Positions 1-52,670 of a stretch of DNA of 52,670 nt are shown here, in pieces; within the stretch, counting starts at the first letter, position 1, and every line of letters begins with the position of its first letter. Under the pieces are notes generated by a model, which was not told the origin of the DNA, ran no database searches, and worked only from the letters and a program-made list of their open reading frames with translations. The stretch is from an uncultured Reyranella sp. (GTDB taxonomy: Bacteria; Pseudomonadota; Alphaproteobacteria; Reyranellales; Reyranellaceae). The stretch spans positions 1-52,670 of the forward strand of contig CALFRN010000496.1 of NCBI GenBank assembly GCA_937919085.1, in the 5' to 3' direction. The position numbers and the translations under genes are program-made.

Positions 1-292
1 GGCCGTGTGCCGGCGTGGCGTTGGGCGCGGCCGCCAGCCATTCGTTCAGCGCGCCCGATTCGTCGCCCTCGACGTGACTGCAGGTCGTCCAGCGCAGCTT
101 GGTGAGCGGGATGACGCGCTTCACGGCGTCGCAGACCAGCGGGAACAGCGAGCGCTGGCCGTAGTGGAACAGCAGCGGCTCGTCGGCATCGATCAGGAAC
201 TGGTTGAAGGTGAAGCCGGTCGGCCCGACCGCGGGCACGAAGGTCGAGAGCCGGTAGATGCCGGGGGCGATCTCGGAGACTTCGGTTTTCAT
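1..292 (-). CDS. MBL-fold (oxygen-binding di-iron type) protein, 3' part missing
   Basis: This is the first 97 codons of a minus-strand gene that runs off the left edge of the window. The ATG at 292 has a GGAGGA ribosome site about 8 nt upstream. The translation starts MKTEVSEIAPGIYRLS and ends in a segment with H-V-E-G-D-E, which resembles the H-x-E-x-D metal-ligand pattern of the flavodiiron/ODP-type branch of the metallo-beta-lactamase fold, where most MBL enzymes have H-x-H-x-D-H. The family normally binds a di-iron centre and reduces O2 or NO, or acts as a small hydrolase. Substrate cannot be inferred here. It lies 28 nt after the TPR gene and is probably its co-transcribed neighbour. 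The family call is moderately sure; the function is unknown. Confidence 0.7.
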   Translation of the reverse strand, partial: MKTEVSEIAPGIYRLSTFVPAVGPTGFTFNQFLIDADEPLLFHYGQRSLFPLVCDAVKRVIPLTKLRWTTCSHVEGDESGALNEWLAAAPNATPAHG

Positions 293-320
293 GGCGTGGT
301 CCTCCGCAAAGGTGCCCCGG

Positions 321-743
321 TCACTGCATCCACTGCTCTTCGACCCGGGGATCGATCTCCTTGGCCCTCTTGAGGTCGGCCGCCGCGCCGGCGCTGTCGC
401 CCAGCTCCTTGCGGCACACGTGGCGCGACCAGTAGGCATCGGAGTCCTTGGGATCGTATTTGATCGCTGCCGTGAAGTCGGGGATGGCGAGCTTGCAGCG
501 GCCGGTCTGGGCGTAGGTCAGGCCGCGATAGAAGTGGGCCATGTTCATGCGTTCGGCATTGAACTTGCCAGAGGTGATCATCTGCGTGCAGGCGCTGATC
601 TGGACGTTGTCCGGCACGTGGCCGCGGCCGTCGCACCATTCCTCGACCTGGGGATGAAGCGCCTGGGCCTGCGCCGCGCCGCCCGAAAGGGCGGTGGCCG
701 CGATCGAGATGCCGAGGGCAACCGCGCGAAGTGTCGTGAACAT
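321..743 (-). CDS. Secreted TPR-repeat protein
   Basis: A 140-residue protein with an N-terminal signal peptide: a hydrophobic stretch of about residues 5-22 followed by an AQA-like cleavage site near residues 24-27. The rest is alpha-helical with at least two tetratricopeptide-like repeats, recognisable in the HFYRGLTYAQTGRCKLAI and DAYWSRHVCRKELGD segments. Three or four cysteines (in the WCDGRG, SACTQ, GRCK and HVCRK contexts) suggest disulfides in the periplasm. A GGGAG ribosome site precedes the ATG at 743. It probably mediates protein contacts; no enzymatic role is visible. It lies 83 nt downstream of the BNR-repeat gene, within a five-gene minus-strand run. Confidence 0.8.
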   Translation of the reverse strand: MFTTLRAVALGISIAATALSGGAAQAQALHPQVEEWCDGRGHVPDNVQISACTQMITSGKFNAERMNMAHFYRGLTYAQTGRCKLAIPDFTAAIKYDPKDSDAYWSRHVCRKELGDSAGAAADLKRAKEIDPRVEEQWMQ

Positions 744-826
744 GTCATCTCCCGGAGGGCCGGATGCCTCTGGTTAGTCCTAACGCATGCGGCGGCCTTG
801 ATCGAGGTCAAGCTGCCGCAAGCGCG

Positions 827-1798
827 TCAGGAAAGCGGCTGCCAGATCGTGCTGCGCACCTCGCCGAACTCGCGCGGCAGCTTGGTCCAGCTCTCGCCGC
901 CGTCGGTCGAGCGGAAGAGCTGGCCGAGGTTGGAGCAGACGAAGATCAGCTTCGGGTCCGCGGGATGCGTGGCCACCGTCCATGGCGTCGAGTTGAGCGT
1001 CCCGGGCAGCTTCGCATCCTCGAAGGTGACACCGTGGTCGCGGCTCCGGAGCAGGCGGCCGGTCGAGCCCGGCGGGCCGTTGCCGTTGGTCAGGAACACG
1101 GTCTTGTCGCGGTCGGCGCGCGGCACGATGGTCCGCGTGTACTGCCACGGCGAGTCGAGTTCCTGGAAGCTGAATGTCTCGCCGTTGTCGCGGCTGACGT
1201 TGAGGCCGCGGTTGGTGGTGGCATAGACCAGCTTGCGGCCGTTCTTGATGACGACCGAGAGGCCGTGGATGTCCTCGGAGTTGATGCCCTGGCCGACCTT
1301 CTTCCAGCTGCGGCCGCGGTCGGTCGAGCGGTGCACGCCGTCGATCTCGACGCCGGCCCACAACGAGTCCTTGTCGATCGGGTCGAAGATGATCTGGGTG
1401 ACGCGGGGCTTGCCGACGAAGATGCAGGCCTCGGCGAAGGCGCCCTTGGCGGCGGTAAAGCTCTTGCCGCCGTCGGTCGAGACGAAAATGCCGGCGGGCT
1501 GGGTTCCCACCACGATGGTGTCGGGATCCTCGGGCGCCTGGGCCATCGACCAGATGTCGTAGTCGTCGAGCACCGATTTGAGGTGCGTCCATTTCTGGTC
1601 GCCCTCGTTCCAGCGGTAGAGGCCGGAGTCGGTGCCGGCCAGCACCTCTCCCGGACGCGACGGGTGGGCGGAAAGCGCCCAGACCCGGGCCTCGAGATAG
1701 AGGCCGGATTCGATGTAGGGGCGGGTCCAGGTATCGCCGTTGTCGCGGCTGAACCACACGGACATGCCGGCGGTGCCGACGCAGAGCAGGTTGGACAT
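827..1798 (-). CDS. BNR/Asp-box beta-propeller protein (sialidase-like or YCF48-like fold)
   Basis: A 323-residue protein built from repeated Asp-box motifs of the S-x-D-x-G-x-(S/T)-(W/F) type. At least six are visible: SRDNGDTW near residue 17, STDGGKSF, STDRGRSW, SRDNGETF, SRDHGVTF, and STDGGESW near the C terminus. This predicts a six- or seven-bladed propeller of the BNR/VPS10/WD40-YVTN-like type. There is no signal peptide and no sialidase FRIP motif, so it is probably not a sialidase. Such single-domain propellers are often annotated only as glycosyl hydrolase or exo-alpha-sialidase by similarity. A strong AGGGAGGGA ribosome site sits 3-4 nt before the ATG at 1798. It begins 10 nt after the alpha/beta hydrolase gene, so the two are probably co-transcribed. 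Confidence 0.8.
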   Translation of the reverse strand: MSNLLCVGTAGMSVWFSRDNGDTWTRPYIESGLYLEARVWALSAHPSRPGEVLAGTDSGLYRWNEGDQKWTHLKSVLDDYDIWSMAQAPEDPDTIVVGTQPAGIFVSTDGGKSFTAAKGAFAEACIFVGKPRVTQIIFDPIDKDSLWAGVEIDGVHRSTDRGRSWKKVGQGINSEDIHGLSVVIKNGRKLVYATTNRGLNVSRDNGETFSFQELDSPWQYTRTIVPRADRDKTVFLTNGNGPPGSTGRLLRSRDHGVTFEDAKLPGTLNSTPWTVATHPADPKLIFVCSNLGQLFRSTDGGESWTKLPREFGEVRSTIWQPLS

Positions 1799-1808
1799 GG
1801 TTCCCTCC

Positions 1809-2714
1809 CTAGGGGGACAGGGTTCTGATCAGGACCTCATTGAAGTCCGACGCGGCCTCGTAGGCAACCCAGTGGCCGGCATCGGGAATAACGTTCATCT
1901 CGAAATCCGGTTGCAGCGCCCGGAACAGGTCGATGCGCTCCTGAATGTGAGGATACGTGGTGGAATCGAATTCGCCCCAGATGCCGGTGAACGGTGTCTT
2001 TACCCGCGGCAGCACTTCGCTCAGCCTGAACGCCTGGCCCATCTGCCGGCTGCGGGTCTTGGCCCGCGTGGTGTTCAGGATCTGCATGTGGATCGCCACG
2101 CCATCGACGTTGTTGGGATCGTGCAGCATCAGGATTTCGAGGTTCCTGCGCGCCTCGGCCGCCAGCGTCTGGGGCGGCATGTCGGCCAGCAGCTTGCGCA
2201 GTTTTGCGCCGGGCTTGCGCGTGGCCTTGAGGCCGCCGGCGCCGACGAAGGCGATTTTCCGCAGGCGTTCCGGGAACAGCGTGGCGATGTGGCCGCCGAC
2301 CATGCCGCCGAACGAGAAGCCGGTGAGGGCGAACTGTTTGTCGCTCGGCAGGAGTTCCTTCATCGCGTGTTCGACGCAGTGCGCCACCGACCAGATGTCG
2401 TTCACGTCGTCGGGCGGATCGCTGTCGCCCAGGCCCGGCAGGTCGGCGGCATATACCGCGAAATGCTTCGACAGCGGCTGGACGTTGCGGAACCAGTGGA
2501 TCCACGAACCCGAGCCGCCGTGGAACAGCAGCAGGACGGGTTTGTTGGTGCCGTCGTCCCAGACGTGCCAGGTCATGCGGCCGTCGCCGCCGGCACTTCG
2601 CGGGCCCATACAAACCCGAACAACTTCCGACGCAGTCTTTTCGAGTGTCAGAATGTGTTCGGCGGCGCTGCGGCCGTCCGGCATTTTCGGCACGGCCGAG
2701 TAGTCGAGGCTCAT
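1809..2714 (-). CDS. Alpha/beta-fold hydrolase
   Basis: A 301-residue single-domain alpha/beta hydrolase. The oxyanion-hole strand reads LLFHGGSGSW. The nucleophile elbow is G-F-S-F-G-G, giving a catalytic serine. The C-terminal histidine lies in IPDAGHWVAYE, and an acid lies in the WGEFD strand between them. This arrangement resembles meta-cleavage product hydrolases and esterases (MhpC/BphD-like), but the substrate is not determined. The start at 2714 is fixed by an ATGA overlap: its ATG shares bases with the TGA of the upstream serine hydrolase, implying translational coupling. A much longer in-frame upstream extension exists on paper but runs antisense to nothing useful and overlaps the serine hydrolase, so it was not used. 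Confidence 0.88.
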   Translation of the reverse strand: MSLDYSAVPKMPDGRSAAEHILTLEKTASEVVRVCMGPRSAGGDGRMTWHVWDDGTNKPVLLLFHGGSGSWIHWFRNVQPLSKHFAVYAADLPGLGDSDPPDDVNDIWSVAHCVEHAMKELLPSDKQFALTGFSFGGMVGGHIATLFPERLRKIAFVGAGGLKATRKPGAKLRKLLADMPPQTLAAEARRNLEILMLHDPNNVDGVAIHMQILNTTRAKTRSRQMGQAFRLSEVLPRVKTPFTGIWGEFDSTTYPHIQERIDLFRALQPDFEMNVIPDAGHWVAYEAASDFNEVLIRTLSP

Positions 2715-3766
2715 GTGCCGATCGCGCCCAGCAGCCGTTCGACGAACCCCGCCGCCTTCTTGCGGTCGATCCAGCGCAGCACCGTCACGAGGTCGTTGTC
2801 GGGATCGATCCAGACGATGTGGCTGCCCCAGCCCAGCGCGAAGTAGCTGCGCTCCGACGCCGCCGCGAACTGCCGCCGGTCGGTGTTGAGCCACCACATC
2901 AGCCCGTAGAACGGCGCCACCGGGCACGGCTTCACCAGTTCCGCCGTCCAGCCCTTGGGCAATATCTGCTTGCCTTCCCAGACGCCGGCGTTGGCGACCA
3001 GCCTTCCCATCAGGGCAAGGTCGCGCGCCGAAATGACGATGCCGCCGCCCCAGTGTCCGCCGCCCGGCACCGACAGCATCTCCTTGCCGTCGATGGTGAC
3101 GGTCGAGGTCTTGTAGCCGTCCCACTTCCAGCCGTTCGACGCGCCGATCGGATCCATGATCCGGCGCTTCAGCACCTGCGGCAGGGGCTCCCTGAAGACC
3201 TGCAGCAGCGAGTAGCTGAGGCGGTTCACGCGCACGTCGTTGTATTCGTAGAAGGTGCCTGGCTTCTTCAGCGCGCGGCGCGTGCCCTTGGGCGCTTCGG
3301 CGACGGCGAGACCGACGACGCGGTTGTGGTCGATGCGATCTTCCTTGCCGAAGACATCGCCCGACCATTCGCTGGTCTGCGTCAGCAGGTGGCGCCAGGT
3401 GATGTCGCGGTTCTGCTCGCTCTTGAAACCGTCATCGAGCACATAGCCGCCGACCTTGTCGTCGAGGCTCTTTATGAGACCGTCGCCCAGGGCCAGACCG
3501 GCGAGCAAGGCCAGGTAACTCTTCGCGACGCTGAAAGTCATGTCGGCGTTGTCGACGTCGCCCCACTCGGCGAGTTTTTTATCGCCCCGGTAGACGATGC
3601 CGGCGTGGCCGCCCCTGGGCGTCACCGGCCCCAGCACCTCGTTGTCGGGGGCTTTTTCACCGGAATCGTAGGTCATCACAAACTGCCCGTCGGGCATGTA
3701 CATGCTTTTGGGCCAGTGGGATTCGGCGGATTTGGCGAAGTCTATGGCATCGTTCATCTTGTTCAT
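2711..3766 (-). CDS. Beta-lactamase-family serine hydrolase
   Basis: A 351-residue enzyme of the class C beta-lactamase / DD-peptidase / esterase EstB superfamily. The S-x-x-K nucleophile motif is SVAK at residues 79-82. A YEYN segment near 173-176 stands where the Y-x-N motif is expected. [10 protein letters not shown] stretch follows. There is no signal peptide, so it is probably cytoplasmic and closer to 6-aminohexanoate-dimer hydrolase or carboxylesterase relatives than to a true beta-lactamase. Two ATGs are possible, at 3781 and 3766; the later one is used because it starts the conserved region. It is transcribed divergently from pyrC across about 50 nt and leads the minus-strand run of hydrolase, propeller and TPR genes. 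Confidence 0.87.
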
Positions 3767-3816
3767 CGTTGCAATCAACATTGGAGACTGCCCGGGAGCA
3801 AGCTAGAAAGCGCCTC

Positions 3817-4860
3817 ATGCCCATGCCGAAATCGATCACCATCCGCCGTCCCGACGACTGGCACGTCCATCTGCGCGACGGTGCGATGCTGGCCGCCTGT
3901 GCCGTCCACACCGCCCGCCAGTTCGCCCGCGCCATCATCATGCCGAACCTGGTCCCGCCGGTGACCAAGGTGGCCGAGGCGGTGGCGTACCGCGACCGGA
4001 TCCGCGCCGCGGTCCCGGCGGATCTCAGGTTCGAGCCGCTGATGACCTGCTATCTGACCGACGGCGCCGACCCCGCCGAGCTGTTGCGCGGCAAGCAAGA
4101 GGGCGTGTGGGTCGCCGCCAAGCTCTATCCGGCGCATGCCACCACCAATTCGGCGCATGGCGTGACATCGATGGATCGCGTCGCGAAAGGTCTCGAGGCG
4201 ATGGAAAAGGCCGGCATGCCGTTGCTGGTCCACGGCGAGGTGACCGATCCCGAGGTCGACATCTTCGACCGCGAGGCGGTCTTCCTGGACAAGATACTGG
4301 CGCCGCTCCTGAAGCGGCATCAGGGTCTGAAGGTCGTGCTGGAGCACATCACGACCGCGGAGGGCGTGGCCTTCGTCGAGGCGAATCCCGGCCGCATGGG
4401 CGGCACGATCACGCCGCATCATTTGAGCTACAACCGCAATGCGATCTTCAAGGGCGGTATCCGTCCGCACTTCTATTGCCTGCCGATCGCCAAGCGGGAG
4501 GAGCACCGTCTCGCTCTGCGGCGCGCCGCGACTTCCGGCGACCCGGCTTTCTTCCTCGGCACCGACACAGCGCCGCACACCGCCGACACCAAGGAATGCG
4601 CCTGTGGCTGCGCCGGCATTTTCAACGCCCCGGTGGCGATGCAGGTCTATGCCCAGGTCTTTGCCGAGGAAGGCGCGCTTGGGAAACTCGAAGCCTTCGC
4701 GTCGCTGAACGGGCCGCGCTTCTATGGCCTGCCTGTCAATGAGGAACGCGTCACCCTGCGGGCCCAGACCCTCGACGCGCCGGAGAGCGTCGACGTGCCG
4801 GGCATGGAAAAGACCATCGTCGTATTTCGCCCCGATACGCCGGTCGGCTGGTCGTTCTAG
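3817..4860 (+). CDS. pyrC: Dihydroorotase
   Basis: A 347-residue class II dihydroorotase, matching the E. coli PyrC length closely. It interconverts N-carbamoyl-L-aspartate and dihydroorotate in de novo pyrimidine synthesis. Zinc-site residues are in place: the H-V-H pair at residues 16-18 after RRPDDW, the carboxylated lysine K102 in AAKLYPA, histidines in LLVHGEV and LEHITT, and the aspartate in GTDTAPH. The ATG at 3817 is chosen because the family begins close to the RRPDDWH motif; an upstream in-frame extension to 3769 is not conserved. The next gene, a NUDIX hydrolase, begins 23 nt downstream on the same strand. Confidence 0.97.
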
Positions 4861-4883
4861 CGCCGCTGGTCTATCGTGGCGGC

Positions 4884-5672
4884 ATGAACAAAAAAGGCAT
4901 ACCCGCCGGCGCCGTCGTGCGCGGCACCGACAAAGGCTACGTCCATGGCGATCTGAAACCCGGCGGCGAACGGCCGGTGGAGCAGATCGAGAAGACCTAC
5001 CCCTACATGCGGCCGCGCGATGCCGCGACGCTGATCCTGGTGCGCATGAAGGGCAAGACGCCCGAGGTCCTGATGGGCTGTCGTGCCGCCGCGCACGCCT
5101 TCATGCCCAACCGCTACGTGTTCCCTGGCGGCCGCGTCGATCGCGCCGATGCCCATGTCCCGATCGCCACGCCGCTCGATCGCTACGTGAACGCCCGCCT
5201 GCAGAAGGCCGCGACCGCGCTGCGTGCCCGAGCGCTGGCCGTCGCCGCGGTGCGTGAGACCTTCGAGGAAAGCGGCCTGATGCTGGCCAAGCCCCTCAAG
5301 GGCGGTGCTCCTGACAGGGACTTTGGCGAGCACTGGAAAGGTTTTCTCGACACGGGCATGGCCCCCGCGCTCGACTGCCTCGACCTGATCGCCCGCGCGG
5401 TGACACCGCCCGGCCGGCCGCGCCGTTTCAATGCGCGCTTCTTCATGGCACGGGCCGAGGACGCGACGGGCGAGATCCGGCATTCGAGCGAGATGGGTGA
5501 TATCCGCTGGGTCCGCCTCGACGAGGCGCGCGAGCTGCCGCTGCCGACCATCACCGGTTTGATCCTGGGCGAGATTGGCCGCCTCGTGAAGGAGCCGCCC
5601 GATCGCAAGAAGCAGCGCAGGATCCCGCTGTTCACCACGATCCACCGCAAGCACCTGATGATCGAGGAGTGA
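4884..5672 (+). CDS. NUDIX hydrolase (NUDT19-like, split Nudix box)
   Basis: A 262-residue NUDIX-fold protein. The catalytic helix reads RETFEESG, matching the R-E-x-x-E-E-x-G core of the Nudix box. The glycine that normally begins the box lies in FPGGRVD and is separated from it by an insertion of about 45 residues. This split arrangement is seen in NUDT7/NUDT19-type acyl-CoA or nucleotide-diphosphate hydrolases, so a CoA-ester or nucleotide-diphosphate substrate is plausible but unproven. The gene lies between pyrC and regB, 4 nt before the regB start, and its 3' end supplies the GAGGAG ribosome site for regB, so co-transcription with the regulator is likely. Confidence 0.85.
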   Translation: MNKKGIPAGAVVRGTDKGYVHGDLKPGGERPVEQIEKTYPYMRPRDAATLILVRMKGKTPEVLMGCRAAAHAFMPNRYVFPGGRVDRADAHVPIATPLDRYVNARLQKAATALRARALAVAAVRETFEESGLMLAKPLKGGAPDRDFGEHWKGFLDTGMAPALDCLDLIARAVTPPGRPRRFNARFFMARAEDATGEIRHSSEMGDIRWVRLDEARELPLPTITGLILGEIGRLVKEPPDRKKQRRIPLFTTIHRKHLMIEE

Positions 5673-5676
5673 CCGG

Positions 5677-7032
5677 ATGACGGTGCGCGCCGAGATCGCC
5701 TCGTCGCCTGCCGCTCCGGGGTCTTCCAAACCCGCGGCCAAATCCGGATTGCCGTCGCGAGGCACCGTTCGCCTGCGGGCGCTGGTGCTCATCCGCTGGG
5801 CCGCCGTCGCCGGACAATTCCTCACCGCCGCAATCGTCCACTGGGGCTTGGGATTTGACCTGCCGGTGCTGGCGGTGGGCGGGACGATCGCGCTTTCAGC
5901 GCTGCTCAATCTTACGGTCAGTCTCGGCCGACCGGCCTCTGCGCGCATCGACGATCGCGAGGCCGCGATCTTTCTCGCGTTCGACATCCTTCAACTGGCC
6001 GTGCTGCTCTACCTCACCGGCGGCCTGATCAATCCGTTTTCGCTGCTGCTGCTGGCGCCCGTGGTCATCGGTGCCACCATCCTGTCGCTGGCGAGCAACA
6101 TCGCCTTGTCGCTGCTGACGATCCTCAGCATCGCGATACTCGGGCTCTTCCGCCAGCCATTGCCCTGGCAGGGTCCGCCGCCTGAACTGCCGGAGATCTA
6201 CCAGACCGGCATCTGGGCAGGCCTCACGCTCACGACCCTGTTGATCACGCTTTACGGTTGGCGGCTGGCCGAGGAGGCGCGGCAGATGGCGGCAGCTCTT
6301 GCGGCGGCGCAGGAGGCTCTGGCGCGCGAGCAGCGCATGTCGGCACTCGGTGCCCTGGCCGCGGCTGCGGCGCACGAGCTCGGCTCTCCGCTTTCGACCA
6401 TTGCCGTCATTGCCAAGGAAATGCTGCGCGAGATCGAGCCCGACGATCCCCTACGCGAAGATGTCGAACTGTTGTGCGCCGAATCGGATCGTTGCCGCTC
6501 GATACTCGCGCGTCTGTCGGTCGATCCGACGGGTGACGTGTCCGATGCATACGTCCTGGTTCCGCTGCCGGCCCTGATCGAGGCGGCGGCGCAGCACAAC
6601 CATCGCGGCAACATCGCCATAACCTACGAGTCGGGTCCGGCTGGCGCCGATGTTCCGGCCGTGGCACCAATCCAGATCCGCAGCCCGGAGATCATGCAAG
6701 GTATCGGCAACATCGTGCAGAACGCCGTTTCCTTTGCGCGGCATGAAGTCCGTATCGTGACGCGGTGGACGACCGAGTGGTCCGAGGTCGAGGTGACTGA
6801 CGATGGGCCTGGCTTTTCCGACGCGCTGCTTGACGAGCTCGGCACGCCCTTCATTTCGACCCGGCAGGGCGAGGAAGGTCACATGGGTTTGGGCGTATTC
6901 ATCGCCAAGACACTTCTCGAGCGCACCGGGGCCACCGTCATCTTCGGGAATCGGGCTGCCGTCGGAGCAGTTTCAGGCGGCGGTGCCGCGGTCTCGGTGC
7001 GCTGGCCAAACCCCGTCTTCAAGGCTACATAG
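5677..7032 (+). CDS. regB: Redox-sensing membrane histidine kinase RegB/PrrB/ActS
   Basis: A 451-residue sensor kinase. Six hydrophobic segments span roughly residues 30-195. The second periplasmic region carries GGLINPF at about 115-121, which matches the conserved ubiquinone-sensing G-G-x-x-N-P-F motif of RegB. The phosphoacceptor is H233 in AAHELGSPL. C273 in the DRCRSIL segment sits where the redox-active cysteine of Rhodobacter RegB lies, with a further C267 nearby. N, G1 and G2 ATPase boxes follow (GIGNIVQNA, DDGPGFS, MGLGVFIAKT). In relatives, oxidised quinone and cysteine oxidation inhibit the kinase, linking respiration to gene expression. It is immediately followed by regA. Confidence 0.96.
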   Translation: MTVRAEIASSPAAPGSSKPAAKSGLPSRGTVRLRALVLIRWAAVAGQFLTAAIVHWGLGFDLPVLAVGGTIALSALLNLTVSLGRPASARIDDREAAIFLAFDILQLAVLLYLTGGLINPFSLLLLAPVVIGATILSLASNIALSLLTILSIAILGLFRQPLPWQGPPPELPEIYQTGIWAGLTLTTLLITLYGWRLAEEARQMAAALAAAQEALAREQRMSALGALAAAAAHELGSPLSTIAVIAKEMLREIEPDDPLREDVELLCAESDRCRSILARLSVDPTGDVSDAYVLVPLPALIEAAAQHNHRGNIAITYESGPAGADVPAVAPIQIRSPEIMQGIGNIVQNAVSFARHEVRIVTRWTTEWSEVEVTDDGPGFSDALLDELGTPFISTRQGEEGHMGLGVFIAKTLLERTGATVIFGNRAAVGAVSGGGAAVSVRWPNPVFKAT

Positions 7033-7055
7033 CGGCCGATGTCGAAGGAATCACC

Positions 7056-7646
7056 ATGAGCCAGGACCCAGGTGGCGGCCACCCGGTGTCGCCCGTGATC
7101 GCCGGCGCAACGTCGAACAACGACCGAACGCTTCTGATCGCCGACGACGATGCTGCGTTCCGGAACCGCATCGCGCGGGCCCTGGAATTGCGCGGCTTCA
7201 TCGTAACGGCTGTCGGCTCGGTTGCCGAAGCGCTGACCCAGATTGCCCGGCCGCCGGCGTTCGCCGTGCTCGATTTGCGGCTGGGCGACGGCAACGGCCT
7301 CGAACTCGTGGGCCCTTTGCGTCAGGCCCGCCCCGACATCCGCATCGTGGTGTTGACCGGCTATGGCAACATCGCGACCGCCGTTGCCGCCGTGAAGGAA
7401 GGTGCGGTTGACTACCTCGCCAAGCCGGCCGACGCCGACGCCATCGAGCAGGCGTTGATCGCGCACGGCCGCAAGCTGCCGCCGCCGCCCAGCAATCCGA
7501 TGTCGGCCGATCGCGTGCGTTGGGAGCACATTCAACGCGTCTTCGAACAGTGCGATCGCAACGTTTCGGAAACGGCGCGCCGCCTCAATATGCATCGGCG
7601 TACCTTGCAGCGGATCCTGGGCAAGCACGCCCCCCGCGAACACTGA
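7056..7646 (+). CDS. regA: Response regulator RegA/PrrA/ActR
   Basis: A 196-residue partner of RegB. The receiver domain (about residues 24-140) has the acidic pocket ADDD, the phosphoacceptor D73 in VLDLRLGDG, the switch threonine in VVLTGYG and the lysine in YLAKPAD. A proline-rich linker leads to a C-terminal Fis-type helix-turn-helix whose second helix reads RRLNMHRRTLQRIL, the highly conserved RegA DNA-contacting segment. RegA homologues control photosynthesis, nitrogen or carbon fixation and respiratory genes according to redox state. An AAGGA ribosome site precedes the ATG at 7056. Its stop codon touches the beginning of the livH frame, so the transporter genes downstream are probably transcribed with it. 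Confidence 0.97.
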   Translation: MSQDPGGGHPVSPVIAGATSNNDRTLLIADDDAAFRNRIARALELRGFIVTAVGSVAEALTQIARPPAFAVLDLRLGDGNGLELVGPLRQARPDIRIVVLTGYGNIATAVAAVKEGAVDYLAKPADADAIEQALIAHGRKLPPPPSNPMSADRVRWEHIQRVFEQCDRNVSETARRLNMHRRTLQRILGKHAPREH

Positions 7647-7660
7647 TCACCCTTCAGCTC

Positions 7661-8515
7661 TTGCTCAACGCTACGGCGCTGGGCATGGCCTATGCGCTGG
7701 TGGCGCTGGGCTTCGTGTTGGCGCTCAATGCCGCTGGCGCGGTAAATTTCGCGCACGGCGACCTGGTGGTACTGGGTGGCGCCGTGGCCGTGCTCGCCGG
7801 CCAGATGACGGGACTTCCGGCACCCCTGCTGCTGCCGCTGGTTGCGTTGGTGCTTGCCGTCGCCGGGATCATTGCCGCACGGATCTCGATCCTTCCGCTC
7901 GTCTCGCGGCCACCGGAAGCGACGTTTGTTGCCACCATCGCGCTGGCCGCCATCGTCGAACAGGGTCTTACCTTCGGCCTGGGCGCCGCGCCGCGCACCG
8001 CGCCGGCCCTGGCCGGCAGCGGCTCCTTCGAGATCGCGGGCTTTGCGCTCGGCCGGCAGCCGATGGCGATCGTCGCCATCGGCGGTGTTCTCGTCGCCGC
8101 CGTCTGGTTTCTGCTCGAGCGCACCCAGACCGGGCGACGCATGCGCGCCGTGTCGGCCGACCGCTACATGGCCCGCGCCGTCGGCATTCCCGTCGGCCGC
8201 TACATCATGCTGTCTCTGGCGCTCGCCGGTGCCTTGGCAGGTATTGCCGGCCTGCTGCTGGGGCACCAGTTCCTGGTGGCGCCAACGCAGGGTGCCGGCC
8301 ACATGCTCAAGGCCTATATCGCTGTCGCGCTGGGCGGCTGGGGCAGTGTACCGGGCGCGCTCCTGGGCGCGTTGGGCATTGGCTTCTTCGAGACCTTCGG
8401 GTCGGTATGGCTGGGCGATGCCTGGGCGTCGGCGGCACTCTATGCCGGCGTTCTGGTGGTCCTGGCATTCCGGCCGCAAGGCCTGTTCGGCGAACCTGTC
8501 GGCAGGCGTGCCTGA
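7661..8515 (+). CDS. livH: Branched-chain amino acid-type ABC transporter permease LivH
   Basis: A membrane permease of about 284 residues with eight or so hydrophobic helices and the LivH signature ALNAAGAVNFAHGD near the N terminus. The conserved cytoplasmic coupling segment reads TGRRMRAVSADRYMARAVGI. In ABC importers of the hydrophobic amino acid family, LivH and LivM form the transmembrane pore for leucine/isoleucine/valine, or for amides, urea and aromatic acids in paralogues. The start is uncertain: conserved sequence begins right after the regA stop with no ATG. The TTG at 7661 is used here, a CTG at 7643 would overlap regA as CTGA, and an ATG at 7520 lies inside regA. The stop abuts the next start. 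Confidence 0.9.
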   Translation: MLNATALGMAYALVALGFVLALNAAGAVNFAHGDLVVLGGAVAVLAGQMTGLPAPLLLPLVALVLAVAGIIAARISILPLVSRPPEATFVATIALAAIVEQGLTFGLGAAPRTAPALAGSGSFEIAGFALGRQPMAIVAIGGVLVAAVWFLLERTQTGRRMRAVSADRYMARAVGIPVGRYIMLSLALAGALAGIAGLLLGHQFLVAPTQGAGHMLKAYIAVALGGWGSVPGALLGALGIGFFETFGSVWLGDAWASAALYAGVLVVLAFRPQGLFGEPVGRRA

Positions 8516-10048
8516 ATGCGCGCGCTTGGCCCCTTCTGGATTGCCATCCTCCTGCTGCCACCGGTTCTGGCACTGACCGTCCTTCCGCCATTCGGGCAAC
8601 GCATGGTCGTGCTTGTCGGCATCTATGCACTGATGGGGCTGGGCTATCAGCTGGTCTTTGGCCAGCTTGGCGCGCTGAACCTGGCACAGGGCGCGTTGTT
8701 CGGCGTCGGGGCCTACGCCGCCGCGCTCGCCGCACCGGCGCTCGGCTGGCTGGCATTGTCCGTCGCGATCGTCGCCGCGGCAGTTCCAGCGGCGATCGCC
8801 GCCGGACCGATCCTGCGCCTGCAATCGCATTATTTTGCGCTCGCCACGCTGGCGCTGGCGTCGATCGTCAATCTCGTTGCCATACACGCCGAGGCGGTGA
8901 CCGGCGGCGCCAACGGAGTCTCCGGGTTCGCATCCGCGCTGCCGCGCGGGTCCGTTCTGCTGGCGATCGTCTGGGCCTGCCTGGTCATGGGCGTGCTGGC
9001 CTATTCGCGGCTGTTCGGGGGTCGGCTTGGCGAAGAAGCCCGTCTGGTGCGCGAGGCACCGTTGGTCGCCGCCACGCTCGGCATCGATGGCGGCCGTTGG
9101 CGCGTCGCGGCGTTTATTGCGGGCGGGTCCCTCGCCGGGTTGTCTGGCGCGTTCGCAGCGGCCCTCAATGGTGTCGTCTCGCCTGACGTGACCGGCTTCC
9201 CGGTCATGGTGCTTTGCCTCACATCGGTGGTCGTCGGCGGATCGAGGCATCCGATGGGCGCGGTCCTGGGGGCGGTGCTGGCCGTTTGCCTGCCCGAGCT
9301 GTTGCGCGACTTCCAGGGCGCGTGGCTACTGGTGTATGCGGCGGCAACGCTTGCCGTCGTGCTGTGGGCCCCAGGCGGCCTCGCCGAAGGGATCGATCGT
9401 CTGCGCGGTGCACCGCTGCCAGTACGGCCCGAGCCCGCCGTGCCGGAACGGCTGTTGCCCGCAGCCGGTCCGCAGCGGTTGGTGCTCGCAGATGTTGCCA
9501 AGCGCTTTGGTGGCGTCGAGGCTCTGAGCGACGTGTCGCTCGCGATCGAACGCGGCGAAATCGTCGGCCTGATCGGCCCCAACGGCTCGGGCAAGACGAC
9601 GCTGCTCAACGTGATCTGCGGCCTTGACCGCGCCGACAGCGGAACGATCAAGCTGGACACCGCGCATCTCGAGCGCCTGCCACCGCATGCGATTGCGCGC
9701 CACGGCCTTGGTCGCTCGTTCCAATCGAACATGCTGCCGGGAGACACGCGCTCGGCTGGCCTGGCGCGCGCGATCTCGACGCATGCGGCCTTTCTGCTGC
9801 TCGACGAACCAGCAGCGGGTGCCACCGATCGCGAACGCGAGCAGCTCGCTTCATTGCTGCGCCGTCTGCGCGACGCCGGCAGGGGCGTGGTGATTGTCGA
9901 TCACGACATCGACCTTCTGGCGCGGGTCTGCGACCGGCTGATCTGCCTCGACCGTGGCAAGGTGATCGCCGTCGGCCGACCGGCCGACGTGCGCGCCAAC
10001 CCCGATGTGCGGGCGAGCTTCCTCGGGCTGGAGGAGGCGGTGGCGTGA
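8516..10048 (+). CDS. LivM-LivG fusion: ABC permease fused to an ATPase lacking its helical subdomain
   Basis: A 510-residue fusion. Residues 1 to about 300 are a LivM permease with multiple membrane helices and the family segment GQLGALNLAQGA. Residues from about 320 are a LivG-type ATPase. The ATPase has an A-loop (RFGGVEAL), Walker A GPNGSGKTT at 354-362, Q-loop Q403, Walker B LLLDEP with D430, and the H-loop in VDHDIDLL. Between Q403 and D430 there are only 27 residues, where the family has roughly 80-100. The helical subdomain and a recognisable LSGGQ or YGQQR signature are therefore missing, leaving a GDTRSAGLARAIS remnant. The reading frame is intact. LivM-LivG fusions are known in this family; the internal loss is unusual. 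Confidence 0.9.
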   Translation: MRALGPFWIAILLLPPVLALTVLPPFGQRMVVLVGIYALMGLGYQLVFGQLGALNLAQGALFGVGAYAAALAAPALGWLALSVAIVAAAVPAAIAAGPILRLQSHYFALATLALASIVNLVAIHAEAVTGGANGVSGFASALPRGSVLLAIVWACLVMGVLAYSRLFGGRLGEEARLVREAPLVAATLGIDGGRWRVAAFIAGGSLAGLSGAFAAALNGVVSPDVTGFPVMVLCLTSVVVGGSRHPMGAVLGAVLAVCLPELLRDFQGAWLLVYAAATLAVVLWAPGGLAEGIDRLRGAPLPVRPEPAVPERLLPAAGPQRLVLADVAKRFGGVEALSDVSLAIERGEIVGLIGPNGSGKTTLLNVICGLDRADSGTIKLDTAHLERLPPHAIARHGLGRSFQSNMLPGDTRSAGLARAISTHAAFLLLDEPAAGATDREREQLASLLRRLRDAGRGVVIVDHDIDLLARVCDRLICLDRGKVIAVGRPADVRANPDVRASFLGLEEAVA

Positions 10049-10707
10049 GCATGCCCGTGCTGGAGGTCGGAAATTTGACCGTCGATGCCGGCGAGATCGT
10101 GGCGCTGCTCGGCGGCAACGGCGCCGGCAAGACTGCCTTGCTCGAGGCTGTCCTTGGCATCCGGCCAGCGTCCGGTCCGGTGGTGCTGTTCGGCCGCGAT
10201 GTATCGGCAATGACGGTCGAGCAGCGCGTGTCGCTCGGTGTCGGATACGTGCCTGAAGGCCGGAGGGTATTTGCCGGTCTCACCGTGCGCGAGAATCTCG
10301 AGGTGGCTTCGCTCCTGCCTGCCGTCGGACGTGACAGGCGGATAGAGGAAATGCTGGCCCTGTTTCCGATGTTGGGCGAACGGCCGGAGGCGCGGGCCTG
10401 GCTGCTGTCCGGCGGCCAGCAGCAGATGCTCGCCCTGGCGCGAGCGCTCATGAACAGGCCGCGTCTGCTGCTGATGGACGAGCCGACCTTGGGTCTTGCA
10501 CCGCTTGTGGTCGCCGATCTCCTGCGTCGGCTGCCGCGGATGGCGGTCGACGGGACGGCGATCGTGCTGGCCGAACAGCGTGCCGGGCTGGCGTTGACGG
10601 TTGCAGGCCGGGGCTTGGTCCTGAGACGCGGACAGATCATCCGCACGGGGTCGGCGGCGGAGCTTGCAGCCGACCCAGGGTTGGCCGATCTGATGGCGGG
10701 GGGCTGA
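10045..10707 (+). CDS. livF: ABC transporter ATPase LivF, shortened N terminus
   Basis: A 220-residue LivF-type ATPase. Walker A is GGNGAGKT with K29, the signature is an intact LSGGQ at about 121-125, and Walker B is LLLMDEP with D145. The Q-loop segment reads YVPEGRRVFAGLTVREN, typical of LivF. The N terminus jumps from LEVGNLTV straight to DAGEIVALLG. The usual strand with the A-loop aromatic residue (a YG-x-x-x-AL segment of about 17 residues) is absent, so adenine stacking should be weakened. The start is a GTG at 10045 sharing GTGA with the upstream stop; an ATG at 10051 is also possible. No gene for a periplasmic binding protein lies in the window. Confidence 0.92.
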   Translation: MSMPVLEVGNLTVDAGEIVALLGGNGAGKTALLEAVLGIRPASGPVVLFGRDVSAMTVEQRVSLGVGYVPEGRRVFAGLTVRENLEVASLLPAVGRDRRIEEMLALFPMLGERPEARAWLLSGGQQQMLALARALMNRPRLLLMDEPTLGLAPLVVADLLRRLPRMAVDGTAIVLAEQRAGLALTVAGRGLVLRRGQIIRTGSAAELAADPGLADLMAGG

Positions 10708-12045
10708 CTAGGCCCGTCGGCTCTGGGCGTTCCAGTAGAGCTCAAGATTTGCGATCAGTGCCGGACTGAAGTGGCAGTAGGCCTGCTCGCGGGCATAGAG
10801 CGCGGCGTAGCGGCGGAACAGGTCGAGTGGTTCCACGGCGAGGCGCAGCGCCCGGCGATTACCGATGACGCCCACGACCCCCGAGCTGGTCAGCCGGTCA
10901 ATGGCCCGATCGATGGTCCGTTCCATCGCCTCCGGTTCCACGACCTCGTCGCAGATCAGCCGCCCTTCCGGGGAATCGCACTCGAAGCGGCGTTCGTACA
11001 TGATCGCCTGGCGGGCGAGCCGATCGCCGATGAAACGCGCCAATCGCAGGTTTGCCATCGCCGGAATTATGCCTTCCTTGCGCGCCGGCAGGGTCATGTA
11101 GGCGTCGCGGGCGGCGATGTTGAAATCGCTGGCCAGCAGGATCTGGCAGCCGCCGCCGATGGCGAATGTATCGACGGCAGAAATCCAAAGCTTTTCGATC
11201 GAATCGCCGGCGACCTCGTCGGGCGTCACTTCGGGTCGTGCCAGTCCACGCATCATCTTGTTCACGAAGCCCAGGTCGCGGACCATGAACCACAGATAGG
11301 GGATGCGACCATGATAGAGGTGCGTGAGATTGATGCCTGAGTTGTACACGCGACGGCCGGCATATTTGCCCGTGGGAACGACGTCTCCGCGCAGCACCGC
11401 GACCTCGCTGTTCGGATCGAGGGTGCAAACGTCGGCGCCGATCTCGGTCGCCGCCTGGGTCGAAAGATCCTCTGAATTGAGGAAGCGCGGGTTGGACAGC
11501 AGCAGTACCGCCGCCTTGCCCTGGCGTTCGACCTTGGCGGTTCCGAGATCGAGCCTGCCGTCGCGCAGGAATTTGGCCAATGCCTCCGCGGATTCCTCCC
11601 GGGGCAGCAACATGGCATGACAGAGGTGCATCCCGCATTCGGGATCGGCAAGGAACTGGTTGCACAGGATGCCCTGATCGACTTCCCGGCCTTCCTTCTC
11701 CGACTGTCGAAGCGCCGACTCGGCTTCGACCTCGGTGCGCGTCGGTACCAGCCCGGGGACGCAATCCGCCGCGTCGTAGACAAGGCGTTCGACGCGCACG
11801 AATTTCCGGCGGCCGTCCGTCAACCGGTCGTATAGCGTATGGGCGTGGCGACGCAGGAACGCAAAGCGCGCCTCCCGCGCGGCGTCCTTGATCGCCTCGG
11901 CCCTTTCGGCGGCTGCGGCGTCGCGTAGCGGTTTGGCCGGCAGGCGGCCCAACTGCTCGTCAGCCTCTCGCCAATAGGCGGAAAACGCGACCGCGTCGGC
12001 CGCGAAGTCGTTTCCGACAACCGGCATCGAAATCACCGAATCCAT
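10708..12045 (-). CDS. DpgC-like crotonase-fold protein (3,5-dihydroxyphenylacetyl-CoA 1,2-dioxygenase homologue)
   Basis: A 445-residue protein whose whole length resembles DpgC of glycopeptide-antibiotic producers. An N-terminal helical region (about 1-180) includes the segments FLRRHAHTLYDRLTDG and EVDQGILCNQFL. It is followed by a crotonase/enoyl-CoA hydratase core with VLRGDVV, YAGRRVYNSGINLTHLY and the oxyanion-hole GGGCQILLASDF. DpgC uses O2 without metal or flavin to cleave 3,5-dihydroxyphenylacetyl-CoA to the glyoxylate needed for dihydroxyphenylglycine. No DpgA, B or D partners are here, so the substrate is unknown and a plain hydratase or hydrolase role remains possible. It converges on livF with no gap between stop codons and heads toward it from the tRNA-Gly side. 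Confidence 0.85.
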   Translation of the reverse strand: MDSVISMPVVGNDFAADAVAFSAYWREADEQLGRLPAKPLRDAAAAERAEAIKDAAREARFAFLRRHAHTLYDRLTDGRRKFVRVERLVYDAADCVPGLVPTRTEVEAESALRQSEKEGREVDQGILCNQFLADPECGMHLCHAMLLPREESAEALAKFLRDGRLDLGTAKVERQGKAAVLLLSNPRFLNSEDLSTQAATEIGADVCTLDPNSEVAVLRGDVVPTGKYAGRRVYNSGINLTHLYHGRIPYLWFMVRDLGFVNKMMRGLARPEVTPDEVAGDSIEKLWISAVDTFAIGGGCQILLASDFNIAARDAYMTLPARKEGIIPAMANLRLARFIGDRLARQAIMYERRFECDSPEGRLICDEVVEPEAMERTIDRAIDRLTSSGVVGVIGNRRALRLAVEPLDLFRRYAALYAREQAYCHFSPALIANLELYWNAQSRRA

Positions 12046-12075
12046 AGCGACGATGTTTCCTGCCCCGACGGTTGT

Positions 12076-12150
<75 letters not shown>

Positions 12151-12159
12151 ATCGGCGAT

Positions 12160-12190
12160 AGTCTAGCCTGCGGTTGCGCCGCAGGTCCAA
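12160..12190 (-). promoter_or_regulatory. Possible promoter of tRNA-Gly
   Basis: On the minus strand, TTGGAC (12190-12185) and TAGACT (12165-12160) are separated by 19 nt and end 9 nt before the tRNA 5' end. The distance to the tRNA is right for sigma-70, but the spacer is 2 nt longer than ideal. The assignment rests only on position and hexamer similarity. Confidence 0.35.
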
Positions 12191-12207
12191 TCGTGTATCT
12201 GGAAACG

Positions 12208-13365
12208 ATGCTGGATGAAATTTTGACCGCTGAAGAGCGCGCTGTCGTGGCGCGCGCCAGGGCTTTTGCCGAAGAACATGTTGGACCCAACGCGGCGCGC
12301 TGGGAATGGGAGCGGCGCTACCCGCTTGAGACCATCAAGGCTGCCTGTGCGATTGGCCTCAACACCATCGAGCTCGCCAAGCAACACGGCGGCCAGGGGC
12401 ACTCCTTCTCCTGCAAGCTGCGGGCCTTCGAGGAAATCGCCCGGTACGATTTCGCGTTCGCCTTCGCATTGATCAACCATCACAACGCCTGCACGCGCTT
12501 TGCCCGTGATGGCCAGCCGTCGCATGTCGCGCGATTGCTGCCGCGGATGATCGCCGGCGATCTGATCGGCTGTGCAGGTCTCAGCGAGCCTGGCGTCGGC
12601 AGCGACTTCGGCGGCCTCGAGATGGCGGCCGTGCGTGTCGATGGCGGCTGGAAATTGAACGGCGCCAAGGCCTGGATCACCAACGCCGCGGTCGCCGGCC
12701 TCTCGGTCGCCTATGCCCAGACCGACAGTTCGCAGGGCTACCGCGGCATCGCCTGCTTCGCGATCGAGGCCGATCGCCCGGGCTTTGAGCGCGACAAGCC
12801 GTTCGAGGTGCACGGGGGCCACGCCATCGGCGTCGGCGGCTTCCGGCTGATCGACTACTTCGCGCCGGACGAGGCGGTGCTGCATGCGCCCGGCAAGGCG
12901 TTCAAGGCGGCGCTTGCCGGCATCAACGGCGCGCGCGCCTACGTTGCCGCCATGTGCTGCGGCATGCTTCAGGCCTCGCTCGAAGCCGCGGTGCGCTACA
13001 CCCAGCAACGCCGGACCTTCGGCCAACCGGTACTCGACCATCAGGGCGTGCGCTGGAAGCTGGTCGATGCCGCGACCGATCTCGAAGCCGCGCGCCTTCT
13101 CACCTATCGTGCCGCGCGCCTGATCGACGAGGCGGGTGACGCCGTTCTCCCGGCCGCTTACGCCAAGAAATTCGCCACCGACATGGCGTTGCGTCGCATC
13201 GCCGACTGCATCCAGGCGATGGGCGCAAACGGCTTGCGCGCCGAGTATCCGCTGGCGCGCCATCTCGCGGGCGCCAAGATCGCCGCCTACACCGACGGCT
13301 CGATCGAGATGATGAACGAGCGCATCGGCGCGGGCCTGCCGGCGGTGTTCGGAAAGCCGGCCTGA
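12208..13365 (+). CDS. Acyl-CoA dehydrogenase
   Basis: A 385-residue flavoprotein with the three ACAD domains in order: N-terminal helical (to about 115), beta-barrel with the FAD/substrate loop GCAGLSEPGVGSDFGG, and C-terminal helical with RRTFGQPVLDHQ. ACADs oxidise acyl-CoA to trans-2-enoyl-CoA and pass electrons to ETF. The C-terminal segment YTDGSIEMMNERIG contains the region that carries the catalytic glutamate in several subfamilies. Chain length or branching preference cannot be told. The ATG at 12208 is preferred, because the longer upstream frame runs antisense through the tRNA gene. It may share a promoter region with the divergent tRNA-Gly. Confidence 0.93.
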   Translation: MLDEILTAEERAVVARARAFAEEHVGPNAARWEWERRYPLETIKAACAIGLNTIELAKQHGGQGHSFSCKLRAFEEIARYDFAFAFALINHHNACTRFARDGQPSHVARLLPRMIAGDLIGCAGLSEPGVGSDFGGLEMAAVRVDGGWKLNGAKAWITNAAVAGLSVAYAQTDSSQGYRGIACFAIEADRPGFERDKPFEVHGGHAIGVGGFRLIDYFAPDEAVLHAPGKAFKAALAGINGARAYVAAMCCGMLQASLEAAVRYTQQRRTFGQPVLDHQGVRWKLVDAATDLEAARLLTYRAARLIDEAGDAVLPAAYAKKFATDMALRRIADCIQAMGANGLRAEYPLARHLAGAKIAAYTDGSIEMMNERIGAGLPAVFGKPA

Positions 13366-13366
13366 T

Positions 13367-14521
13367 CTAGGCGTTGTCGGCGCGCCTGAGCGCCTGGTCG
13401 AGATCGTTGAAGAGATCGCCGCAGTCTTCCACGCCCACCGACAGGCGGAGCAGGTCGGGCGGGCAGGGCGTCCCCGGACCTTCGATGCTGGCGCGATGCT
13501 CGATCAGGCTTTCGACGCCGCCCAAAGAGGTTGCGCGCTTCCACAAGGCGACGCGCGCCGCGGCAGCGATCGCCGCGCGTTCGCCGCCCTTGACCCGGAC
13601 CGACAGCATGCCGCCGAACCCGCCCGCCATTTGCCGGCGCGAAACGGCGTGGCCGGCGAAGGTCGGCAGACCGGGATAGAGCACCTCGGCGACCATGGGG
13701 TGGGCGGCAAGCCGTTCGGACAGCGTCTGCGCCGACCGGCAGGCCCATTCCACACGCGGGAACAGCGTGCGCATCCCGCGCATCAGCAGCCACGCCTCGG
13801 TCTGGCCGAGAATGGTGCCGAGCTGGGCGCGGATCGCGCGCAGCTTCGCCCAGTGGGCGTCGTCACGTGCACCGACCAGCGCGCCGGCGATGATGTCGGA
13901 ATGCCCGTTCAGGTACTTGGTCGCCGAATGCATGACGATGTCGGCGCCGAACTCGATCGGCCGCGTCAGCACCGGCGTTGCCACGGTGGAATCGACGCCG
14001 AGCAGGGCGCCTGCCCGGTGGGCGATGTCGGCCGCCGCCGCGATGTCGGTCACGCACCAGGTCGGGTTGGCCGGCGTCTCGATCCACACCAGCTTGGTCA
14101 TTCCCGGCCGGACCGCAGCGGCGAGGGCGTCGGTCCGGTCGGCATCGACGAAATCGACCTCGAGACCCCAGTGGGTCGCGAATGTCGCCAGCCAGTTGCG
14201 CAGCGACCAGTACATGACTTTGGGGACGACGACATGGTCGCCTGGCGCCAGCGCCAGGAAGCAGGCGGTTGCCGCGCTCATGCCGGAGGAAAAGACCAGC
14301 GCCTTGGAGCCGCCTTCGAGGGCCGCCAGTGTCGCCTCGGCCTGGTCGAAGGTCGGATTGTCGGCGCGGGCGTAGATCCGGCCGGAGCTATAGCCGTTGT
14401 CTTCGTCGCGCAGATAGGTGCTCGCCATGTGGATGGGCGGCACGACGGCCCTGGTCACCGGGTCGATCCAGCCCATCGCCTGGGCGGCGAGCGACGCTGG
14501 AGTGATTTTCTGGTCGGTCAT
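13367..14521 (-). CDS. metC: PLP-dependent trans-sulfuration enzyme (cystathionine beta-lyase/gamma-synthase family)
   Basis: A 384-residue fold-type-I PLP enzyme of the Cys/Met metabolism family. The Schiff-base lysine is K202 in HSATKYLNGHSD. The N-terminal YARADNPTFDQAEATLAALEGG and the PANPTW segment are typical. Cystathionine beta-lyase (pyruvate plus homocysteine release) is the most likely activity, but gamma-synthase, O-acetylhomoserine sulfhydrylase-like or methionine gamma-lyase activity cannot be excluded from motifs alone, so the symbol is tentative. The ATG at 14521 begins conserved sequence; a longer frame to 14596 exists. metX-metW lies about 4.4 kb away in the same window, fitting a methionine role. 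No SAM-II motif was found in its own leader. Confidence 0.85.
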   Translation of the reverse strand: MTDQKITPASLAAQAMGWIDPVTRAVVPPIHMASTYLRDEDNGYSSGRIYARADNPTFDQAEATLAALEGGSKALVFSSGMSAATACFLALAPGDHVVVPKVMYWSLRNWLATFATHWGLEVDFVDADRTDALAAAVRPGMTKLVWIETPANPTWCVTDIAAAADIAHRAGALLGVDSTVATPVLTRPIEFGADIVMHSATKYLNGHSDIIAGALVGARDDAHWAKLRAIRAQLGTILGQTEAWLLMRGMRTLFPRVEWACRSAQTLSERLAAHPMVAEVLYPGLPTFAGHAVSRRQMAGGFGGMLSVRVKGGERAAIAAAARVALWKRATSLGGVESLIEHRASIEGPGTPCPPDLLRLSVGVEDCGDLFNDLDQALRRADNA

Positions 14522-14665
14522 TGTTGCCCCGTGAGCTTGCAGATGGCTTACTTCAAGCGCGGTTTTATAGCTTATCGTCGGCGGTTCGGATTGCACTAGT
14601 ACCCGTCCGGCGACGTTGCGGGTACGGAAAATCGTGGCGTCGGAGATCCGACACGAGGGGCAGCA

Positions 14666-15295
14666 ATGGCAGTGGAAATTCTGAAGCAGCAGGCGTCATC
14701 GCAGCCGGTTGCCGGCAATGGCCGCGTCGGACGTACGCGCGACGCCATCGTTGCGTCGGCATTCGCCCTGGCCGCGGCGGGCGAGGTTGCCCCGATCGTG
14801 CGCGATGTCGCCAAGATGGCCGGTGTTTCGGCACGTACCGTCTTTCAGCATTTTTCCGACACGGCCGAACTCTACGTCGCCGTCCTCGCACGCATGTTCG
14901 CCGGTCTGTTCGCAGACGTGCCCGAACTCGGCATGTCGTTGCCGCTCGCAGCGCGGCTGTCGCTTGTCGTCGATCAGGATGCGAATCGCTACGAGCGGCT
15001 CCTGCCGATGTGGGCATTCATCGGGATGCTGCAGCGCCGGTCGACCACGGCCGCGGATATGATGGTGCAGCTCTATACGACCAACCATGCCAACCTGGGC
15101 CGATGGTTCGACCGTGAACTGGCGGGGCTTTCCGCCGAGGCGCGCGAGCGGACACTGAACGCGCTGGCCCTGGCGCTTGCCCCGGAAAGCTGGGTGATGC
15201 TGCGTCAGCGTCTGGGGCTGACGACCGACCAGGCGCGCGACGAACTCCACTTTGTCGTGAACGCGCTGCTTAACGGGTCTGCGAACCGCCGCTAG
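14666..15295 (+). CDS. TetR-family transcriptional regulator
   Basis: A 209-residue repressor-type protein. The N-terminal helix-turn-helix (about residues 24-68) includes VRDVAKMAGVSARTVFQHFSD, the typical TetR recognition segment. The C-terminal ligand-binding helical domain shows no recognised motif. A GAGGGG ribosome site precedes the ATG at 14666. It is divergent from the metC-like gene across 144 nt, so that gene is a natural candidate target. Its 3' end overlaps the convergent chaC gene by 26 bp. Confidence 0.9.
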   Translation: MAVEILKQQASSQPVAGNGRVGRTRDAIVASAFALAAAGEVAPIVRDVAKMAGVSARTVFQHFSDTAELYVAVLARMFAGLFADVPELGMSLPLAARLSLVVDQDANRYERLLPMWAFIGMLQRRSTTAADMMVQLYTTNHANLGRWFDRELAGLSAEARERTLNALALALAPESWVMLRQRLGLTTDQARDELHFVVNALLNGSANRR

Positions 15296-15836
15296 GACCG
15301 GTTCGTCGCGCCAGATCCTCAAGACCGCGATCGCGCAGGCCAAACTCGCGCAGGTGGCCAACGGTGTTGTGAAGGTAGGCCAGGTTGGTGCCGGTGACGC
15401 CGCTGCCGCCGCGCAGCAGCGCAAGGGCCTTCGCTGTCGGCAGCTTGCCGGCGAACTGGCGGTGCCGCCGGTCGGCGAGATAGACCAGCGCCGGCACCTT
15501 CCGTCCATCGTCCAGCCGGATCGGCCGGACCGCCTCTTCGTACACACCATCGTTGTCGATCTCGCGGTGCCTGAGGTAGCGACGGGTCGCGTCGTAGCTT
15601 GCCGGTGGCAGGCGATGGGCGAGACCGCGGCAGGCGCCGCCGGGCAGCAGCCCGAGGATCAGCCCGGGCCGGGCCGGTGTGCCGCGGTAGTGTTCGGAAT
15701 AGACGCAGAGCGCGCGGTGCCAGCCGTGCAGGTGCGCCGCCCGCGTCTCCGGCGTGGCGAACCCGGGATTCCACATCAGCGAGCCGTAGGCGAAGACCCA
15801 AAGCGGCCGGGCATCGGCGATGTCGCCGGCGCTCAC
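15270..15836 (-). CDS. chaC: Gamma-glutamylcyclotransferase (ChaC family)
   Basis: A 188-residue ChaC/GGCT-fold enzyme. The substrate-binding loop VFAYGSLMWNPGF near the N terminus is the family signature Y-G-S-L. The catalytic glutamate is probably in the GVYEEAVRPI segment. ChaC proteins cleave glutathione to 5-oxoproline and Cys-Gly in the cytosol. The start is a GTG at 15836 that overlaps the tyrA stop as GTGA, so it is translated as the last gene of the chorismate mutase-hisC-tyrA operon. A longer in-frame upstream reading lies inside tyrA and was not used. Confidence 0.9.
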   Translation of the reverse strand: MSAGDIADARPLWVFAYGSLMWNPGFATPETRAAHLHGWHRALCVYSEHYRGTPARPGLILGLLPGGACRGLAHRLPPASYDATRRYLRHREIDNDGVYEEAVRPIRLDDGRKVPALVYLADRRHRQFAGKLPTAKALALLRGGSGVTGTNLAYLHNTVGHLREFGLRDRGLEDLARRTGPSGGSQTR

Positions 15837-16732
15837 GCCTGGTTGAGATGTATCAGCGCGCGGCGAATCTCGCGGGTGCGCGTGAACAGGTCGAACAGCT
15901 TGTCGCCCTCGCCCCAGCGGATGGCGCGCTGCAGGTAGAAGAGATCCTCCTGGAAGCGCTGGAGGACTTCCAGCACGGCTTCGCGATTGTTGAGGAACAC
16001 GTCGCGCCACATCGTCGGGTCGGACGAGGCGATGCGCGTGAAGTCGCGGAAGCCGCCGGCGGCAAAGCGCAGCACTTCACTGTTGAGATGTCCGGCAAGA
16101 TCGTCGGCCGTGCCGACGATGGTGTAGGCGATGAGATGCGGCAGGTGCGACGTGATGGCGAGGATGCGATCGTGGTCGGCGGGATCGAGCCGCTCGATCA
16201 GGCTGCCCAATCCCTTCCAGAAGGCTTCGAGCCTGTCGACGGCGGAGGGGTCGCAGTCGGGCAGCGGCGTCAGGATGCACCAGCGGCCGTCGAAAAGTTC
16301 GGCAAACGCCGCTTCCGGACCGGAATTCTCGGTTCCGGCCACCGGATGCGCCGGCACGAAATGCACGCCGGCCGGCAGATGCGGCTGCATGGCGTTCACC
16401 ACCGCCTGTTTCACCGAACCGACGTCGGAGACGATGCAGCCGGGCTTCAGGCTGGGCGCGATCAGGCGCGCGGCCTCGCCGCAGGCGCCGACGGGCGTGC
16501 AGACGATCACCAGATCGGCGCCCTCGCAGGCCGCCGCCAGGTCGGTGCCGCAATGATCGACCAGTTTAAGCCGGTTCGCGGTCGCGGCGGTTTCGGCGCT
16601 TCGCGTGGCAGCGACGATGCTGCGGGCAAAGCCGCCGCGTCGGGCGGCCAGTGCGATCGACCCGCCGATCAGGCCGATGCCGATCAGCGCGATCTTGTCG
16701 AACATCGGTTTGGCCTCGGGGGGATTGTTCAT
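15833..16732 (-). CDS. tyrA: Prephenate/arogenate dehydrogenase
   Basis: A 299-residue TyrA/TyrC-type enzyme that oxidatively decarboxylates prephenate or arogenate on the way to tyrosine. The NAD(P)-binding GIGLIGGS motif is at about residues 18-25. Catalytic and substrate residues sit in SDVGSVK and in HFVPAHPVAGTENSG, including the key histidine. There is no chorismate mutase or ACT domain; the mutase is a separate gene upstream. The ATG overlaps the hisC TGA as ATGA, and the gene's own stop overlaps the chaC start, so all three are probably translationally coupled. Confidence 0.95.
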   Translation of the reverse strand: MNNPPEAKPMFDKIALIGIGLIGGSIALAARRGGFARSIVAATRSAETAATANRLKLVDHCGTDLAAACEGADLVIVCTPVGACGEAARLIAPSLKPGCIVSDVGSVKQAVVNAMQPHLPAGVHFVPAHPVAGTENSGPEAAFAELFDGRWCILTPLPDCDPSAVDRLEAFWKGLGSLIERLDPADHDRILAITSHLPHLIAYTIVGTADDLAGHLNSEVLRFAAGGFRDFTRIASSDPTMWRDVFLNNREAVLEVLQRFQEDLFYLQRAIRWGEGDKLFDLFTRTREIRRALIHLNQA

Positions 16733-17817
16733 GTCGCGGCCACGAAGCGGGCCAGCGAGGCTTGCACGGCTTTCACCTCGATCTCCGTTCCGACGGTGAT
16801 GCGCACATGCTCGGGCAGGCCGTAGGCGGCGACCATGCGCGGGATCAGGCCGTCCTTTGCCATCCAGGCGTTGGCGGCAGCCGCGCGCTCGGGCGAGCCG
16901 AAGCCCACCAGCACGAAGTTGCCGACGCTGGGCAGTGGCGCCAGGCCGAGCTTGGCGAGTTCGGCACTGAGCCAGGGCAGCCAGATGTCGTTGTTGGTGC
17001 GGCCGGCGTCGGTGTGGGCGACGTCCGCCAACGCCGCGATGCCCGCGGCCTGCGCCGCCAGATTGACGTTGAAGGGCTGCCGCAGCCGGCTGATGACATC
17101 GACGATTCCGGCCGGCCCGTACATCCAGCCGAGCCTGAGGCCGCCCAGCCCGTAGATCTTGGAGAAGGTACGCGTCATCACGACGTTCTCTGATTGATCG
17201 ACCAGTTCGACGCCCGATTCGTAATCGTTGCGGCTTACATATTCGGCATAGGCCGCGTCGATCACCAGCAGCACGTCCTTCGGCAGGGCGCGATGCAAGC
17301 GCCGCACGTCGTCCTTGGTGACGTAGGTGCCGGTCGGATTGTTGGGGTTGGCGAGGCAGACGATACGCGTTTTGTTCGTGACCGCGGCCAGCATCGAGTC
17401 AACGTCGGCGCCATAGTTCCTGGCTGCCGCCGCCACCGGCGTCGCACCGACCCCCAGCGCGTTGATCGGATACATCAGGAAGCCGTACTGGCTGTAGAGC
17501 AGTTCGTCGCCCGGCCCGCAGTAGGCGCGTACCAGCAGGTTGATCAATTCGTCGGATCCGGCGCCGCAGATGACGCGGGCCGAATCGAGGCCGTAGCGGC
17601 GGCCGATCGCTTCGCAGAGCTTCGTCGAGCCGCCATCGGGGTAGCGGTGCAGTTCCGCCGCCGCCTTCGAGTAGGCCGCTATCGCCTTCGGCGACGGCCC
17701 AAGCGCGCCCTCGTTGGCCGACAGCTTGGCGACGGTTTCCCTGCCGTCGATCGCGTCCTTGCCGGGCACGTAGGGTGCAATCTTCATGATGCCCGGACGC
17801 GGGACAAGCGCGGTCAT
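16729..17817 (-). CDS. hisC: Histidinol-phosphate/aromatic aminotransferase
   Basis: A 362-residue fold-type-I aminotransferase of the HisC branch. The PLP lysine lies in TRTFSKIYGLGGLRLGW. The family segments NEGALGPSP, CGAGSDELI and NPNNPTGTY are present. HisC-type enzymes transaminate imidazole-acetol phosphate, and often phenylpyruvate, 4-hydroxyphenylpyruvate or prephenate. Placement between chorismate mutase and tyrA suggests aromatic transamination is its main job, or one of two. It overlaps tyrA by 4 nt (ATGA). Confidence 0.94.
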   Translation of the reverse strand: MTALVPRPGIMKIAPYVPGKDAIDGRETVAKLSANEGALGPSPKAIAAYSKAAAELHRYPDGGSTKLCEAIGRRYGLDSARVICGAGSDELINLLVRAYCGPGDELLYSQYGFLMYPINALGVGATPVAAAARNYGADVDSMLAAVTNKTRIVCLANPNNPTGTYVTKDDVRRLHRALPKDVLLVIDAAYAEYVSRNDYESGVELVDQSENVVMTRTFSKIYGLGGLRLGWMYGPAGIVDVISRLRQPFNVNLAAQAAGIAALADVAHTDAGRTNNDIWLPWLSAELAKLGLAPLPSVGNFVLVGFGSPERAAAANAWMAKDGLIPRMVAAYGLPEHVRITVGTEIEVKAVQASLARFVAAT

Positions 17818-17853
17818 GGCAGTCTCCCGTTGGTGGTGATCAGGGCCGTGCCC

Positions 17854-18705
17854 CTAAAGCCCGGGGGTGGCCGGAACGGCATAGGCACCGATGGCGGCAA
17901 CCCGGCCGCTTTTCAGCCCCAGGGCCGTCCCGAGTTCAAGCAGCCGCTCGTCGCTGTCGACGATCACGCCCGGCAACTCGATGAGATAGTGGTGCACGCC
18001 GTCGACAAGCTGGTCCATTGCCGAGGTAAAGGCCGGCAGGCCGACTTTGGCGAGGCCGCCGGCGATACGGTCGCGGCTGAGGCCGGCCGGCGTTTCCATT
18101 GCGATCAGGGCCCGGTCGTCGCCGCTTTCCTCGGGCTCCATGCGCGCCAGGACGAGAGCTGAAAGGCCGCGCGCGCGGGCGTTGGGCATGTCGAGAAAGG
18201 GCAGGCGGGCCACGATGTTGGGCAGCGTAGCGTCGCCGCCGGCGAGCAGCGACCACCACGCGGAGTCGTCGGACTGGATCGGCGCGGGCACGATGCCGAG
18301 CGTCGTCGGCCCGCCGCGCACCGCCGCCAGCACCTGAGCCGGCGTGTCGTGGGCGACAAACGGGATCTGGCAGCCGAAATGATCGCGGGCGAGATCCCAG
18401 TAGCCGGGCTGGTCGGTCGGCCGGCAAATCGCGATCTTCAGCCCCGGCGTCTGCATCAGTGTGAGCGCGCACATCATCTCGCGCCACATGCGGAAGACGG
18501 CGGCGGCCGGGAAGGGCCCCTGATGGGAGGCAAGCCGCTTGCGCATGACCTGGGCTTCGCGACCCGGCCGCAGCGCCAGCCCGCCAGCCGGTTTGACGGC
18601 CGCGATCTGACCGACCACGGTGGCACGCCGGCCGATCAGGCCGTGCAGTTCGCCATCGATGGTATCGATTTCGCGGCGTAGGCTGTCGAGATTGGGAGCA
18701 TTCAT
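17854..18705 (-). CDS. AroQ-type chorismate mutase with an extra C-terminal domain
   Basis: A 283-residue protein. Residues 1 to about 90 form an AroQ/CM_2 helical chorismate mutase, recognisable from SLRREIDTIDGELHGLIGRR and the REAQVMRKRL helix. The mutase converts chorismate to prephenate. The remaining roughly 190 residues look like a two-lobed alpha/beta domain (KIAICRPTDQPGYW onward) ending in a possible ACT-like regulatory segment. They lack the T-R-F motif of prephenate dehydratase, so dehydratase activity is doubtful. It heads the aromatic operon, with hisC following 36 nt later. The ATG at 18705 starts the mutase helix; an earlier in-frame start is not conserved. Confidence 0.85.
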   Translation of the reverse strand: MNAPNLDSLRREIDTIDGELHGLIGRRATVVGQIAAVKPAGGLALRPGREAQVMRKRLASHQGPFPAAAVFRMWREMMCALTLMQTPGLKIAICRPTDQPGYWDLARDHFGCQIPFVAHDTPAQVLAAVRGGPTTLGIVPAPIQSDDSAWWSLLAGGDATLPNIVARLPFLDMPNARARGLSALVLARMEPEESGDDRALIAMETPAGLSRDRIAGGLAKVGLPAFTSAMDQLVDGVHHYLIELPGVIVDSDERLLELGTALGLKSGRVAAIGAYAVPATPGL

Positions 18706-18784
18706 GGCGGGCGGCAATTTCCTGTACGCAGCGGCGATACTACGTACAGCCACACCGCGTAAAGGCAAACAGGGTTGAAGGTGC

Positions 18785-18813
18785 TTGCACCGGCGTGGCG
18801 GGGTCCGTATAGA
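18785..18813 (+). promoter_or_regulatory. metX promoter (TTGCAC, 17-nt spacer, TATAGA)
   Basis: TTGCAC at 18785-18790 and TATAGA at 18808-18813 are exactly 17 nt apart, a good sigma-70 arrangement. Transcription would begin around 18819-18821, which is the first base of the SAM-II riboswitch stem. That agreement with the RNA fold supports the call. Confidence 0.65.
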
Positions 18814-18818
18814 AGTCG

Positions 18819-18876
18819 TCCGTGGAATTTGAGCCGACCGGCTTGCGGCCACGTTAATCCCCGCTAAAAGGTCGGA
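18819..18876 (+). ncRNA. SAM-II riboswitch in the metX leader
   Basis: The RNA forms stem P1 from CGTGG (18821-18825) with CCACG (18849-18853). The loop carries the family's ATTTGA and CTTGC elements. TTAA and CGCTAAAA follow P1. The loop segment CCGACC (18834-18839) pairs perfectly with GGTCGG (18870-18875), forming the H-type pseudoknot that defines SAM-II. SAM-II riboswitches sense S-adenosylmethionine and turn off methionine-synthesis genes in alphaproteobacteria. Here the element lies directly ahead of an intrinsic terminator and metX. Confidence 0.93.
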
Positions 18877-18883
18877 GTGCTTG

Positions 18884-18918
18884 AAAAAGCCCCCGCCCTT
18901 TCCGGTCGGGGGCTTTTT
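18884..18918 (+). terminator. Intrinsic terminator/attenuator between the SAM-II riboswitch and metX
   Basis: A perfect 12-bp inverted repeat: AAAAAGCCCCCG (18884-18895) pairs with CGGGGGCTTTTT (18907-18918) around an 11-nt loop, with a T run on the 3' arm. It lies 8 nt after the riboswitch pseudoknot and just before the metX ribosome site, so ligand-dependent termination is the likely mechanism. Confidence 0.88.
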
Positions 18919-18932
18919 CGTTGGAGAGGGCG

Positions 18933-20102
18933 TTGCTCCAGGACCTTACCGATGCCGAACGCAAGGCGCTGGCCCAATGCCGCCACGCGGTTTTGGGCGA
19001 GGAGCGGCCGCTTCGGCTCGACTGCGGCGTCGACCTCGGGCCCTATCGTATCGCCTACCAGACTTACGGCACGCTGAATGCCGAGAAGTCTAACGCGATC
19101 CTGATCTGCCATGCATTGACCGGGGACCAGTTCGTTGCCGACCGCAATCCTGTCACCGGCAAGGAGGGCTGGTGGGAAAGCCTGGTCGGGCCGGGCAAAG
19201 TCCTCGATCCGGCGCGCTACTTTATTATTTGCACCAATGTACTCGGCGGTTGCCTCGGCACCACCGGTCCGCTCGCCAATGACCCCAAGGGCGGTCAGCC
19301 CTGGAACCTGCGCTTCCCGGTCGTGACCATCGGCGACATGGTGCGTGCCCAGGCAGCCCTGCTCGACCATCTCGGCGTTCCCGACCTCTTCTGCATTATC
19401 GGCGGCTCGATGGGCGGAATGCAGGTGCTGGAGTGGGCAGCGAGTCTTCCCGAGCGGGTTTTCTCGGCGGTGCCGATAGCCTGTGCCGCGCGCCATTCCG
19501 CGCAAAACATCGCGTTTCACGAGGTTGGGCGGCAGGCGATCATGGCCGATCCCGAATGGAAGGGCGGTGACTATCGCCTGCACCAGACGGCGCCGGCGCG
19601 CGGCCTTGCCGTGGCGCGCATGACCGCGCACATCACTTATCTTTCGGAGCAGGCGCTGCAGCGCAAGTTCGGCCGTGCCCTGCAGAACCGCAATGCGCTT
19701 GGCTTCGGCTTCGACGCCGATTTCCAGGTCGAGAGCTACTTGCGCCACCAGGGTTCGACCTTCGTCGATCGCTTCGACGCCAACAGTTACCTCTACATCA
19801 CGCGCGCCATGGACTATTTCGATCTTGCCGGCGCCCATGGCGGCGTGCTGGCAAATGCGTTCCGCGGCTCGCCGACGCGCTTCTGCCTGATGTCCTTCAC
19901 CAGCGACTGGTTGTTCCCGACGCGCGAGAGCCGCGAGATCGTCCAGGCTCTGAATGCCGCGGCGGCCAACGTGTCGTTCGTCGAAATCGAGAGCGACAAG
20001 GGCCATGACGCTTTCCTGCTTGATGAACCGGAAATGTTCCGCACGCTGCAAGGTTTCCTCAAGGGTGCCGCCGCCGTGCGCGGGCTCGGAGGCCTGTCGT
20101 GA
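18933..20102 (+). CDS. metX: Homoserine O-acetyltransferase/succinyltransferase
   Basis: An approximately 389-residue alpha/beta-hydrolase-fold acyltransferase that activates homoserine for methionine synthesis. The nucleophile S159 lies in [10 protein letters not shown]. The catalytic aspartate is in FTSDWLFP and the histidine in DKGHDAF. The GGCLGTTGP segment is characteristic. Acyl donor specificity (acetyl or succinyl) cannot be fixed by eye. There is no ATG: the TTG at 18933 is preferred because GGAGAGGG lies just upstream, and another in-frame TTG is at 18921. The stop overlaps metW as GTGA. SAM control acts through the riboswitch and terminator in the leader. Confidence 0.95.
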
Positions 20103-20704
20103 AGCCACAGATCCGCGTCGATCTTCAGCTCATAGCCGACATGGTCGAGCCGGCCACCCGCGCGCTGGACGTCGGTTGCGGCGATGGTTCGCTGCTGGCC
20201 TATCTGGTGAACTTCAAGCGGGTCGACGCGCGCGGCATGGAACTCAGTCAGGCCGGCGTGAACGCCTGCGTTGCCAACGGGCTGTCGGTGGTCCAGGGCG
20301 ATGCCGACACCGACCTGCGCGACTATCCCGACAATGCCTTCGACTATGTAATCCTCGGTCAGACCCTTCAGGCCACGCGCGAGCCACGCGTCGTGCTGCG
20401 CCAGATGCTGCGGGTCGGCCGTCGGGCGATCGTGTCGTTTCCCAACTTCGCGCACTGGCAGGTCCGGCTGCGGATGATGTTCGGCGGCCGCATGCCGCAA
20501 ACGACGTCGTTGCCCTACAAGTGGTACGACACGCCCAACATCCATCTCTGCAGCATCGACGATTTCCGTGCGCTGTGCGGCGAGATGGGCGTGTCGATCG
20601 AACGCGCCATCGTTCTCAACAGCAAGAGCCGGCCGATCCACATGCCGCCGCTGCTCGCCAACGTGTTCGGCGAACAGGCGGTGTTCATGCTGCGGCGGGA
20701 CTAG
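20099..20704 (+). CDS. metW: Methionine biosynthesis protein MetW (SAM-dependent methyltransferase fold)
   Basis: A 201-residue class I methyltransferase-fold protein with SAM-binding motif [14 protein letters not shown] at about residues 21-34 and the acidic residue at the end of strand 2 in RGMELS. MetW is regularly encoded right after metX and is needed for homoserine acyltransferase activity in several bacteria, so a MetX partner role is likely. The GTG start at 20099 overlaps the metX TGA. Its TAG shares a CTAG with the stop of the convergent fusion gene. Confidence 0.94.
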
Positions 20705-22479
20705 TCTTCGACGGCCGTTGCCGAGGCCGCGAGATCGCGGCCGAGGAAGGCACGGTCGGCCGGCCCGTCCTGGCCATGGCCGACGACCCAGCGTTCCGGC
20801 CAGTCCAGGCGTTCTGCGCCCCAGGCGGAGGCGGCCGACAGCGACGACCAGGGAGCGTCGGCGGCGAGCCGATACATCAGGCCGCCGGGTCCCATGCCCC
20901 GGTGGATGAGCAATTGAATGTCGAAGGGTGAGCCTGCGGCAATGGCGGGGCCGTGCCAGTAGTGCGGGCTGCGGCCGGGCTCCGGTTCCAGGATCATCGT
21001 CAGCCGCTGCGCCGGCCCGCGCAGTCCGACCCAGAGCGGCGCCCGTATGCCGGGCCGGAAAGCGGAGAGAAGTGTCTGGGCCGGGCTGGCGCCCGCGGCG
21101 GCAGCGTGGCCGGTGAAGCGAAATGCCATGATCGTGTCTTCGCCAATGCCGGCCTCGCCCAATGCCTGCCACTGCTCGACGGGCGGCAGTGCGAGCGGCC
21201 ATGACAGATGCTCGCGGATACAGCCCTCGGCGTCGAATACCTGATATCGCAAGCCCTGCGGATCGAGGGCAGCCTGGGCGGCATGGAGGTACTCGACGCC
21301 CTCCGGCATGCGGTGCGCGGTGCCGGCGCCGGCGGTGCAGATCTGCAGGACGCCGCGATGGATCTGCACATCGAATGCCAGGATATGGCCGCACAGGTAG
21401 GCGAGCACGCCGCCCTCGACCAGGGTGTCCCAGAAGGCCGCAGCGTGTTCGGGGCCGACGTCGCGCTGATAGGCGCCGGCGAAGCCGTTGACCGAATGGA
21501 TCGGATGATGGCCGGCGACGATCTTGTGGCGCGCATCCGCGTGCTGGCGCAGCACACCGCGCAGCCAGTCGGTCTCGACGTGACCCTCGCCGCCGAGCCC
21601 GGTCCATAGCGTGTGAACGAAGACCAGCAGCAGATCGCCGCGCCGTATCCAGTACGACAGGCCTTCCTGTCCGGGCGGGCCGTTGCGTGGCAGGCGATCG
21701 TGCACCTCGCGGAACACCGCCTCGCTCATGACGTCGTAGGTCGCGTGGTTGCTGGTCGTGTGCCACAGCGGGATCGCGCTGCGGTCGAGCCAGCCCATCT
21801 CCGCGTCGAGCCAGTGCCGCCACTGCCTGCGCAGCATGTCCGCGTCGGCGGTGTAGCCTGCGATCTCGTCGCCGAGGAACAGGATGAACTCGGGCAACGG
21901 TGCCAGGCGCCGGACTGTAGCGTTTATGCCGGCGAACGTGCGTTCGTGCGGGGCGCCGGCGACGCCGGAACAGGCATCGCCATAGAAGACGAACTGATGT
22001 CCCTGGCCGCGCGGCATCAGAGCGGGAATCGGTTGGCCGCCGGCAGGCCGCTCGTAGTGGCCTTCGATGTCGTCTTCCCTGAGTTTCACGAAACCGTGCC
22101 GCGTATAGAAGCGGCCGGCCTTGCTGCCGGTCAACACCTCGAGGCGCACCGGCAGGCCCGTTGCGTCGGCCTCGGCCAGCAGCACCTTCAGGATCCTGGC
22201 GCCCAGCCCGCTATTGTGCAGGCGGCGGTCGAGATAGAACGAGTCGATCTTGATTTCGCGCTCAAGGCGGCGGAACCCGACGCAGCCGACGCGCTCGCCG
22301 CCCATCAGGATCAGCCGCATGCCGGGCTCGTCGAAATGCCCGCGAAAGATCTTCCGCGCCCGTGCCGGTTCGTAGCGGAACACGCGCTCCAAATGTTCGC
22401 GCATCACCTCGATGCGCAGTGCCAGCAGCGGTTCGAAGTCGGCTTCGCATACCGGGCCGAAGCGCCACTCTTCCGTCAT
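20701..22479 (-). CDS. GNAT acetyltransferase-metallophosphoesterase fusion protein
   Basis: A 592-residue protein with two apparent enzymes. Residues 1 to about 150 are a GNAT fold with the acetyl-CoA loop LHNSGLGARIL near 88-97 and the strand-helix FYTRHGFVKL. From about 163, a calcineurin-like phosphoesterase shows metal-ligand positions in order: D168 (YGDAC), D204 (FLGDE), N244-H245 (SNHATYD), H324-H325 (AGHHPIHS) and H365 (CGHILAFD). The first motif lacks the usual histidine of D-x-H. About 150 C-terminal residues form an unrecognised beta-rich domain. There is no signal peptide. The ATG at 22479 overlaps the upstream YbaK-like gene as ATGA. Substrates are unknown. Confidence 0.82.
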   Translation of the reverse strand: MTEEWRFGPVCEADFEPLLALRIEVMREHLERVFRYEPARARKIFRGHFDEPGMRLILMGGERVGCVGFRRLEREIKIDSFYLDRRLHNSGLGARILKVLLAEADATGLPVRLEVLTGSKAGRFYTRHGFVKLREDDIEGHYERPAGGQPIPALMPRGQGHQFVFYGDACSGVAGAPHERTFAGINATVRRLAPLPEFILFLGDEIAGYTADADMLRRQWRHWLDAEMGWLDRSAIPLWHTTSNHATYDVMSEAVFREVHDRLPRNGPPGQEGLSYWIRRGDLLLVFVHTLWTGLGGEGHVETDWLRGVLRQHADARHKIVAGHHPIHSVNGFAGAYQRDVGPEHAAAFWDTLVEGGVLAYLCGHILAFDVQIHRGVLQICTAGAGTAHRMPEGVEYLHAAQAALDPQGLRYQVFDAEGCIREHLSWPLALPPVEQWQALGEAGIGEDTIMAFRFTGHAAAAGASPAQTLLSAFRPGIRAPLWVGLRGPAQRLTMILEPEPGRSPHYWHGPAIAAGSPFDIQLLIHRGMGPGGLMYRLAADAPWSSLSAASAWGAERLDWPERWVVGHGQDGPADRAFLGRDLAASATAVED

Positions 22480-22967
22480 GGGTCGCGCGCTGCGATTCTG
22501 GCCACGCGCGGCTGGGCGATGGCGATCCAGTCCCTGGTGTCGAGTTCCATCGAGCGGTCGAGCCGGCCGGCGTTGAAGAACAGCGTTTCGTTGGCAAGCA
22601 GGTCTTCCTCGACCACGATGGCCAGCGCGGGATTGAGCGCAAAGGGTGGCACCGCGCCCATTGCGCAGCCGGTCAGTTCCTGTGCCGTCTGGGGCGAAGC
22701 GAAGCCGCACTTGCGGGCCTCGAAAAGTGCCGTCACCGCGGCGAAGTCGAGCTTGCGGCTGCCGGGCAGGATCGCCAGCACGTGACGCCGGCCGCCGCCG
22801 CCGCCGCGCACGTCCAGCACCATGGCCTTGGCGGCCTGGTCGGGCCGGTTGCCGCGGATGGCGCTGATTGCCTCGGATTTTCCCTCGGCTTCGTGTTCGA
22901 TGACGCGGAACTTCGCCTTGGCATCGCCCAGCAGCGCGACCAGCCGGTCGAAAACATCAGACGCCAC
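22476..22967 (-). CDS. YbaK/EbsC-family aminoacyl-tRNA deacylase-like protein
   Basis: A 163-residue single-domain YbaK/ProX fold protein. Recognisable segments are KFRVIEHEAEGKSEAIS near the N terminus, the GGGGGRRHVLAILPGSRKLD strand and TGCAMGAVPPFA, the last giving the G-x-x-P loop that contacts the aminoacyl adenosine. Relatives hydrolyse mischarged Cys-tRNA(Pro) or Ala-tRNA(Pro). The start is a GTG at 22967 that overlaps the end of the DUF1932 dehydrogenase gene by 11 nt. Its stop overlaps the GNAT-phosphoesterase start. Confidence 0.88.
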   Translation of the reverse strand: MASDVFDRLVALLGDAKAKFRVIEHEAEGKSEAISAIRGNRPDQAAKAMVLDVRGGGGGRRHVLAILPGSRKLDFAAVTALFEARKCGFASPQTAQELTGCAMGAVPPFALNPALAIVVEEDLLANETLFFNAGRLDRSMELDTRDWIAIAQPRVARIAARDP

Positions 22968-23889
22968 GAATGACCTTCTCCGACAGGATCTTGAGGGCAT
23001 CCTCCAGGCTCGGCACCTGGCCGTCGGCCGGGGCGATGCCGGCATCGACAGTACGGCGATGGCTGCGCTCGATCGCCTCGGTCATCAGCGGATCGACGCC
23101 GGTCTCGCGCAAGGTCTGCGCCACCAGGCCCATTTCTTCCCAGCGGCGATGGGCATGCACGATATGGGTCTGCACCAGCATGGTGATGAAGCCGCCCAGG
23201 GTCATGGCGTCTGCATCGCCCAGGCAGCCCAGCACTTCCTTGAGGATGCCCTGGCGCTGCGCCGCCACCAGCGATTCGACGCCCAGCGCCTCGATGCCCT
23301 TGACCAGCGTGCTGCGCAGCATCTTCACCGACGAGGCGCTGCCGGGCCTGGGGCCGAGCAGCCGGGTCTCGAAGCCATTGGCGTTCATCCACGCCACCAT
23401 CGGCTCGGCGTCTTCGCCGGCCACCAGCATCGGCGCCTTGATGCCCTGCTTGAAGAAACCACCCATGACGGCAATGTCGATATAGCGCCCGCCACCGGTT
23501 TCGATGACGGCACGGTTCTCGTCGGACATCTTGCCGGTGACGGTGCAGAGATCGAGGAAATACGCGCCCTTCTTCAGCATCGGCGCCGCCGAGGTCGCGG
23601 CTTCGAGTGCATGTTCGCCCTGCACGGCCGAGATCACGAGGTCGGCCTCGCTCAGAGCTGCGGTGTAGGCGCCTTCGATCGCGACATCGAGCGCGCGCGC
23701 CGCCTTGCCGAGGGCGCTGCCGCGCGCGTCCCTGTCGAGTGCGGTGTCGATGGCGATCACCCGGCGCGGGGCGTTGTCGCCAGGTTTGGCCGTGCCGCGC
23801 CAGCCGTTTTCGACGCACAGGCCGCGGGCGATCGCCGACCCCGCTTCACCAAAGCCCAGCAACGCGATCACGCGCGGAGACAACGACAT
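22957..23889 (-). CDS. NAD(P)-dependent 3-hydroxyacid/6-phosphogluconate dehydrogenase-like protein (DUF1932)
   Basis: A 310-residue two-domain protein. The N-terminal Rossmann domain opens with LLGFGEAGSAIA, the G-x-G-x-x-G nucleotide motif. A helical C-terminal domain follows the VKMLRSTLVKGIEALGVES segment, which in 6PGD/HIBADH relatives carries the catalytic lysine, and this half matches the DUF1932 layout. Relatives reduce or oxidise small beta-hydroxy acids; the substrate here is unknown. The ATG at 23889 has a GAGAG ribosome site. It heads the three-gene overlapping run into YbaK-like and GNAT-phosphoesterase. Confidence 0.87.
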   Translation of the reverse strand: MSLSPRVIALLGFGEAGSAIARGLCVENGWRGTAKPGDNAPRRVIAIDTALDRDARGSALGKAARALDVAIEGAYTAALSEADLVISAVQGEHALEAATSAAPMLKKGAYFLDLCTVTGKMSDENRAVIETGGGRYIDIAVMGGFFKQGIKAPMLVAGEDAEPMVAWMNANGFETRLLGPRPGSASSVKMLRSTLVKGIEALGVESLVAAQRQGILKEVLGCLGDADAMTLGGFITMLVQTHIVHAHRRWEEMGLVAQTLRETGVDPLMTEAIERSHRRTVDAGIAPADGQVPSLEDALKILSEKVIRGV

Positions 23890-23918
23890 GCAATTTCTCT
23901 CGATGGATGGAAAGTTGT

Positions 23919-24707
23919 TCAGGAGGCGGGAGGTTTGTCGTCCCTGGCATTGCGCGCGGCACCCGCCGCCTGGGGCGTGTCGCGCGAGCTTGCGATGCGC
24001 AGCTTCGGCCGCACGGCGGCGATCGCCTGGGTCTGGGTACGCTCGGCGACACCGGCATAAAGCTGCTTGCCCGACTCGATCACGCTCACGCCGGCGAATC
24101 GGCCGAGCCAGCGCTGACCGAAGCGTTCGAAGGCTGGCGCCATGCTCATGGCCAGGCGCGAACGAACGGGCGGCATGTAGAGCGCGCGAGTCTGGCGCAG
24201 CGGTGCGAACATGTTGGCGCGCAGCAGAGAGGCCAGCTGGCCAGCGGAGTAGGGATGGCCGTGACTGAACGGCGACCGCTCGATCTGCGACCAGAAGCCG
24301 GCTCGGTTTGGAACCACGACGATCAGCCGGCCGCCGTCGGCCATCACCCGCCAGATTTCGCGCAGCATCGGGCGCAGCTGCTCGGCGCACTCGACGGCAT
24401 GAACCAGCAGCACGCGATCGACCGAACGGTCGGGCAGCGGCAGGTCAAGCTCATCGACCAGGGAGGCGAGGTTGCGGCCTTCGCGCGGCCAGCGGGTGAC
24501 GCCCTGCTGCCCCGGCATGAAGGCCAGCGTGCGCCCGGCCTCCTCGACGAAGGGCCGCAGCAGGGGCGTGGCGTAGCCCAACCCCAGCACGGTGTCGCCG
24601 CGGACGTTCGGCCACACCTCGCGCAGCCGCGCACGCAGCAGCCGGGCCGTCATTTGGCCGAGCGTGCTGGCGTAGAATTCTTCGAGATCGAGGACGTCGC
24701 TCCACAT
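23919..24707 (-). CDS. SAM-dependent methyltransferase
   Basis: A 262-residue class I methyltransferase-like protein. The motif I region is LGLGYATPLLRP, a variant of the usual glycine-rich loop. A DLPLPDRSVDRVLLVHAVE segment follows (motif II and post-I), then the LREIWRVMADGGRLIVVVPN strand typical of methyltransferase_11. The target is unknown. Divergent pairing with gloB is common in alphaproteobacteria. An AGGAT ribosome site precedes the ATG at 24707. The C-terminal roughly 35 residues are basic and probably disordered. Confidence 0.85.
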   Translation of the reverse strand: MWSDVLDLEEFYASTLGQMTARLLRARLREVWPNVRGDTVLGLGYATPLLRPFVEEAGRTLAFMPGQQGVTRWPREGRNLASLVDELDLPLPDRSVDRVLLVHAVECAEQLRPMLREIWRVMADGGRLIVVVPNRAGFWSQIERSPFSHGHPYSAGQLASLLRANMFAPLRQTRALYMPPVRSRLAMSMAPAFERFGQRWLGRFAGVSVIESGKQLYAGVAERTQTQAIAAVRPKLRIASSRDTPQAAGAARNARDDKPPAS

Positions 24708-24779
24708 GCCGTAATCCTAGCAGAAAGCCGGCCCGGAGGACCATGGCCGCCGCAAGCCAGCTCTGCTAACTTGGCGACC

Positions 24780-25556
24780 ATGAGCACATCCTTGGAAATC
24801 GTCCGCATCCCGGTCCTGAGTGACAATTACGTGTGGTTGATGCGCGAACCGCAGAGCGGCGCGGTCGGCGTCGTCGACCCAGCGGTCGCCGGTCCGATCC
24901 TGGCCGAGGCCGAGAAGCGCCGCTGGAAGATCACGCATATCCTCAATACCCACCATCACGGCGATCATGTCGGCGGCAACCTCGAGATCAAGCAGGCGAC
25001 AGGCTGCACCATCGTCGGTCCGCGGCAGGACCGGGCGCGCATTCCCGGCATCGATATCGAGGTCGATGACGGCGACCGTTACCGCTTCGGCGAGGCCGAG
25101 TCGGAAGTGTTTTTCGTGCCCGGCCACACCAGCGGCCACATCGCCTACGCTTTTCGCGATCAGCAGGCGCTGTTCTGCGGCGACACTCTGTTCGCGCTGG
25201 GTTGCGGGCGCATGTTCGAAGGCACGCCGCAGCAGTTCTGGAAATCGCTGAGCCGCCTGCGCGCGCTGCCCGACGACATGCGCGTCTATTGCGCCCACGA
25301 ATACACCCAGTCGAACGCCCGTTTTGCCGTCACCATCGAGACCGGCAACAAGGCGCTGCTGGCACGCTCGGCCGCCATCGATGCGGCGCGCGCGCGCGGC
25401 GAGGCCACGGTGCCGTCGCTGCTCGGCGAGGAGAAGACCACCAACCCGTTCCTGCGCGCCGACGTGCCGGCCGTGCAGGCTGCGGTCGGCATGGCCGGCG
25501 GCGATCCCACGGCGGTGTTCGCCGAAGTGCGCCACCGCAAGGACGTGTTCCGCTAG
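24780..25556 (+). CDS. gloB: Hydroxyacylglutathione hydrolase (glyoxalase II)
   Basis: A 258-residue metallo-beta-lactamase-fold enzyme that hydrolyses S-D-lactoylglutathione to glutathione and D-lactate. Metal ligands are in THHHGDH at residues 57-63, PGHTSGH, the FCGDTLF aspartate and the CAHEYT histidine. The C-terminal glutathione-binding helices include the KTTNPFLR segment with typical lysine and asparagine. The ATG at 24780 is the first in the conserved region; the very long upstream frame is antisense to three other genes. Its TAG shares a CTAG with the stop of the convergent kinase gene. Confidence 0.95.
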   Translation: MSTSLEIVRIPVLSDNYVWLMREPQSGAVGVVDPAVAGPILAEAEKRRWKITHILNTHHHGDHVGGNLEIKQATGCTIVGPRQDRARIPGIDIEVDDGDRYRFGEAESEVFFVPGHTSGHIAYAFRDQQALFCGDTLFALGCGRMFEGTPQQFWKSLSRLRALPDDMRVYCAHEYTQSNARFAVTIETGNKALLARSAAIDAARARGEATVPSLLGEEKTTNPFLRADVPAVQAAVGMAGGDPTAVFAEVRHRKDVFR

Positions 25557-26077
25557 GTCGCCACCCGCACACCGCTGAGGCAAGCCATTTCCTCGGCGCC
25601 GGGTGGCTCCCAGATCGTCTCGATGAAATCGAACATGGCGCGCGTGACCTCGAGCCGGAAGGTCTCGCCGCGTTCGCTGTTGCGTCCCTGGACGCGGCGC
25701 CAGCGTTCCTCCGCGTCGATATCGAGGAAGTGAAGTTGAACGGTCCGGCCGGCCGCCGCCAGTTGTGAAGCGACGCGCTGGCGCTGCTCGGCGCGCTGCA
25801 GGCCGAGATCGAGGATCGACGAAACGCCGAGCTGGCTGAGCTGGAGCGCAGTGGTGACCATCCGCCCTTCGCAGCGCCTTACCCGCTCATCGATCCATTG
25901 CCAGTCCGCGCGCGTCGGCGTGTCGGCCTTAAACAGGCCGGTCATCCAATCGTCGATCGACAAATGCAGGGCGCTGAGCCGGCTGGCGAGTGCCAGGGCA
26001 TAGGTGGTCTTGCCCGCGCCGGTCGAACCGCAAATGAGGTGGATCATCGGATTAGCCGCCATCGGAGTGTCCGCCAT
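25553..26077 (-). CDS. Small P-loop kinase/AAA-family ATPase
   Basis: A 174-residue single-domain nucleotide-binding protein. The P-loop GSTGAGKTT lies at residues 17-25. LSIDDWMTGLF resembles the substrate-binding D-D of zeta-toxin, chloramphenicol phosphotransferase and polynucleotide-kinase-like folds. LHFLDIDAEERWRRVQGRN looks like the lid region. Substrate is unknown. Alternative starts at 26062 and 26047 would remove up to 10 residues. It overlaps the upstream MarR gene by up to 26 nt and may be coupled to it. Confidence 0.78.
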   Translation of the reverse strand: MADTPMAANPMIHLICGSTGAGKTTYALALASRLSALHLSIDDWMTGLFKADTPTRADWQWIDERVRRCEGRMVTTALQLSQLGVSSILDLGLQRAEQRQRVASQLAAAGRTVQLHFLDIDAEERWRRVQGRNSERGETFRLEVTRAMFDFIETIWEPPGAEEMACLSGVRVAT

Positions 26078-26537
26078 CCGATTGGCCGAGATCGCCGGGT
26101 TGACCCGCGGTCAGGCGACCGAGCAGGTCGGCCAGGGCGGCGATATCCGGCTTGGTCCAGCGGTCGCGAAAGACGCTGGCAGCCATGCTCTCGAGCGTGG
26201 CTCGGGCGTTGGTTACGAGTTCCTGGCCGGCCGTGGTGAGAACGACGTAGGCCAGCCGGGCGTCACGCGCATCGGCTTCGCGGCCCACCATCCCCAGCTT
26301 CTCGAGTGGCGCGGCCATGCGCGTGACCGTCGATGGGCTGACATGGAGCCGTTTCGCAAGGTCGATCCGGCTGAGCCGCATCCGCGGTGCCCGCTCCAGA
26401 TGCATCAGAAGCAGGACCTCCTTGAGAGCGAGGCCGTGCAGCGAGCCCAGTTCGCCTGTGAACCGCTCTTCGAGAAGGGCATTGGTGCCAAGCAGGCGCA
26501 GGATCGCGGAAAAGGAGGGGCTGGTCATGGCGGGCAT
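26052..26537 (-). CDS. MarR-family transcriptional regulator
   Basis: An approximately 161-residue winged-helix regulator. The DNA-binding core reads LAKRLHVSPSTVTRMAAPLEKLGMV, followed by the wing DARDARLAYVVLTTAG, which has the conserved D-x-R pair. These proteins usually repress neighbouring genes and respond to small phenolic or lipid ligands. Three ATGs are possible (26567, 26537, 26528); 26537 is used as a compromise and has GGAAG upstream at long spacing. The C-terminal tail is rich in Gly, Asp and Ser. The gene overlaps the kinase gene downstream. Confidence 0.87.
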   Translation of the reverse strand: MPAMTSPSFSAILRLLGTNALLEERFTGELGSLHGLALKEVLLLMHLERAPRMRLSRIDLAKRLHVSPSTVTRMAAPLEKLGMVGREADARDARLAYVVLTTAGQELVTNARATLESMAASVFRDRWTKPDIAALADLLGRLTAGQPGDLGQSDGGHSDGG

Positions 26538-26671
26538 ATAGGCCGAGTTACTTCCGAATGCAAGCAATAAGGAAATATATGTGACTCATCTGGAATCACC
26601 ACCTGGAAAGGCGGTAACGTGCAACAGCTTACCGGATCGGCTCTGCGGTTCGCGTGGAACGATCGCGGCAC

Positions 26672-27625
26672 CTACTGGGTGCGCAGCACCAGCGCCTCGT
26701 GCAGGGCCGCAGCGCAGATGGCGGTGCCGCGGCGCGCGCCGTGCAGCAGCATTGGGGCGCTCAGAAAGCCGTGCAGCATGCCGCCCAGTTCCACGAGGTC
26801 GGCCAGTGTGCCTTCCTGCTGCAGCCGCCAGGCATAGGCGCGGCCCTCGTCGCGCAGCGGGTCGTAGCCGGCGGTGATCACCAGCGCCGGTGGCAGGCCG
26901 GCGAGCGAGGCGGCGCGCAGCGGCGAGATGCGCCAGTCGGCACGGGCCGCCTTGTCGGGTGCGTAGTGGTCGAAGAACCATTCCATGGTCTCGGCATTGA
27001 GGCCGAAGCCGTCGTAGAAGCGCCGGTAGGAGTCGGTGCGTGCCACGGCGTCAGTGACGGGATAGGCGAGGACCTGCAGGCTGAGGCGGGGCCCGCCATG
27101 GTCGCGTGCCCAGATCGCAGCGGCCGCGGCGAGATTGCCGCCGGCGCTGTCGCCGCCGATGGCAAGCCGTGCCGCATCGATCCCGACCGAGGCGCCATTG
27201 GCCTGGACCCACTGCAGGGCGGCCACGACATCGTCGAAAGCGCCCGGGAAGCGGGCTTCCGGGGCCAGCCGATAGTCCACGGCGCAAACCGCGATCCCGG
27301 CGTCGATGGCCAGCTGGGCGCACAGAACATCGTGGCTTTCGAGATTGCCGAACACCCAGCCGCCGCCGTGGGCGAACACCAGTGCCGGAAGTTGCGCGTC
27401 GCTTGCCGCGGCAGTGGGACGATAGAGCCGCAGCGGCAGGGCGCCGCCCGATCCGGGAATCGTGCGGTCGCTCACCGCGACGCCAGCCGGGCGTGGGCCC
27501 TGGGCAGGCGGGCGGAGCGACAGGTAAAGCTCGCGCGCCGCCTGCGGGCTTAACTTGTTCCAGGCCGGGCGGTTGGCCGCCGCCGCCAGATCGAGCAACC
27601 GCTGGGATTCGGGATCGAGCGCCAT
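26672..27625 (-). CDS. Alpha/beta hydrolase of the hormone-sensitive lipase family
   Basis: A 317-residue esterase/lipase. The HGGGW oxyanion motif is at residues 86-90 and the G-D-S-A-G-G elbow at 158-163 with S160 as nucleophile. The acid is in TAGYDPLRDEG and the histidine in GMLHGF. The YRLAPEARFPGAFDD segment is a hallmark of this family. It probably hydrolyses short-chain esters. The ATG at 27625 is preferred over one at 27712 because conserved sequence begins there. It is divergent from the DUF2333 gene and ends 134 nt upstream of the MarR gene on the same strand. Confidence 0.93.
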   Translation of the reverse strand: MALDPESQRLLDLAAAANRPAWNKLSPQAARELYLSLRPPAQGPRPAGVAVSDRTIPGSGGALPLRLYRPTAAASDAQLPALVFAHGGGWVFGNLESHDVLCAQLAIDAGIAVCAVDYRLAPEARFPGAFDDVVAALQWVQANGASVGIDAARLAIGGDSAGGNLAAAAAIWARDHGGPRLSLQVLAYPVTDAVARTDSYRRFYDGFGLNAETMEWFFDHYAPDKAARADWRISPLRAASLAGLPPALVITAGYDPLRDEGRAYAWRLQQEGTLADLVELGGMLHGFLSAPMLLHGARRGTAICAAALHEALVLRTQ

Positions 27626-27710
27626 GCCAAAAACTCCATTCGACGAAGAAACAGCATACTCTAGCAGCCTGCGCCCCTGTTTCGTCACGACACGAATGGT
27701 AAGGTCGGCC

Positions 27711-28742
27711 ATGACATTCGATCCGGATCACGGTGTATCGCCTGTGGCGGCGCCTTCCTTGTGGCGTCGGGCGTGGGATCGGGCGCGGGCTTTTCGACCC
27801 TTTGGGGCAAAGTCTCCGGCGGCCGGCGGCCGCCGTTCGGTGTGGCGCTGGCTCGGCTGGGCGGTGCTGGCGGTAGCGCTGCTCTACTATCCGCTGGGCG
27901 CGCTGGTGATCCAGAACGTCGACGACGATCCGCAGTTTGCCGCGTCCGATGTCGCGCCGGGCGAGAGCCAGGCCGTAGCTACCGCGGCGGCGCTGGTCAC
28001 GCGCGAGGTCGACGTCAACACCTGGACGCCGATGCAGCCGTTTTTCATGCCGTCCGGGCTGCTCGACAACATGCCGAATTTCCAGCGCGGCGTGATGGCA
28101 GCGCTGGGACGCTTCGGGACCGAGCTGATGGACCAGCTCGGCCGCACCCGCGGCTCCAGCCAGTCCGATCGCGACCTCGAGCAGGCGCGCGGCTTTCTGA
28201 ACGAGCAGCCCAACATCTGGGTCTGGCAGCCGAGCGTTTCGATGATGCCGTCGGCGACCTCGGCGCAGAAGTACCGCGCCGGCCGCGACAAGCTGCTCGC
28301 CTACAACAAGCGTCTGGCCTCCGGTCAGGCAGTGTTCGAACGCCGCGCCGACAATCTGCAGGCCCTGCTCGACCGCATGGCCAGCGACACCGGCTCGGAC
28401 TCCGCCGTCATCGACCAGCACATCATCGAGTATGCCGGCGACCTGTTCGATGTCGGGTGCGACGACATCTTCTATTTCAACAAGGGCAGGCTCTACGCCA
28501 ACTACCTGCTGTTGCGCGCGCTCGGCCGCGACTTCGAGAGCGTGATCCGCGAGAAGGGCCTGACCAACGCCTGGTCCGCCATGGTGGAGACGTTCCGCAT
28601 CGCCGCCGCACTCCAGCCGTGGATGGTGTGGAACGGCTACCCGGACGGGCTGCTGATTCCCAACCACCTGGCCGCGCAGGGCTTCTACCTGCTGCGGGCG
28701 CGCACCCAGTTGCGCGAAATCAGCAACATCCTGCTGAAGTAG
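27711..28742 (+). CDS. DUF2333 family membrane-anchored protein
   Basis: A 343-residue protein with one predicted membrane helix near residues 45-65 (WLGWAVLAVALLYYPLGAL) and a large, probably periplasmic, helical region. The VDVNTWTPMQPFFMPSGLLDNMPNFQ context and the QAFGFYLL-like end (AQGFYLLRARTQL) correspond to DUF2333. Its function is unknown. It is followed 9 nt later by the TauE/SafE transporter gene and probably belongs to the same transcript, as in other alphaproteobacteria. Confidence 0.82.
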   Translation: MTFDPDHGVSPVAAPSLWRRAWDRARAFRPFGAKSPAAGGRRSVWRWLGWAVLAVALLYYPLGALVIQNVDDDPQFAASDVAPGESQAVATAAALVTREVDVNTWTPMQPFFMPSGLLDNMPNFQRGVMAALGRFGTELMDQLGRTRGSSQSDRDLEQARGFLNEQPNIWVWQPSVSMMPSATSAQKYRAGRDKLLAYNKRLASGQAVFERRADNLQALLDRMASDTGSDSAVIDQHIIEYAGDLFDVGCDDIFYFNKGRLYANYLLLRALGRDFESVIREKGLTNAWSAMVETFRIAAALQPWMVWNGYPDGLLIPNHLAAQGFYLLRARTQLREISNILLK

Positions 28743-28751
28743 GCCGCTGCA

Positions 28752-29678
28752 GTGGAGATTTATCTACCCATTGCCGAACTGTCGATAAACGTATTCGTGC
28801 TGCTGGGCCTGGGGGCCGCGGCCGGCTTGCTCGCCGGCATGTTCGGCGTCGGCGGTGGCTTTCTCGCCACGCCACTCCTGATCTTCGTGGGAATCCCGCC
28901 GGCTGTCGCGGTCGCCAGCCAGGCCAACCAGGTCATCGCCAATTCGGTATCGTCGCTGCAGGTCCAGTTGCGTCGCGGCAACGTCGACCTGCGCATGGGG
29001 GCCGTGCTGCTGCTGGGCGGCATGATCGGCTCAACCGCCGGTGTCGCGCTGTTCACCTATCTCAAGAACATCGGCCAGATCGATTTCGTCATCGCCGTGC
29101 TCTACGTCGTCATGCTGTCGACGATCGGTCTTCTCATGCTGACCGAAAGCCTGCGAACCTACATCAAGCGCCGGCGCAATCCCGGCGCGCCGCGCGGCAA
29201 ACTTCACACCCATTACCTCGTGCACAGGTTGCCGCTGAAGCTCCGGTTCTACAAGTCGAAGCTCTACATCAGTGCGTTGCTGCCGGTCGGCGTGGGCTTC
29301 GTGATCGGTATTCTGTCGGCGATCCTGGGTGTGGGCGGCGGGTTCGTACTGGTACCGGCCATGATCTACCTGCTCGGCATGCCGACAACCGTGGTGATCG
29401 GTACATCGAATTTCCAGATTCTTTTCGTGGCGGCCAACGTCACTTTTCTCCAGGCGGTGACCAACGGAACGGTCGACGTGGTGCTGGCGCTGCTCCTGAT
29501 ACTGGGCGGCGTTGTCGGTGCGCCGATCGGCTCGCGGCTTGCCGCCAAGCTCCCCGGCGTCGTGCTGCGCGGCCTGATGTCGGTGCTGATTTTGGCCGTG
29601 GCGGCCCAGCTGCTGGTCGAGCTCCTGCGCACACCGAGCCTGCCGTTCTCTCTCGGGGCCCGCGAGGCGCTGCAATGA
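28752..29678 (+). CDS. TauE/SafE-family sulfite/anion exporter
   Basis: A 308-residue integral membrane protein with about eight helices in two repeats. Each repeat carries the family's glycine-rich motif: AGMFGVGGGFLATPLL near the N terminus and AILGVGGGFVLVPAM after the central cytoplasmic loop. TauE/SafE proteins move small sulfur anions such as sulfite or sulfoacetate, or other organic anions. The start is GTG at 28752. The central loop is long and basic (about residues 133-165). Its stop overlaps the TIGR02186 gene as ATGA, indicating coupling. Confidence 0.92.
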   Translation: MEIYLPIAELSINVFVLLGLGAAAGLLAGMFGVGGGFLATPLLIFVGIPPAVAVASQANQVIANSVSSLQVQLRRGNVDLRMGAVLLLGGMIGSTAGVALFTYLKNIGQIDFVIAVLYVVMLSTIGLLMLTESLRTYIKRRRNPGAPRGKLHTHYLVHRLPLKLRFYKSKLYISALLPVGVGFVIGILSAILGVGGGFVLVPAMIYLLGMPTTVVIGTSNFQILFVAANVTFLQAVTNGTVDVVLALLLILGGVVGAPIGSRLAAKLPGVVLRGLMSVLILAVAAQLLVELLRTPSLPFSLGAREALQ

Positions 29679-30520
29679 GGCGCCTGATGATGATCCTGGC
29701 CGCAAGCTTTGCCCTGGCAGCGACGGCATCCGCCCAGGGTCCGCGGATCGATGCGCCCACACCTGCCCCTCTCCCGGGGACGGGCCTCGGTGGGTCGACA
29801 GTCCCTGGTGCGCCGCCGTCGGTGCCCATCGAGTCCGAGACACCGGAACTGATCGTCGACCTGTCGCGCGCCCGCGTGTCGATAACCTCGGCATTCCATG
29901 GCGAGAGCATTCTGATGTTCGGTATGTTCGATCCTCCCGGCGAGATCGTTGTGGTCGTGGCGGGCCCGCCGGCCCGCGAGACCGTGATGCGCAAGGAGCG
30001 CGTTCTCGGCCTGTGGCTCAATACCGGGCGGCAGGCGTTCCTGGACGTTCCCGCCTATTACGCAATCGCCGCCAGCCAGCCGCTGCAGCGGCTGCTTGCC
30101 AGGGGCGCCGGCGGCGAGATCCTTTCGCTGGAAGACCGTTTGTCGACCATCAGGCCGGACGGTTCGCGGGACCCGGCGGAGCTGGCCAAATTTCGCAATG
30201 GCTTGGTGGAGGTGAAGCGCGACGAAGGACTTTATCCCGCCGCCATCGGTCAGGTTACGGTTCAGGCCGGCCGGCTGTTCCGTGTCGATCTTCCGTTTCC
30301 GTCGCGCCTGCCCGAGGGAGTCTACGACGTCAGGGCCTATCTGCTGCGCGACGGCAGGATCGTCGCTGCGGTGTCGCGGCCGTTGCCGGTCGGCAAGGTT
30401 GGATTCAGCGCGCAGTTGGCCGGATGGGCGAGTCACGACGGCGCGCTCTACGGATTGGGCGCGATTTTCATGGCGCTGCTTGCCGGTTGGCTGGGCGGCG
30501 CGCTCGTACGGCGCCTGTAG
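29675..30520 (+). CDS. TIGR02186-family secreted membrane-anchored protein
   Basis: A 281-residue protein with a signal peptide (residues 1 to about 20, ending ASAQ), a proline-rich linker, a periplasmic beta-rich domain and a single C-terminal membrane helix (GLGAIFMALLAGWLGGALV). The LIVDLSRARVSITSAFHG start of the domain and the TM-anchor layout match the TIGR02186 family, found beside TauE/SafE exporters. A role as an accessory subunit of the exporter is likely from context only. The overlap with the transporter gene supports a complex. Confidence 0.85.
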   Translation: MRRLMMILAASFALAATASAQGPRIDAPTPAPLPGTGLGGSTVPGAPPSVPIESETPELIVDLSRARVSITSAFHGESILMFGMFDPPGEIVVVVAGPPARETVMRKERVLGLWLNTGRQAFLDVPAYYAIAASQPLQRLLARGAGGEILSLEDRLSTIRPDGSRDPAELAKFRNGLVEVKRDEGLYPAAIGQVTVQAGRLFRVDLPFPSRLPEGVYDVRAYLLRDGRIVAAVSRPLPVGKVGFSAQLAGWASHDGALYGLGAIFMALLAGWLGGALVRRL

Positions 30521-30558
30521 TACCCGCTTGTGGTTTCAGATGCAGAGGGGAGCGGACG

Positions 30559-31050
30559 ATGAGCATGAGTGAGCAGCCTGACCGTCCCGATGTGCGTACT
30601 TTTTTGGTCGTCGTCGATGAGAGCCCGGAAATGCGCAATGCCCTGCGGTATGCCTGTCGTCGGGCCAAGCGCACGGGCGGCCGTGTTGCCCTGCTCTACG
30701 TCATGGATCCGCCCGAGGGACAGCACTGGGGGGCCGTCGTCGAGCTGATGCGCGAGGAGGCCCGGCAACAGGCCGAGGATGTGGTGGCCCGGCATGCCGA
30801 CATGGCGGTGACTTTGACCGGCCAGCCCCCCTCCATCCATATCAGGGAGGGCAAGAGCCGGGACGAACTGCTCAAACTGGTCGCCGAGGACCAGACGATC
30901 TCGGTGCTGGTGCTGGGCAGTTCTTCGAGTGGCGAAGGGCCGGGCCCGCTCGTCACGGCGTTCACCGGAAAGCTTGGCGGGCAACTCCGGATCCCGCTGA
31001 CCATCGTCCCCGGCGCCCTCACCGAGGCCGAGATCGACGCGATTTCATAG
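30559..31050 (+). CDS. Universal stress protein family
   Basis: A 163-residue single USP domain. The N-terminal strand is RTFLVVVDESPEM and the C-terminal nucleotide-binding region is VLVLGSSSSGEGPGPLVTAF, an approximation of the ATP-binding G-2x-G-9x-G-(S/T) motif. The cytosolic role is probably stress or energy related. An AGAGGGGAG ribosome site precedes the ATG at 30559. It lies 38 nt after the TIGR02186 gene and is likely the last gene of this run. Confidence 0.88.
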   Translation: MSMSEQPDRPDVRTFLVVVDESPEMRNALRYACRRAKRTGGRVALLYVMDPPEGQHWGAVVELMREEARQQAEDVVARHADMAVTLTGQPPSIHIREGKSRDELLKLVAEDQTISVLVLGSSSSGEGPGPLVTAFTGKLGGQLRIPLTIVPGALTEAEIDAIS

Positions 31051-31157
31051 AGCGTGCGCGCAATTTCCGCGTCGTTCTGTCCGCCTTCACAGTGCGGTGA
31101 TATTTTGCCTTGGAGATGTTGTGCGGGAGGGTGGCGCAACAGTGTTGTTTTAATTTA

Positions 31158-31186
31158 TTGAAATAAAACAATAATATTGATATATT
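31158..31186 (+). promoter_or_regulatory. nfuA promoter in an AT-rich island (TTGAAA, 17-nt spacer, TATATT)
   Basis: TTGAAA at 31158-31163 and TATATT at 31181-31186 have ideal 17-nt spacing inside a strikingly AT-rich stretch (about 31143-31200). A 14-bp palindrome, TTTATT-GA-AATAAA (31154-31167), overlaps the -35 hexamer and could be an operator. Transcription from here would give a leader of about 150 nt before the nfuA TTG. The rest of the 291-nt gap between the USP gene and nfuA holds no gene that can be supported. Confidence 0.65.
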
Positions 31187-31341
31187 CCATAATAATTATA
31201 CGCCCAGACCGAAGAATCATCTTGATCGCCTTGGTTCTGGTTCCTACGTCCAGATACCGTTTGAGGGCTGAGACGTCCCATTCCCAGCCTGAGCGATGCA
31301 GAGTGGCTCCACTGCGATGCATTCGATGAAGGAGTTTAGGT

Positions 31342-31890
31342 TTGTTTATCCAGACCGAGCAGACGCCCAATCCGTCGACCCTAAAGTTCCTTCCCGGTCG
31401 CGTGGTCATGGAAAAGGGCACGATGGATTTTGCCAGCGCCGATACCGCCCAGCCGTCACCGCTGGCGAAGCGGTTGTTTGCGATCGAGGGCATCGAGCGC
31501 GTGTTCTTCGGCTCCGACTTCGTCACCGTCACGAAGGCCGCCAGCGGCGACTGGCAAGTTCTCAAGCCGTCGATCCTGGGCGGCATCATGGAACATTACA
31601 CGTCGGGAGACCCGATTATTGCCGACACCGGCGAAGCGGTAGCTGCCGCGGCAGATGACGACGAAATCGTTGCCCAGATCAAGGAATTGCTCGATACGCG
31701 CGTTCGCCCGGCCGTGGCCCAGGACGGCGGCGATATCGTTTTCCACGATTTCCGCGACGGCGTGGTCTATCTCCATATGCAGGGGGCGTGCTCTGGTTGC
31801 CCCAGCTCGACGGCCACCCTCAAGATGGGGATTGAGAATCTTCTTAAGCACTACGTGCCGGAAGTAGTGGAAGTCCAGGCGGCCCAGTAG
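31342..31890 (+). CDS. nfuA: Fe-S cluster scaffold/carrier NfuA
   Basis: A 182-residue two-domain protein. The N-terminal Nfu_N domain opens with FIQTEQTPNPSTLKFLPG, and the C-terminal NifU-like domain carries the cluster-binding C150-x-x-C153 in ACSGCPSS. It receives and delivers 4Fe-4S clusters to apo-proteins; MiaB, encoded downstream in this window, is a plausible client. The start is TTG at 31342 with GGAG 7 nt upstream. It sits behind the AT-rich promoter island. Confidence 0.94.
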   Translation: MFIQTEQTPNPSTLKFLPGRVVMEKGTMDFASADTAQPSPLAKRLFAIEGIERVFFGSDFVTVTKAASGDWQVLKPSILGGIMEHYTSGDPIIADTGEAVAAAADDDEIVAQIKELLDTRVRPAVAQDGGDIVFHDFRDGVVYLHMQGACSGCPSSTATLKMGIENLLKHYVPEVVEVQAAQ

Positions 31891-31995
31891 GCCGCCTGCG
31901 TTCAAGCGTACAGCGTTAGTACAGCAGCATCGCGGTCCGCGAAGGGCCGTGCGTGGAAAGTTGCTCGTTCCAGTTTGCGAAACGAAGAGTGTGGC

Positions 31996-33111
31996 ATGCA
32001 GTTGTCGATTCGGCCCACGATTGACCGTGGGCGCAGGTATGCGTTTCCGGCGGTGTGGGTGGCGGTGTTCGCTATGGGCATGAGCCTGCGCGAACCGCTC
32101 CCGGTCGTCGACGTCGCTTCGTACCTCTCATTCGCGGCTGCGACGGGCGGCGGCGTCGGTGCGACATCGCCAGAGCAGGCGGCGTTTCTCACCATCGACG
32201 CCCAGCCTGCCGCCTTGACCTTCGTGCGCCACGAAGTGAGCGTCCCTCACGATTGGCCTCGCAACACGACCCGCGAGCCGTCTCTCGGCCATGGCCGTTT
32301 CGCGGCGCCCGGTAATGCCGTGCGCCGGCAGGTCCGGTTGCGACTGGTCAGTCCGCGGACCGCCGACGAACTCGCCACCTTTTTCCGCGACGTATCCTAC
32401 ACCCTGACCGACGTCCGCCTCGGTGAGGCCGTTCCGCCGATCAAGGTCGACCGGGTGCCGGACGACCTAGGAACCAAGGACGGCAACGAACGCAAGGCGC
32501 TGTTCATCACGGCCATTTTGCCGGTGGTACTCGAAGCCAATCAGCGCGTGCTCGCCGACCGCGAGCAGCTTCTGTTTCTGCGCAGCAAGATTGCCGAGAC
32601 GCCGACGCGCGTCTCGCTGATCGAGCGAATCTGGCTCGAGGCACTCGCCGACCGTTACGACACGGCGATCGACAATCTCGACGAACTGGTGCGCCGCGTC
32701 GATATCGTCCCACCGTCGATGGCGATTGCGCAGGGCGGCGTCGAATCGGGATGGGGCACCTCGTTCGCCGCCCGCAACGGCAATTCCCTGTTCGGCCAGA
32801 TCCAGTCGGTAGGCCGGCACAGCGTTGCCGTTTCGTGGAAGCCCGGTGCCGGCATGCCGCAGCCGTTTACTGATGTCAGCGAAGCCACCGTTGCCTATGT
32901 CGCCAATCTCAACACCCATCCGGCCTATGCCGGCTTCCGGACGGAGCGCGCGGCGATGCGCGAGCAGGGCGAACAACCCCAAGGTTACCGTCTGATAGGC
33001 ACGCTCCTGCGCTACTCGGAGCGCGGCCAAGGCTATGTGAAGTTCGTGCGCCAGATCATGCGCGAGAACGAACTCGCTGATTTCGACAAGGCGCGTCTCG
33101 CGAGTTTCTGA
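31996..33111 (+). CDS. Bax-type glucosaminidase/peptidoglycan hydrolase
   Basis: A 371-residue protein with an N-terminal hydrophobic segment (about residues 15-35) that may be a signal anchor. A long linker is followed by a C-terminal mannosyl-glycoprotein endo-beta-N-acetylglucosaminidase-like domain: SMAIAQGGVESGWGTSFAAR contains the likely catalytic glutamate, then NSLFGQI, FTDVSEATVAYVANLNTHPAY and the LIGTLLRYSERG end. It resembles E. coli Bax. It probably cleaves peptidoglycan glycan strands in the periplasm. The ATG at 31996 is used; an upstream in-frame TTG at 31975 is possible. It converges on the dipeptidase gene, with one nucleotide between stops. Confidence 0.87.
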   Translation: MQLSIRPTIDRGRRYAFPAVWVAVFAMGMSLREPLPVVDVASYLSFAAATGGGVGATSPEQAAFLTIDAQPAALTFVRHEVSVPHDWPRNTTREPSLGHGRFAAPGNAVRRQVRLRLVSPRTADELATFFRDVSYTLTDVRLGEAVPPIKVDRVPDDLGTKDGNERKALFITAILPVVLEANQRVLADREQLLFLRSKIAETPTRVSLIERIWLEALADRYDTAIDNLDELVRRVDIVPPSMAIAQGGVESGWGTSFAARNGNSLFGQIQSVGRHSVAVSWKPGAGMPQPFTDVSEATVAYVANLNTHPAYAGFRTERAAMREQGEQPQGYRLIGTLLRYSERGQGYVKFVRQIMRENELADFDKARLASF

Positions 33112-33112
33112 G

Positions 33113-33670
33113 TTACATCATGGGCTGTGGCAGGTCGGCGTCGCAGACCAGCGGGTAGCGCCTGGCGTCGAAGAGCTGATAGTGCCACCACTCGTTGCGA
33201 TAGAAGTCCCAGCCTGCTGCGATCATCAGCCCCATCAACAGGAACCGGTTGCGCTGGGCTTCGGCGGATATGTCGATGCGGCCATGGTGCGACAGCGGGG
33301 TGAAGGCGTCGAACGGCGTGCCCATGTCGAGTGCGCGGCCCTGGTTGTCCAGCAGGGTGAGATCGACCGCTGCGCCGCGCGAATGCGGCGAGCCCCGTCG
33401 GGGGTCGGCGACGAAATCGGGGTCCGGATTGGCATTCCACAAGGCCCACTGCGCTTCGACGGGACGAAGCGCGTCATAGATGCGCAGGCGCAGGCCGAGC
33501 GGCCGGGCCAGCCTGATCGCGGCCTGGAGCGCGTCGGCGGCGTCGCGATGCAGCCAGCATTGGGCATTCCGGTAGATCGGTCGTCCCGTTAGATTGGCCT
33601 CCGTCGCATAGGCGAGTGTCACGTCGACATCGAAGTCGGACGGGGCGATTGCAACCAGATCGAGTTTCAT
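33113..33670 (-). CDS. ddpX: D-alanyl-D-alanine dipeptidase (VanX/DdpX-like, M15D)
   Basis: A 185-residue zinc peptidase. Metal and catalytic residues appear in S-P-H-S-R-G-A-A-V-D (the S-x-H-x-x-G-x-A-x-D motif) and in NEWWHYQL (the E-x-x-H site). The RIYDALRPVEAQWALW arginine segment is typical. There is no signal peptide, so it acts in the cytosol, probably recycling D-Ala-D-Ala from peptidoglycan turnover; vancomycin resistance is not implied because no vanA or vanH partners exist here. It is paired tail-to-tail with the glucosaminidase. The ATG at 33670 is 57 nt from the divergent tsaB start. Confidence 0.92.
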   Translation of the reverse strand: MKLDLVAIAPSDFDVDVTLAYATEANLTGRPIYRNAQCWLHRDAADALQAAIRLARPLGLRLRIYDALRPVEAQWALWNANPDPDFVADPRRGSPHSRGAAVDLTLLDNQGRALDMGTPFDAFTPLSHHGRIDISAEAQRNRFLLMGLMIAAGWDFYRNEWWHYQLFDARRYPLVCDADLPQPMM

Positions 33671-33727
33671 GATCCAAGAATGCCCAGCCAACCGAGCGAG
33701 CGCCAGAGGTCGGCGGCGTCTGTGGCC

Positions 33728-34417
33728 ATGAGTGCGGTACTTGCGTTCGACTGTGCAATCAGCGGATTGGGTGCCGCGATTGTCCGGGATGGTTCCTGCC
33801 TGGCGTCCATGCGCGAGGAGGGCCGCGACCAGGCGGCCGGACTGTTTCCGGCCTTGGAGGCCGTTCTCCGCGATGCCGGCATCGGACGACGCGAGTTGTC
33901 GCTGATTGCCGTCACGGTGGGGCCTGGAAGCTTCACGGGCGTACGGTTGGGCCTTGCCGCTGCGCGCGGCCTCGCCCTGGGTCTCGGTGTGCCGCTGGCC
34001 GGCATTACCACGACCTCGGTGTTGATATCTCAGGCAATGACGCAGGCGCCGGCACGCGGCCGGCTCGTCGTCGCCGCCGTCGACAGCCGGCTCGGCGATT
34101 GGTTCTGTGCCATTGGCGAAGGGACACAGTCGCCCTTTGCGGCCGCGGTGGCTGAACTGGCCGGCCGTCTGCGCAACAGGCCGTGCGTGGTCGTAGGGCC
34201 CGGCATCGGGCCGCTTGTAGCGCAGCTCTCCAGGGGCGGGATGGATGTCGCGGCGATGGAGGCCTACCCCGACCCCGTCATGGTCGCACGCCTCGGGATC
34301 GCTCCCGGTGTCGAATCCTGGCGTGAGGACAATCGACGGGATGGTCTGCCGGGGCCGCTGTACCTTCGTGGCGTCAGCGTCACCCTGCCGGACGGTGCGC
34401 GGCGGACGGTTGACTGA
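33728..34417 (+). CDS. tsaB: tRNA threonylcarbamoyladenosine biosynthesis protein TsaB
   Basis: A 229-residue ASKHA-fold protein with VLAFDCAISGLGAAIV at the N terminus and the VTVGPGSFTGVRLGLAAARGLALG segment that is nearly invariant in TsaB. It works with TsaD and TsaE to make t6A37 in tRNAs that read ANN codons. The ATG at 33728 starts the conserved strand. It is directly followed by rimI (TGA then ATG without a gap), the standard pairing. Confidence 0.95.
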   Translation: MSAVLAFDCAISGLGAAIVRDGSCLASMREEGRDQAAGLFPALEAVLRDAGIGRRELSLIAVTVGPGSFTGVRLGLAAARGLALGLGVPLAGITTTSVLISQAMTQAPARGRLVVAAVDSRLGDWFCAIGEGTQSPFAAAVAELAGRLRNRPCVVVGPGIGPLVAQLSRGGMDVAAMEAYPDPVMVARLGIAPGVESWREDNRRDGLPGPLYLRGVSVTLPDGARRTVD

Positions 34418-34888
34418 ATGACCGCGGTTCCGGATTTGTATCCCTTGGGCGCACTCGACCTCGGCCGCGCCGCCGCGCTGCATGGCGAGGCCTTCGGCCC
34501 CCAGGGCGAGCGTGTTTGGACGCGGCAGGACATGGCCGGGTTGTTCGCCTCACCCGGCGTGGCCGGCCTGTTGCTGCAGCTCGATGGCGCGGATATCGGC
34601 ATGGCGGTTTTCCGGGTCGCCGCCGATGAGTCCGAGCTCCTGACAATCGCCGTCCGTCCCGCCTATCGTCGCGGCGGCGCCGGCCGCCGCCTGCTGGAGG
34701 CGGTCATCGATCGCGCCCGGTTAGCCGGGGCGGGGGTACTGTTCCTCGAAGTCGGGGTCGACAATCCGCCAGCCCGGGCACTCTACGAATCGGCTGGTTT
34801 TAGCGCTGCCGGCCGCCGCCGGGCCTATCTCCGGCGCGGCGAGGGACCGCCGGCGGACGCCGTCGTCATGCGCCTCGCGCTTGGCTGA
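34418..34888 (+). CDS. rimI: Ribosomal-protein-alanine N-acetyltransferase
   Basis: A 156-residue GNAT protein. The acetyl-CoA loop reads RPAYRRGGAGRRLLEAV (R-x-x-G-x-G). The strand LFLEVGVDNPPARALYESAGF is diagnostic of RimI, which acetylates the N-terminal alanine of ribosomal protein S18. The start codon immediately follows the tsaB stop. Its TGA is adjacent to the stop of the convergent TusA-like gene within a TGATCA palindrome. Confidence 0.93.
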   Translation: MTAVPDLYPLGALDLGRAAALHGEAFGPQGERVWTRQDMAGLFASPGVAGLLLQLDGADIGMAVFRVAADESELLTIAVRPAYRRGGAGRRLLEAVIDRARLAGAGVLFLEVGVDNPPARALYESAGFSAAGRRRAYLRRGEGPPADAVVMRLALG

Positions 34889-35137
34889 TCAGGTTCGCCG
34901 GATTGTGACGATATGGGCGTTGCCATCGCTTTCGACGCCCAGAATTTCATGACCTTCGTCTCGCGCGGCGCGCGGGACATTCCGGAGCGGCTCCTCGCCC
35001 CGCAGCCTGACACTCAAAATTTCGCCGGGGCGCATGCGTTCGAGCTTGAGTTTTGTCCGCACGAACGTCATCGGACAAACCTCGCCCGACACGTCGATGT
35101 CATGATTCGGCTGTATAGGTCTTGGCTGTATGGACAT
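34889..35137 (-). CDS. TusA/SirA-family sulfur-carrier-like protein
   Basis: An 82-residue protein with the TusA signature D-V-S-G-E-V-C-P: a C-P dipeptide at about residues 20-21 that carries the sulfane sulfur in relatives. A helix and beta strands fit the IF3-like fold. TusA family members relay sulfur for tRNA thiolation, Moco or dissimilatory sulfur metabolism. The role here is not fixed. The ATG at 35137 is separated from the divergent fur gene by 46 nt, so a shared promoter region is likely. Confidence 0.85.
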   Translation of the reverse strand: MSIQPRPIQPNHDIDVSGEVCPMTFVRTKLKLERMRPGEILSVRLRGEEPLRNVPRAARDEGHEILGVESDGNAHIVTIRRT

Positions 35138-35183
35138 GCTCCCAACTATACCGCGAACGCCTGCCAGTGTAGAATGCTGCGGC

Positions 35184-35621
35184 ATGCCCGACCAAAAAGC
35201 CAAGCTCGAAATTCTCTGCATCGAACGCGGTCTCAAGATGACCGAGCAGCGTCGTGTCATCGCACGCGTTCTGTCCGACTCATCCGACCATCCCGACGTC
35301 GAGGCGGTCCACCGCCGTGCCACTGCAATCGACGCCAACATCTCCATTGCCACCGTCTACCGTACGGTGCGGCTGTTCGAAGAGGCGGGCATTCTCGCCA
35401 AGCACGATTTCGGCGATGGCCGGGCGCGCTACGAGGAGACTCCGGACGAACACCACGATCACCTGATTGACATCCAGTCCGGCAAGGTTGTGGAATTCCA
35501 CAACGATGAGATCGAGGAACTGCAGCGTAAAATTGCTGAAAAGGCCGGATATCGGCTGGTCGGCCACCGGCTCGAACTATATGGCGTACCTCTGGATGGT
35601 AAGATCGGGCGTCAAAAATGA
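35184..35621 (+). CDS. fur: Fur-family metalloregulator (Fur/Mur)
   Basis: A 145-residue Fur protein. The winged helix has the recognition helix ISIATVYRTVRLFEEAG, and the dimerisation domain has the HHDHLIDIQSGKVVEF metal-binding segment. No C-terminal C-x-x-C zinc site is visible, as in alphaproteobacterial Fur/Mur, which often senses manganese while Irr and RirA manage iron. It lacks the extended His-rich region of Irr. The ATG at 35184 is chosen over 35130 because alignment to Fur begins near MPDQKAKLE. The location after rimI is conserved. Confidence 0.93.
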   Translation: MPDQKAKLEILCIERGLKMTEQRRVIARVLSDSSDHPDVEAVHRRATAIDANISIATVYRTVRLFEEAGILAKHDFGDGRARYEETPDEHHDHLIDIQSGKVVEFHNDEIEELQRKIAEKAGYRLVGHRLELYGVPLDGKIGRQK

Positions 35622-35686
35622 GTGGACGGAACAATTGCCACCCCGATAATGGGCGAATGATTGGGGCGGCTCCCTGCGGATGAAAT

Positions 35687-36538
35687 ATGCGCATCGACCG
35701 CGTTGACAGTGAAGCTGAACTCCTTGGAACTCCCACGTCGAGTGCGGAGATCGTCAAGGTCGTCGCCGGAGATTTCGAGGTTCGGCTGGCCGAGAGCGTT
35801 GCCGAAGTCGATGCAGCGCAGGCGCTTCGCTATCGAGTATTCTACGAAGAAATGAAGGCAAGGCCGTCCGCCGAGGTCGCGGCCCGGCGGCGTGATTTCG
35901 ATGGCTTCGATCCGGTGTGCGAACACCTTCTCGTGCTCGACCGGCGTCGCGGCGAAGGGCCCGGCGGCATTGTCGGTACCTATCGATTGATCCGCCGCCC
36001 GGCGGCGGCCAAGGTCGGCGGCTTCTACTCGGCCGCCGAGTACGATATTGCGCCGATGATCCACTACCCCGGCGAGGTTCTGGAGCTCGGGCGTTCCTGT
36101 ATCGAAAGGGATGCGCGCAATACCGCGACCATGCAGATGCTGTGGCGCGGCATCGCGCTCTATGCGTTCCACTACAATGTCCAGGTGATGTTCGGCTGCG
36201 CCAGTCTGCCGGGGACGGACCCTGCCCAGCACGCGCTGCCGCTCAGTTATCTCTATCACAATCATCTCGCGCCGCCGGAGATCAGGGTGCGCGCATTGGA
36301 AAGCCGTTACGTCAAGATGGATACGCTGGCACCTGACGACTATGACGCACGCAAGGCGATGGCGCGCGTGCCGCCGCTGATCAAGGGCTACCTGCGTTTG
36401 GGCGGCTTCGTCGGTGACGGCGCGGTGATCGATGCCGAGTTCAACACCACCGACGTCTTTATCGCCGTGAAGACCGAACTGGTGACGGAGAAGTACATCC
36501 GGCATTACGAACGCGGGATTCGTGAACAGGACGATTGA
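35687..36538 (+). CDS. olsB: OlsB-like acyl-ACP N-acyltransferase (hemolysin-like GNAT)
   Basis: A 283-residue acyltransferase. Segments FEVRLAESVAEVDAAQALRY and LELGRSCIERDARN are signatures of the OlsB/hemolysin-like GNAT family, which transfers a 3-hydroxyacyl group from ACP to the alpha-amino group of ornithine in ornithine lipid synthesis, or to another amino acid in paralogues. It overlaps the OlsA-like gene by 17 nt if that gene starts at GTG 36522. The tandem supports a two-step lyso-ornithine-lipid to ornithine-lipid pathway. The exact amino acid acceptor is inferred. Confidence 0.85.
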   Translation: MRIDRVDSEAELLGTPTSSAEIVKVVAGDFEVRLAESVAEVDAAQALRYRVFYEEMKARPSAEVAARRRDFDGFDPVCEHLLVLDRRRGEGPGGIVGTYRLIRRPAAAKVGGFYSAAEYDIAPMIHYPGEVLELGRSCIERDARNTATMQMLWRGIALYAFHYNVQVMFGCASLPGTDPAQHALPLSYLYHNHLAPPEIRVRALESRYVKMDTLAPDDYDARKAMARVPPLIKGYLRLGGFVGDGAVIDAEFNTTDVFIAVKTELVTEKYIRHYERGIREQDD

Positions 36539-37373
36539 CGCGCCTGCTGCAACAATGTGGATCGGATCTCCGCTGCGCGGCGCTTTTCGGCTGCTGGTTT
36601 ACCTGCTGTTGACCTTGCTGCTTCTGCCTGTTCATTTGCTGGCGCTGGCGTTGCGGATCACGCCCGTCATCCGCTGGCTGCCGGTGATCTACCATCGAAT
36701 CGTGTGCGTGATTTTGGGCATTCGCGTTTGCGTCCATGGCCAGCGCTCGACGGTGACGCCGACGCTGTATGTCTGCAATCACGTGTCCTATCTCGACATC
36801 GAACTGCTGGGCGGGCTGGTGCCCGGCAGCTTCGTCGCCAAGGCCGAGGTCGCGACCTGGCCGTTTTTCAGCACGCTTGCCAAGGCGCAACGCACCATCT
36901 TCGTCGAGCGGCGCTCGAGCAAGACCAGTTCCAGCCGCGACGAGATGCTGAGGCGCCTCAACACCGGCGACAACCTCATGCTGTTTCCCGAAGGGACCAG
37001 CAGCGACGGCACCCGCGTTCTGCCCTTTCGCAGTGCCTTGTTCGCCGTGGCGCAGCTGCGCCGCGACGACAAGCCGATCACTGTCCAGCCGGTGGCGATC
37101 TCCTACACGCGCCTCGACGGCATTCCCCTCGGCCGCTACTGGCGGCCGCTGTTCGCCTGGTTCGGCGATCTCGATCTGGTGCCGCATCTCTGGCAGATGG
37201 TCTGCCTCGGCGAAACCGAAGCGGTCGTGACCTTCTTCCCGCCGGTCGACATAGATCAGCTCGGCGACCGCAAGAAGCTGGCCGAATATTGCTTCCAGCA
37301 GGTGTCGTTCGGCGTGCAGTCGGCGAATGCCGGCCGCACCGAACTGTTGCCGCCCGCACCGGGCGCGGCCTAG
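36522..37373 (+). CDS. olsA: 1-acyl-sn-glycerol-3-phosphate-type O-acyltransferase (OlsA/PlsC-like)
   Basis: A 283-residue membrane-associated acyltransferase with an N-terminal hydrophobic region (about residues 20-70), the catalytic H-x-x-x-x-D motif as NHVSYLD and the glycerol-phosphate-type motif FPEGTSSDG. The enzyme either acylates lyso-phosphatidic acid or the 3-hydroxyl of lyso-ornithine lipid; the adjacent olsB-like gene favours OlsA. The start is uncertain between GTG 36522, which overlaps olsB, and ATG 36555. miaB follows on the same strand. Confidence 0.88.
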   Translation: MNRTIDAPAATMWIGSPLRGAFRLLVYLLLTLLLLPVHLLALALRITPVIRWLPVIYHRIVCVILGIRVCVHGQRSTVTPTLYVCNHVSYLDIELLGGLVPGSFVAKAEVATWPFFSTLAKAQRTIFVERRSSKTSSSRDEMLRRLNTGDNLMLFPEGTSSDGTRVLPFRSALFAVAQLRRDDKPITVQPVAISYTRLDGIPLGRYWRPLFAWFGDLDLVPHLWQMVCLGETEAVVTFFPPVDIDQLGDRKKLAEYCFQQVSFGVQSANAGRTELLPPAPGAA

Positions 37374-37433
37374 GGGCCCTCGACCCTGACCGTGCCGGAT
37401 GTTAAGAACCCGCGGTTCCAGCAACGGAGATCG

Positions 37434-38876
37434 ATGAAGGACGTCCGTACCGACGGGCAGCGAAAGCGCGTGTTCATTCGCACTTACGGATGCCAGATGA
37501 ACGTCTACGACTCGGACCGCATGGCCGACGTCCTGCGGCCGCTCGGCTATGCCCTGTCGGACAGCCCCGAACAGGCCGACCTGATCGTCCTCAACACCTG
37601 CCACATCCGCGAACGCGCTTCGGAAAAGGTCTATTCTGAACTCGGCCGGTTGCGCGACCTGAAGGACGAACGTCGCCGCGACGGCACCGACGTCACCATC
37701 GCCGTGGCCGGCTGCGTGGCGCAGGCCGAGGGCGAGGAGATCGTCCGGCGACAGCCCGCGGTGGACATCGTCGTCGGGCCCCAGGCCTATCATCGCCTGC
37801 CCGAGCTGCTGGCCCGGGCTGCGCGGAAGTCCGCCGAACGGCATGCCGGCGGACGCCGGCCCGGCGCCGGCGTGCTCGACACCGAATTTCCCGCCGAGAG
37901 CAAATTCGATCACTTGCCGGCGCCGACCGAGGTCCGCGCCGGCTCGGCTTTCCTCTCCATCCAGGAGGGTTGCGACAAGTTCTGCACTTTCTGCGTCGTG
38001 CCCTATACGCGGGGGGCGGAATATTCGCGTCCGGCGGAGGCGATCCTGCGGGAAGCCCGCACCCTCGTGGCCGCGGGCGCGATCGAACTCACGCTGCTCG
38101 GCCAGAACGTCAACGCCTATCACGGCGAGGCGCCCGGCGGCTCGAACGTGGGCCCCGGTGCCGGTTCGACCTGGGCGCTGGGGCGGCTGATCCGCGCGCT
38201 TGCCGCGATCGATGGCCTGGTGCGCATCCGCTACACCACCTCCCACCCGCGCGACATGGACGACGATCTCATCGCTGCGCATGGCGAGGTGCCGCAACTC
38301 ATGCCCTACCTGCATCTGCCGGTGCAGTCGGGGTCGGACCGCGTCCTCGAGGCCATGAATCGCGGCCACGGCCGCGACCATTACCGGCGGCTGGTCGATC
38401 GCCTCCGCGGCATCCAGCCGGAACTCGCCCTGTCGTCGGATTTCATCGTGGGCTTTCCGGGCGAGAGCGACGCCGACTTCGACGACACGATGAAGCTGGT
38501 CGACGAGATCGGTTTCGCCTCGGCCTACACTTTCAAGTACAGCCGCCGGCCGGGGACGCCCGGCGCGGCGCTGGGCGATCAGCTCGCCGAAAGCATCAAG
38601 ACGGCCCGCCTGGCCGCGCTGCAATCGCTTCTCGGAAGCCAGCAACGCGCCTTCAACGCCTCCAAGGTCGGCACCATCGTGCCGGTGCTGTTCGCGGAGG
38701 CGGGCCGCAAACCGGGTCAAATGCTGGGCAAGAGCCCGTGGCTGCAATCCGTTTATGTCGAGGGCGGTGCCGAAATGATCGGGAATCTCGTGAACGTGCG
38801 GCTGCTTGCCGCCTATGCCCTGAGCCTGGCAGGCGAGATCGTGACCAACGAGCCGCCCTTCGAGGTCGCTGCGTGA
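37434..38876 (+). CDS. miaB: tRNA-2-methylthio-N6-dimethylallyladenosine synthase MiaB
   Basis: A 480-residue radical-SAM methylthiotransferase. The N-terminal cluster cysteines are C20 (YGCQMN), C56 (NTCHIRE) and C93 (AGCVAQ). The radical-SAM triad is C180-x3-C184-x2-C187 in [12 protein letters not shown]-terminal TRAM domain follows. It thiomethylates i6A37 of tRNAs reading UNN codons. The ATG at 37434 has GGAG just upstream and is preferred to a GTG at 37392. The stop overlaps phoH as GTGA. Confidence 0.96.
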
Positions 38877-39853
38877 CCGGTCCGGTACCGGGCGGCGGAG
38901 TCCGCGCCGCCGACGTGCGCCGCATGACGTTTGACGACAACGCCTTGGTGGCGTTGCTGTACGGCAATCATGACCGTCACCTCGTGCGCATGGAACAGCT
39001 TGCCAATGTTCAGCTCAGTGCGCGCGGCAACCAGCTGGCGATTGCCGGCACGCCCGACGACGCCATGGTCGCCCACAAGGCGCTCGGCGCGCTCTACGAG
39101 CGGTTGAAGCGGGGGCTTTCGATCGAGATGGCCGACATCGATGCGGCCGTGCGCTTTGCAAGGACCGGCGCCGAGCGCGGCGACGAGGACGGTATCCGCA
39201 CGCGCCGTCGTACCGTGCAGGCCCGTTCGCCCGGGCAGCGCGCCTATCTCGCGGCGTTGCGCGAGCGCGACATGGTGTTCGCCCTGGGACCGGCGGGCAG
39301 CGGCAAGACCTACCTGGCGGTCGCCATGGGCGTGTCGCTGCTGTTGGCGGGCAAGGTCGAGCGCATCGTCCTGTCGCGTCCTGCCGTAGAGGCGGGCGAG
39401 CGGCTGGGATTCCTGCCCGGCGACATGAAGGAAAAGATCGATCCCTACCTGCGGCCGCTCTACGACGCCCTGCACGACATGATGCCGGCCGAACTGATCG
39501 GCAGCCGCATGGAATCGGGCGAGATCGAGATCGCGCCGCTTGCCTTCATGCGCGGTCGCACGCTTGCCCATTGCTTCGTCATTCTCGACGAGGCGCAGAA
39601 CACGACGCCGATGCAGATGCGGATGTTCCTGACGCGCCTGGGCGAGGGCTCGCGCATGGTCATCACCGGGGATCCCAGCCAGACCGACCTGCCGGGCGGC
39701 CAGAAATCGGGCCTGAACGACGCGGTCGACACGCTTGAGGGCATCGACGGCATGCGCTTCGTGCGCCTGACCTCCAAGGACGTCGTCCGCCACGACCTCG
39801 TGACGCGAATCGTCGAGGCCTATGATGCGCGCGACAAGAAGCTCAAGGGCTGA
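38873..39853 (+). CDS. phoH: PhoH-family ATPase
   Basis: A 326-residue P-loop protein with an N-terminal KH-like region and the ATPase core: Walker A GPAGSGKT at 139-146, [16 protein letters not shown], and Walker B VILDEAQN. PhoH-like proteins are ATPases linked to RNA metabolism and ribosome stress; their partner YbeY is encoded next. The GTG start at 38873 overlaps the miaB stop, although an ATG at 38924 would also be in frame. Confidence 0.94.
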
Positions 39854-40313
39854 ACCGGCGCTCCGCTGCACTGTCGTCGTGCTCGATGCCGCGTGGATCA
39901 AGGCGTTGCCGGGCGTCGCCCGCGCGGCTCGTCGGGCCGCGCGGGCCGCTTTCGCGGGTACGCGGCGGGCCGGCGCAAGATCCCTCACGATCGCGCTTGC
40001 CGACGACACGGAGGTGCGGGCGTTGAATTCGCGCGACCGGAAGAAGGACAAGCCGACCAACGTGCTGTCGTATCCGTCAGGGGAACGAGCCTTTCTGGGG
40101 GACGTCGTACTGGCCCGCCAGACCGTGTGGCGCGAGGCGAAGGCGCAGAAGAAATCGCCCGCCGACCACATGACGCATCTGGTGGTTCACGGCGTCCTGC
40201 ATCTGCTCGGCTACGACCACGAGACATCCGACGCCGACGCCGAGCGCATGGAGGCGCTGGAGCGGCGCGTGTTGGCGAAGCTCGGCATCGCCGATCCCTA
40301 CGCTGCCCGTTAA
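39822..40313 (+). CDS. ybeY: Endoribonuclease YbeY
   Basis: A 163-residue metalloprotein with the H-G-x-L-H-L-x-G-Y-D-H zinc motif (H123, H127, H133). The conserved KDKPTNVLSYP segment is also present. YbeY acts in 16S rRNA 3'-end maturation and ribosome quality control. The start at 39822 overlaps phoH by 32 nt; ATG 39825 or GTG 39879 are alternatives. In most alphaproteobacteria corC follows directly, but here two minus-strand genes intervene. Confidence 0.93.
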   Translation: MMRATRSSRAEPALRCTVVVLDAAWIKALPGVARAARRAARAAFAGTRRAGARSLTIALADDTEVRALNSRDRKKDKPTNVLSYPSGERAFLGDVVLARQTVWREAKAQKKSPADHMTHLVVHGVLHLLGYDHETSDADAERMEALERRVLAKLGIADPYAAR

Positions 40314-40321
40314 GGCCGGCG

Positions 40322-40927
40322 TCAGGGCTCGGTCGAGCGGAAGGGCTCTTCCTCCATCAGCCCTCTGGTCAGTGCGCGCAGCTTCGGCATCTGTGTGTCC
40401 GTGTCGATGCCGAGTCCGCGCGCAAGGCGTTCGGCGACGAAAGCGGTGATGTCGGCCTGGGTGAGACGTCCCAGCAGCAGGTAGGGCTCGTTCAGGTTCG
40501 CCATCGCGTCGACCGCGGCAAGGGCGCTGGCCGCCTGGGCGATGCAGTCGTCGAACCAGGGCAGGTGCTGCTTCTCCGGGGGCATGTGGTTGCGCGAGTA
40601 TGCCGCCTGCAAGGCCTTGTCGCAGGCACCCATCATCATCGCCGCGACTTTCAGCACGGCACGCCGGTCCGCACCCGCGTGCGGCGTCAGGGCACGGTCG
40701 CGACCGCGGGTTTCGTCGAGATGGTCGATGATGGCGCCGCTGTCGATCAGCGTCTCGCCGTTGTCGAGCACCAGGGCGGGGATGCGACCGAGTGGATTGC
40801 GGGTCCGAACCTCGGCGCGGTCGGCGAAGCCGGAAAGCGCCCGTTGCTCGAACGGCATGCCATAGACCCTGAGCGTGATGGCGACCCGGCGCGTATAGGG
40901 CGAGCGGTTCACACCGACGAGCAGCAT
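40322..40927 (-). CDS. Glutathione S-transferase family protein
   Basis: A 201-residue GST. The N-terminal thioredoxin-like half starts LLVGVNRSPYTRRVAITL and contains the cis-proline segment GRIPALVLDNGETLIDSGAII. The C-terminal helical half has the LTQADITAFV N-capping box. The serine in NRSPYT sits near the usual catalytic position. Substrate is unknown. The ATG at 40927 is 25 nt downstream of the co-directional aldo/keto reductase gene. Confidence 0.9.
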   Translation of the reverse strand: MLLVGVNRSPYTRRVAITLRVYGMPFEQRALSGFADRAEVRTRNPLGRIPALVLDNGETLIDSGAIIDHLDETRGRDRALTPHAGADRRAVLKVAAMMMGACDKALQAAYSRNHMPPEKQHLPWFDDCIAQAASALAAVDAMANLNEPYLLLGRLTQADITAFVAERLARGLGIDTDTQMPKLRALTRGLMEEEPFRSTEP

Positions 40928-40952
40928 CCCTGATCCAGTTCTGTCAGCCTGC

Positions 40953-41783
40953 CTAAAGCATCTCGAGCGGCTGCTTGCCGCCGGGCGGCGCAAAGGCGCG
41001 GTCGAGGCTGGCCAGGATCTGCGGCGACAGCGTGACCTCGAGCGCGCCGAGGTTTTCCTTCACGCGCTCACGCGACGAGGATTTCGGAATGGTGACGACA
41101 CCCGGTTGCGCCAGCAGCCAGGCGATGGCGAGCTGCGCCGGCGTGCAGCCGACCTCGCCGGCGAGCTTCTTGAGGCCCGCCTTGGCGATCAGGCGGCCCT
41201 GGTCGAGCGGCGAGTACGCCATCAGCGGAATCGAGCGCTCGCGCATCCACGGCAGCAGGTCGTACTCGGGGCCGCGCCGCGACAGGCAGTAGAGGACCTG
41301 GTTGCTGGCGTTGAGGCTCTTGTCGAGCCGGGCCGCGTCTTCCATGTCGTCGAGGTCGAAGTTGCTGACGCCGAAATCGCCGATCTTCCCGGCCGCGCGG
41401 AGGTGATGGAACGCCTCGAAGGTTTCCTCGAGCCGCGCACCGCCGCGCCAGTGCAGCAGGTAGAGATCGATCCGGTCGATCCGCATGCGCTTGAGGCTGC
41501 GCTCGCAGGCGGCGATCGTGCCGGCGCGCGATGCATTGTGCGGGTAGACCTTGCTTACGATGAACGGGCGGACCCCACGGCCGGCAAGTGCCTCGCCGAC
41601 GATTTCCTCGGCGCCGCCCTCGCCGTACATCTCGGCGGTGTCGATCATCGGGTAGCCGAGATCGAGCCCGTATTTCAGCGCGTCGAGCTCCTCGGCGCGG
41701 CGTCTGGCGCTCTCGCCCATTCGCCAGGTCCCGAGACCGAGAACAGGCATAAGGACACCGGAGGGCATTTTACAAGAACGCAT
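40953..41783 (-). CDS. Aldo/keto reductase
   Basis: A 276-residue NADPH-dependent oxidoreductase with a TIM-barrel AKR fold. The catalytic tetrad is visible as D48 and Y53 (IDTAEMY), K78 (VSKVYPHNAS) and the histidine in LYLLHWRG. The NADPH-binding IPKSSSRERVKEN segment is at the C-terminal side. It probably reduces aldehydes or ketones. The ATG at 41783 is supported by GGAAG at good spacing; ATG 41768 is also possible. It is divergent from corC. Confidence 0.93.
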   Translation of the reverse strand: MRSCKMPSGVLMPVLGLGTWRMGESARRRAEELDALKYGLDLGYPMIDTAEMYGEGGAEEIVGEALAGRGVRPFIVSKVYPHNASRAGTIAACERSLKRMRIDRIDLYLLHWRGGARLEETFEAFHHLRAAGKIGDFGVSNFDLDDMEDAARLDKSLNASNQVLYCLSRRGPEYDLLPWMRERSIPLMAYSPLDQGRLIAKAGLKKLAGEVGCTPAQLAIAWLLAQPGVVTIPKSSSRERVKENLGALEVTLSPQILASLDRAFAPPGGKQPLEML

Positions 41784-41833
41784 CGGGAACTTCCACGATT
41801 GCAACGGCGGGCCGATAGCCTATCTTAGCAGCC

Positions 41834-42775
41834 ATGCCCGAATCCACCGCGCACAGTACCAGGCCGGGCCCCCGCGGCCCGGCCTCGACAAGCGAACCCG
41901 ACGGGACGCCAGTTCCGGAGACCCCGCCTAGCGGCGGACTGCTGCGCGCCATTCTTCGCCGCCTGCGCCGTCGCGACAAGAACGAAGCAGTCCGCGAGGC
42001 CATCGAGGAGCTGATCGAGGGGGCGCCGGAGAGCGACACGCCGATCAGCGACGATCAACGGGTTCTTCTCGCCAACATCCTGAAGCTGCGCGACAAGACT
42101 GTCGCCGATGTCATGGTACCGCGCGTCGATATCGTCGCCATCGCCGCCGACACGCCCCTCGACGAGGTCGTGCGGATGATCCAGACCGAAGCGCATTCGC
42201 GCTATCCGGTCTATCGCGAGGCGCTCGACGACGTGATCGGCATGATCCACATCAAGGATGTGCTGGTCTACTGGGGCACGTCGAAGAAGTTCAATCTGCG
42301 CGATATATTGCGCCGCGTCGTCTTTGTGGCGCCGACCTTGCCGGTGCTCGACATGCTGCTCGATATGCGCCGGTCGCGCACTCACATGGCGCTGGTGGTC
42401 GACGAATTCGGCGGAACCGATGGCTTGCTCACGATCGAGGATCTGGTCGAGGAAATCGTCGGCGAGATCGAGGACGAACACGACGTCGCCGAGACGCCAA
42501 CGGTCGCCCGACGGGTCGACGGAACGATCGACGTCAACGGCCGCACTCCCGTCGAACTGCTGGAAAAGGAGATCGGTCGCGTGCTGTCAGAGGACGAACG
42601 ACGTGAAATAGACACTGTCGGCGGATTGATCTTCTCGCTGCTCGGCCGCATTCCAGAGCGCGGCGAAGTGGTTTGCCATCCCTCCGGCGTCGAGTTCGAA
42701 GTGCTGGACGTCGATCCGCGACGTATTCGCCGCCTGCGAGTGCGGCAGCCGGCGTCGTCGCGTTCCGCCGCCTGA
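41834..42775 (+). CDS. corC: CorC/HlyC-type CBS-domain protein
   Basis: A 313-residue cytosolic protein: a proline- and glycine-rich N terminus, two CBS domains (about residues 90-210, starting at VADVMVPRVDIVAIAADTPL and then RSRTHMALVVDEFGG) and a C-terminal transporter-associated CorC_HlyC domain. No DUF21 membrane domain is present. Family members affect Mg/Co efflux; older names such as TlyC hemolysin are misleading. It is followed by lnt, as in other alphaproteobacteria. Confidence 0.92.
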   Translation: MPESTAHSTRPGPRGPASTSEPDGTPVPETPPSGGLLRAILRRLRRRDKNEAVREAIEELIEGAPESDTPISDDQRVLLANILKLRDKTVADVMVPRVDIVAIAADTPLDEVVRMIQTEAHSRYPVYREALDDVIGMIHIKDVLVYWGTSKKFNLRDILRRVVFVAPTLPVLDMLLDMRRSRTHMALVVDEFGGTDGLLTIEDLVEEIVGEIEDEHDVAETPTVARRVDGTIDVNGRTPVELLEKEIGRVLSEDERREIDTVGGLIFSLLGRIPERGEVVCHPSGVEFEVLDVDPRRIRRLRVRQPASSRSAA

Positions 42776-42791
42776 TCGCCGCCCGCCTGCA

Positions 42792-44294
42792 ATGAACCTT
42801 CGGGGATGGCGCGCTGCCGGCGCGGCTTTCTTGGCCGGCGCACTGGCGGCACTGGCGATGCCGCCGCTTTATTGGCTGCCGCTGGCCGTGGTCGGTTTCG
42901 CGGTTTTCGTCCGGCTGTGGGATACGGCGCCCGGGCCGCGAAGTGCACTGCTGCGGGGCTGGGCGTGGGGGATCGGCCATTTCGCCGTCGGCTCTTACTG
43001 GATCCTCGAGGCCTTCTCCGTTCCGCCGGCCGAGTACGAACTGCTGGGCCTGCCGATCGTGGCCGGCCTGGCGGCGATCCTCGGCTTCTTCCCGGGACTT
43101 GCGGCCGGGGCGGCGCGTTGGGCGGCGATGCGATGGCCAGCGATGTCGGGCCGCTATCGCCGCCTCATCCTGCTGGCGCTTGCCTGGACGGTTGCCGAAT
43201 GGCTGCGCGGCCATGTCTTCACCGGCTATCCGTGGAATCCGCTCGGCCATGTCTGGGCATTTGCCGCGCCGCTGCTGCAGGGGGCGGCGTTGTTCGGGGT
43301 CTATGGCCTCGGCACCTTCACGTTCCTGATCCTGGCGGCGCCTGCCGCTGGCTGGCGAGCGTCGGTCGTGGCCCTTGTCGTGGTGGCGATCGCCGCCGCC
43401 GGGGGCCAGTTCGCGATGGCGCCGACGGGCGGCGACGGCCCGATGGTGCGGATCGTCCAGCCCAACATCCCTCAAGCCGAGAAGTGGCGACCGGAGACCA
43501 GGGCTGCCCATCTGGCCAAGCTGATCGCGATGAGCCGCCGCGAGGGTTTCGACCGTATGGCGGCCGTCATATGGCCCGAGACGGCGCCGCCCTTCATAGT
43601 TGAGCCGGGTTCGCCTTCGCTGGCGCTCATGGCCACTGCCGTTCCCTCGGGCGGCTATCTCCTGACCGGCGCTGCGCGTGGTACCGGCCGGCGCCAGGAT
43701 GGTGTGTGGAATTCGCTGCTGGTCATCGACGGTGCCGGCGTCATCCTTGCGCATTACGACAAGGTCCATCTGGTGCCGCTGGGTGAATACATCCCGTTTC
43801 GCAAGCAGCTTGCACCGGTGTCCGGGTTCATCGGCCGCGGTTCGTTCGAAGAAGGTGACGCGCGCGTTACACTGGGGCTTCCGCGCCTGCCGCCCTTCTC
43901 ACCGGTGATTTGCTACGAGGTCATTTTTCCGGCAGCAGTGACCGGCCCCGGCGAGCGACCGCGCTGGCTCCTGAATGTCACCAATGACGCCTGGTTCGGT
44001 CTCTCAAGTGGGCCCAGTCAGCATCTCGCCAGTGCGCGCTTGCGTGCCGTGGAGGAGGGGCTCCCGATGATCCGCGCCGCGAATACCGGCGTATCGGCTG
44101 TAATCGACGCCTACGGCCGGACCCTGGCGTCGCTAGGGATGAATGAGGAGGGCATCCTCGACCATCGAATTCCAGGCGCGCGGGAAGCCACGCCCTACAG
44201 CCGCTGGGGTGACGGAATGTTGCTGGCGGTCATTGCCTTTCTCGGTGTCGGTTTGTGGGCTGGCGGCCTCCGCGGCAATCGGCCTAGCGCCTGA
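42792..44294 (+). CDS. lnt: Apolipoprotein N-acyltransferase
   Basis: A 500-residue inner-membrane enzyme with about eight hydrophobic helices, then a periplasmic nitrilase-like domain. The catalytic triad is E263 (WPETAPPF), K324 (YDKVHLVP) and C374 (VICYEVIFP). It transfers the third acyl chain onto the N-terminal cysteine of lipoproteins. The ATG at 42792 lies 16 nt after corC. Confidence 0.95.
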   Translation: MNLRGWRAAGAAFLAGALAALAMPPLYWLPLAVVGFAVFVRLWDTAPGPRSALLRGWAWGIGHFAVGSYWILEAFSVPPAEYELLGLPIVAGLAAILGFFPGLAAGAARWAAMRWPAMSGRYRRLILLALAWTVAEWLRGHVFTGYPWNPLGHVWAFAAPLLQGAALFGVYGLGTFTFLILAAPAAGWRASVVALVVVAIAAAGGQFAMAPTGGDGPMVRIVQPNIPQAEKWRPETRAAHLAKLIAMSRREGFDRMAAVIWPETAPPFIVEPGSPSLALMATAVPSGGYLLTGAARGTGRRQDGVWNSLLVIDGAGVILAHYDKVHLVPLGEYIPFRKQLAPVSGFIGRGSFEEGDARVTLGLPRLPPFSPVICYEVIFPAAVTGPGERPRWLLNVTNDAWFGLSSGPSQHLASARLRAVEEGLPMIRAANTGVSAVIDAYGRTLASLGMNEEGILDHRIPGAREATPYSRWGDGMLLAVIAFLGVGLWAGGLRGNRPSA

Positions 44295-44489
44295 ATCTTC
44301 GCGATATTTCAAGGGGCTGAGGTTCAGCTTGCATTCCGGGCAAGAGCGGCTAATGTCATATGCAGCTCTGACGTGTAGATATGCATTTTTGCACAGACGA
44401 AAGTGCCGGCCCATCGCGCATCCAAAGTGTTCTTTGCGTCGTTTCCACAACTGACTTTCAAAGCTTTCTATCAAGAGGAATCTGGACCG

Positions 44490-44945
44490 ATGGCAAGATC
44501 ACATCCGGTTGACGTCCATGTTGGGGCACGCATGCGTCAGCGGCGCACGCTTCTGGGGATGAGCCAGGAGAAGCTGGGAACGGCTGTTGGGCTTACTTTT
44601 CAGCAGATTCAGAAATATGAACGCGGCTCCAACCGCATCGGTTCGAGCCGTTTGTTCGAGTTTTCTAAGGTTCTCGATGTGCCGGTGTCCTACTTCTTCG
44701 ACGAGATGCCGGCCAATGCGCTGTCCGGCCGTCCGATGTCGGGTCGCGGCCGCAAGGGATTTGGCGAGGCCGGGACGCCGTTCGAGCAGGAAAAGGATCC
44801 CCTGATCAAGCGCGAGACCCTCGAGCTGGTACGGGCCTACTACAAGATCCGCGAAGCCCGGGTGCGCAAGCGCATCTTCGAGATGGTGAAGGCCGTGGGT
44901 GCGGCCAGCCACGCCGAAGCCCTGGGTGGGCGCAAGGGCCGTTGA
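44490..44945 (+). CDS. XRE-family helix-turn-helix regulator
   Basis: A 151-residue cytosolic regulator. The N-terminal HTH_3 domain (about residues 14-68) reads RMRQRRTLLGMSQEKLGTAV then GLTFQQIQKYERGSNRIG, the strongly conserved alphaproteobacterial regulator encoded before metK. The C-terminal basic helical part is IKRETLELVRAYYKIREARV. The ATG at 44490 has AGAGGA upstream. The 195-nt gap after lnt contains an AT-rich stretch and no gene; it presumably holds the promoter, but no convincing hexamers were found. An intrinsic terminator follows at 44962-45014. Confidence 0.93.
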   Translation: MARSHPVDVHVGARMRQRRTLLGMSQEKLGTAVGLTFQQIQKYERGSNRIGSSRLFEFSKVLDVPVSYFFDEMPANALSGRPMSGRGRKGFGEAGTPFEQEKDPLIKRETLELVRAYYKIREARVRKRIFEMVKAVGAASHAEALGGRKGR

Positions 44946-44961
44946 GAAGGGGCTGTTGATT

Positions 44962-45014
44962 AAGAGGCGAGGCGGTAGGGCGCAGGCTATCCCTCCGCGA
45001 ACCTCTTGATTTTT
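44962..45014 (+). terminator. Terminator-like hairpin between the XRE gene and metK
   Basis: Nested pairing: AAGAGG (44962-44967) with CCTCTT (45002-45007), GCGG with CCGC and AGGG with CCCT inside, then GA and a run of five T at 45010-45014. It can end the XRE transcript or act as an attenuator on read-through into the metK leader. Confidence 0.65.
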
Positions 45015-45034
45015 ACCGGTAATTGGAGTTTTTT

Positions 45035-45132
45035 GCGGCGCGGCCTCGATGGTCGATGCCGCCGCGGACGGATTTGGACGACTTGCCACCGCGAAAATAA
45101 AGGCTAAGCCGGACGTTGGCGGCTCTGCTGCC
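45035..45132 (+). promoter_or_regulatory. Structured metK leader with a SAM-II-like fold (tentative riboswitch)
   Basis: P1-like stem CGCGG (45063-45067) with CCGCG (45089-45093) encloses a loop with ATTTG and CTTGC, the same elements as in the metX SAM-II riboswitch. TAAAGGCTAA follows at about the expected distance. The pseudoknot is weak: GACG (45077-45080) could pair with CGTT (45114-45117). An upstream hairpin (about 45038-45065) shares bases with P1 and could be mutually exclusive with it, and a further hairpin (45118-45132) precedes the metK ribosome site. The whole 223-nt gap between the XRE gene and metK holds no gene. Confidence 0.4.
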
Positions 45133-45168
45133 CTGCCCGGAGTCCAGTGTGAACTGTGGGAGGGCATT

Positions 45169-46455
<1,287 letters not shown>

Positions 46456-46475
46456 GTCCGCCACCCGGCGATTTC

Positions 46476-46510
46476 AAAAGGCGCGTGGAGGTCCCCTCCG
46501 CGCGCTTTTT
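46476..46510 (+). terminator. Intrinsic terminator after metK
   Basis: A 16-bp hairpin: bases 46476-46491 pair with 46495-46510, with two G-T wobbles, around a 3-nt loop. The 3' arm ends in five T. It lies 21 nt after the metK stop and separates metK from the ABC exporter gene. Confidence 0.92.
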
Positions 46511-46516
46511 GCATTA

Positions 46517-46526
46517 GGAATATTCC
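46517..46526. promoter_or_regulatory. Palindrome GGAATATTCC upstream of the ABC exporter
   Basis: A perfect 10-bp dyad in the 60-nt AT-rich gap between the metK terminator and the exporter ATG; the wider TTAGG/CCTAA flanks nearly extend it. Position suggests an operator, and no cognate regulator is identifiable. Confidence 0.35.
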
Positions 46527-46570
46527 CTAAATTATTGAATCAACGCGAATTTCTGATAATCTCATGGGCG

Positions 46571-48778
46571 ATGGCTCCTCTTGAGAATGGCGGCTTTCAG
46601 CAGTCGGTTTGGGATGGTGAGCTCCACCGGCCGGTTGATCCCCTCTTGAGGGCGTTGCTCTACATTGCCCAACAGATCGGGCGGCCCGTTGGCGAAGCCG
46701 ATGTCCGCCGACTGGCAACCGTGCCGGCAACCGGGCTCGACGAGAACGCGTTTCTCACCGCCGGCACACGCCTCGGACTGCAGACCTATGCCGTCGATCT
46801 CGCGGCGAGCCCGTTGGACGATCTTCCGACGCCGTTTGCCGTGATCGGTGCCGCGGGCCAGCCCGCCTCTGTCGTCGTGGCCGGCGCCTCCGGTCAGTGG
46901 ACCGTACTCGATGTCGTCGAAGGTCGCGTCTGGCGCATGGCAACAGATGAGGTGATGGCGCTGGGTGGGCGGGCGCTGGTGATGCGCGAAGTCCCGGTCC
47001 AGGAGCGGCGCCAGCAATGGTATGCACCGCTGTGGGCTCGCGTCCGCCCGGTCGTCCTGAAACTTGCGGCGATGTCGTTCGCCATCAACGTCCTCGGCCT
47101 CGCGACGCCGCTGTTCATGATGCTGGTGTTCAACAAGGTTCTCGCCCACGACGGGTCGCGGAGCGCCGCCTCGTTCTTGATCGTGGTCTGCGTCGGCATG
47201 TTGATCGTCTATTCGCTCGATTTCGCGCTTCGCGTGGCGCGCGGCTGGCTGTCGGCACGGACCGGTGCCCGCCTCGATACGACGATGAGCAGCGAAGTGC
47301 TGCACCATCTGGTCCAGCTTCCCTATCGTCACTTCGAGCGCACGCCATCGGGCGTCATCGCCGAGCGGCTGCGGCAGCTCGACGTGCTGCGCGGCTTCCT
47401 CACCGGTCAGATGCCGGCTCTCGCCATGGACATTGCCTTCGTGGCGCTCTTTCTCGCTGCCACCTTCGCCATCAGCACGCCCCTGGGCGTTGTCACGACA
47501 CTGGCCATCCCGGTGCTGATCGGCGTGTCGCTGGTGACCCACCGTGCCCAGCGCCGCCTAGCCGAGGAGAACTTTCAGGCCATGGCGGCGAAGAGTTCCA
47601 CCTTGACCGAAACGGTCGCCAACGCTGCCACGATCAAGGCGCTCGGTCTCGAAGCCGAGGTCGAGAAGCGATGGCAGGTGCGCGTCGAGCAATCCGCCTG
47701 GTCCGGCTTCCGCGTCAACAATCTGGCCAACATTGCATCCAGTGCTTCCGCCGCGCTGCAGCTCATGGCGCTGCTGGCGATCGTCGTCATCGGCATCGGC
47801 GAAGTCGACAATCATCGCTTGACCGTGGGCGGGCTGATCGCGGCCAACATGCTGGCCATGCGCGCCTTGCAGCCGATGCGGCAACTGGTGGCGGCGTGGC
47901 ATCAGCTTCAGGCGGTCGGCGCGGCCTTCAGGCGCGTCGACGACCTGATGCGCGAAGTGACTGAAAGCCCGGCCGGCGGGCTGGTGCCAATGCCGCCGCT
48001 GGTCGGCGACATCGCATTTGAGCGGGTCACCTATCGTCCCGACGATCACGTCCCGCCAGTTGTGCAGGATGCCGACCTTGCCATCGCGGCCGGCGAGATC
48101 CTGGGGATCGTCGGCCCGTCGGGCTCCGGCAAGACCACCATCGTCAATCTCCTCCAGGGGCTGTTCAAGCCGTCGGGCGGCCGCGTGCTGGTCGACGGCA
48201 CCGACGTCTCGCACATGTCGCTGGCGCAGTTGCGGTCCCAGATCGGTTGCGTGCCGCAGGATCTTCAGCTCTTCACCGGCTCGGTGCGGGAGAACATCGC
48301 CATGGGTGTGGCGAACAAGGACCCCGGCCGCGTCGTGGCGGTCGCCAGGTTCGTCGGCGCCCACGATTTCATCCAGCGCCTGCCTCAGGGCTACAACACC
48401 GTGCTGGGCGAGCGCGGCCAGGGCCTGTCGATGGGACAGCGGCAACTGCTCTGCATTGCCCGCGCGCTGATCTGCAATCCGCGCATTCTCATTCTCGACG
48501 AGGCAACCAGTGCCCTCGATCCGGCGACGGAGGAACAGCTCCTGCGCCAGCTCAAGGCCAATACGCGTGGCCGCACCGTCATCATGATCACCCACCGCCT
48601 GGCGCCGCTCGCCATCGCCGACCGGGTCGCGCTGGTGATGGATGGCCGTATCGAACGCGTAGGCCCGCCGACCGAGATCATGGCCTATGCCCGCATCCGC
48701 ATGGCCGAGGCAAGTCGCGGCCACGGCGCGCCGGGCTCGGGGGCAGCGCAGACGATGGCGCGTGCCATGATTGCTTAG
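46571..48778 (+). CDS. Type I secretion-like ABC transporter (peptidase-like domain, membrane domain, ATPase)
   Basis: A 735-residue HlyB/LapB-type exporter half. Residues 1 to about 140 are a C39-peptidase-like domain with no visible catalytic cysteine motif, so it is probably a non-proteolytic substrate-docking domain. A six-helix membrane domain follows (about 160-450). The ATPase has Walker A GPSGSGKTT near 515-523, a variant signature LSMGQ near 618 and Walker B ILILDEATSALD. There is no adaptor (HlyD) or outer membrane TolC gene and no RTX substrate in the window. The ATG at 46571 lacks a clear ribosome site; a TTG at 46535 is in frame. It shares TTAG with the convergent gene. Confidence 0.88.
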   Translation: MAPLENGGFQQSVWDGELHRPVDPLLRALLYIAQQIGRPVGEADVRRLATVPATGLDENAFLTAGTRLGLQTYAVDLAASPLDDLPTPFAVIGAAGQPASVVVAGASGQWTVLDVVEGRVWRMATDEVMALGGRALVMREVPVQERRQQWYAPLWARVRPVVLKLAAMSFAINVLGLATPLFMMLVFNKVLAHDGSRSAASFLIVVCVGMLIVYSLDFALRVARGWLSARTGARLDTTMSSEVLHHLVQLPYRHFERTPSGVIAERLRQLDVLRGFLTGQMPALAMDIAFVALFLAATFAISTPLGVVTTLAIPVLIGVSLVTHRAQRRLAEENFQAMAAKSSTLTETVANAATIKALGLEAEVEKRWQVRVEQSAWSGFRVNNLANIASSASAALQLMALLAIVVIGIGEVDNHRLTVGGLIAANMLAMRALQPMRQLVAAWHQLQAVGAAFRRVDDLMREVTESPAGGLVPMPPLVGDIAFERVTYRPDDHVPPVVQDADLAIAAGEILGIVGPSGSGKTTIVNLLQGLFKPSGGRVLVDGTDVSHMSLAQLRSQIGCVPQDLQLFTGSVRENIAMGVANKDPGRVVAVARFVGAHDFIQRLPQGYNTVLGERGQGLSMGQRQLLCIARALICNPRILILDEATSALDPATEEQLLRQLKANTRGRTVIMITHRLAPLAIADRVALVMDGRIERVGPPTEIMAYARIRMAEASRGHGAPGSGAAQTMARAMIA

Positions 48779-49251
48779 GGCATGTTGATGAAGTCGGGAT
48801 CATCGAGACGCGCCAAGCGCTCCGAGGCCAGCCGCGCGCAGTCGATCAGCAGTGCCTTGCGCCGGGCGGCGGCGACCGGCCGGCGCGGTGGGGCACGCAA
48901 TATCTCCCCGCCGTAGGCATCGGCCACGATCAGGCCGATCTCCGCGGGTATGAGCGATAGGGGAAAATCGACCGGCACGGCCACGTAGAGCTGGTCGCAC
49001 CAATCGAGATAGTCGGGCCATTTGCCGTCGACGCGCCAATCCTCGATCGACGATTTCACTTCGACGATGACCAGTTCGCCGCCGCGGCCGATGGCGAAGA
49101 TATCGGCGCGCCGGCCGTCGGGCAGCGGCAGCTCAAGCAGCACCGAAAGGCCGGACTGGCGCATCAGGCGGCAGGCGCCGCGGCAGACGGCGAGGGTCGC
49201 CTCGGGGCGCGCCGGCCGGGCCGCGGCCGATGGGGCGGGCACTGTGCTCAT
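48775..49251 (-). CDS. mmcB: MmcB-family DNA repair protein (restriction-endonuclease-like fold)
   Basis: A 158-residue protein with a PD-(D/E)xK-type core: RRADIFAI gives the aspartate, and ELVIVEVKSS gives the E-x-K pair. The KWPDYLDWCDQLYVAVP segment is typical of MmcB, a LexA-controlled protein linked to mitomycin C resistance in Caulobacter. No LexA box was confirmed upstream. It probably acts on damaged DNA in the cytosol. It is divergent from the FAD oxidoreductase gene across 62 nt. Confidence 0.85.
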   Translation of the reverse strand: MSTVPAPSAAARPARPEATLAVCRGACRLMRQSGLSVLLELPLPDGRRADIFAIGRGGELVIVEVKSSIEDWRVDGKWPDYLDWCDQLYVAVPVDFPLSLIPAEIGLIVADAYGGEILRAPPRRPVAAARRKALLIDCARLASERLARLDDPDFINMP

Positions 49252-49313
49252 GCCGCCGGAACCTAGCGTTTCGCGCGTCGTGTGGCGATTGCGGCCATGC
49301 TAGTCAGGAGAAC

Positions 49314-50732
49314 ATGTTACCTCGCGACCTTGCCGAACTCGAAGCCTGCGTGCGGCGCGATCTGGCGCTGATCTCCTATCCCGAGCTGCGCTGGCTGCCG
49401 CCGGTCCGCGGTCCCGGCGACGAAAAGGTGCTCGACGTGCTGGTCGTCGGCGGCGGGCAGGGCGGGCAGGCGCTGTCGTTCAAGCTCAAGCTCGAGCGCA
49501 TCGACAATCATCTCGTGATCGATCGAGGCCCCGCCGGCGCCGAGGGGCCGTGGCGGACGTTCGGCCGCATGCGGACATTGCGGACCTGGAAAACCGTCAC
49601 CGGCCCCGATCTCGGCATTCCCAGCCTCACCTATCAAAGCTGGTTCGAGGCGCAGAACGGCATCGACGCCTTCGCGCGCCTCAACAAGATCGCGCGCGAA
49701 AGCTGGAGCGAATACCTGCACTGGCTGCGGCGCGTGCTGGTCCTTCCGGTCGAGGTCGGGACCGAACTCCTGGGCATCGAACCCGGCGACAAGGTGTTGC
49801 GGGTGCGGGTGAGGGACGCCGCGGGCGAGCGGTGGATCCTGGCGCGCCACGTCGTGCTCGCGCATGGCATCGAGGCCAGCGGCCGGTGGACGATGCCCGG
49901 GTTCGTCGAGCGCCTGCCGCCGGGCCTGCGTGCACATGCCGCCGATGCGATCGACTTTGCCGCCCTGCGCGGCCGGCGCGTCGCCGTTCTTGGGGCCGGT
50001 GCGTCGGCGTTCGACAATGCCGCGATGGCGCTCGAGGCCGGCGCGGAAGTCCACCTGTTCTGCCGCCGCCCGGAGTTGCAGCGGGTCCAGCCCTACAAAT
50101 GGCTGTCGTTCCCGGCCTTCTTCCGGCACTTCGGCGACCTCGACGATGCGACGCGTTGGAAAATCATGAACCACGTGCTGTCGCTGCGCGAGGCGCTGCC
50201 GGTCGAGACCTGGGACCGCGTTACCGCGCATGCCGCCTTCCATCTCCATACCGGCGCGCCGTGGCTCGATGCGCGAAGCGTCGGCGCGGAGGCGCTCGTC
50301 AGGGCGCCCGACGGCGAACATCGGTTCGATTTCCTGATCTGCGGCACCGGGTTCGAGGTCGACCTCGGCCGGCGACCCGAACTGGCGGGGGTGGCGCCGC
50401 ATGTGCGGACGTGGCGTGACGCCTACCTGCCGCCCTCCGGCCAGGACAACGAACGGCTCGGCGGCTACCCCTATCTCGGGCCGGGCTTCGAGTTACTCGA
50501 GCGTACACCGGGCACCGCGCCCTGGCTTGGCCGGATCAGATTGTTCAATTTCGGCACGACCCTGAGCTTCGGCCCCAGCGGTTCGTCGATCAACGGCATG
50601 AAGTTCGCCGTGCCCCGGTTGGTCGACGGTCTGACGCGCGACCTGTTCCGTGCCGAGATCGACCGGCTGTGGCAGGGCCTCGTGGCCTACGACACGCCGG
50701 AATTCCCGACGCGTCTGGCGCGCGATCGCTAG
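49314..50732 (+). CDS. FAD/NAD(P)-binding oxidoreductase (flavin monooxygenase-like)
   Basis: A 472-residue two-dinucleotide-fold protein. The FAD motif VVGGGQGGQALSFKL follows about 45 N-terminal residues. The second Rossmann motif is AVLGAGASAFDNAAM. The ATG-like segment is FLICGTGFEVD. The layout resembles flavin-containing monooxygenase/NAD(P)-binding domain proteins, but the exact FMO motif F-x-G-x-x-x-H-x-x-x-(Y/F) is not clear. The C-terminal FGPSGSSINGMKFAVPRLVDGL stretch is shared by uncharacterised homologues. AGGAG lies 3 nt before the ATG. Substrate is unknown. Confidence 0.85.
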   Translation: MLPRDLAELEACVRRDLALISYPELRWLPPVRGPGDEKVLDVLVVGGGQGGQALSFKLKLERIDNHLVIDRGPAGAEGPWRTFGRMRTLRTWKTVTGPDLGIPSLTYQSWFEAQNGIDAFARLNKIARESWSEYLHWLRRVLVLPVEVGTELLGIEPGDKVLRVRVRDAAGERWILARHVVLAHGIEASGRWTMPGFVERLPPGLRAHAADAIDFAALRGRRVAVLGAGASAFDNAAMALEAGAEVHLFCRRPELQRVQPYKWLSFPAFFRHFGDLDDATRWKIMNHVLSLREALPVETWDRVTAHAAFHLHTGAPWLDARSVGAEALVRAPDGEHRFDFLICGTGFEVDLGRRPELAGVAPHVRTWRDAYLPPSGQDNERLGGYPYLGPGFELLERTPGTAPWLGRIRLFNFGTTLSFGPSGSSINGMKFAVPRLVDGLTRDLFRAEIDRLWQGLVAYDTPEFPTRLARDR

Positions 50733-50750
50733 GGAGCGCTCGGGCCGGCG

Positions 50751-51953
50751 CTAGGGCTTGGGCAGATTTAGGCGCGGCGCGGCATCGTCGAGGGGGCGCT
50801 CGGGCGTCGGCGAAAAACGCTGTGCCAGTTCCTCCGCGCGTTTGCGGTCGAGCGCGGTCATCTGCGCCGTCGTCTTTTCCCGAATGGTGCGGGACTCGGG
50901 ATGTCCGCCGCGCTCGGCGAGCAGCAACCACTTGTAGCCTTCGACCGGATCGGGGGCGGCGGCGGCACCGCCGATCAGAAGAATGCCCAGGGCGTTCTGG
51001 GCCTGGGTCACGCCCTGCCGGGCGGCGCGGTCATACCATTGCTGGGCCTGTGCGGTGTCGCGCGCGACGCCGGCTCCGGCGAGATATGCGTTGGCGAGCT
51101 TGAACTGCGCCGACGGCACGCCTGCATGGGCGGCGACCTCATACCAGGCAATCGCCGACTTCAGGGCCTTCTCGTTTGTTGCCTTGTCGCGGGATACCGG
51201 TGTCCGCGCCGCCATGTCGCCCAATGCCAGTGCGGCTTCCGCGATGCCGCTTGCCTGGGCATGCACCAGCCAGCGCTGTGCCGCTATGGCGTCGGGCTTG
51301 ATGCCGATGCCGTCGCCCAGCGCCAGGCCATAGCGCAGGGCGGCAAACGGATGGCCCTTCTCGGCGGCCCGTCGGTAGAGGTCGGCGGCGCGAGCCGGGT
51401 CGGCCATGGCCGGGCCCATGCTCTCAGACATGGCGCGGCCCAGCGCATAGAGCGCATAGGGATCGCCGTTGGCCGCGGCCTTCTCGAGCCAGGCCCGCGC
51501 CTCGATCAGATCGCGCGAGGCGGCCGGGCCGCGCAGGTAGAGCGTGCCGAGATTGAGTTGCGCGCGTTGATGACCCTTCTCCGCGGCGCGCTGAAACCAC
51601 CGCAAGGCCTGCGCCTCGTCGCGGGGCAAGCCCGCTTCGCCATAGGCAAAGACCAGCGCCAGCCTGTGCGCGCCCTCGGCCGAGCCGGCATCGGCGGCCC
51701 GTCGGATCAGCTGTAATCCTTCGGCTGAGGCGCCTCGCTCCAGCAGGAGCGCACCCAGCCACGCCGCGGCGTCGGCGTCGGCCGGCGCCAGCGCGCGCAG
51801 CGACGTCTCGGCACCGACACGATCGCCGGCGCGATATGCGGCCACCGCGGCACCCAGTGCGGGCGAGACGTTCCCGGTTTCGTTGGGTTGGGCGTGCGCG
51901 ACGGCGCTGGCAGCGAGGAGTGCCGCGAGCGGCACTGCCCGCCCGGCAATCAT
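50751..51953 (-). CDS. Secreted Sel1-repeat protein
   Basis: A 400-residue protein with a signal peptide (about residues 1-21, ending AHA) followed by a solenoid of roughly eight Sel1-like/TPR repeats. These are visible as repeats of the A-x-x-W-x-x-x-A-A-x-x-G type: LRWFQRAAEKGHQRAQLNLG, LYRRAAEKGHPFAALRYGLA, IAWYEVAAHAGVPSAQFKLA. Sel1 proteins act as scaffolds in signalling or envelope complexes. The ATG overlaps the stop of the upstream small Sel1 gene as ATGA. Confidence 0.9.
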   Translation of the reverse strand: MIAGRAVPLAALLAASAVAHAQPNETGNVSPALGAAVAAYRAGDRVGAETSLRALAPADADAAAWLGALLLERGASAEGLQLIRRAADAGSAEGAHRLALVFAYGEAGLPRDEAQALRWFQRAAEKGHQRAQLNLGTLYLRGPAASRDLIEARAWLEKAAANGDPYALYALGRAMSESMGPAMADPARAADLYRRAAEKGHPFAALRYGLALGDGIGIKPDAIAAQRWLVHAQASGIAEAALALGDMAARTPVSRDKATNEKALKSAIAWYEVAAHAGVPSAQFKLANAYLAGAGVARDTAQAQQWYDRAARQGVTQAQNALGILLIGGAAAAPDPVEGYKWLLLAERGGHPESRTIREKTTAQMTALDRKRAEELAQRFSPTPERPLDDAAPRLNLPKP

Positions 51954-52447
51954 TGGGTCTTGAAGTCGTAGGCCTTCGCGGCTGCCTTGGTCTTCTCGAC
52001 GTCGTCGGGCTTCAGAAGCTGGGCGGCCTGCTCAAGCGCCAGATCGGCGTTGACCACGTTCCAGTACGCGGCAATGGCCACCCATTTGTAGGCCTCTATG
52101 GCGTTCTTCGGGACGCCCTTTCCGTCGACATAGGCGCCGGCCAGAGGAAGTATCGCCGGTAGATAGCCGCGTTCGGCCGCGTCGAGCAGCAGGGGCGTGG
52201 CCTTGGCCGCGTCATGCAGTTTCGACTCGGGATTGCCGTAGACATAGAGGCCGAGGAGAAACTGCGCGCGCGGATCACGCTCCTTGGCGAGAAGCTGGAG
52301 CTCCTTTTCTGTCGTCGGCATGTCGCCGGCTTGCAGTGCTTTGAGCGCCTCCTCCAGTCCGGCGGCGGCAGGTTGCGTCAGGGCCGCAAGCACCAGGATA
52401 GCGGCAGGAATGCTGAACAGGGACCGGAGAGAACGGACGATTCGCAC
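51950..52447 (-). CDS. Small secreted Sel1/TPR-like protein
   Basis: A 165-residue protein with a signal peptide (basic start, hydrophobic core about residues 12-27, cleavage after AAA) and two or three Sel1-like repeats (AQFLLGLYVYGNPESKLHDA, LPAILPLAGAYVDGKGVPKNAIEAYKW). The start is GTG at 52447. It is co-translated with the longer Sel1 protein. The 223 nt to its right (52448-52670) up to the window edge contain no gene that can be supported and presumably its promoter. Confidence 0.85.
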   Translation of the reverse strand: MRIVRSLRSLFSIPAAILVLAALTQPAAAGLEEALKALQAGDMPTTEKELQLLAKERDPRAQFLLGLYVYGNPESKLHDAAKATPLLLDAAERGYLPAILPLAGAYVDGKGVPKNAIEAYKWVAIAAYWNVVNADLALEQAAQLLKPDDVEKTKAAAKAYDFKTQ

Positions 52448-52670
52448 GGACTGGGACTCCCGATAACGGCCGCCGATATTGGCTGCGACACTGGTGGAAC
52501 GTCGGGCGGTCTAGCATGGAATTGGGGCTGAAACACGAAGCGCGGCGGACAGTTCCTCGTCCCGGCGCGCCCTCGCCCCAGCGCCCTCGTCATGGCGGGG
52601 CCGGCATCGGTATGTGCCAAAGCTCCAGCGACAAGTTCATCGGTTCAAATTTCAGGTGTCATGCGGCTTT

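Follow-up and report, generated by a model that had tools for sequence, protein, structure and literature searches.

The window analysed in this work is a stretch of 52,670 nucleotides from an uncultured Reyranella sp., and the livH, livMG and livF features described below lie on its forward strand. Within it, Pfam recognises a locus comprising two permeases of the BPD_transp_2 family and two ATPases of the ABC_tran family, and this combination of two such permeases with LivG/LivF-like ATPases is the gene content of a Liv/HAAT importer. The first gene, livH (7640-8515, start uncertain), encodes a LivH-type permease, which matches PF02653 with an E-value of 6.9e-36 on the open reading frame 7520-8515 and whose synteny is conserved. 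It is followed by a LivM-LivG fusion of 510 amino acids (8516-10048), which comprises a LivM permease part (8516-9475, PF02653 at residues 30-277) and a LivG ATPase part (9476-10048), the latter matching only positions 1-68 of the 137 positions of the ABC_tran profile. The last gene, livF (10045-10707), encodes an ATPase of 220 amino acids, which matches the same profile over positions 5-136 of 137. In NCBIfam, the fusion is matched best by LivG/UrtD and LivF by UrtE/LivF, with scores far under the cut-offs; the equivalog cut-offs are missed by LivG (PRK11300, 142.3 versus 362 bits) as well as by LivF (PRK11614, 164.7 versus 441 bits). A Pfam match to BCA_ABC_TP_C, at 28.2 bits, lies above its cut-off of 25.5. 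Positions 3769-7646 hold pyrC, a nudix gene, a histidine kinase gene and the gene of a Fis-type response regulator, a block that is kept upstream of livH throughout the genus. To the extent of their flanks, the loci of the genus have the same order, pyrC-nudix-histidine kinase-response regulator-livH-livMG-livF, and so does the more distant relative L097. An ECH-family gene is found 3' of the locus in most genus loci, at a variable distance, with none within 10 kb in L076.

With regard to the LivG half, the core motifs of an ABC nucleotide-binding domain (NBD) are all present: the A-loop residue F331 (9506-9508), the Walker A motif GPNGSGKTT at residues 354-362 (9575-9601), which belongs to the active site, Q403, the Walker B residues D430-E431 (9803-9808) and the H-loop residue H463 (9902-9904). 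The helical subdomain and the LSGGQ-type signature are missing, so that the half is not a complete NBD. The spacing between Q403 and D430 (9722-9805) is 27 residues, versus 74-94 in full-length LivG, and as this gap is only 81 nt (9722-9803), no helical subdomain can be hidden in another frame. The sequence LPGDT in the junction was considered as a remnant of the signature and rejected; residues 404-416 are only 42% identical among 34 of the short sequences described below.

LivF exhibits the helical subdomain, the LSGGQ signature (residues 121-125, 10405-10419), the Walker A motif GGNGAGKT (residues 23-30, 10111-10134) and the Walker B residues D145-E146. It lacks the aromatic A-loop residue, because the strand that carries it is missing in the alignment with full-length LivF: VLEVGNLTV runs directly into AGEIVALLG, and the A-loop strand is skipped at the junction LEVGNLTVDAG (10060-10092). 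An upstream start that would restore the strand was rejected, as the in-frame extension overlaps livG and, by eye, is unlike the missing strand. Re-reading the window thus bears out the sequence-only reading, which had described a LivG half with all motifs except helical subdomain and signature, a spacing of 27 residues, and a LivF with perfect LSGGQ and Walker motifs but no A-loop strand. That reading had not mentioned a further feature of LivF, the glutamine of E177-Q178 (10573-10578), which stands in place of the H-loop histidine.

Both losses fall in one composite ATP site, that of the LivF Walker A opposite the LivG signature, as had been proposed from the window. The other site, in which the LivF LSGGQ would serve the LivG Walker motifs, keeps its elements. 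Structural models are consistent with a shortened but folded LivG. The AlphaFold2 single-chain model of the fusion has a pLDDT of 85.8, with about 90 in the LivG part and 64 at junction residues 401-410, and its residues 320-504 superpose on LptB (4p33_A) over 185 residues with an rmsd of 1.3 A and a Z score of 26.2. The single-chain model of LivF (pLDDT 93.2) matches Thermotoga LivF (1ji0) with a Z score of 28.3. The prediction for the shortened LivG is therefore an intact folded core. The RecA-like core of the Reyranella short LivG and LivF is shared with LptB, MJ1267 (LivG) and TM1139 (LivF), whose NBD structures possess a helical subdomain; the chains of these three proteins are 235-254 residues long, whereas the short LivG aligns over 185-190.

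Orthologues of the fusion were collected from 76 genomes of the order at a threshold of E <= 1e-70, which is separated by a clear gap from the next matches at about 1e-53. They are found in 43 of the 76 genomes, 34 within the genus of the window and nine outside it; the remaining genomes of the genus in this set showed no fusion orthologue at this threshold. After removal of duplicates, 35 distinct short sequences were obtained; 34 come from the genus, one per genome, and the last is from L051, a record labelled Chloroflexi that the LivM tree groups inside the Reyranella clade. L051, L057, L061, L063, L065 and L066 are labelled Chloroflexi, Asaia or Enhydrobacter and nevertheless bear the Reyranella locus; these records are probably misnamed metagenome bins. 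The Q-to-D spacing is 21-27 residues in all 35 sequences and the LivF A-loop strand is absent from all 35 (alignment judged by eye), including the records of R. massiliensis 521 and R. soli; L022 is a fusion fragment at a contig edge in which the ATPase part is still covered. The helical subdomain is kept in the relatives from other genera and from another family wherever the contig covers it, with spacings of 74-78 in L099-L103, 66 in L097 and 75 in L023. L098 and L105, which run off their contigs, were left unjudged. We also searched the LivG half in 385 genomes of the class, with few candidates per genome, and several of the matches listed looked contiguous across the junction. Five of the six such candidates retrieved are full-length LivG with at least 75 residues between Q-loop and Walker B, so the match was a chance extension; in the sixth, L204, whose match begins 93 residues past Walker A, the motif pattern detected no Walker B.

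The relatives outside the genus suggest an order of events. L099-L102 retain the LivF A-loop tyrosine and have LivG signatures of the LPAG type, while L103 exhibits a histidine at the A-loop position. An arginine is found there in L097, together with its shortened helical subdomain, and in L023, whose LivG signature is without the usual glycine. Taken by sequence, a stepwise dismantling appears to be visible in living relatives, from the full domain in L099-L103 through the shortened one in L097 and the deletion in Reyranella to the further reduced L021, L061 and L063, in which LivF is only about 175 residues long and the LivG C-terminus of the fusion is shortened by a stop. Since L099-L103, L097, L023 and L068 are LivM-LivG fusions too, the fusion is probably older than the loss of the subdomain. 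L068 (9926-12249 of that locus) carries a fusion about 41% identical to that of the window, an unrecognisable LivG signature and a LivF with a shortened N-terminus and no tyrosine. The LivM tree, whose long branches make its exact placement unsure, puts it outside the Reyranella clade, and it may be an independent joint loss. Mapped on the same tree, the short LivG requires two changes, as the branch of L097 is long and unresolved and lies either next to the group or within it; a single change suffices in 22% of the bootstrap trees, with which a single origin of the short LivG would be compatible.

We then compared the locus with ordinary LivG/LivF pairs. Starting from 53 loci with LivF- or ATPase-like matches, ten were dropped as they held no adjacent pair (L038, L129 and L001-L008), which left 43 adjacent LivG-LivF pairs, a non-random sample made up of the relatives in hand and the best matches to one LivF, near-copies included. 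In these pairs, LivG has a Q-to-D spacing of 75-94 residues and always exhibits the A-loop phenylalanine, the Q-loop glutamine, the catalytic glutamate and the H-loop histidine (43/43 each), and its signature never contains SGG (0/43). LivF exhibits xSGGx and an H-loop glutamine in all 43 and a Q-loop glutamate in 42, and it keeps the Walker B glutamate and an aromatic A-loop residue (tyrosine in 42, phenylalanine in one). The ordinary pairs thus combine a consensus composite site with an off-consensus one, as degenerate-site ABC transporters do. Judged by these motifs, the dismantling in Reyranella struck the site that already departs from the consensus in ordinary members, so that the Reyranella deletions would complete an existing trend. 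The ordinary members nevertheless look able to bind ATP at this site, and as the degenerate LivG signature coexists with an intact LivF A-loop in the 43 pairs, the loss of the A-loop is no simple consequence of signature degeneration. The proposal of an asymmetric transporter in which one site degenerates as a unit is supported by these observations, but the asymmetry is not unique to this operon.

The same genome encodes another ATPase of reduced form. On contig C80, behind an ordinary pair of livG and livF genes, lies the gene of a third ATPase (L162:1977-2594), which exhibits Walker A, Walker B and a histidine; about 30 residues replace its helical subdomain and it has no signature. It occurs in six of 192 genomes of the class, the other five copies being 58-70% identical, and in each of the five loci inspected its neighbour is LivF.

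LivFGHM and UrtBCDE, the known HAAT systems, resemble the Reyranella locus in their two BPD_transp_2 permeases and two ATPases, in the LSGGQ and H-loop glutamine of LivF and in the histidine of LivG. The Reyranella system differs from them in the LivG without helical subdomain and signature, in the LivF without A-loop strand and in that no binding protein is seen in the operon: none of the eight flanking window genes scanned with Pfam matched Peripla_BP_6. In L068, a Peripla_BP_6 gene lies immediately upstream of livH. Its orthologue was found in all eight genomes tested, with 52-56% identity and well above the next matches, on other contigs or distant from the transporter, and a Pfam scan of three of its loci (L158, L159 and L161) showed a gamma-glutamyltranspeptidase gene next to it in each. 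The candidate in the genome of the window is at L158:10000-11109, on contig C123. In the set of 76 genomes from the order, the transporter (or its longer orthologue) and the binding protein occur together in 43, the transporter is alone in none, the binding protein is alone in six and 27 lack both (Fisher 4e-15, a value that ignores phylogeny and may partly mirror one clade). The cognate binding protein is probably this unlinked Peripla_BP_6 protein beside the gamma-glutamyltranspeptidase gene. The R. massiliensis genome shows the gene of this protein as two matches (L157 and the neighbouring G022:C1:1394156-1395230), which may be due to a frameshift in that record.

The conservation of individual residues differs between the two ATP sites. 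In LivG, the Walker A motif, the Q-loop glutamine, the Walker B DE pair and the H-loop histidine are intact in all 35 short sequences, those of L021, L061 and L063 included, and so is the LSGGQ of LivF. The LivF Walker A fits GxxGxGK[ST] in 31 of 35 and departs from it in L021, L061, L063 and L044; the LivF Walker B glutamate is kept in 32 and is a glutamine in L021, L061 and L063, where the H-loop region is also missing. Among 34 sequences (all but L022), the mean pairwise identity is 99.6% at the LivF signature (residues 119-134) and 95% at the LivG Walker A, and it falls to 80% at the LivF Walker A (88% when L021, L061 and L063 are set aside). The Walker B stretch of LivF, at 93% identity, comes near the 95% of LivG, and the LivF Q-loop is 90% identical. 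The weaker conservation of the LivF Walker A is suggestive of the degenerate site, and it is no test of it, since the four departures may stem from two events. The LivF site had been called dead on the basis of the window. The A-loop and the opposing signature are indeed gone in all 35 sequences, but the retained Walker A and Walker B glutamate imply that the LivF site of the Reyranella transporter may still bind nucleotide.

As both missing pieces belong to the same ATP site, the pump is probably single-site, and we consider it quite likely that the locus encodes a Liv/HAAT-type importer, of the branched-chain-amino-acid family, that is powered by a single ATP site. In such a transporter, the consensus site would be formed by the A-loop, Walker A, Q-loop, Walker B and H-loop of LivG together with the LivF LSGGQ, and the off-consensus site by the LivF Walker A, Q-loop glutamate and H-loop glutamine together with a non-SGG LivG signature. 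The latter site would have been dismantled in the ancestor of the Reyranella group, with loss of the LivG helical subdomain and signature and of the LivF A-loop strand. The covalent fusion would keep LivG fixed to LivM as an ATP-binding anvil, onto which the LivF signature and helical subdomain would be drawn by ATP, and the other half of the dimer would act as a hinge rather than as a hydrolysing sandwich. Several points weigh on the single-site reading: the LivF Walker A and Walker B glutamate are kept more often than expected for a site without a role, the docking of the coupling helix of the transmembrane domain on a LivG without helical subdomain is a difficulty, the A-loop loss does not follow simply from signature degeneration, and the eight flanking genes scanned include no binding-protein gene.

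The origin of the window from a 525-contig assembly might suggest an assembly or sequencing artefact of a draft genome, but the presence of the same two losses in all 35 distinct sequences, which come from other assemblies as well, the R. massiliensis 521 and R. soli records among them, rules out sequencing error and leaves this explanation with a negligible probability. The sequence-only reading had named a decaying operon as the dull alternative. An operon on its way to pseudogenes would account for the truncated LivF and early fusion stop of L021, L061 and L063 and for an extra gap between Walker A and Q-loop in L064. It is very improbable for the locus as a whole, as the losses are shared, in-frame and old, the locus is conserved, none of the 35 sequences has full-length domains, which leaves no room for a strain-specific loss, and the NG86 dN/dS of the LivM, LivG and LivF segments is 0.055-0.321 in 54 comparisons (18 pairs, picked for low divergence, by three segments; the method ignores codon bias). 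These values are far under 1, also for the L061-L063 pair (0.055-0.203). Both losses are thus old and maintained under purifying selection, and they are not the product of strain decay.

The retained LivF motifs would be accommodated by an importer in which the LivF site holds ATP or ADP without hydrolysis, as structural glue or hinge in the manner proposed for degenerate sites of exporters, and only its catalytic use has been lost. The identity of its Q-loop and Walker B stretch points the same way, and in the excerpt of the review PMC7756269, degenerate sites of exporters are said to retain ATP over several cycles. Two contacts to ATP, the A-loop and the opposing signature, are nevertheless absent from every short sequence, and L021, L061 and L063 have also lost the Walker A glycines, the Walker B glutamate and the H-loop region; we regard this version as a serious contender that falls somewhat short of being favoured. 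The short LivG might instead be vestigial and the working ATPase a LivF homodimer, or LivF with a full-length LivG from another operon, since LivF has a full helical subdomain and LSGGQ and the genome is rich in ABC ATPases (134 PF00005 matches). This is unlikely: the invariant LivG motifs and the low dN/dS are unlike a vestige, and a LivF homodimer is not expected to hydrolyse ATP because of its H-loop glutamine and of the broken Walker A and Walker B motifs in three sequences.

Degenerate ATP sites are common among ABC exporters, and the need for the second site is a standing question. TAP, CFTR and Pdr5 likewise join a consensus composite site to an off-consensus one, and they retain two complete NBDs. 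According to the excerpt of PMC7756269, every motif of one site is altered in Pdr5, and the degenerate site of exporters is under selection and shows no further divergence, which is argued there to mean a retained function. In Reyranella, in contrast to these exporters as described in that excerpt, the site has been physically removed, and the transporter is an importer by family. Going by its motifs, the Reyranella system would function in the manner of degenerate-site ABC transporters, although the definition of a complete NBD does not cover its LivG half. Among the matches listed from open-licence PMC text, none described a LivG/LivF site asymmetry or a transporter NBD from which the helical subdomain is missing, and the excerpt of PMC6703430 names LivF/G only in a legend on the LptB C-terminus.

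A broader reading, on which we are evenly divided, is that this is a natural single-ATP-site importer in which the second site and the second helical subdomain are dispensable, coupling on the side concerned is provided by the covalent LivM-LivG fusion, and Liv-type operons have given rise at least twice to ABC ATPases that have no helical subdomain. In the Reyranella importer, nature would have dismantled the second ATP site, which bears on whether that site is needed. The stepwise relatives would provide ready-made constructs for the sufficiency of one site and one helical subdomain. For ordinary Liv systems, the asymmetry of the 43 pairs predicts that hydrolysis would take place at the LivG Walker site only.
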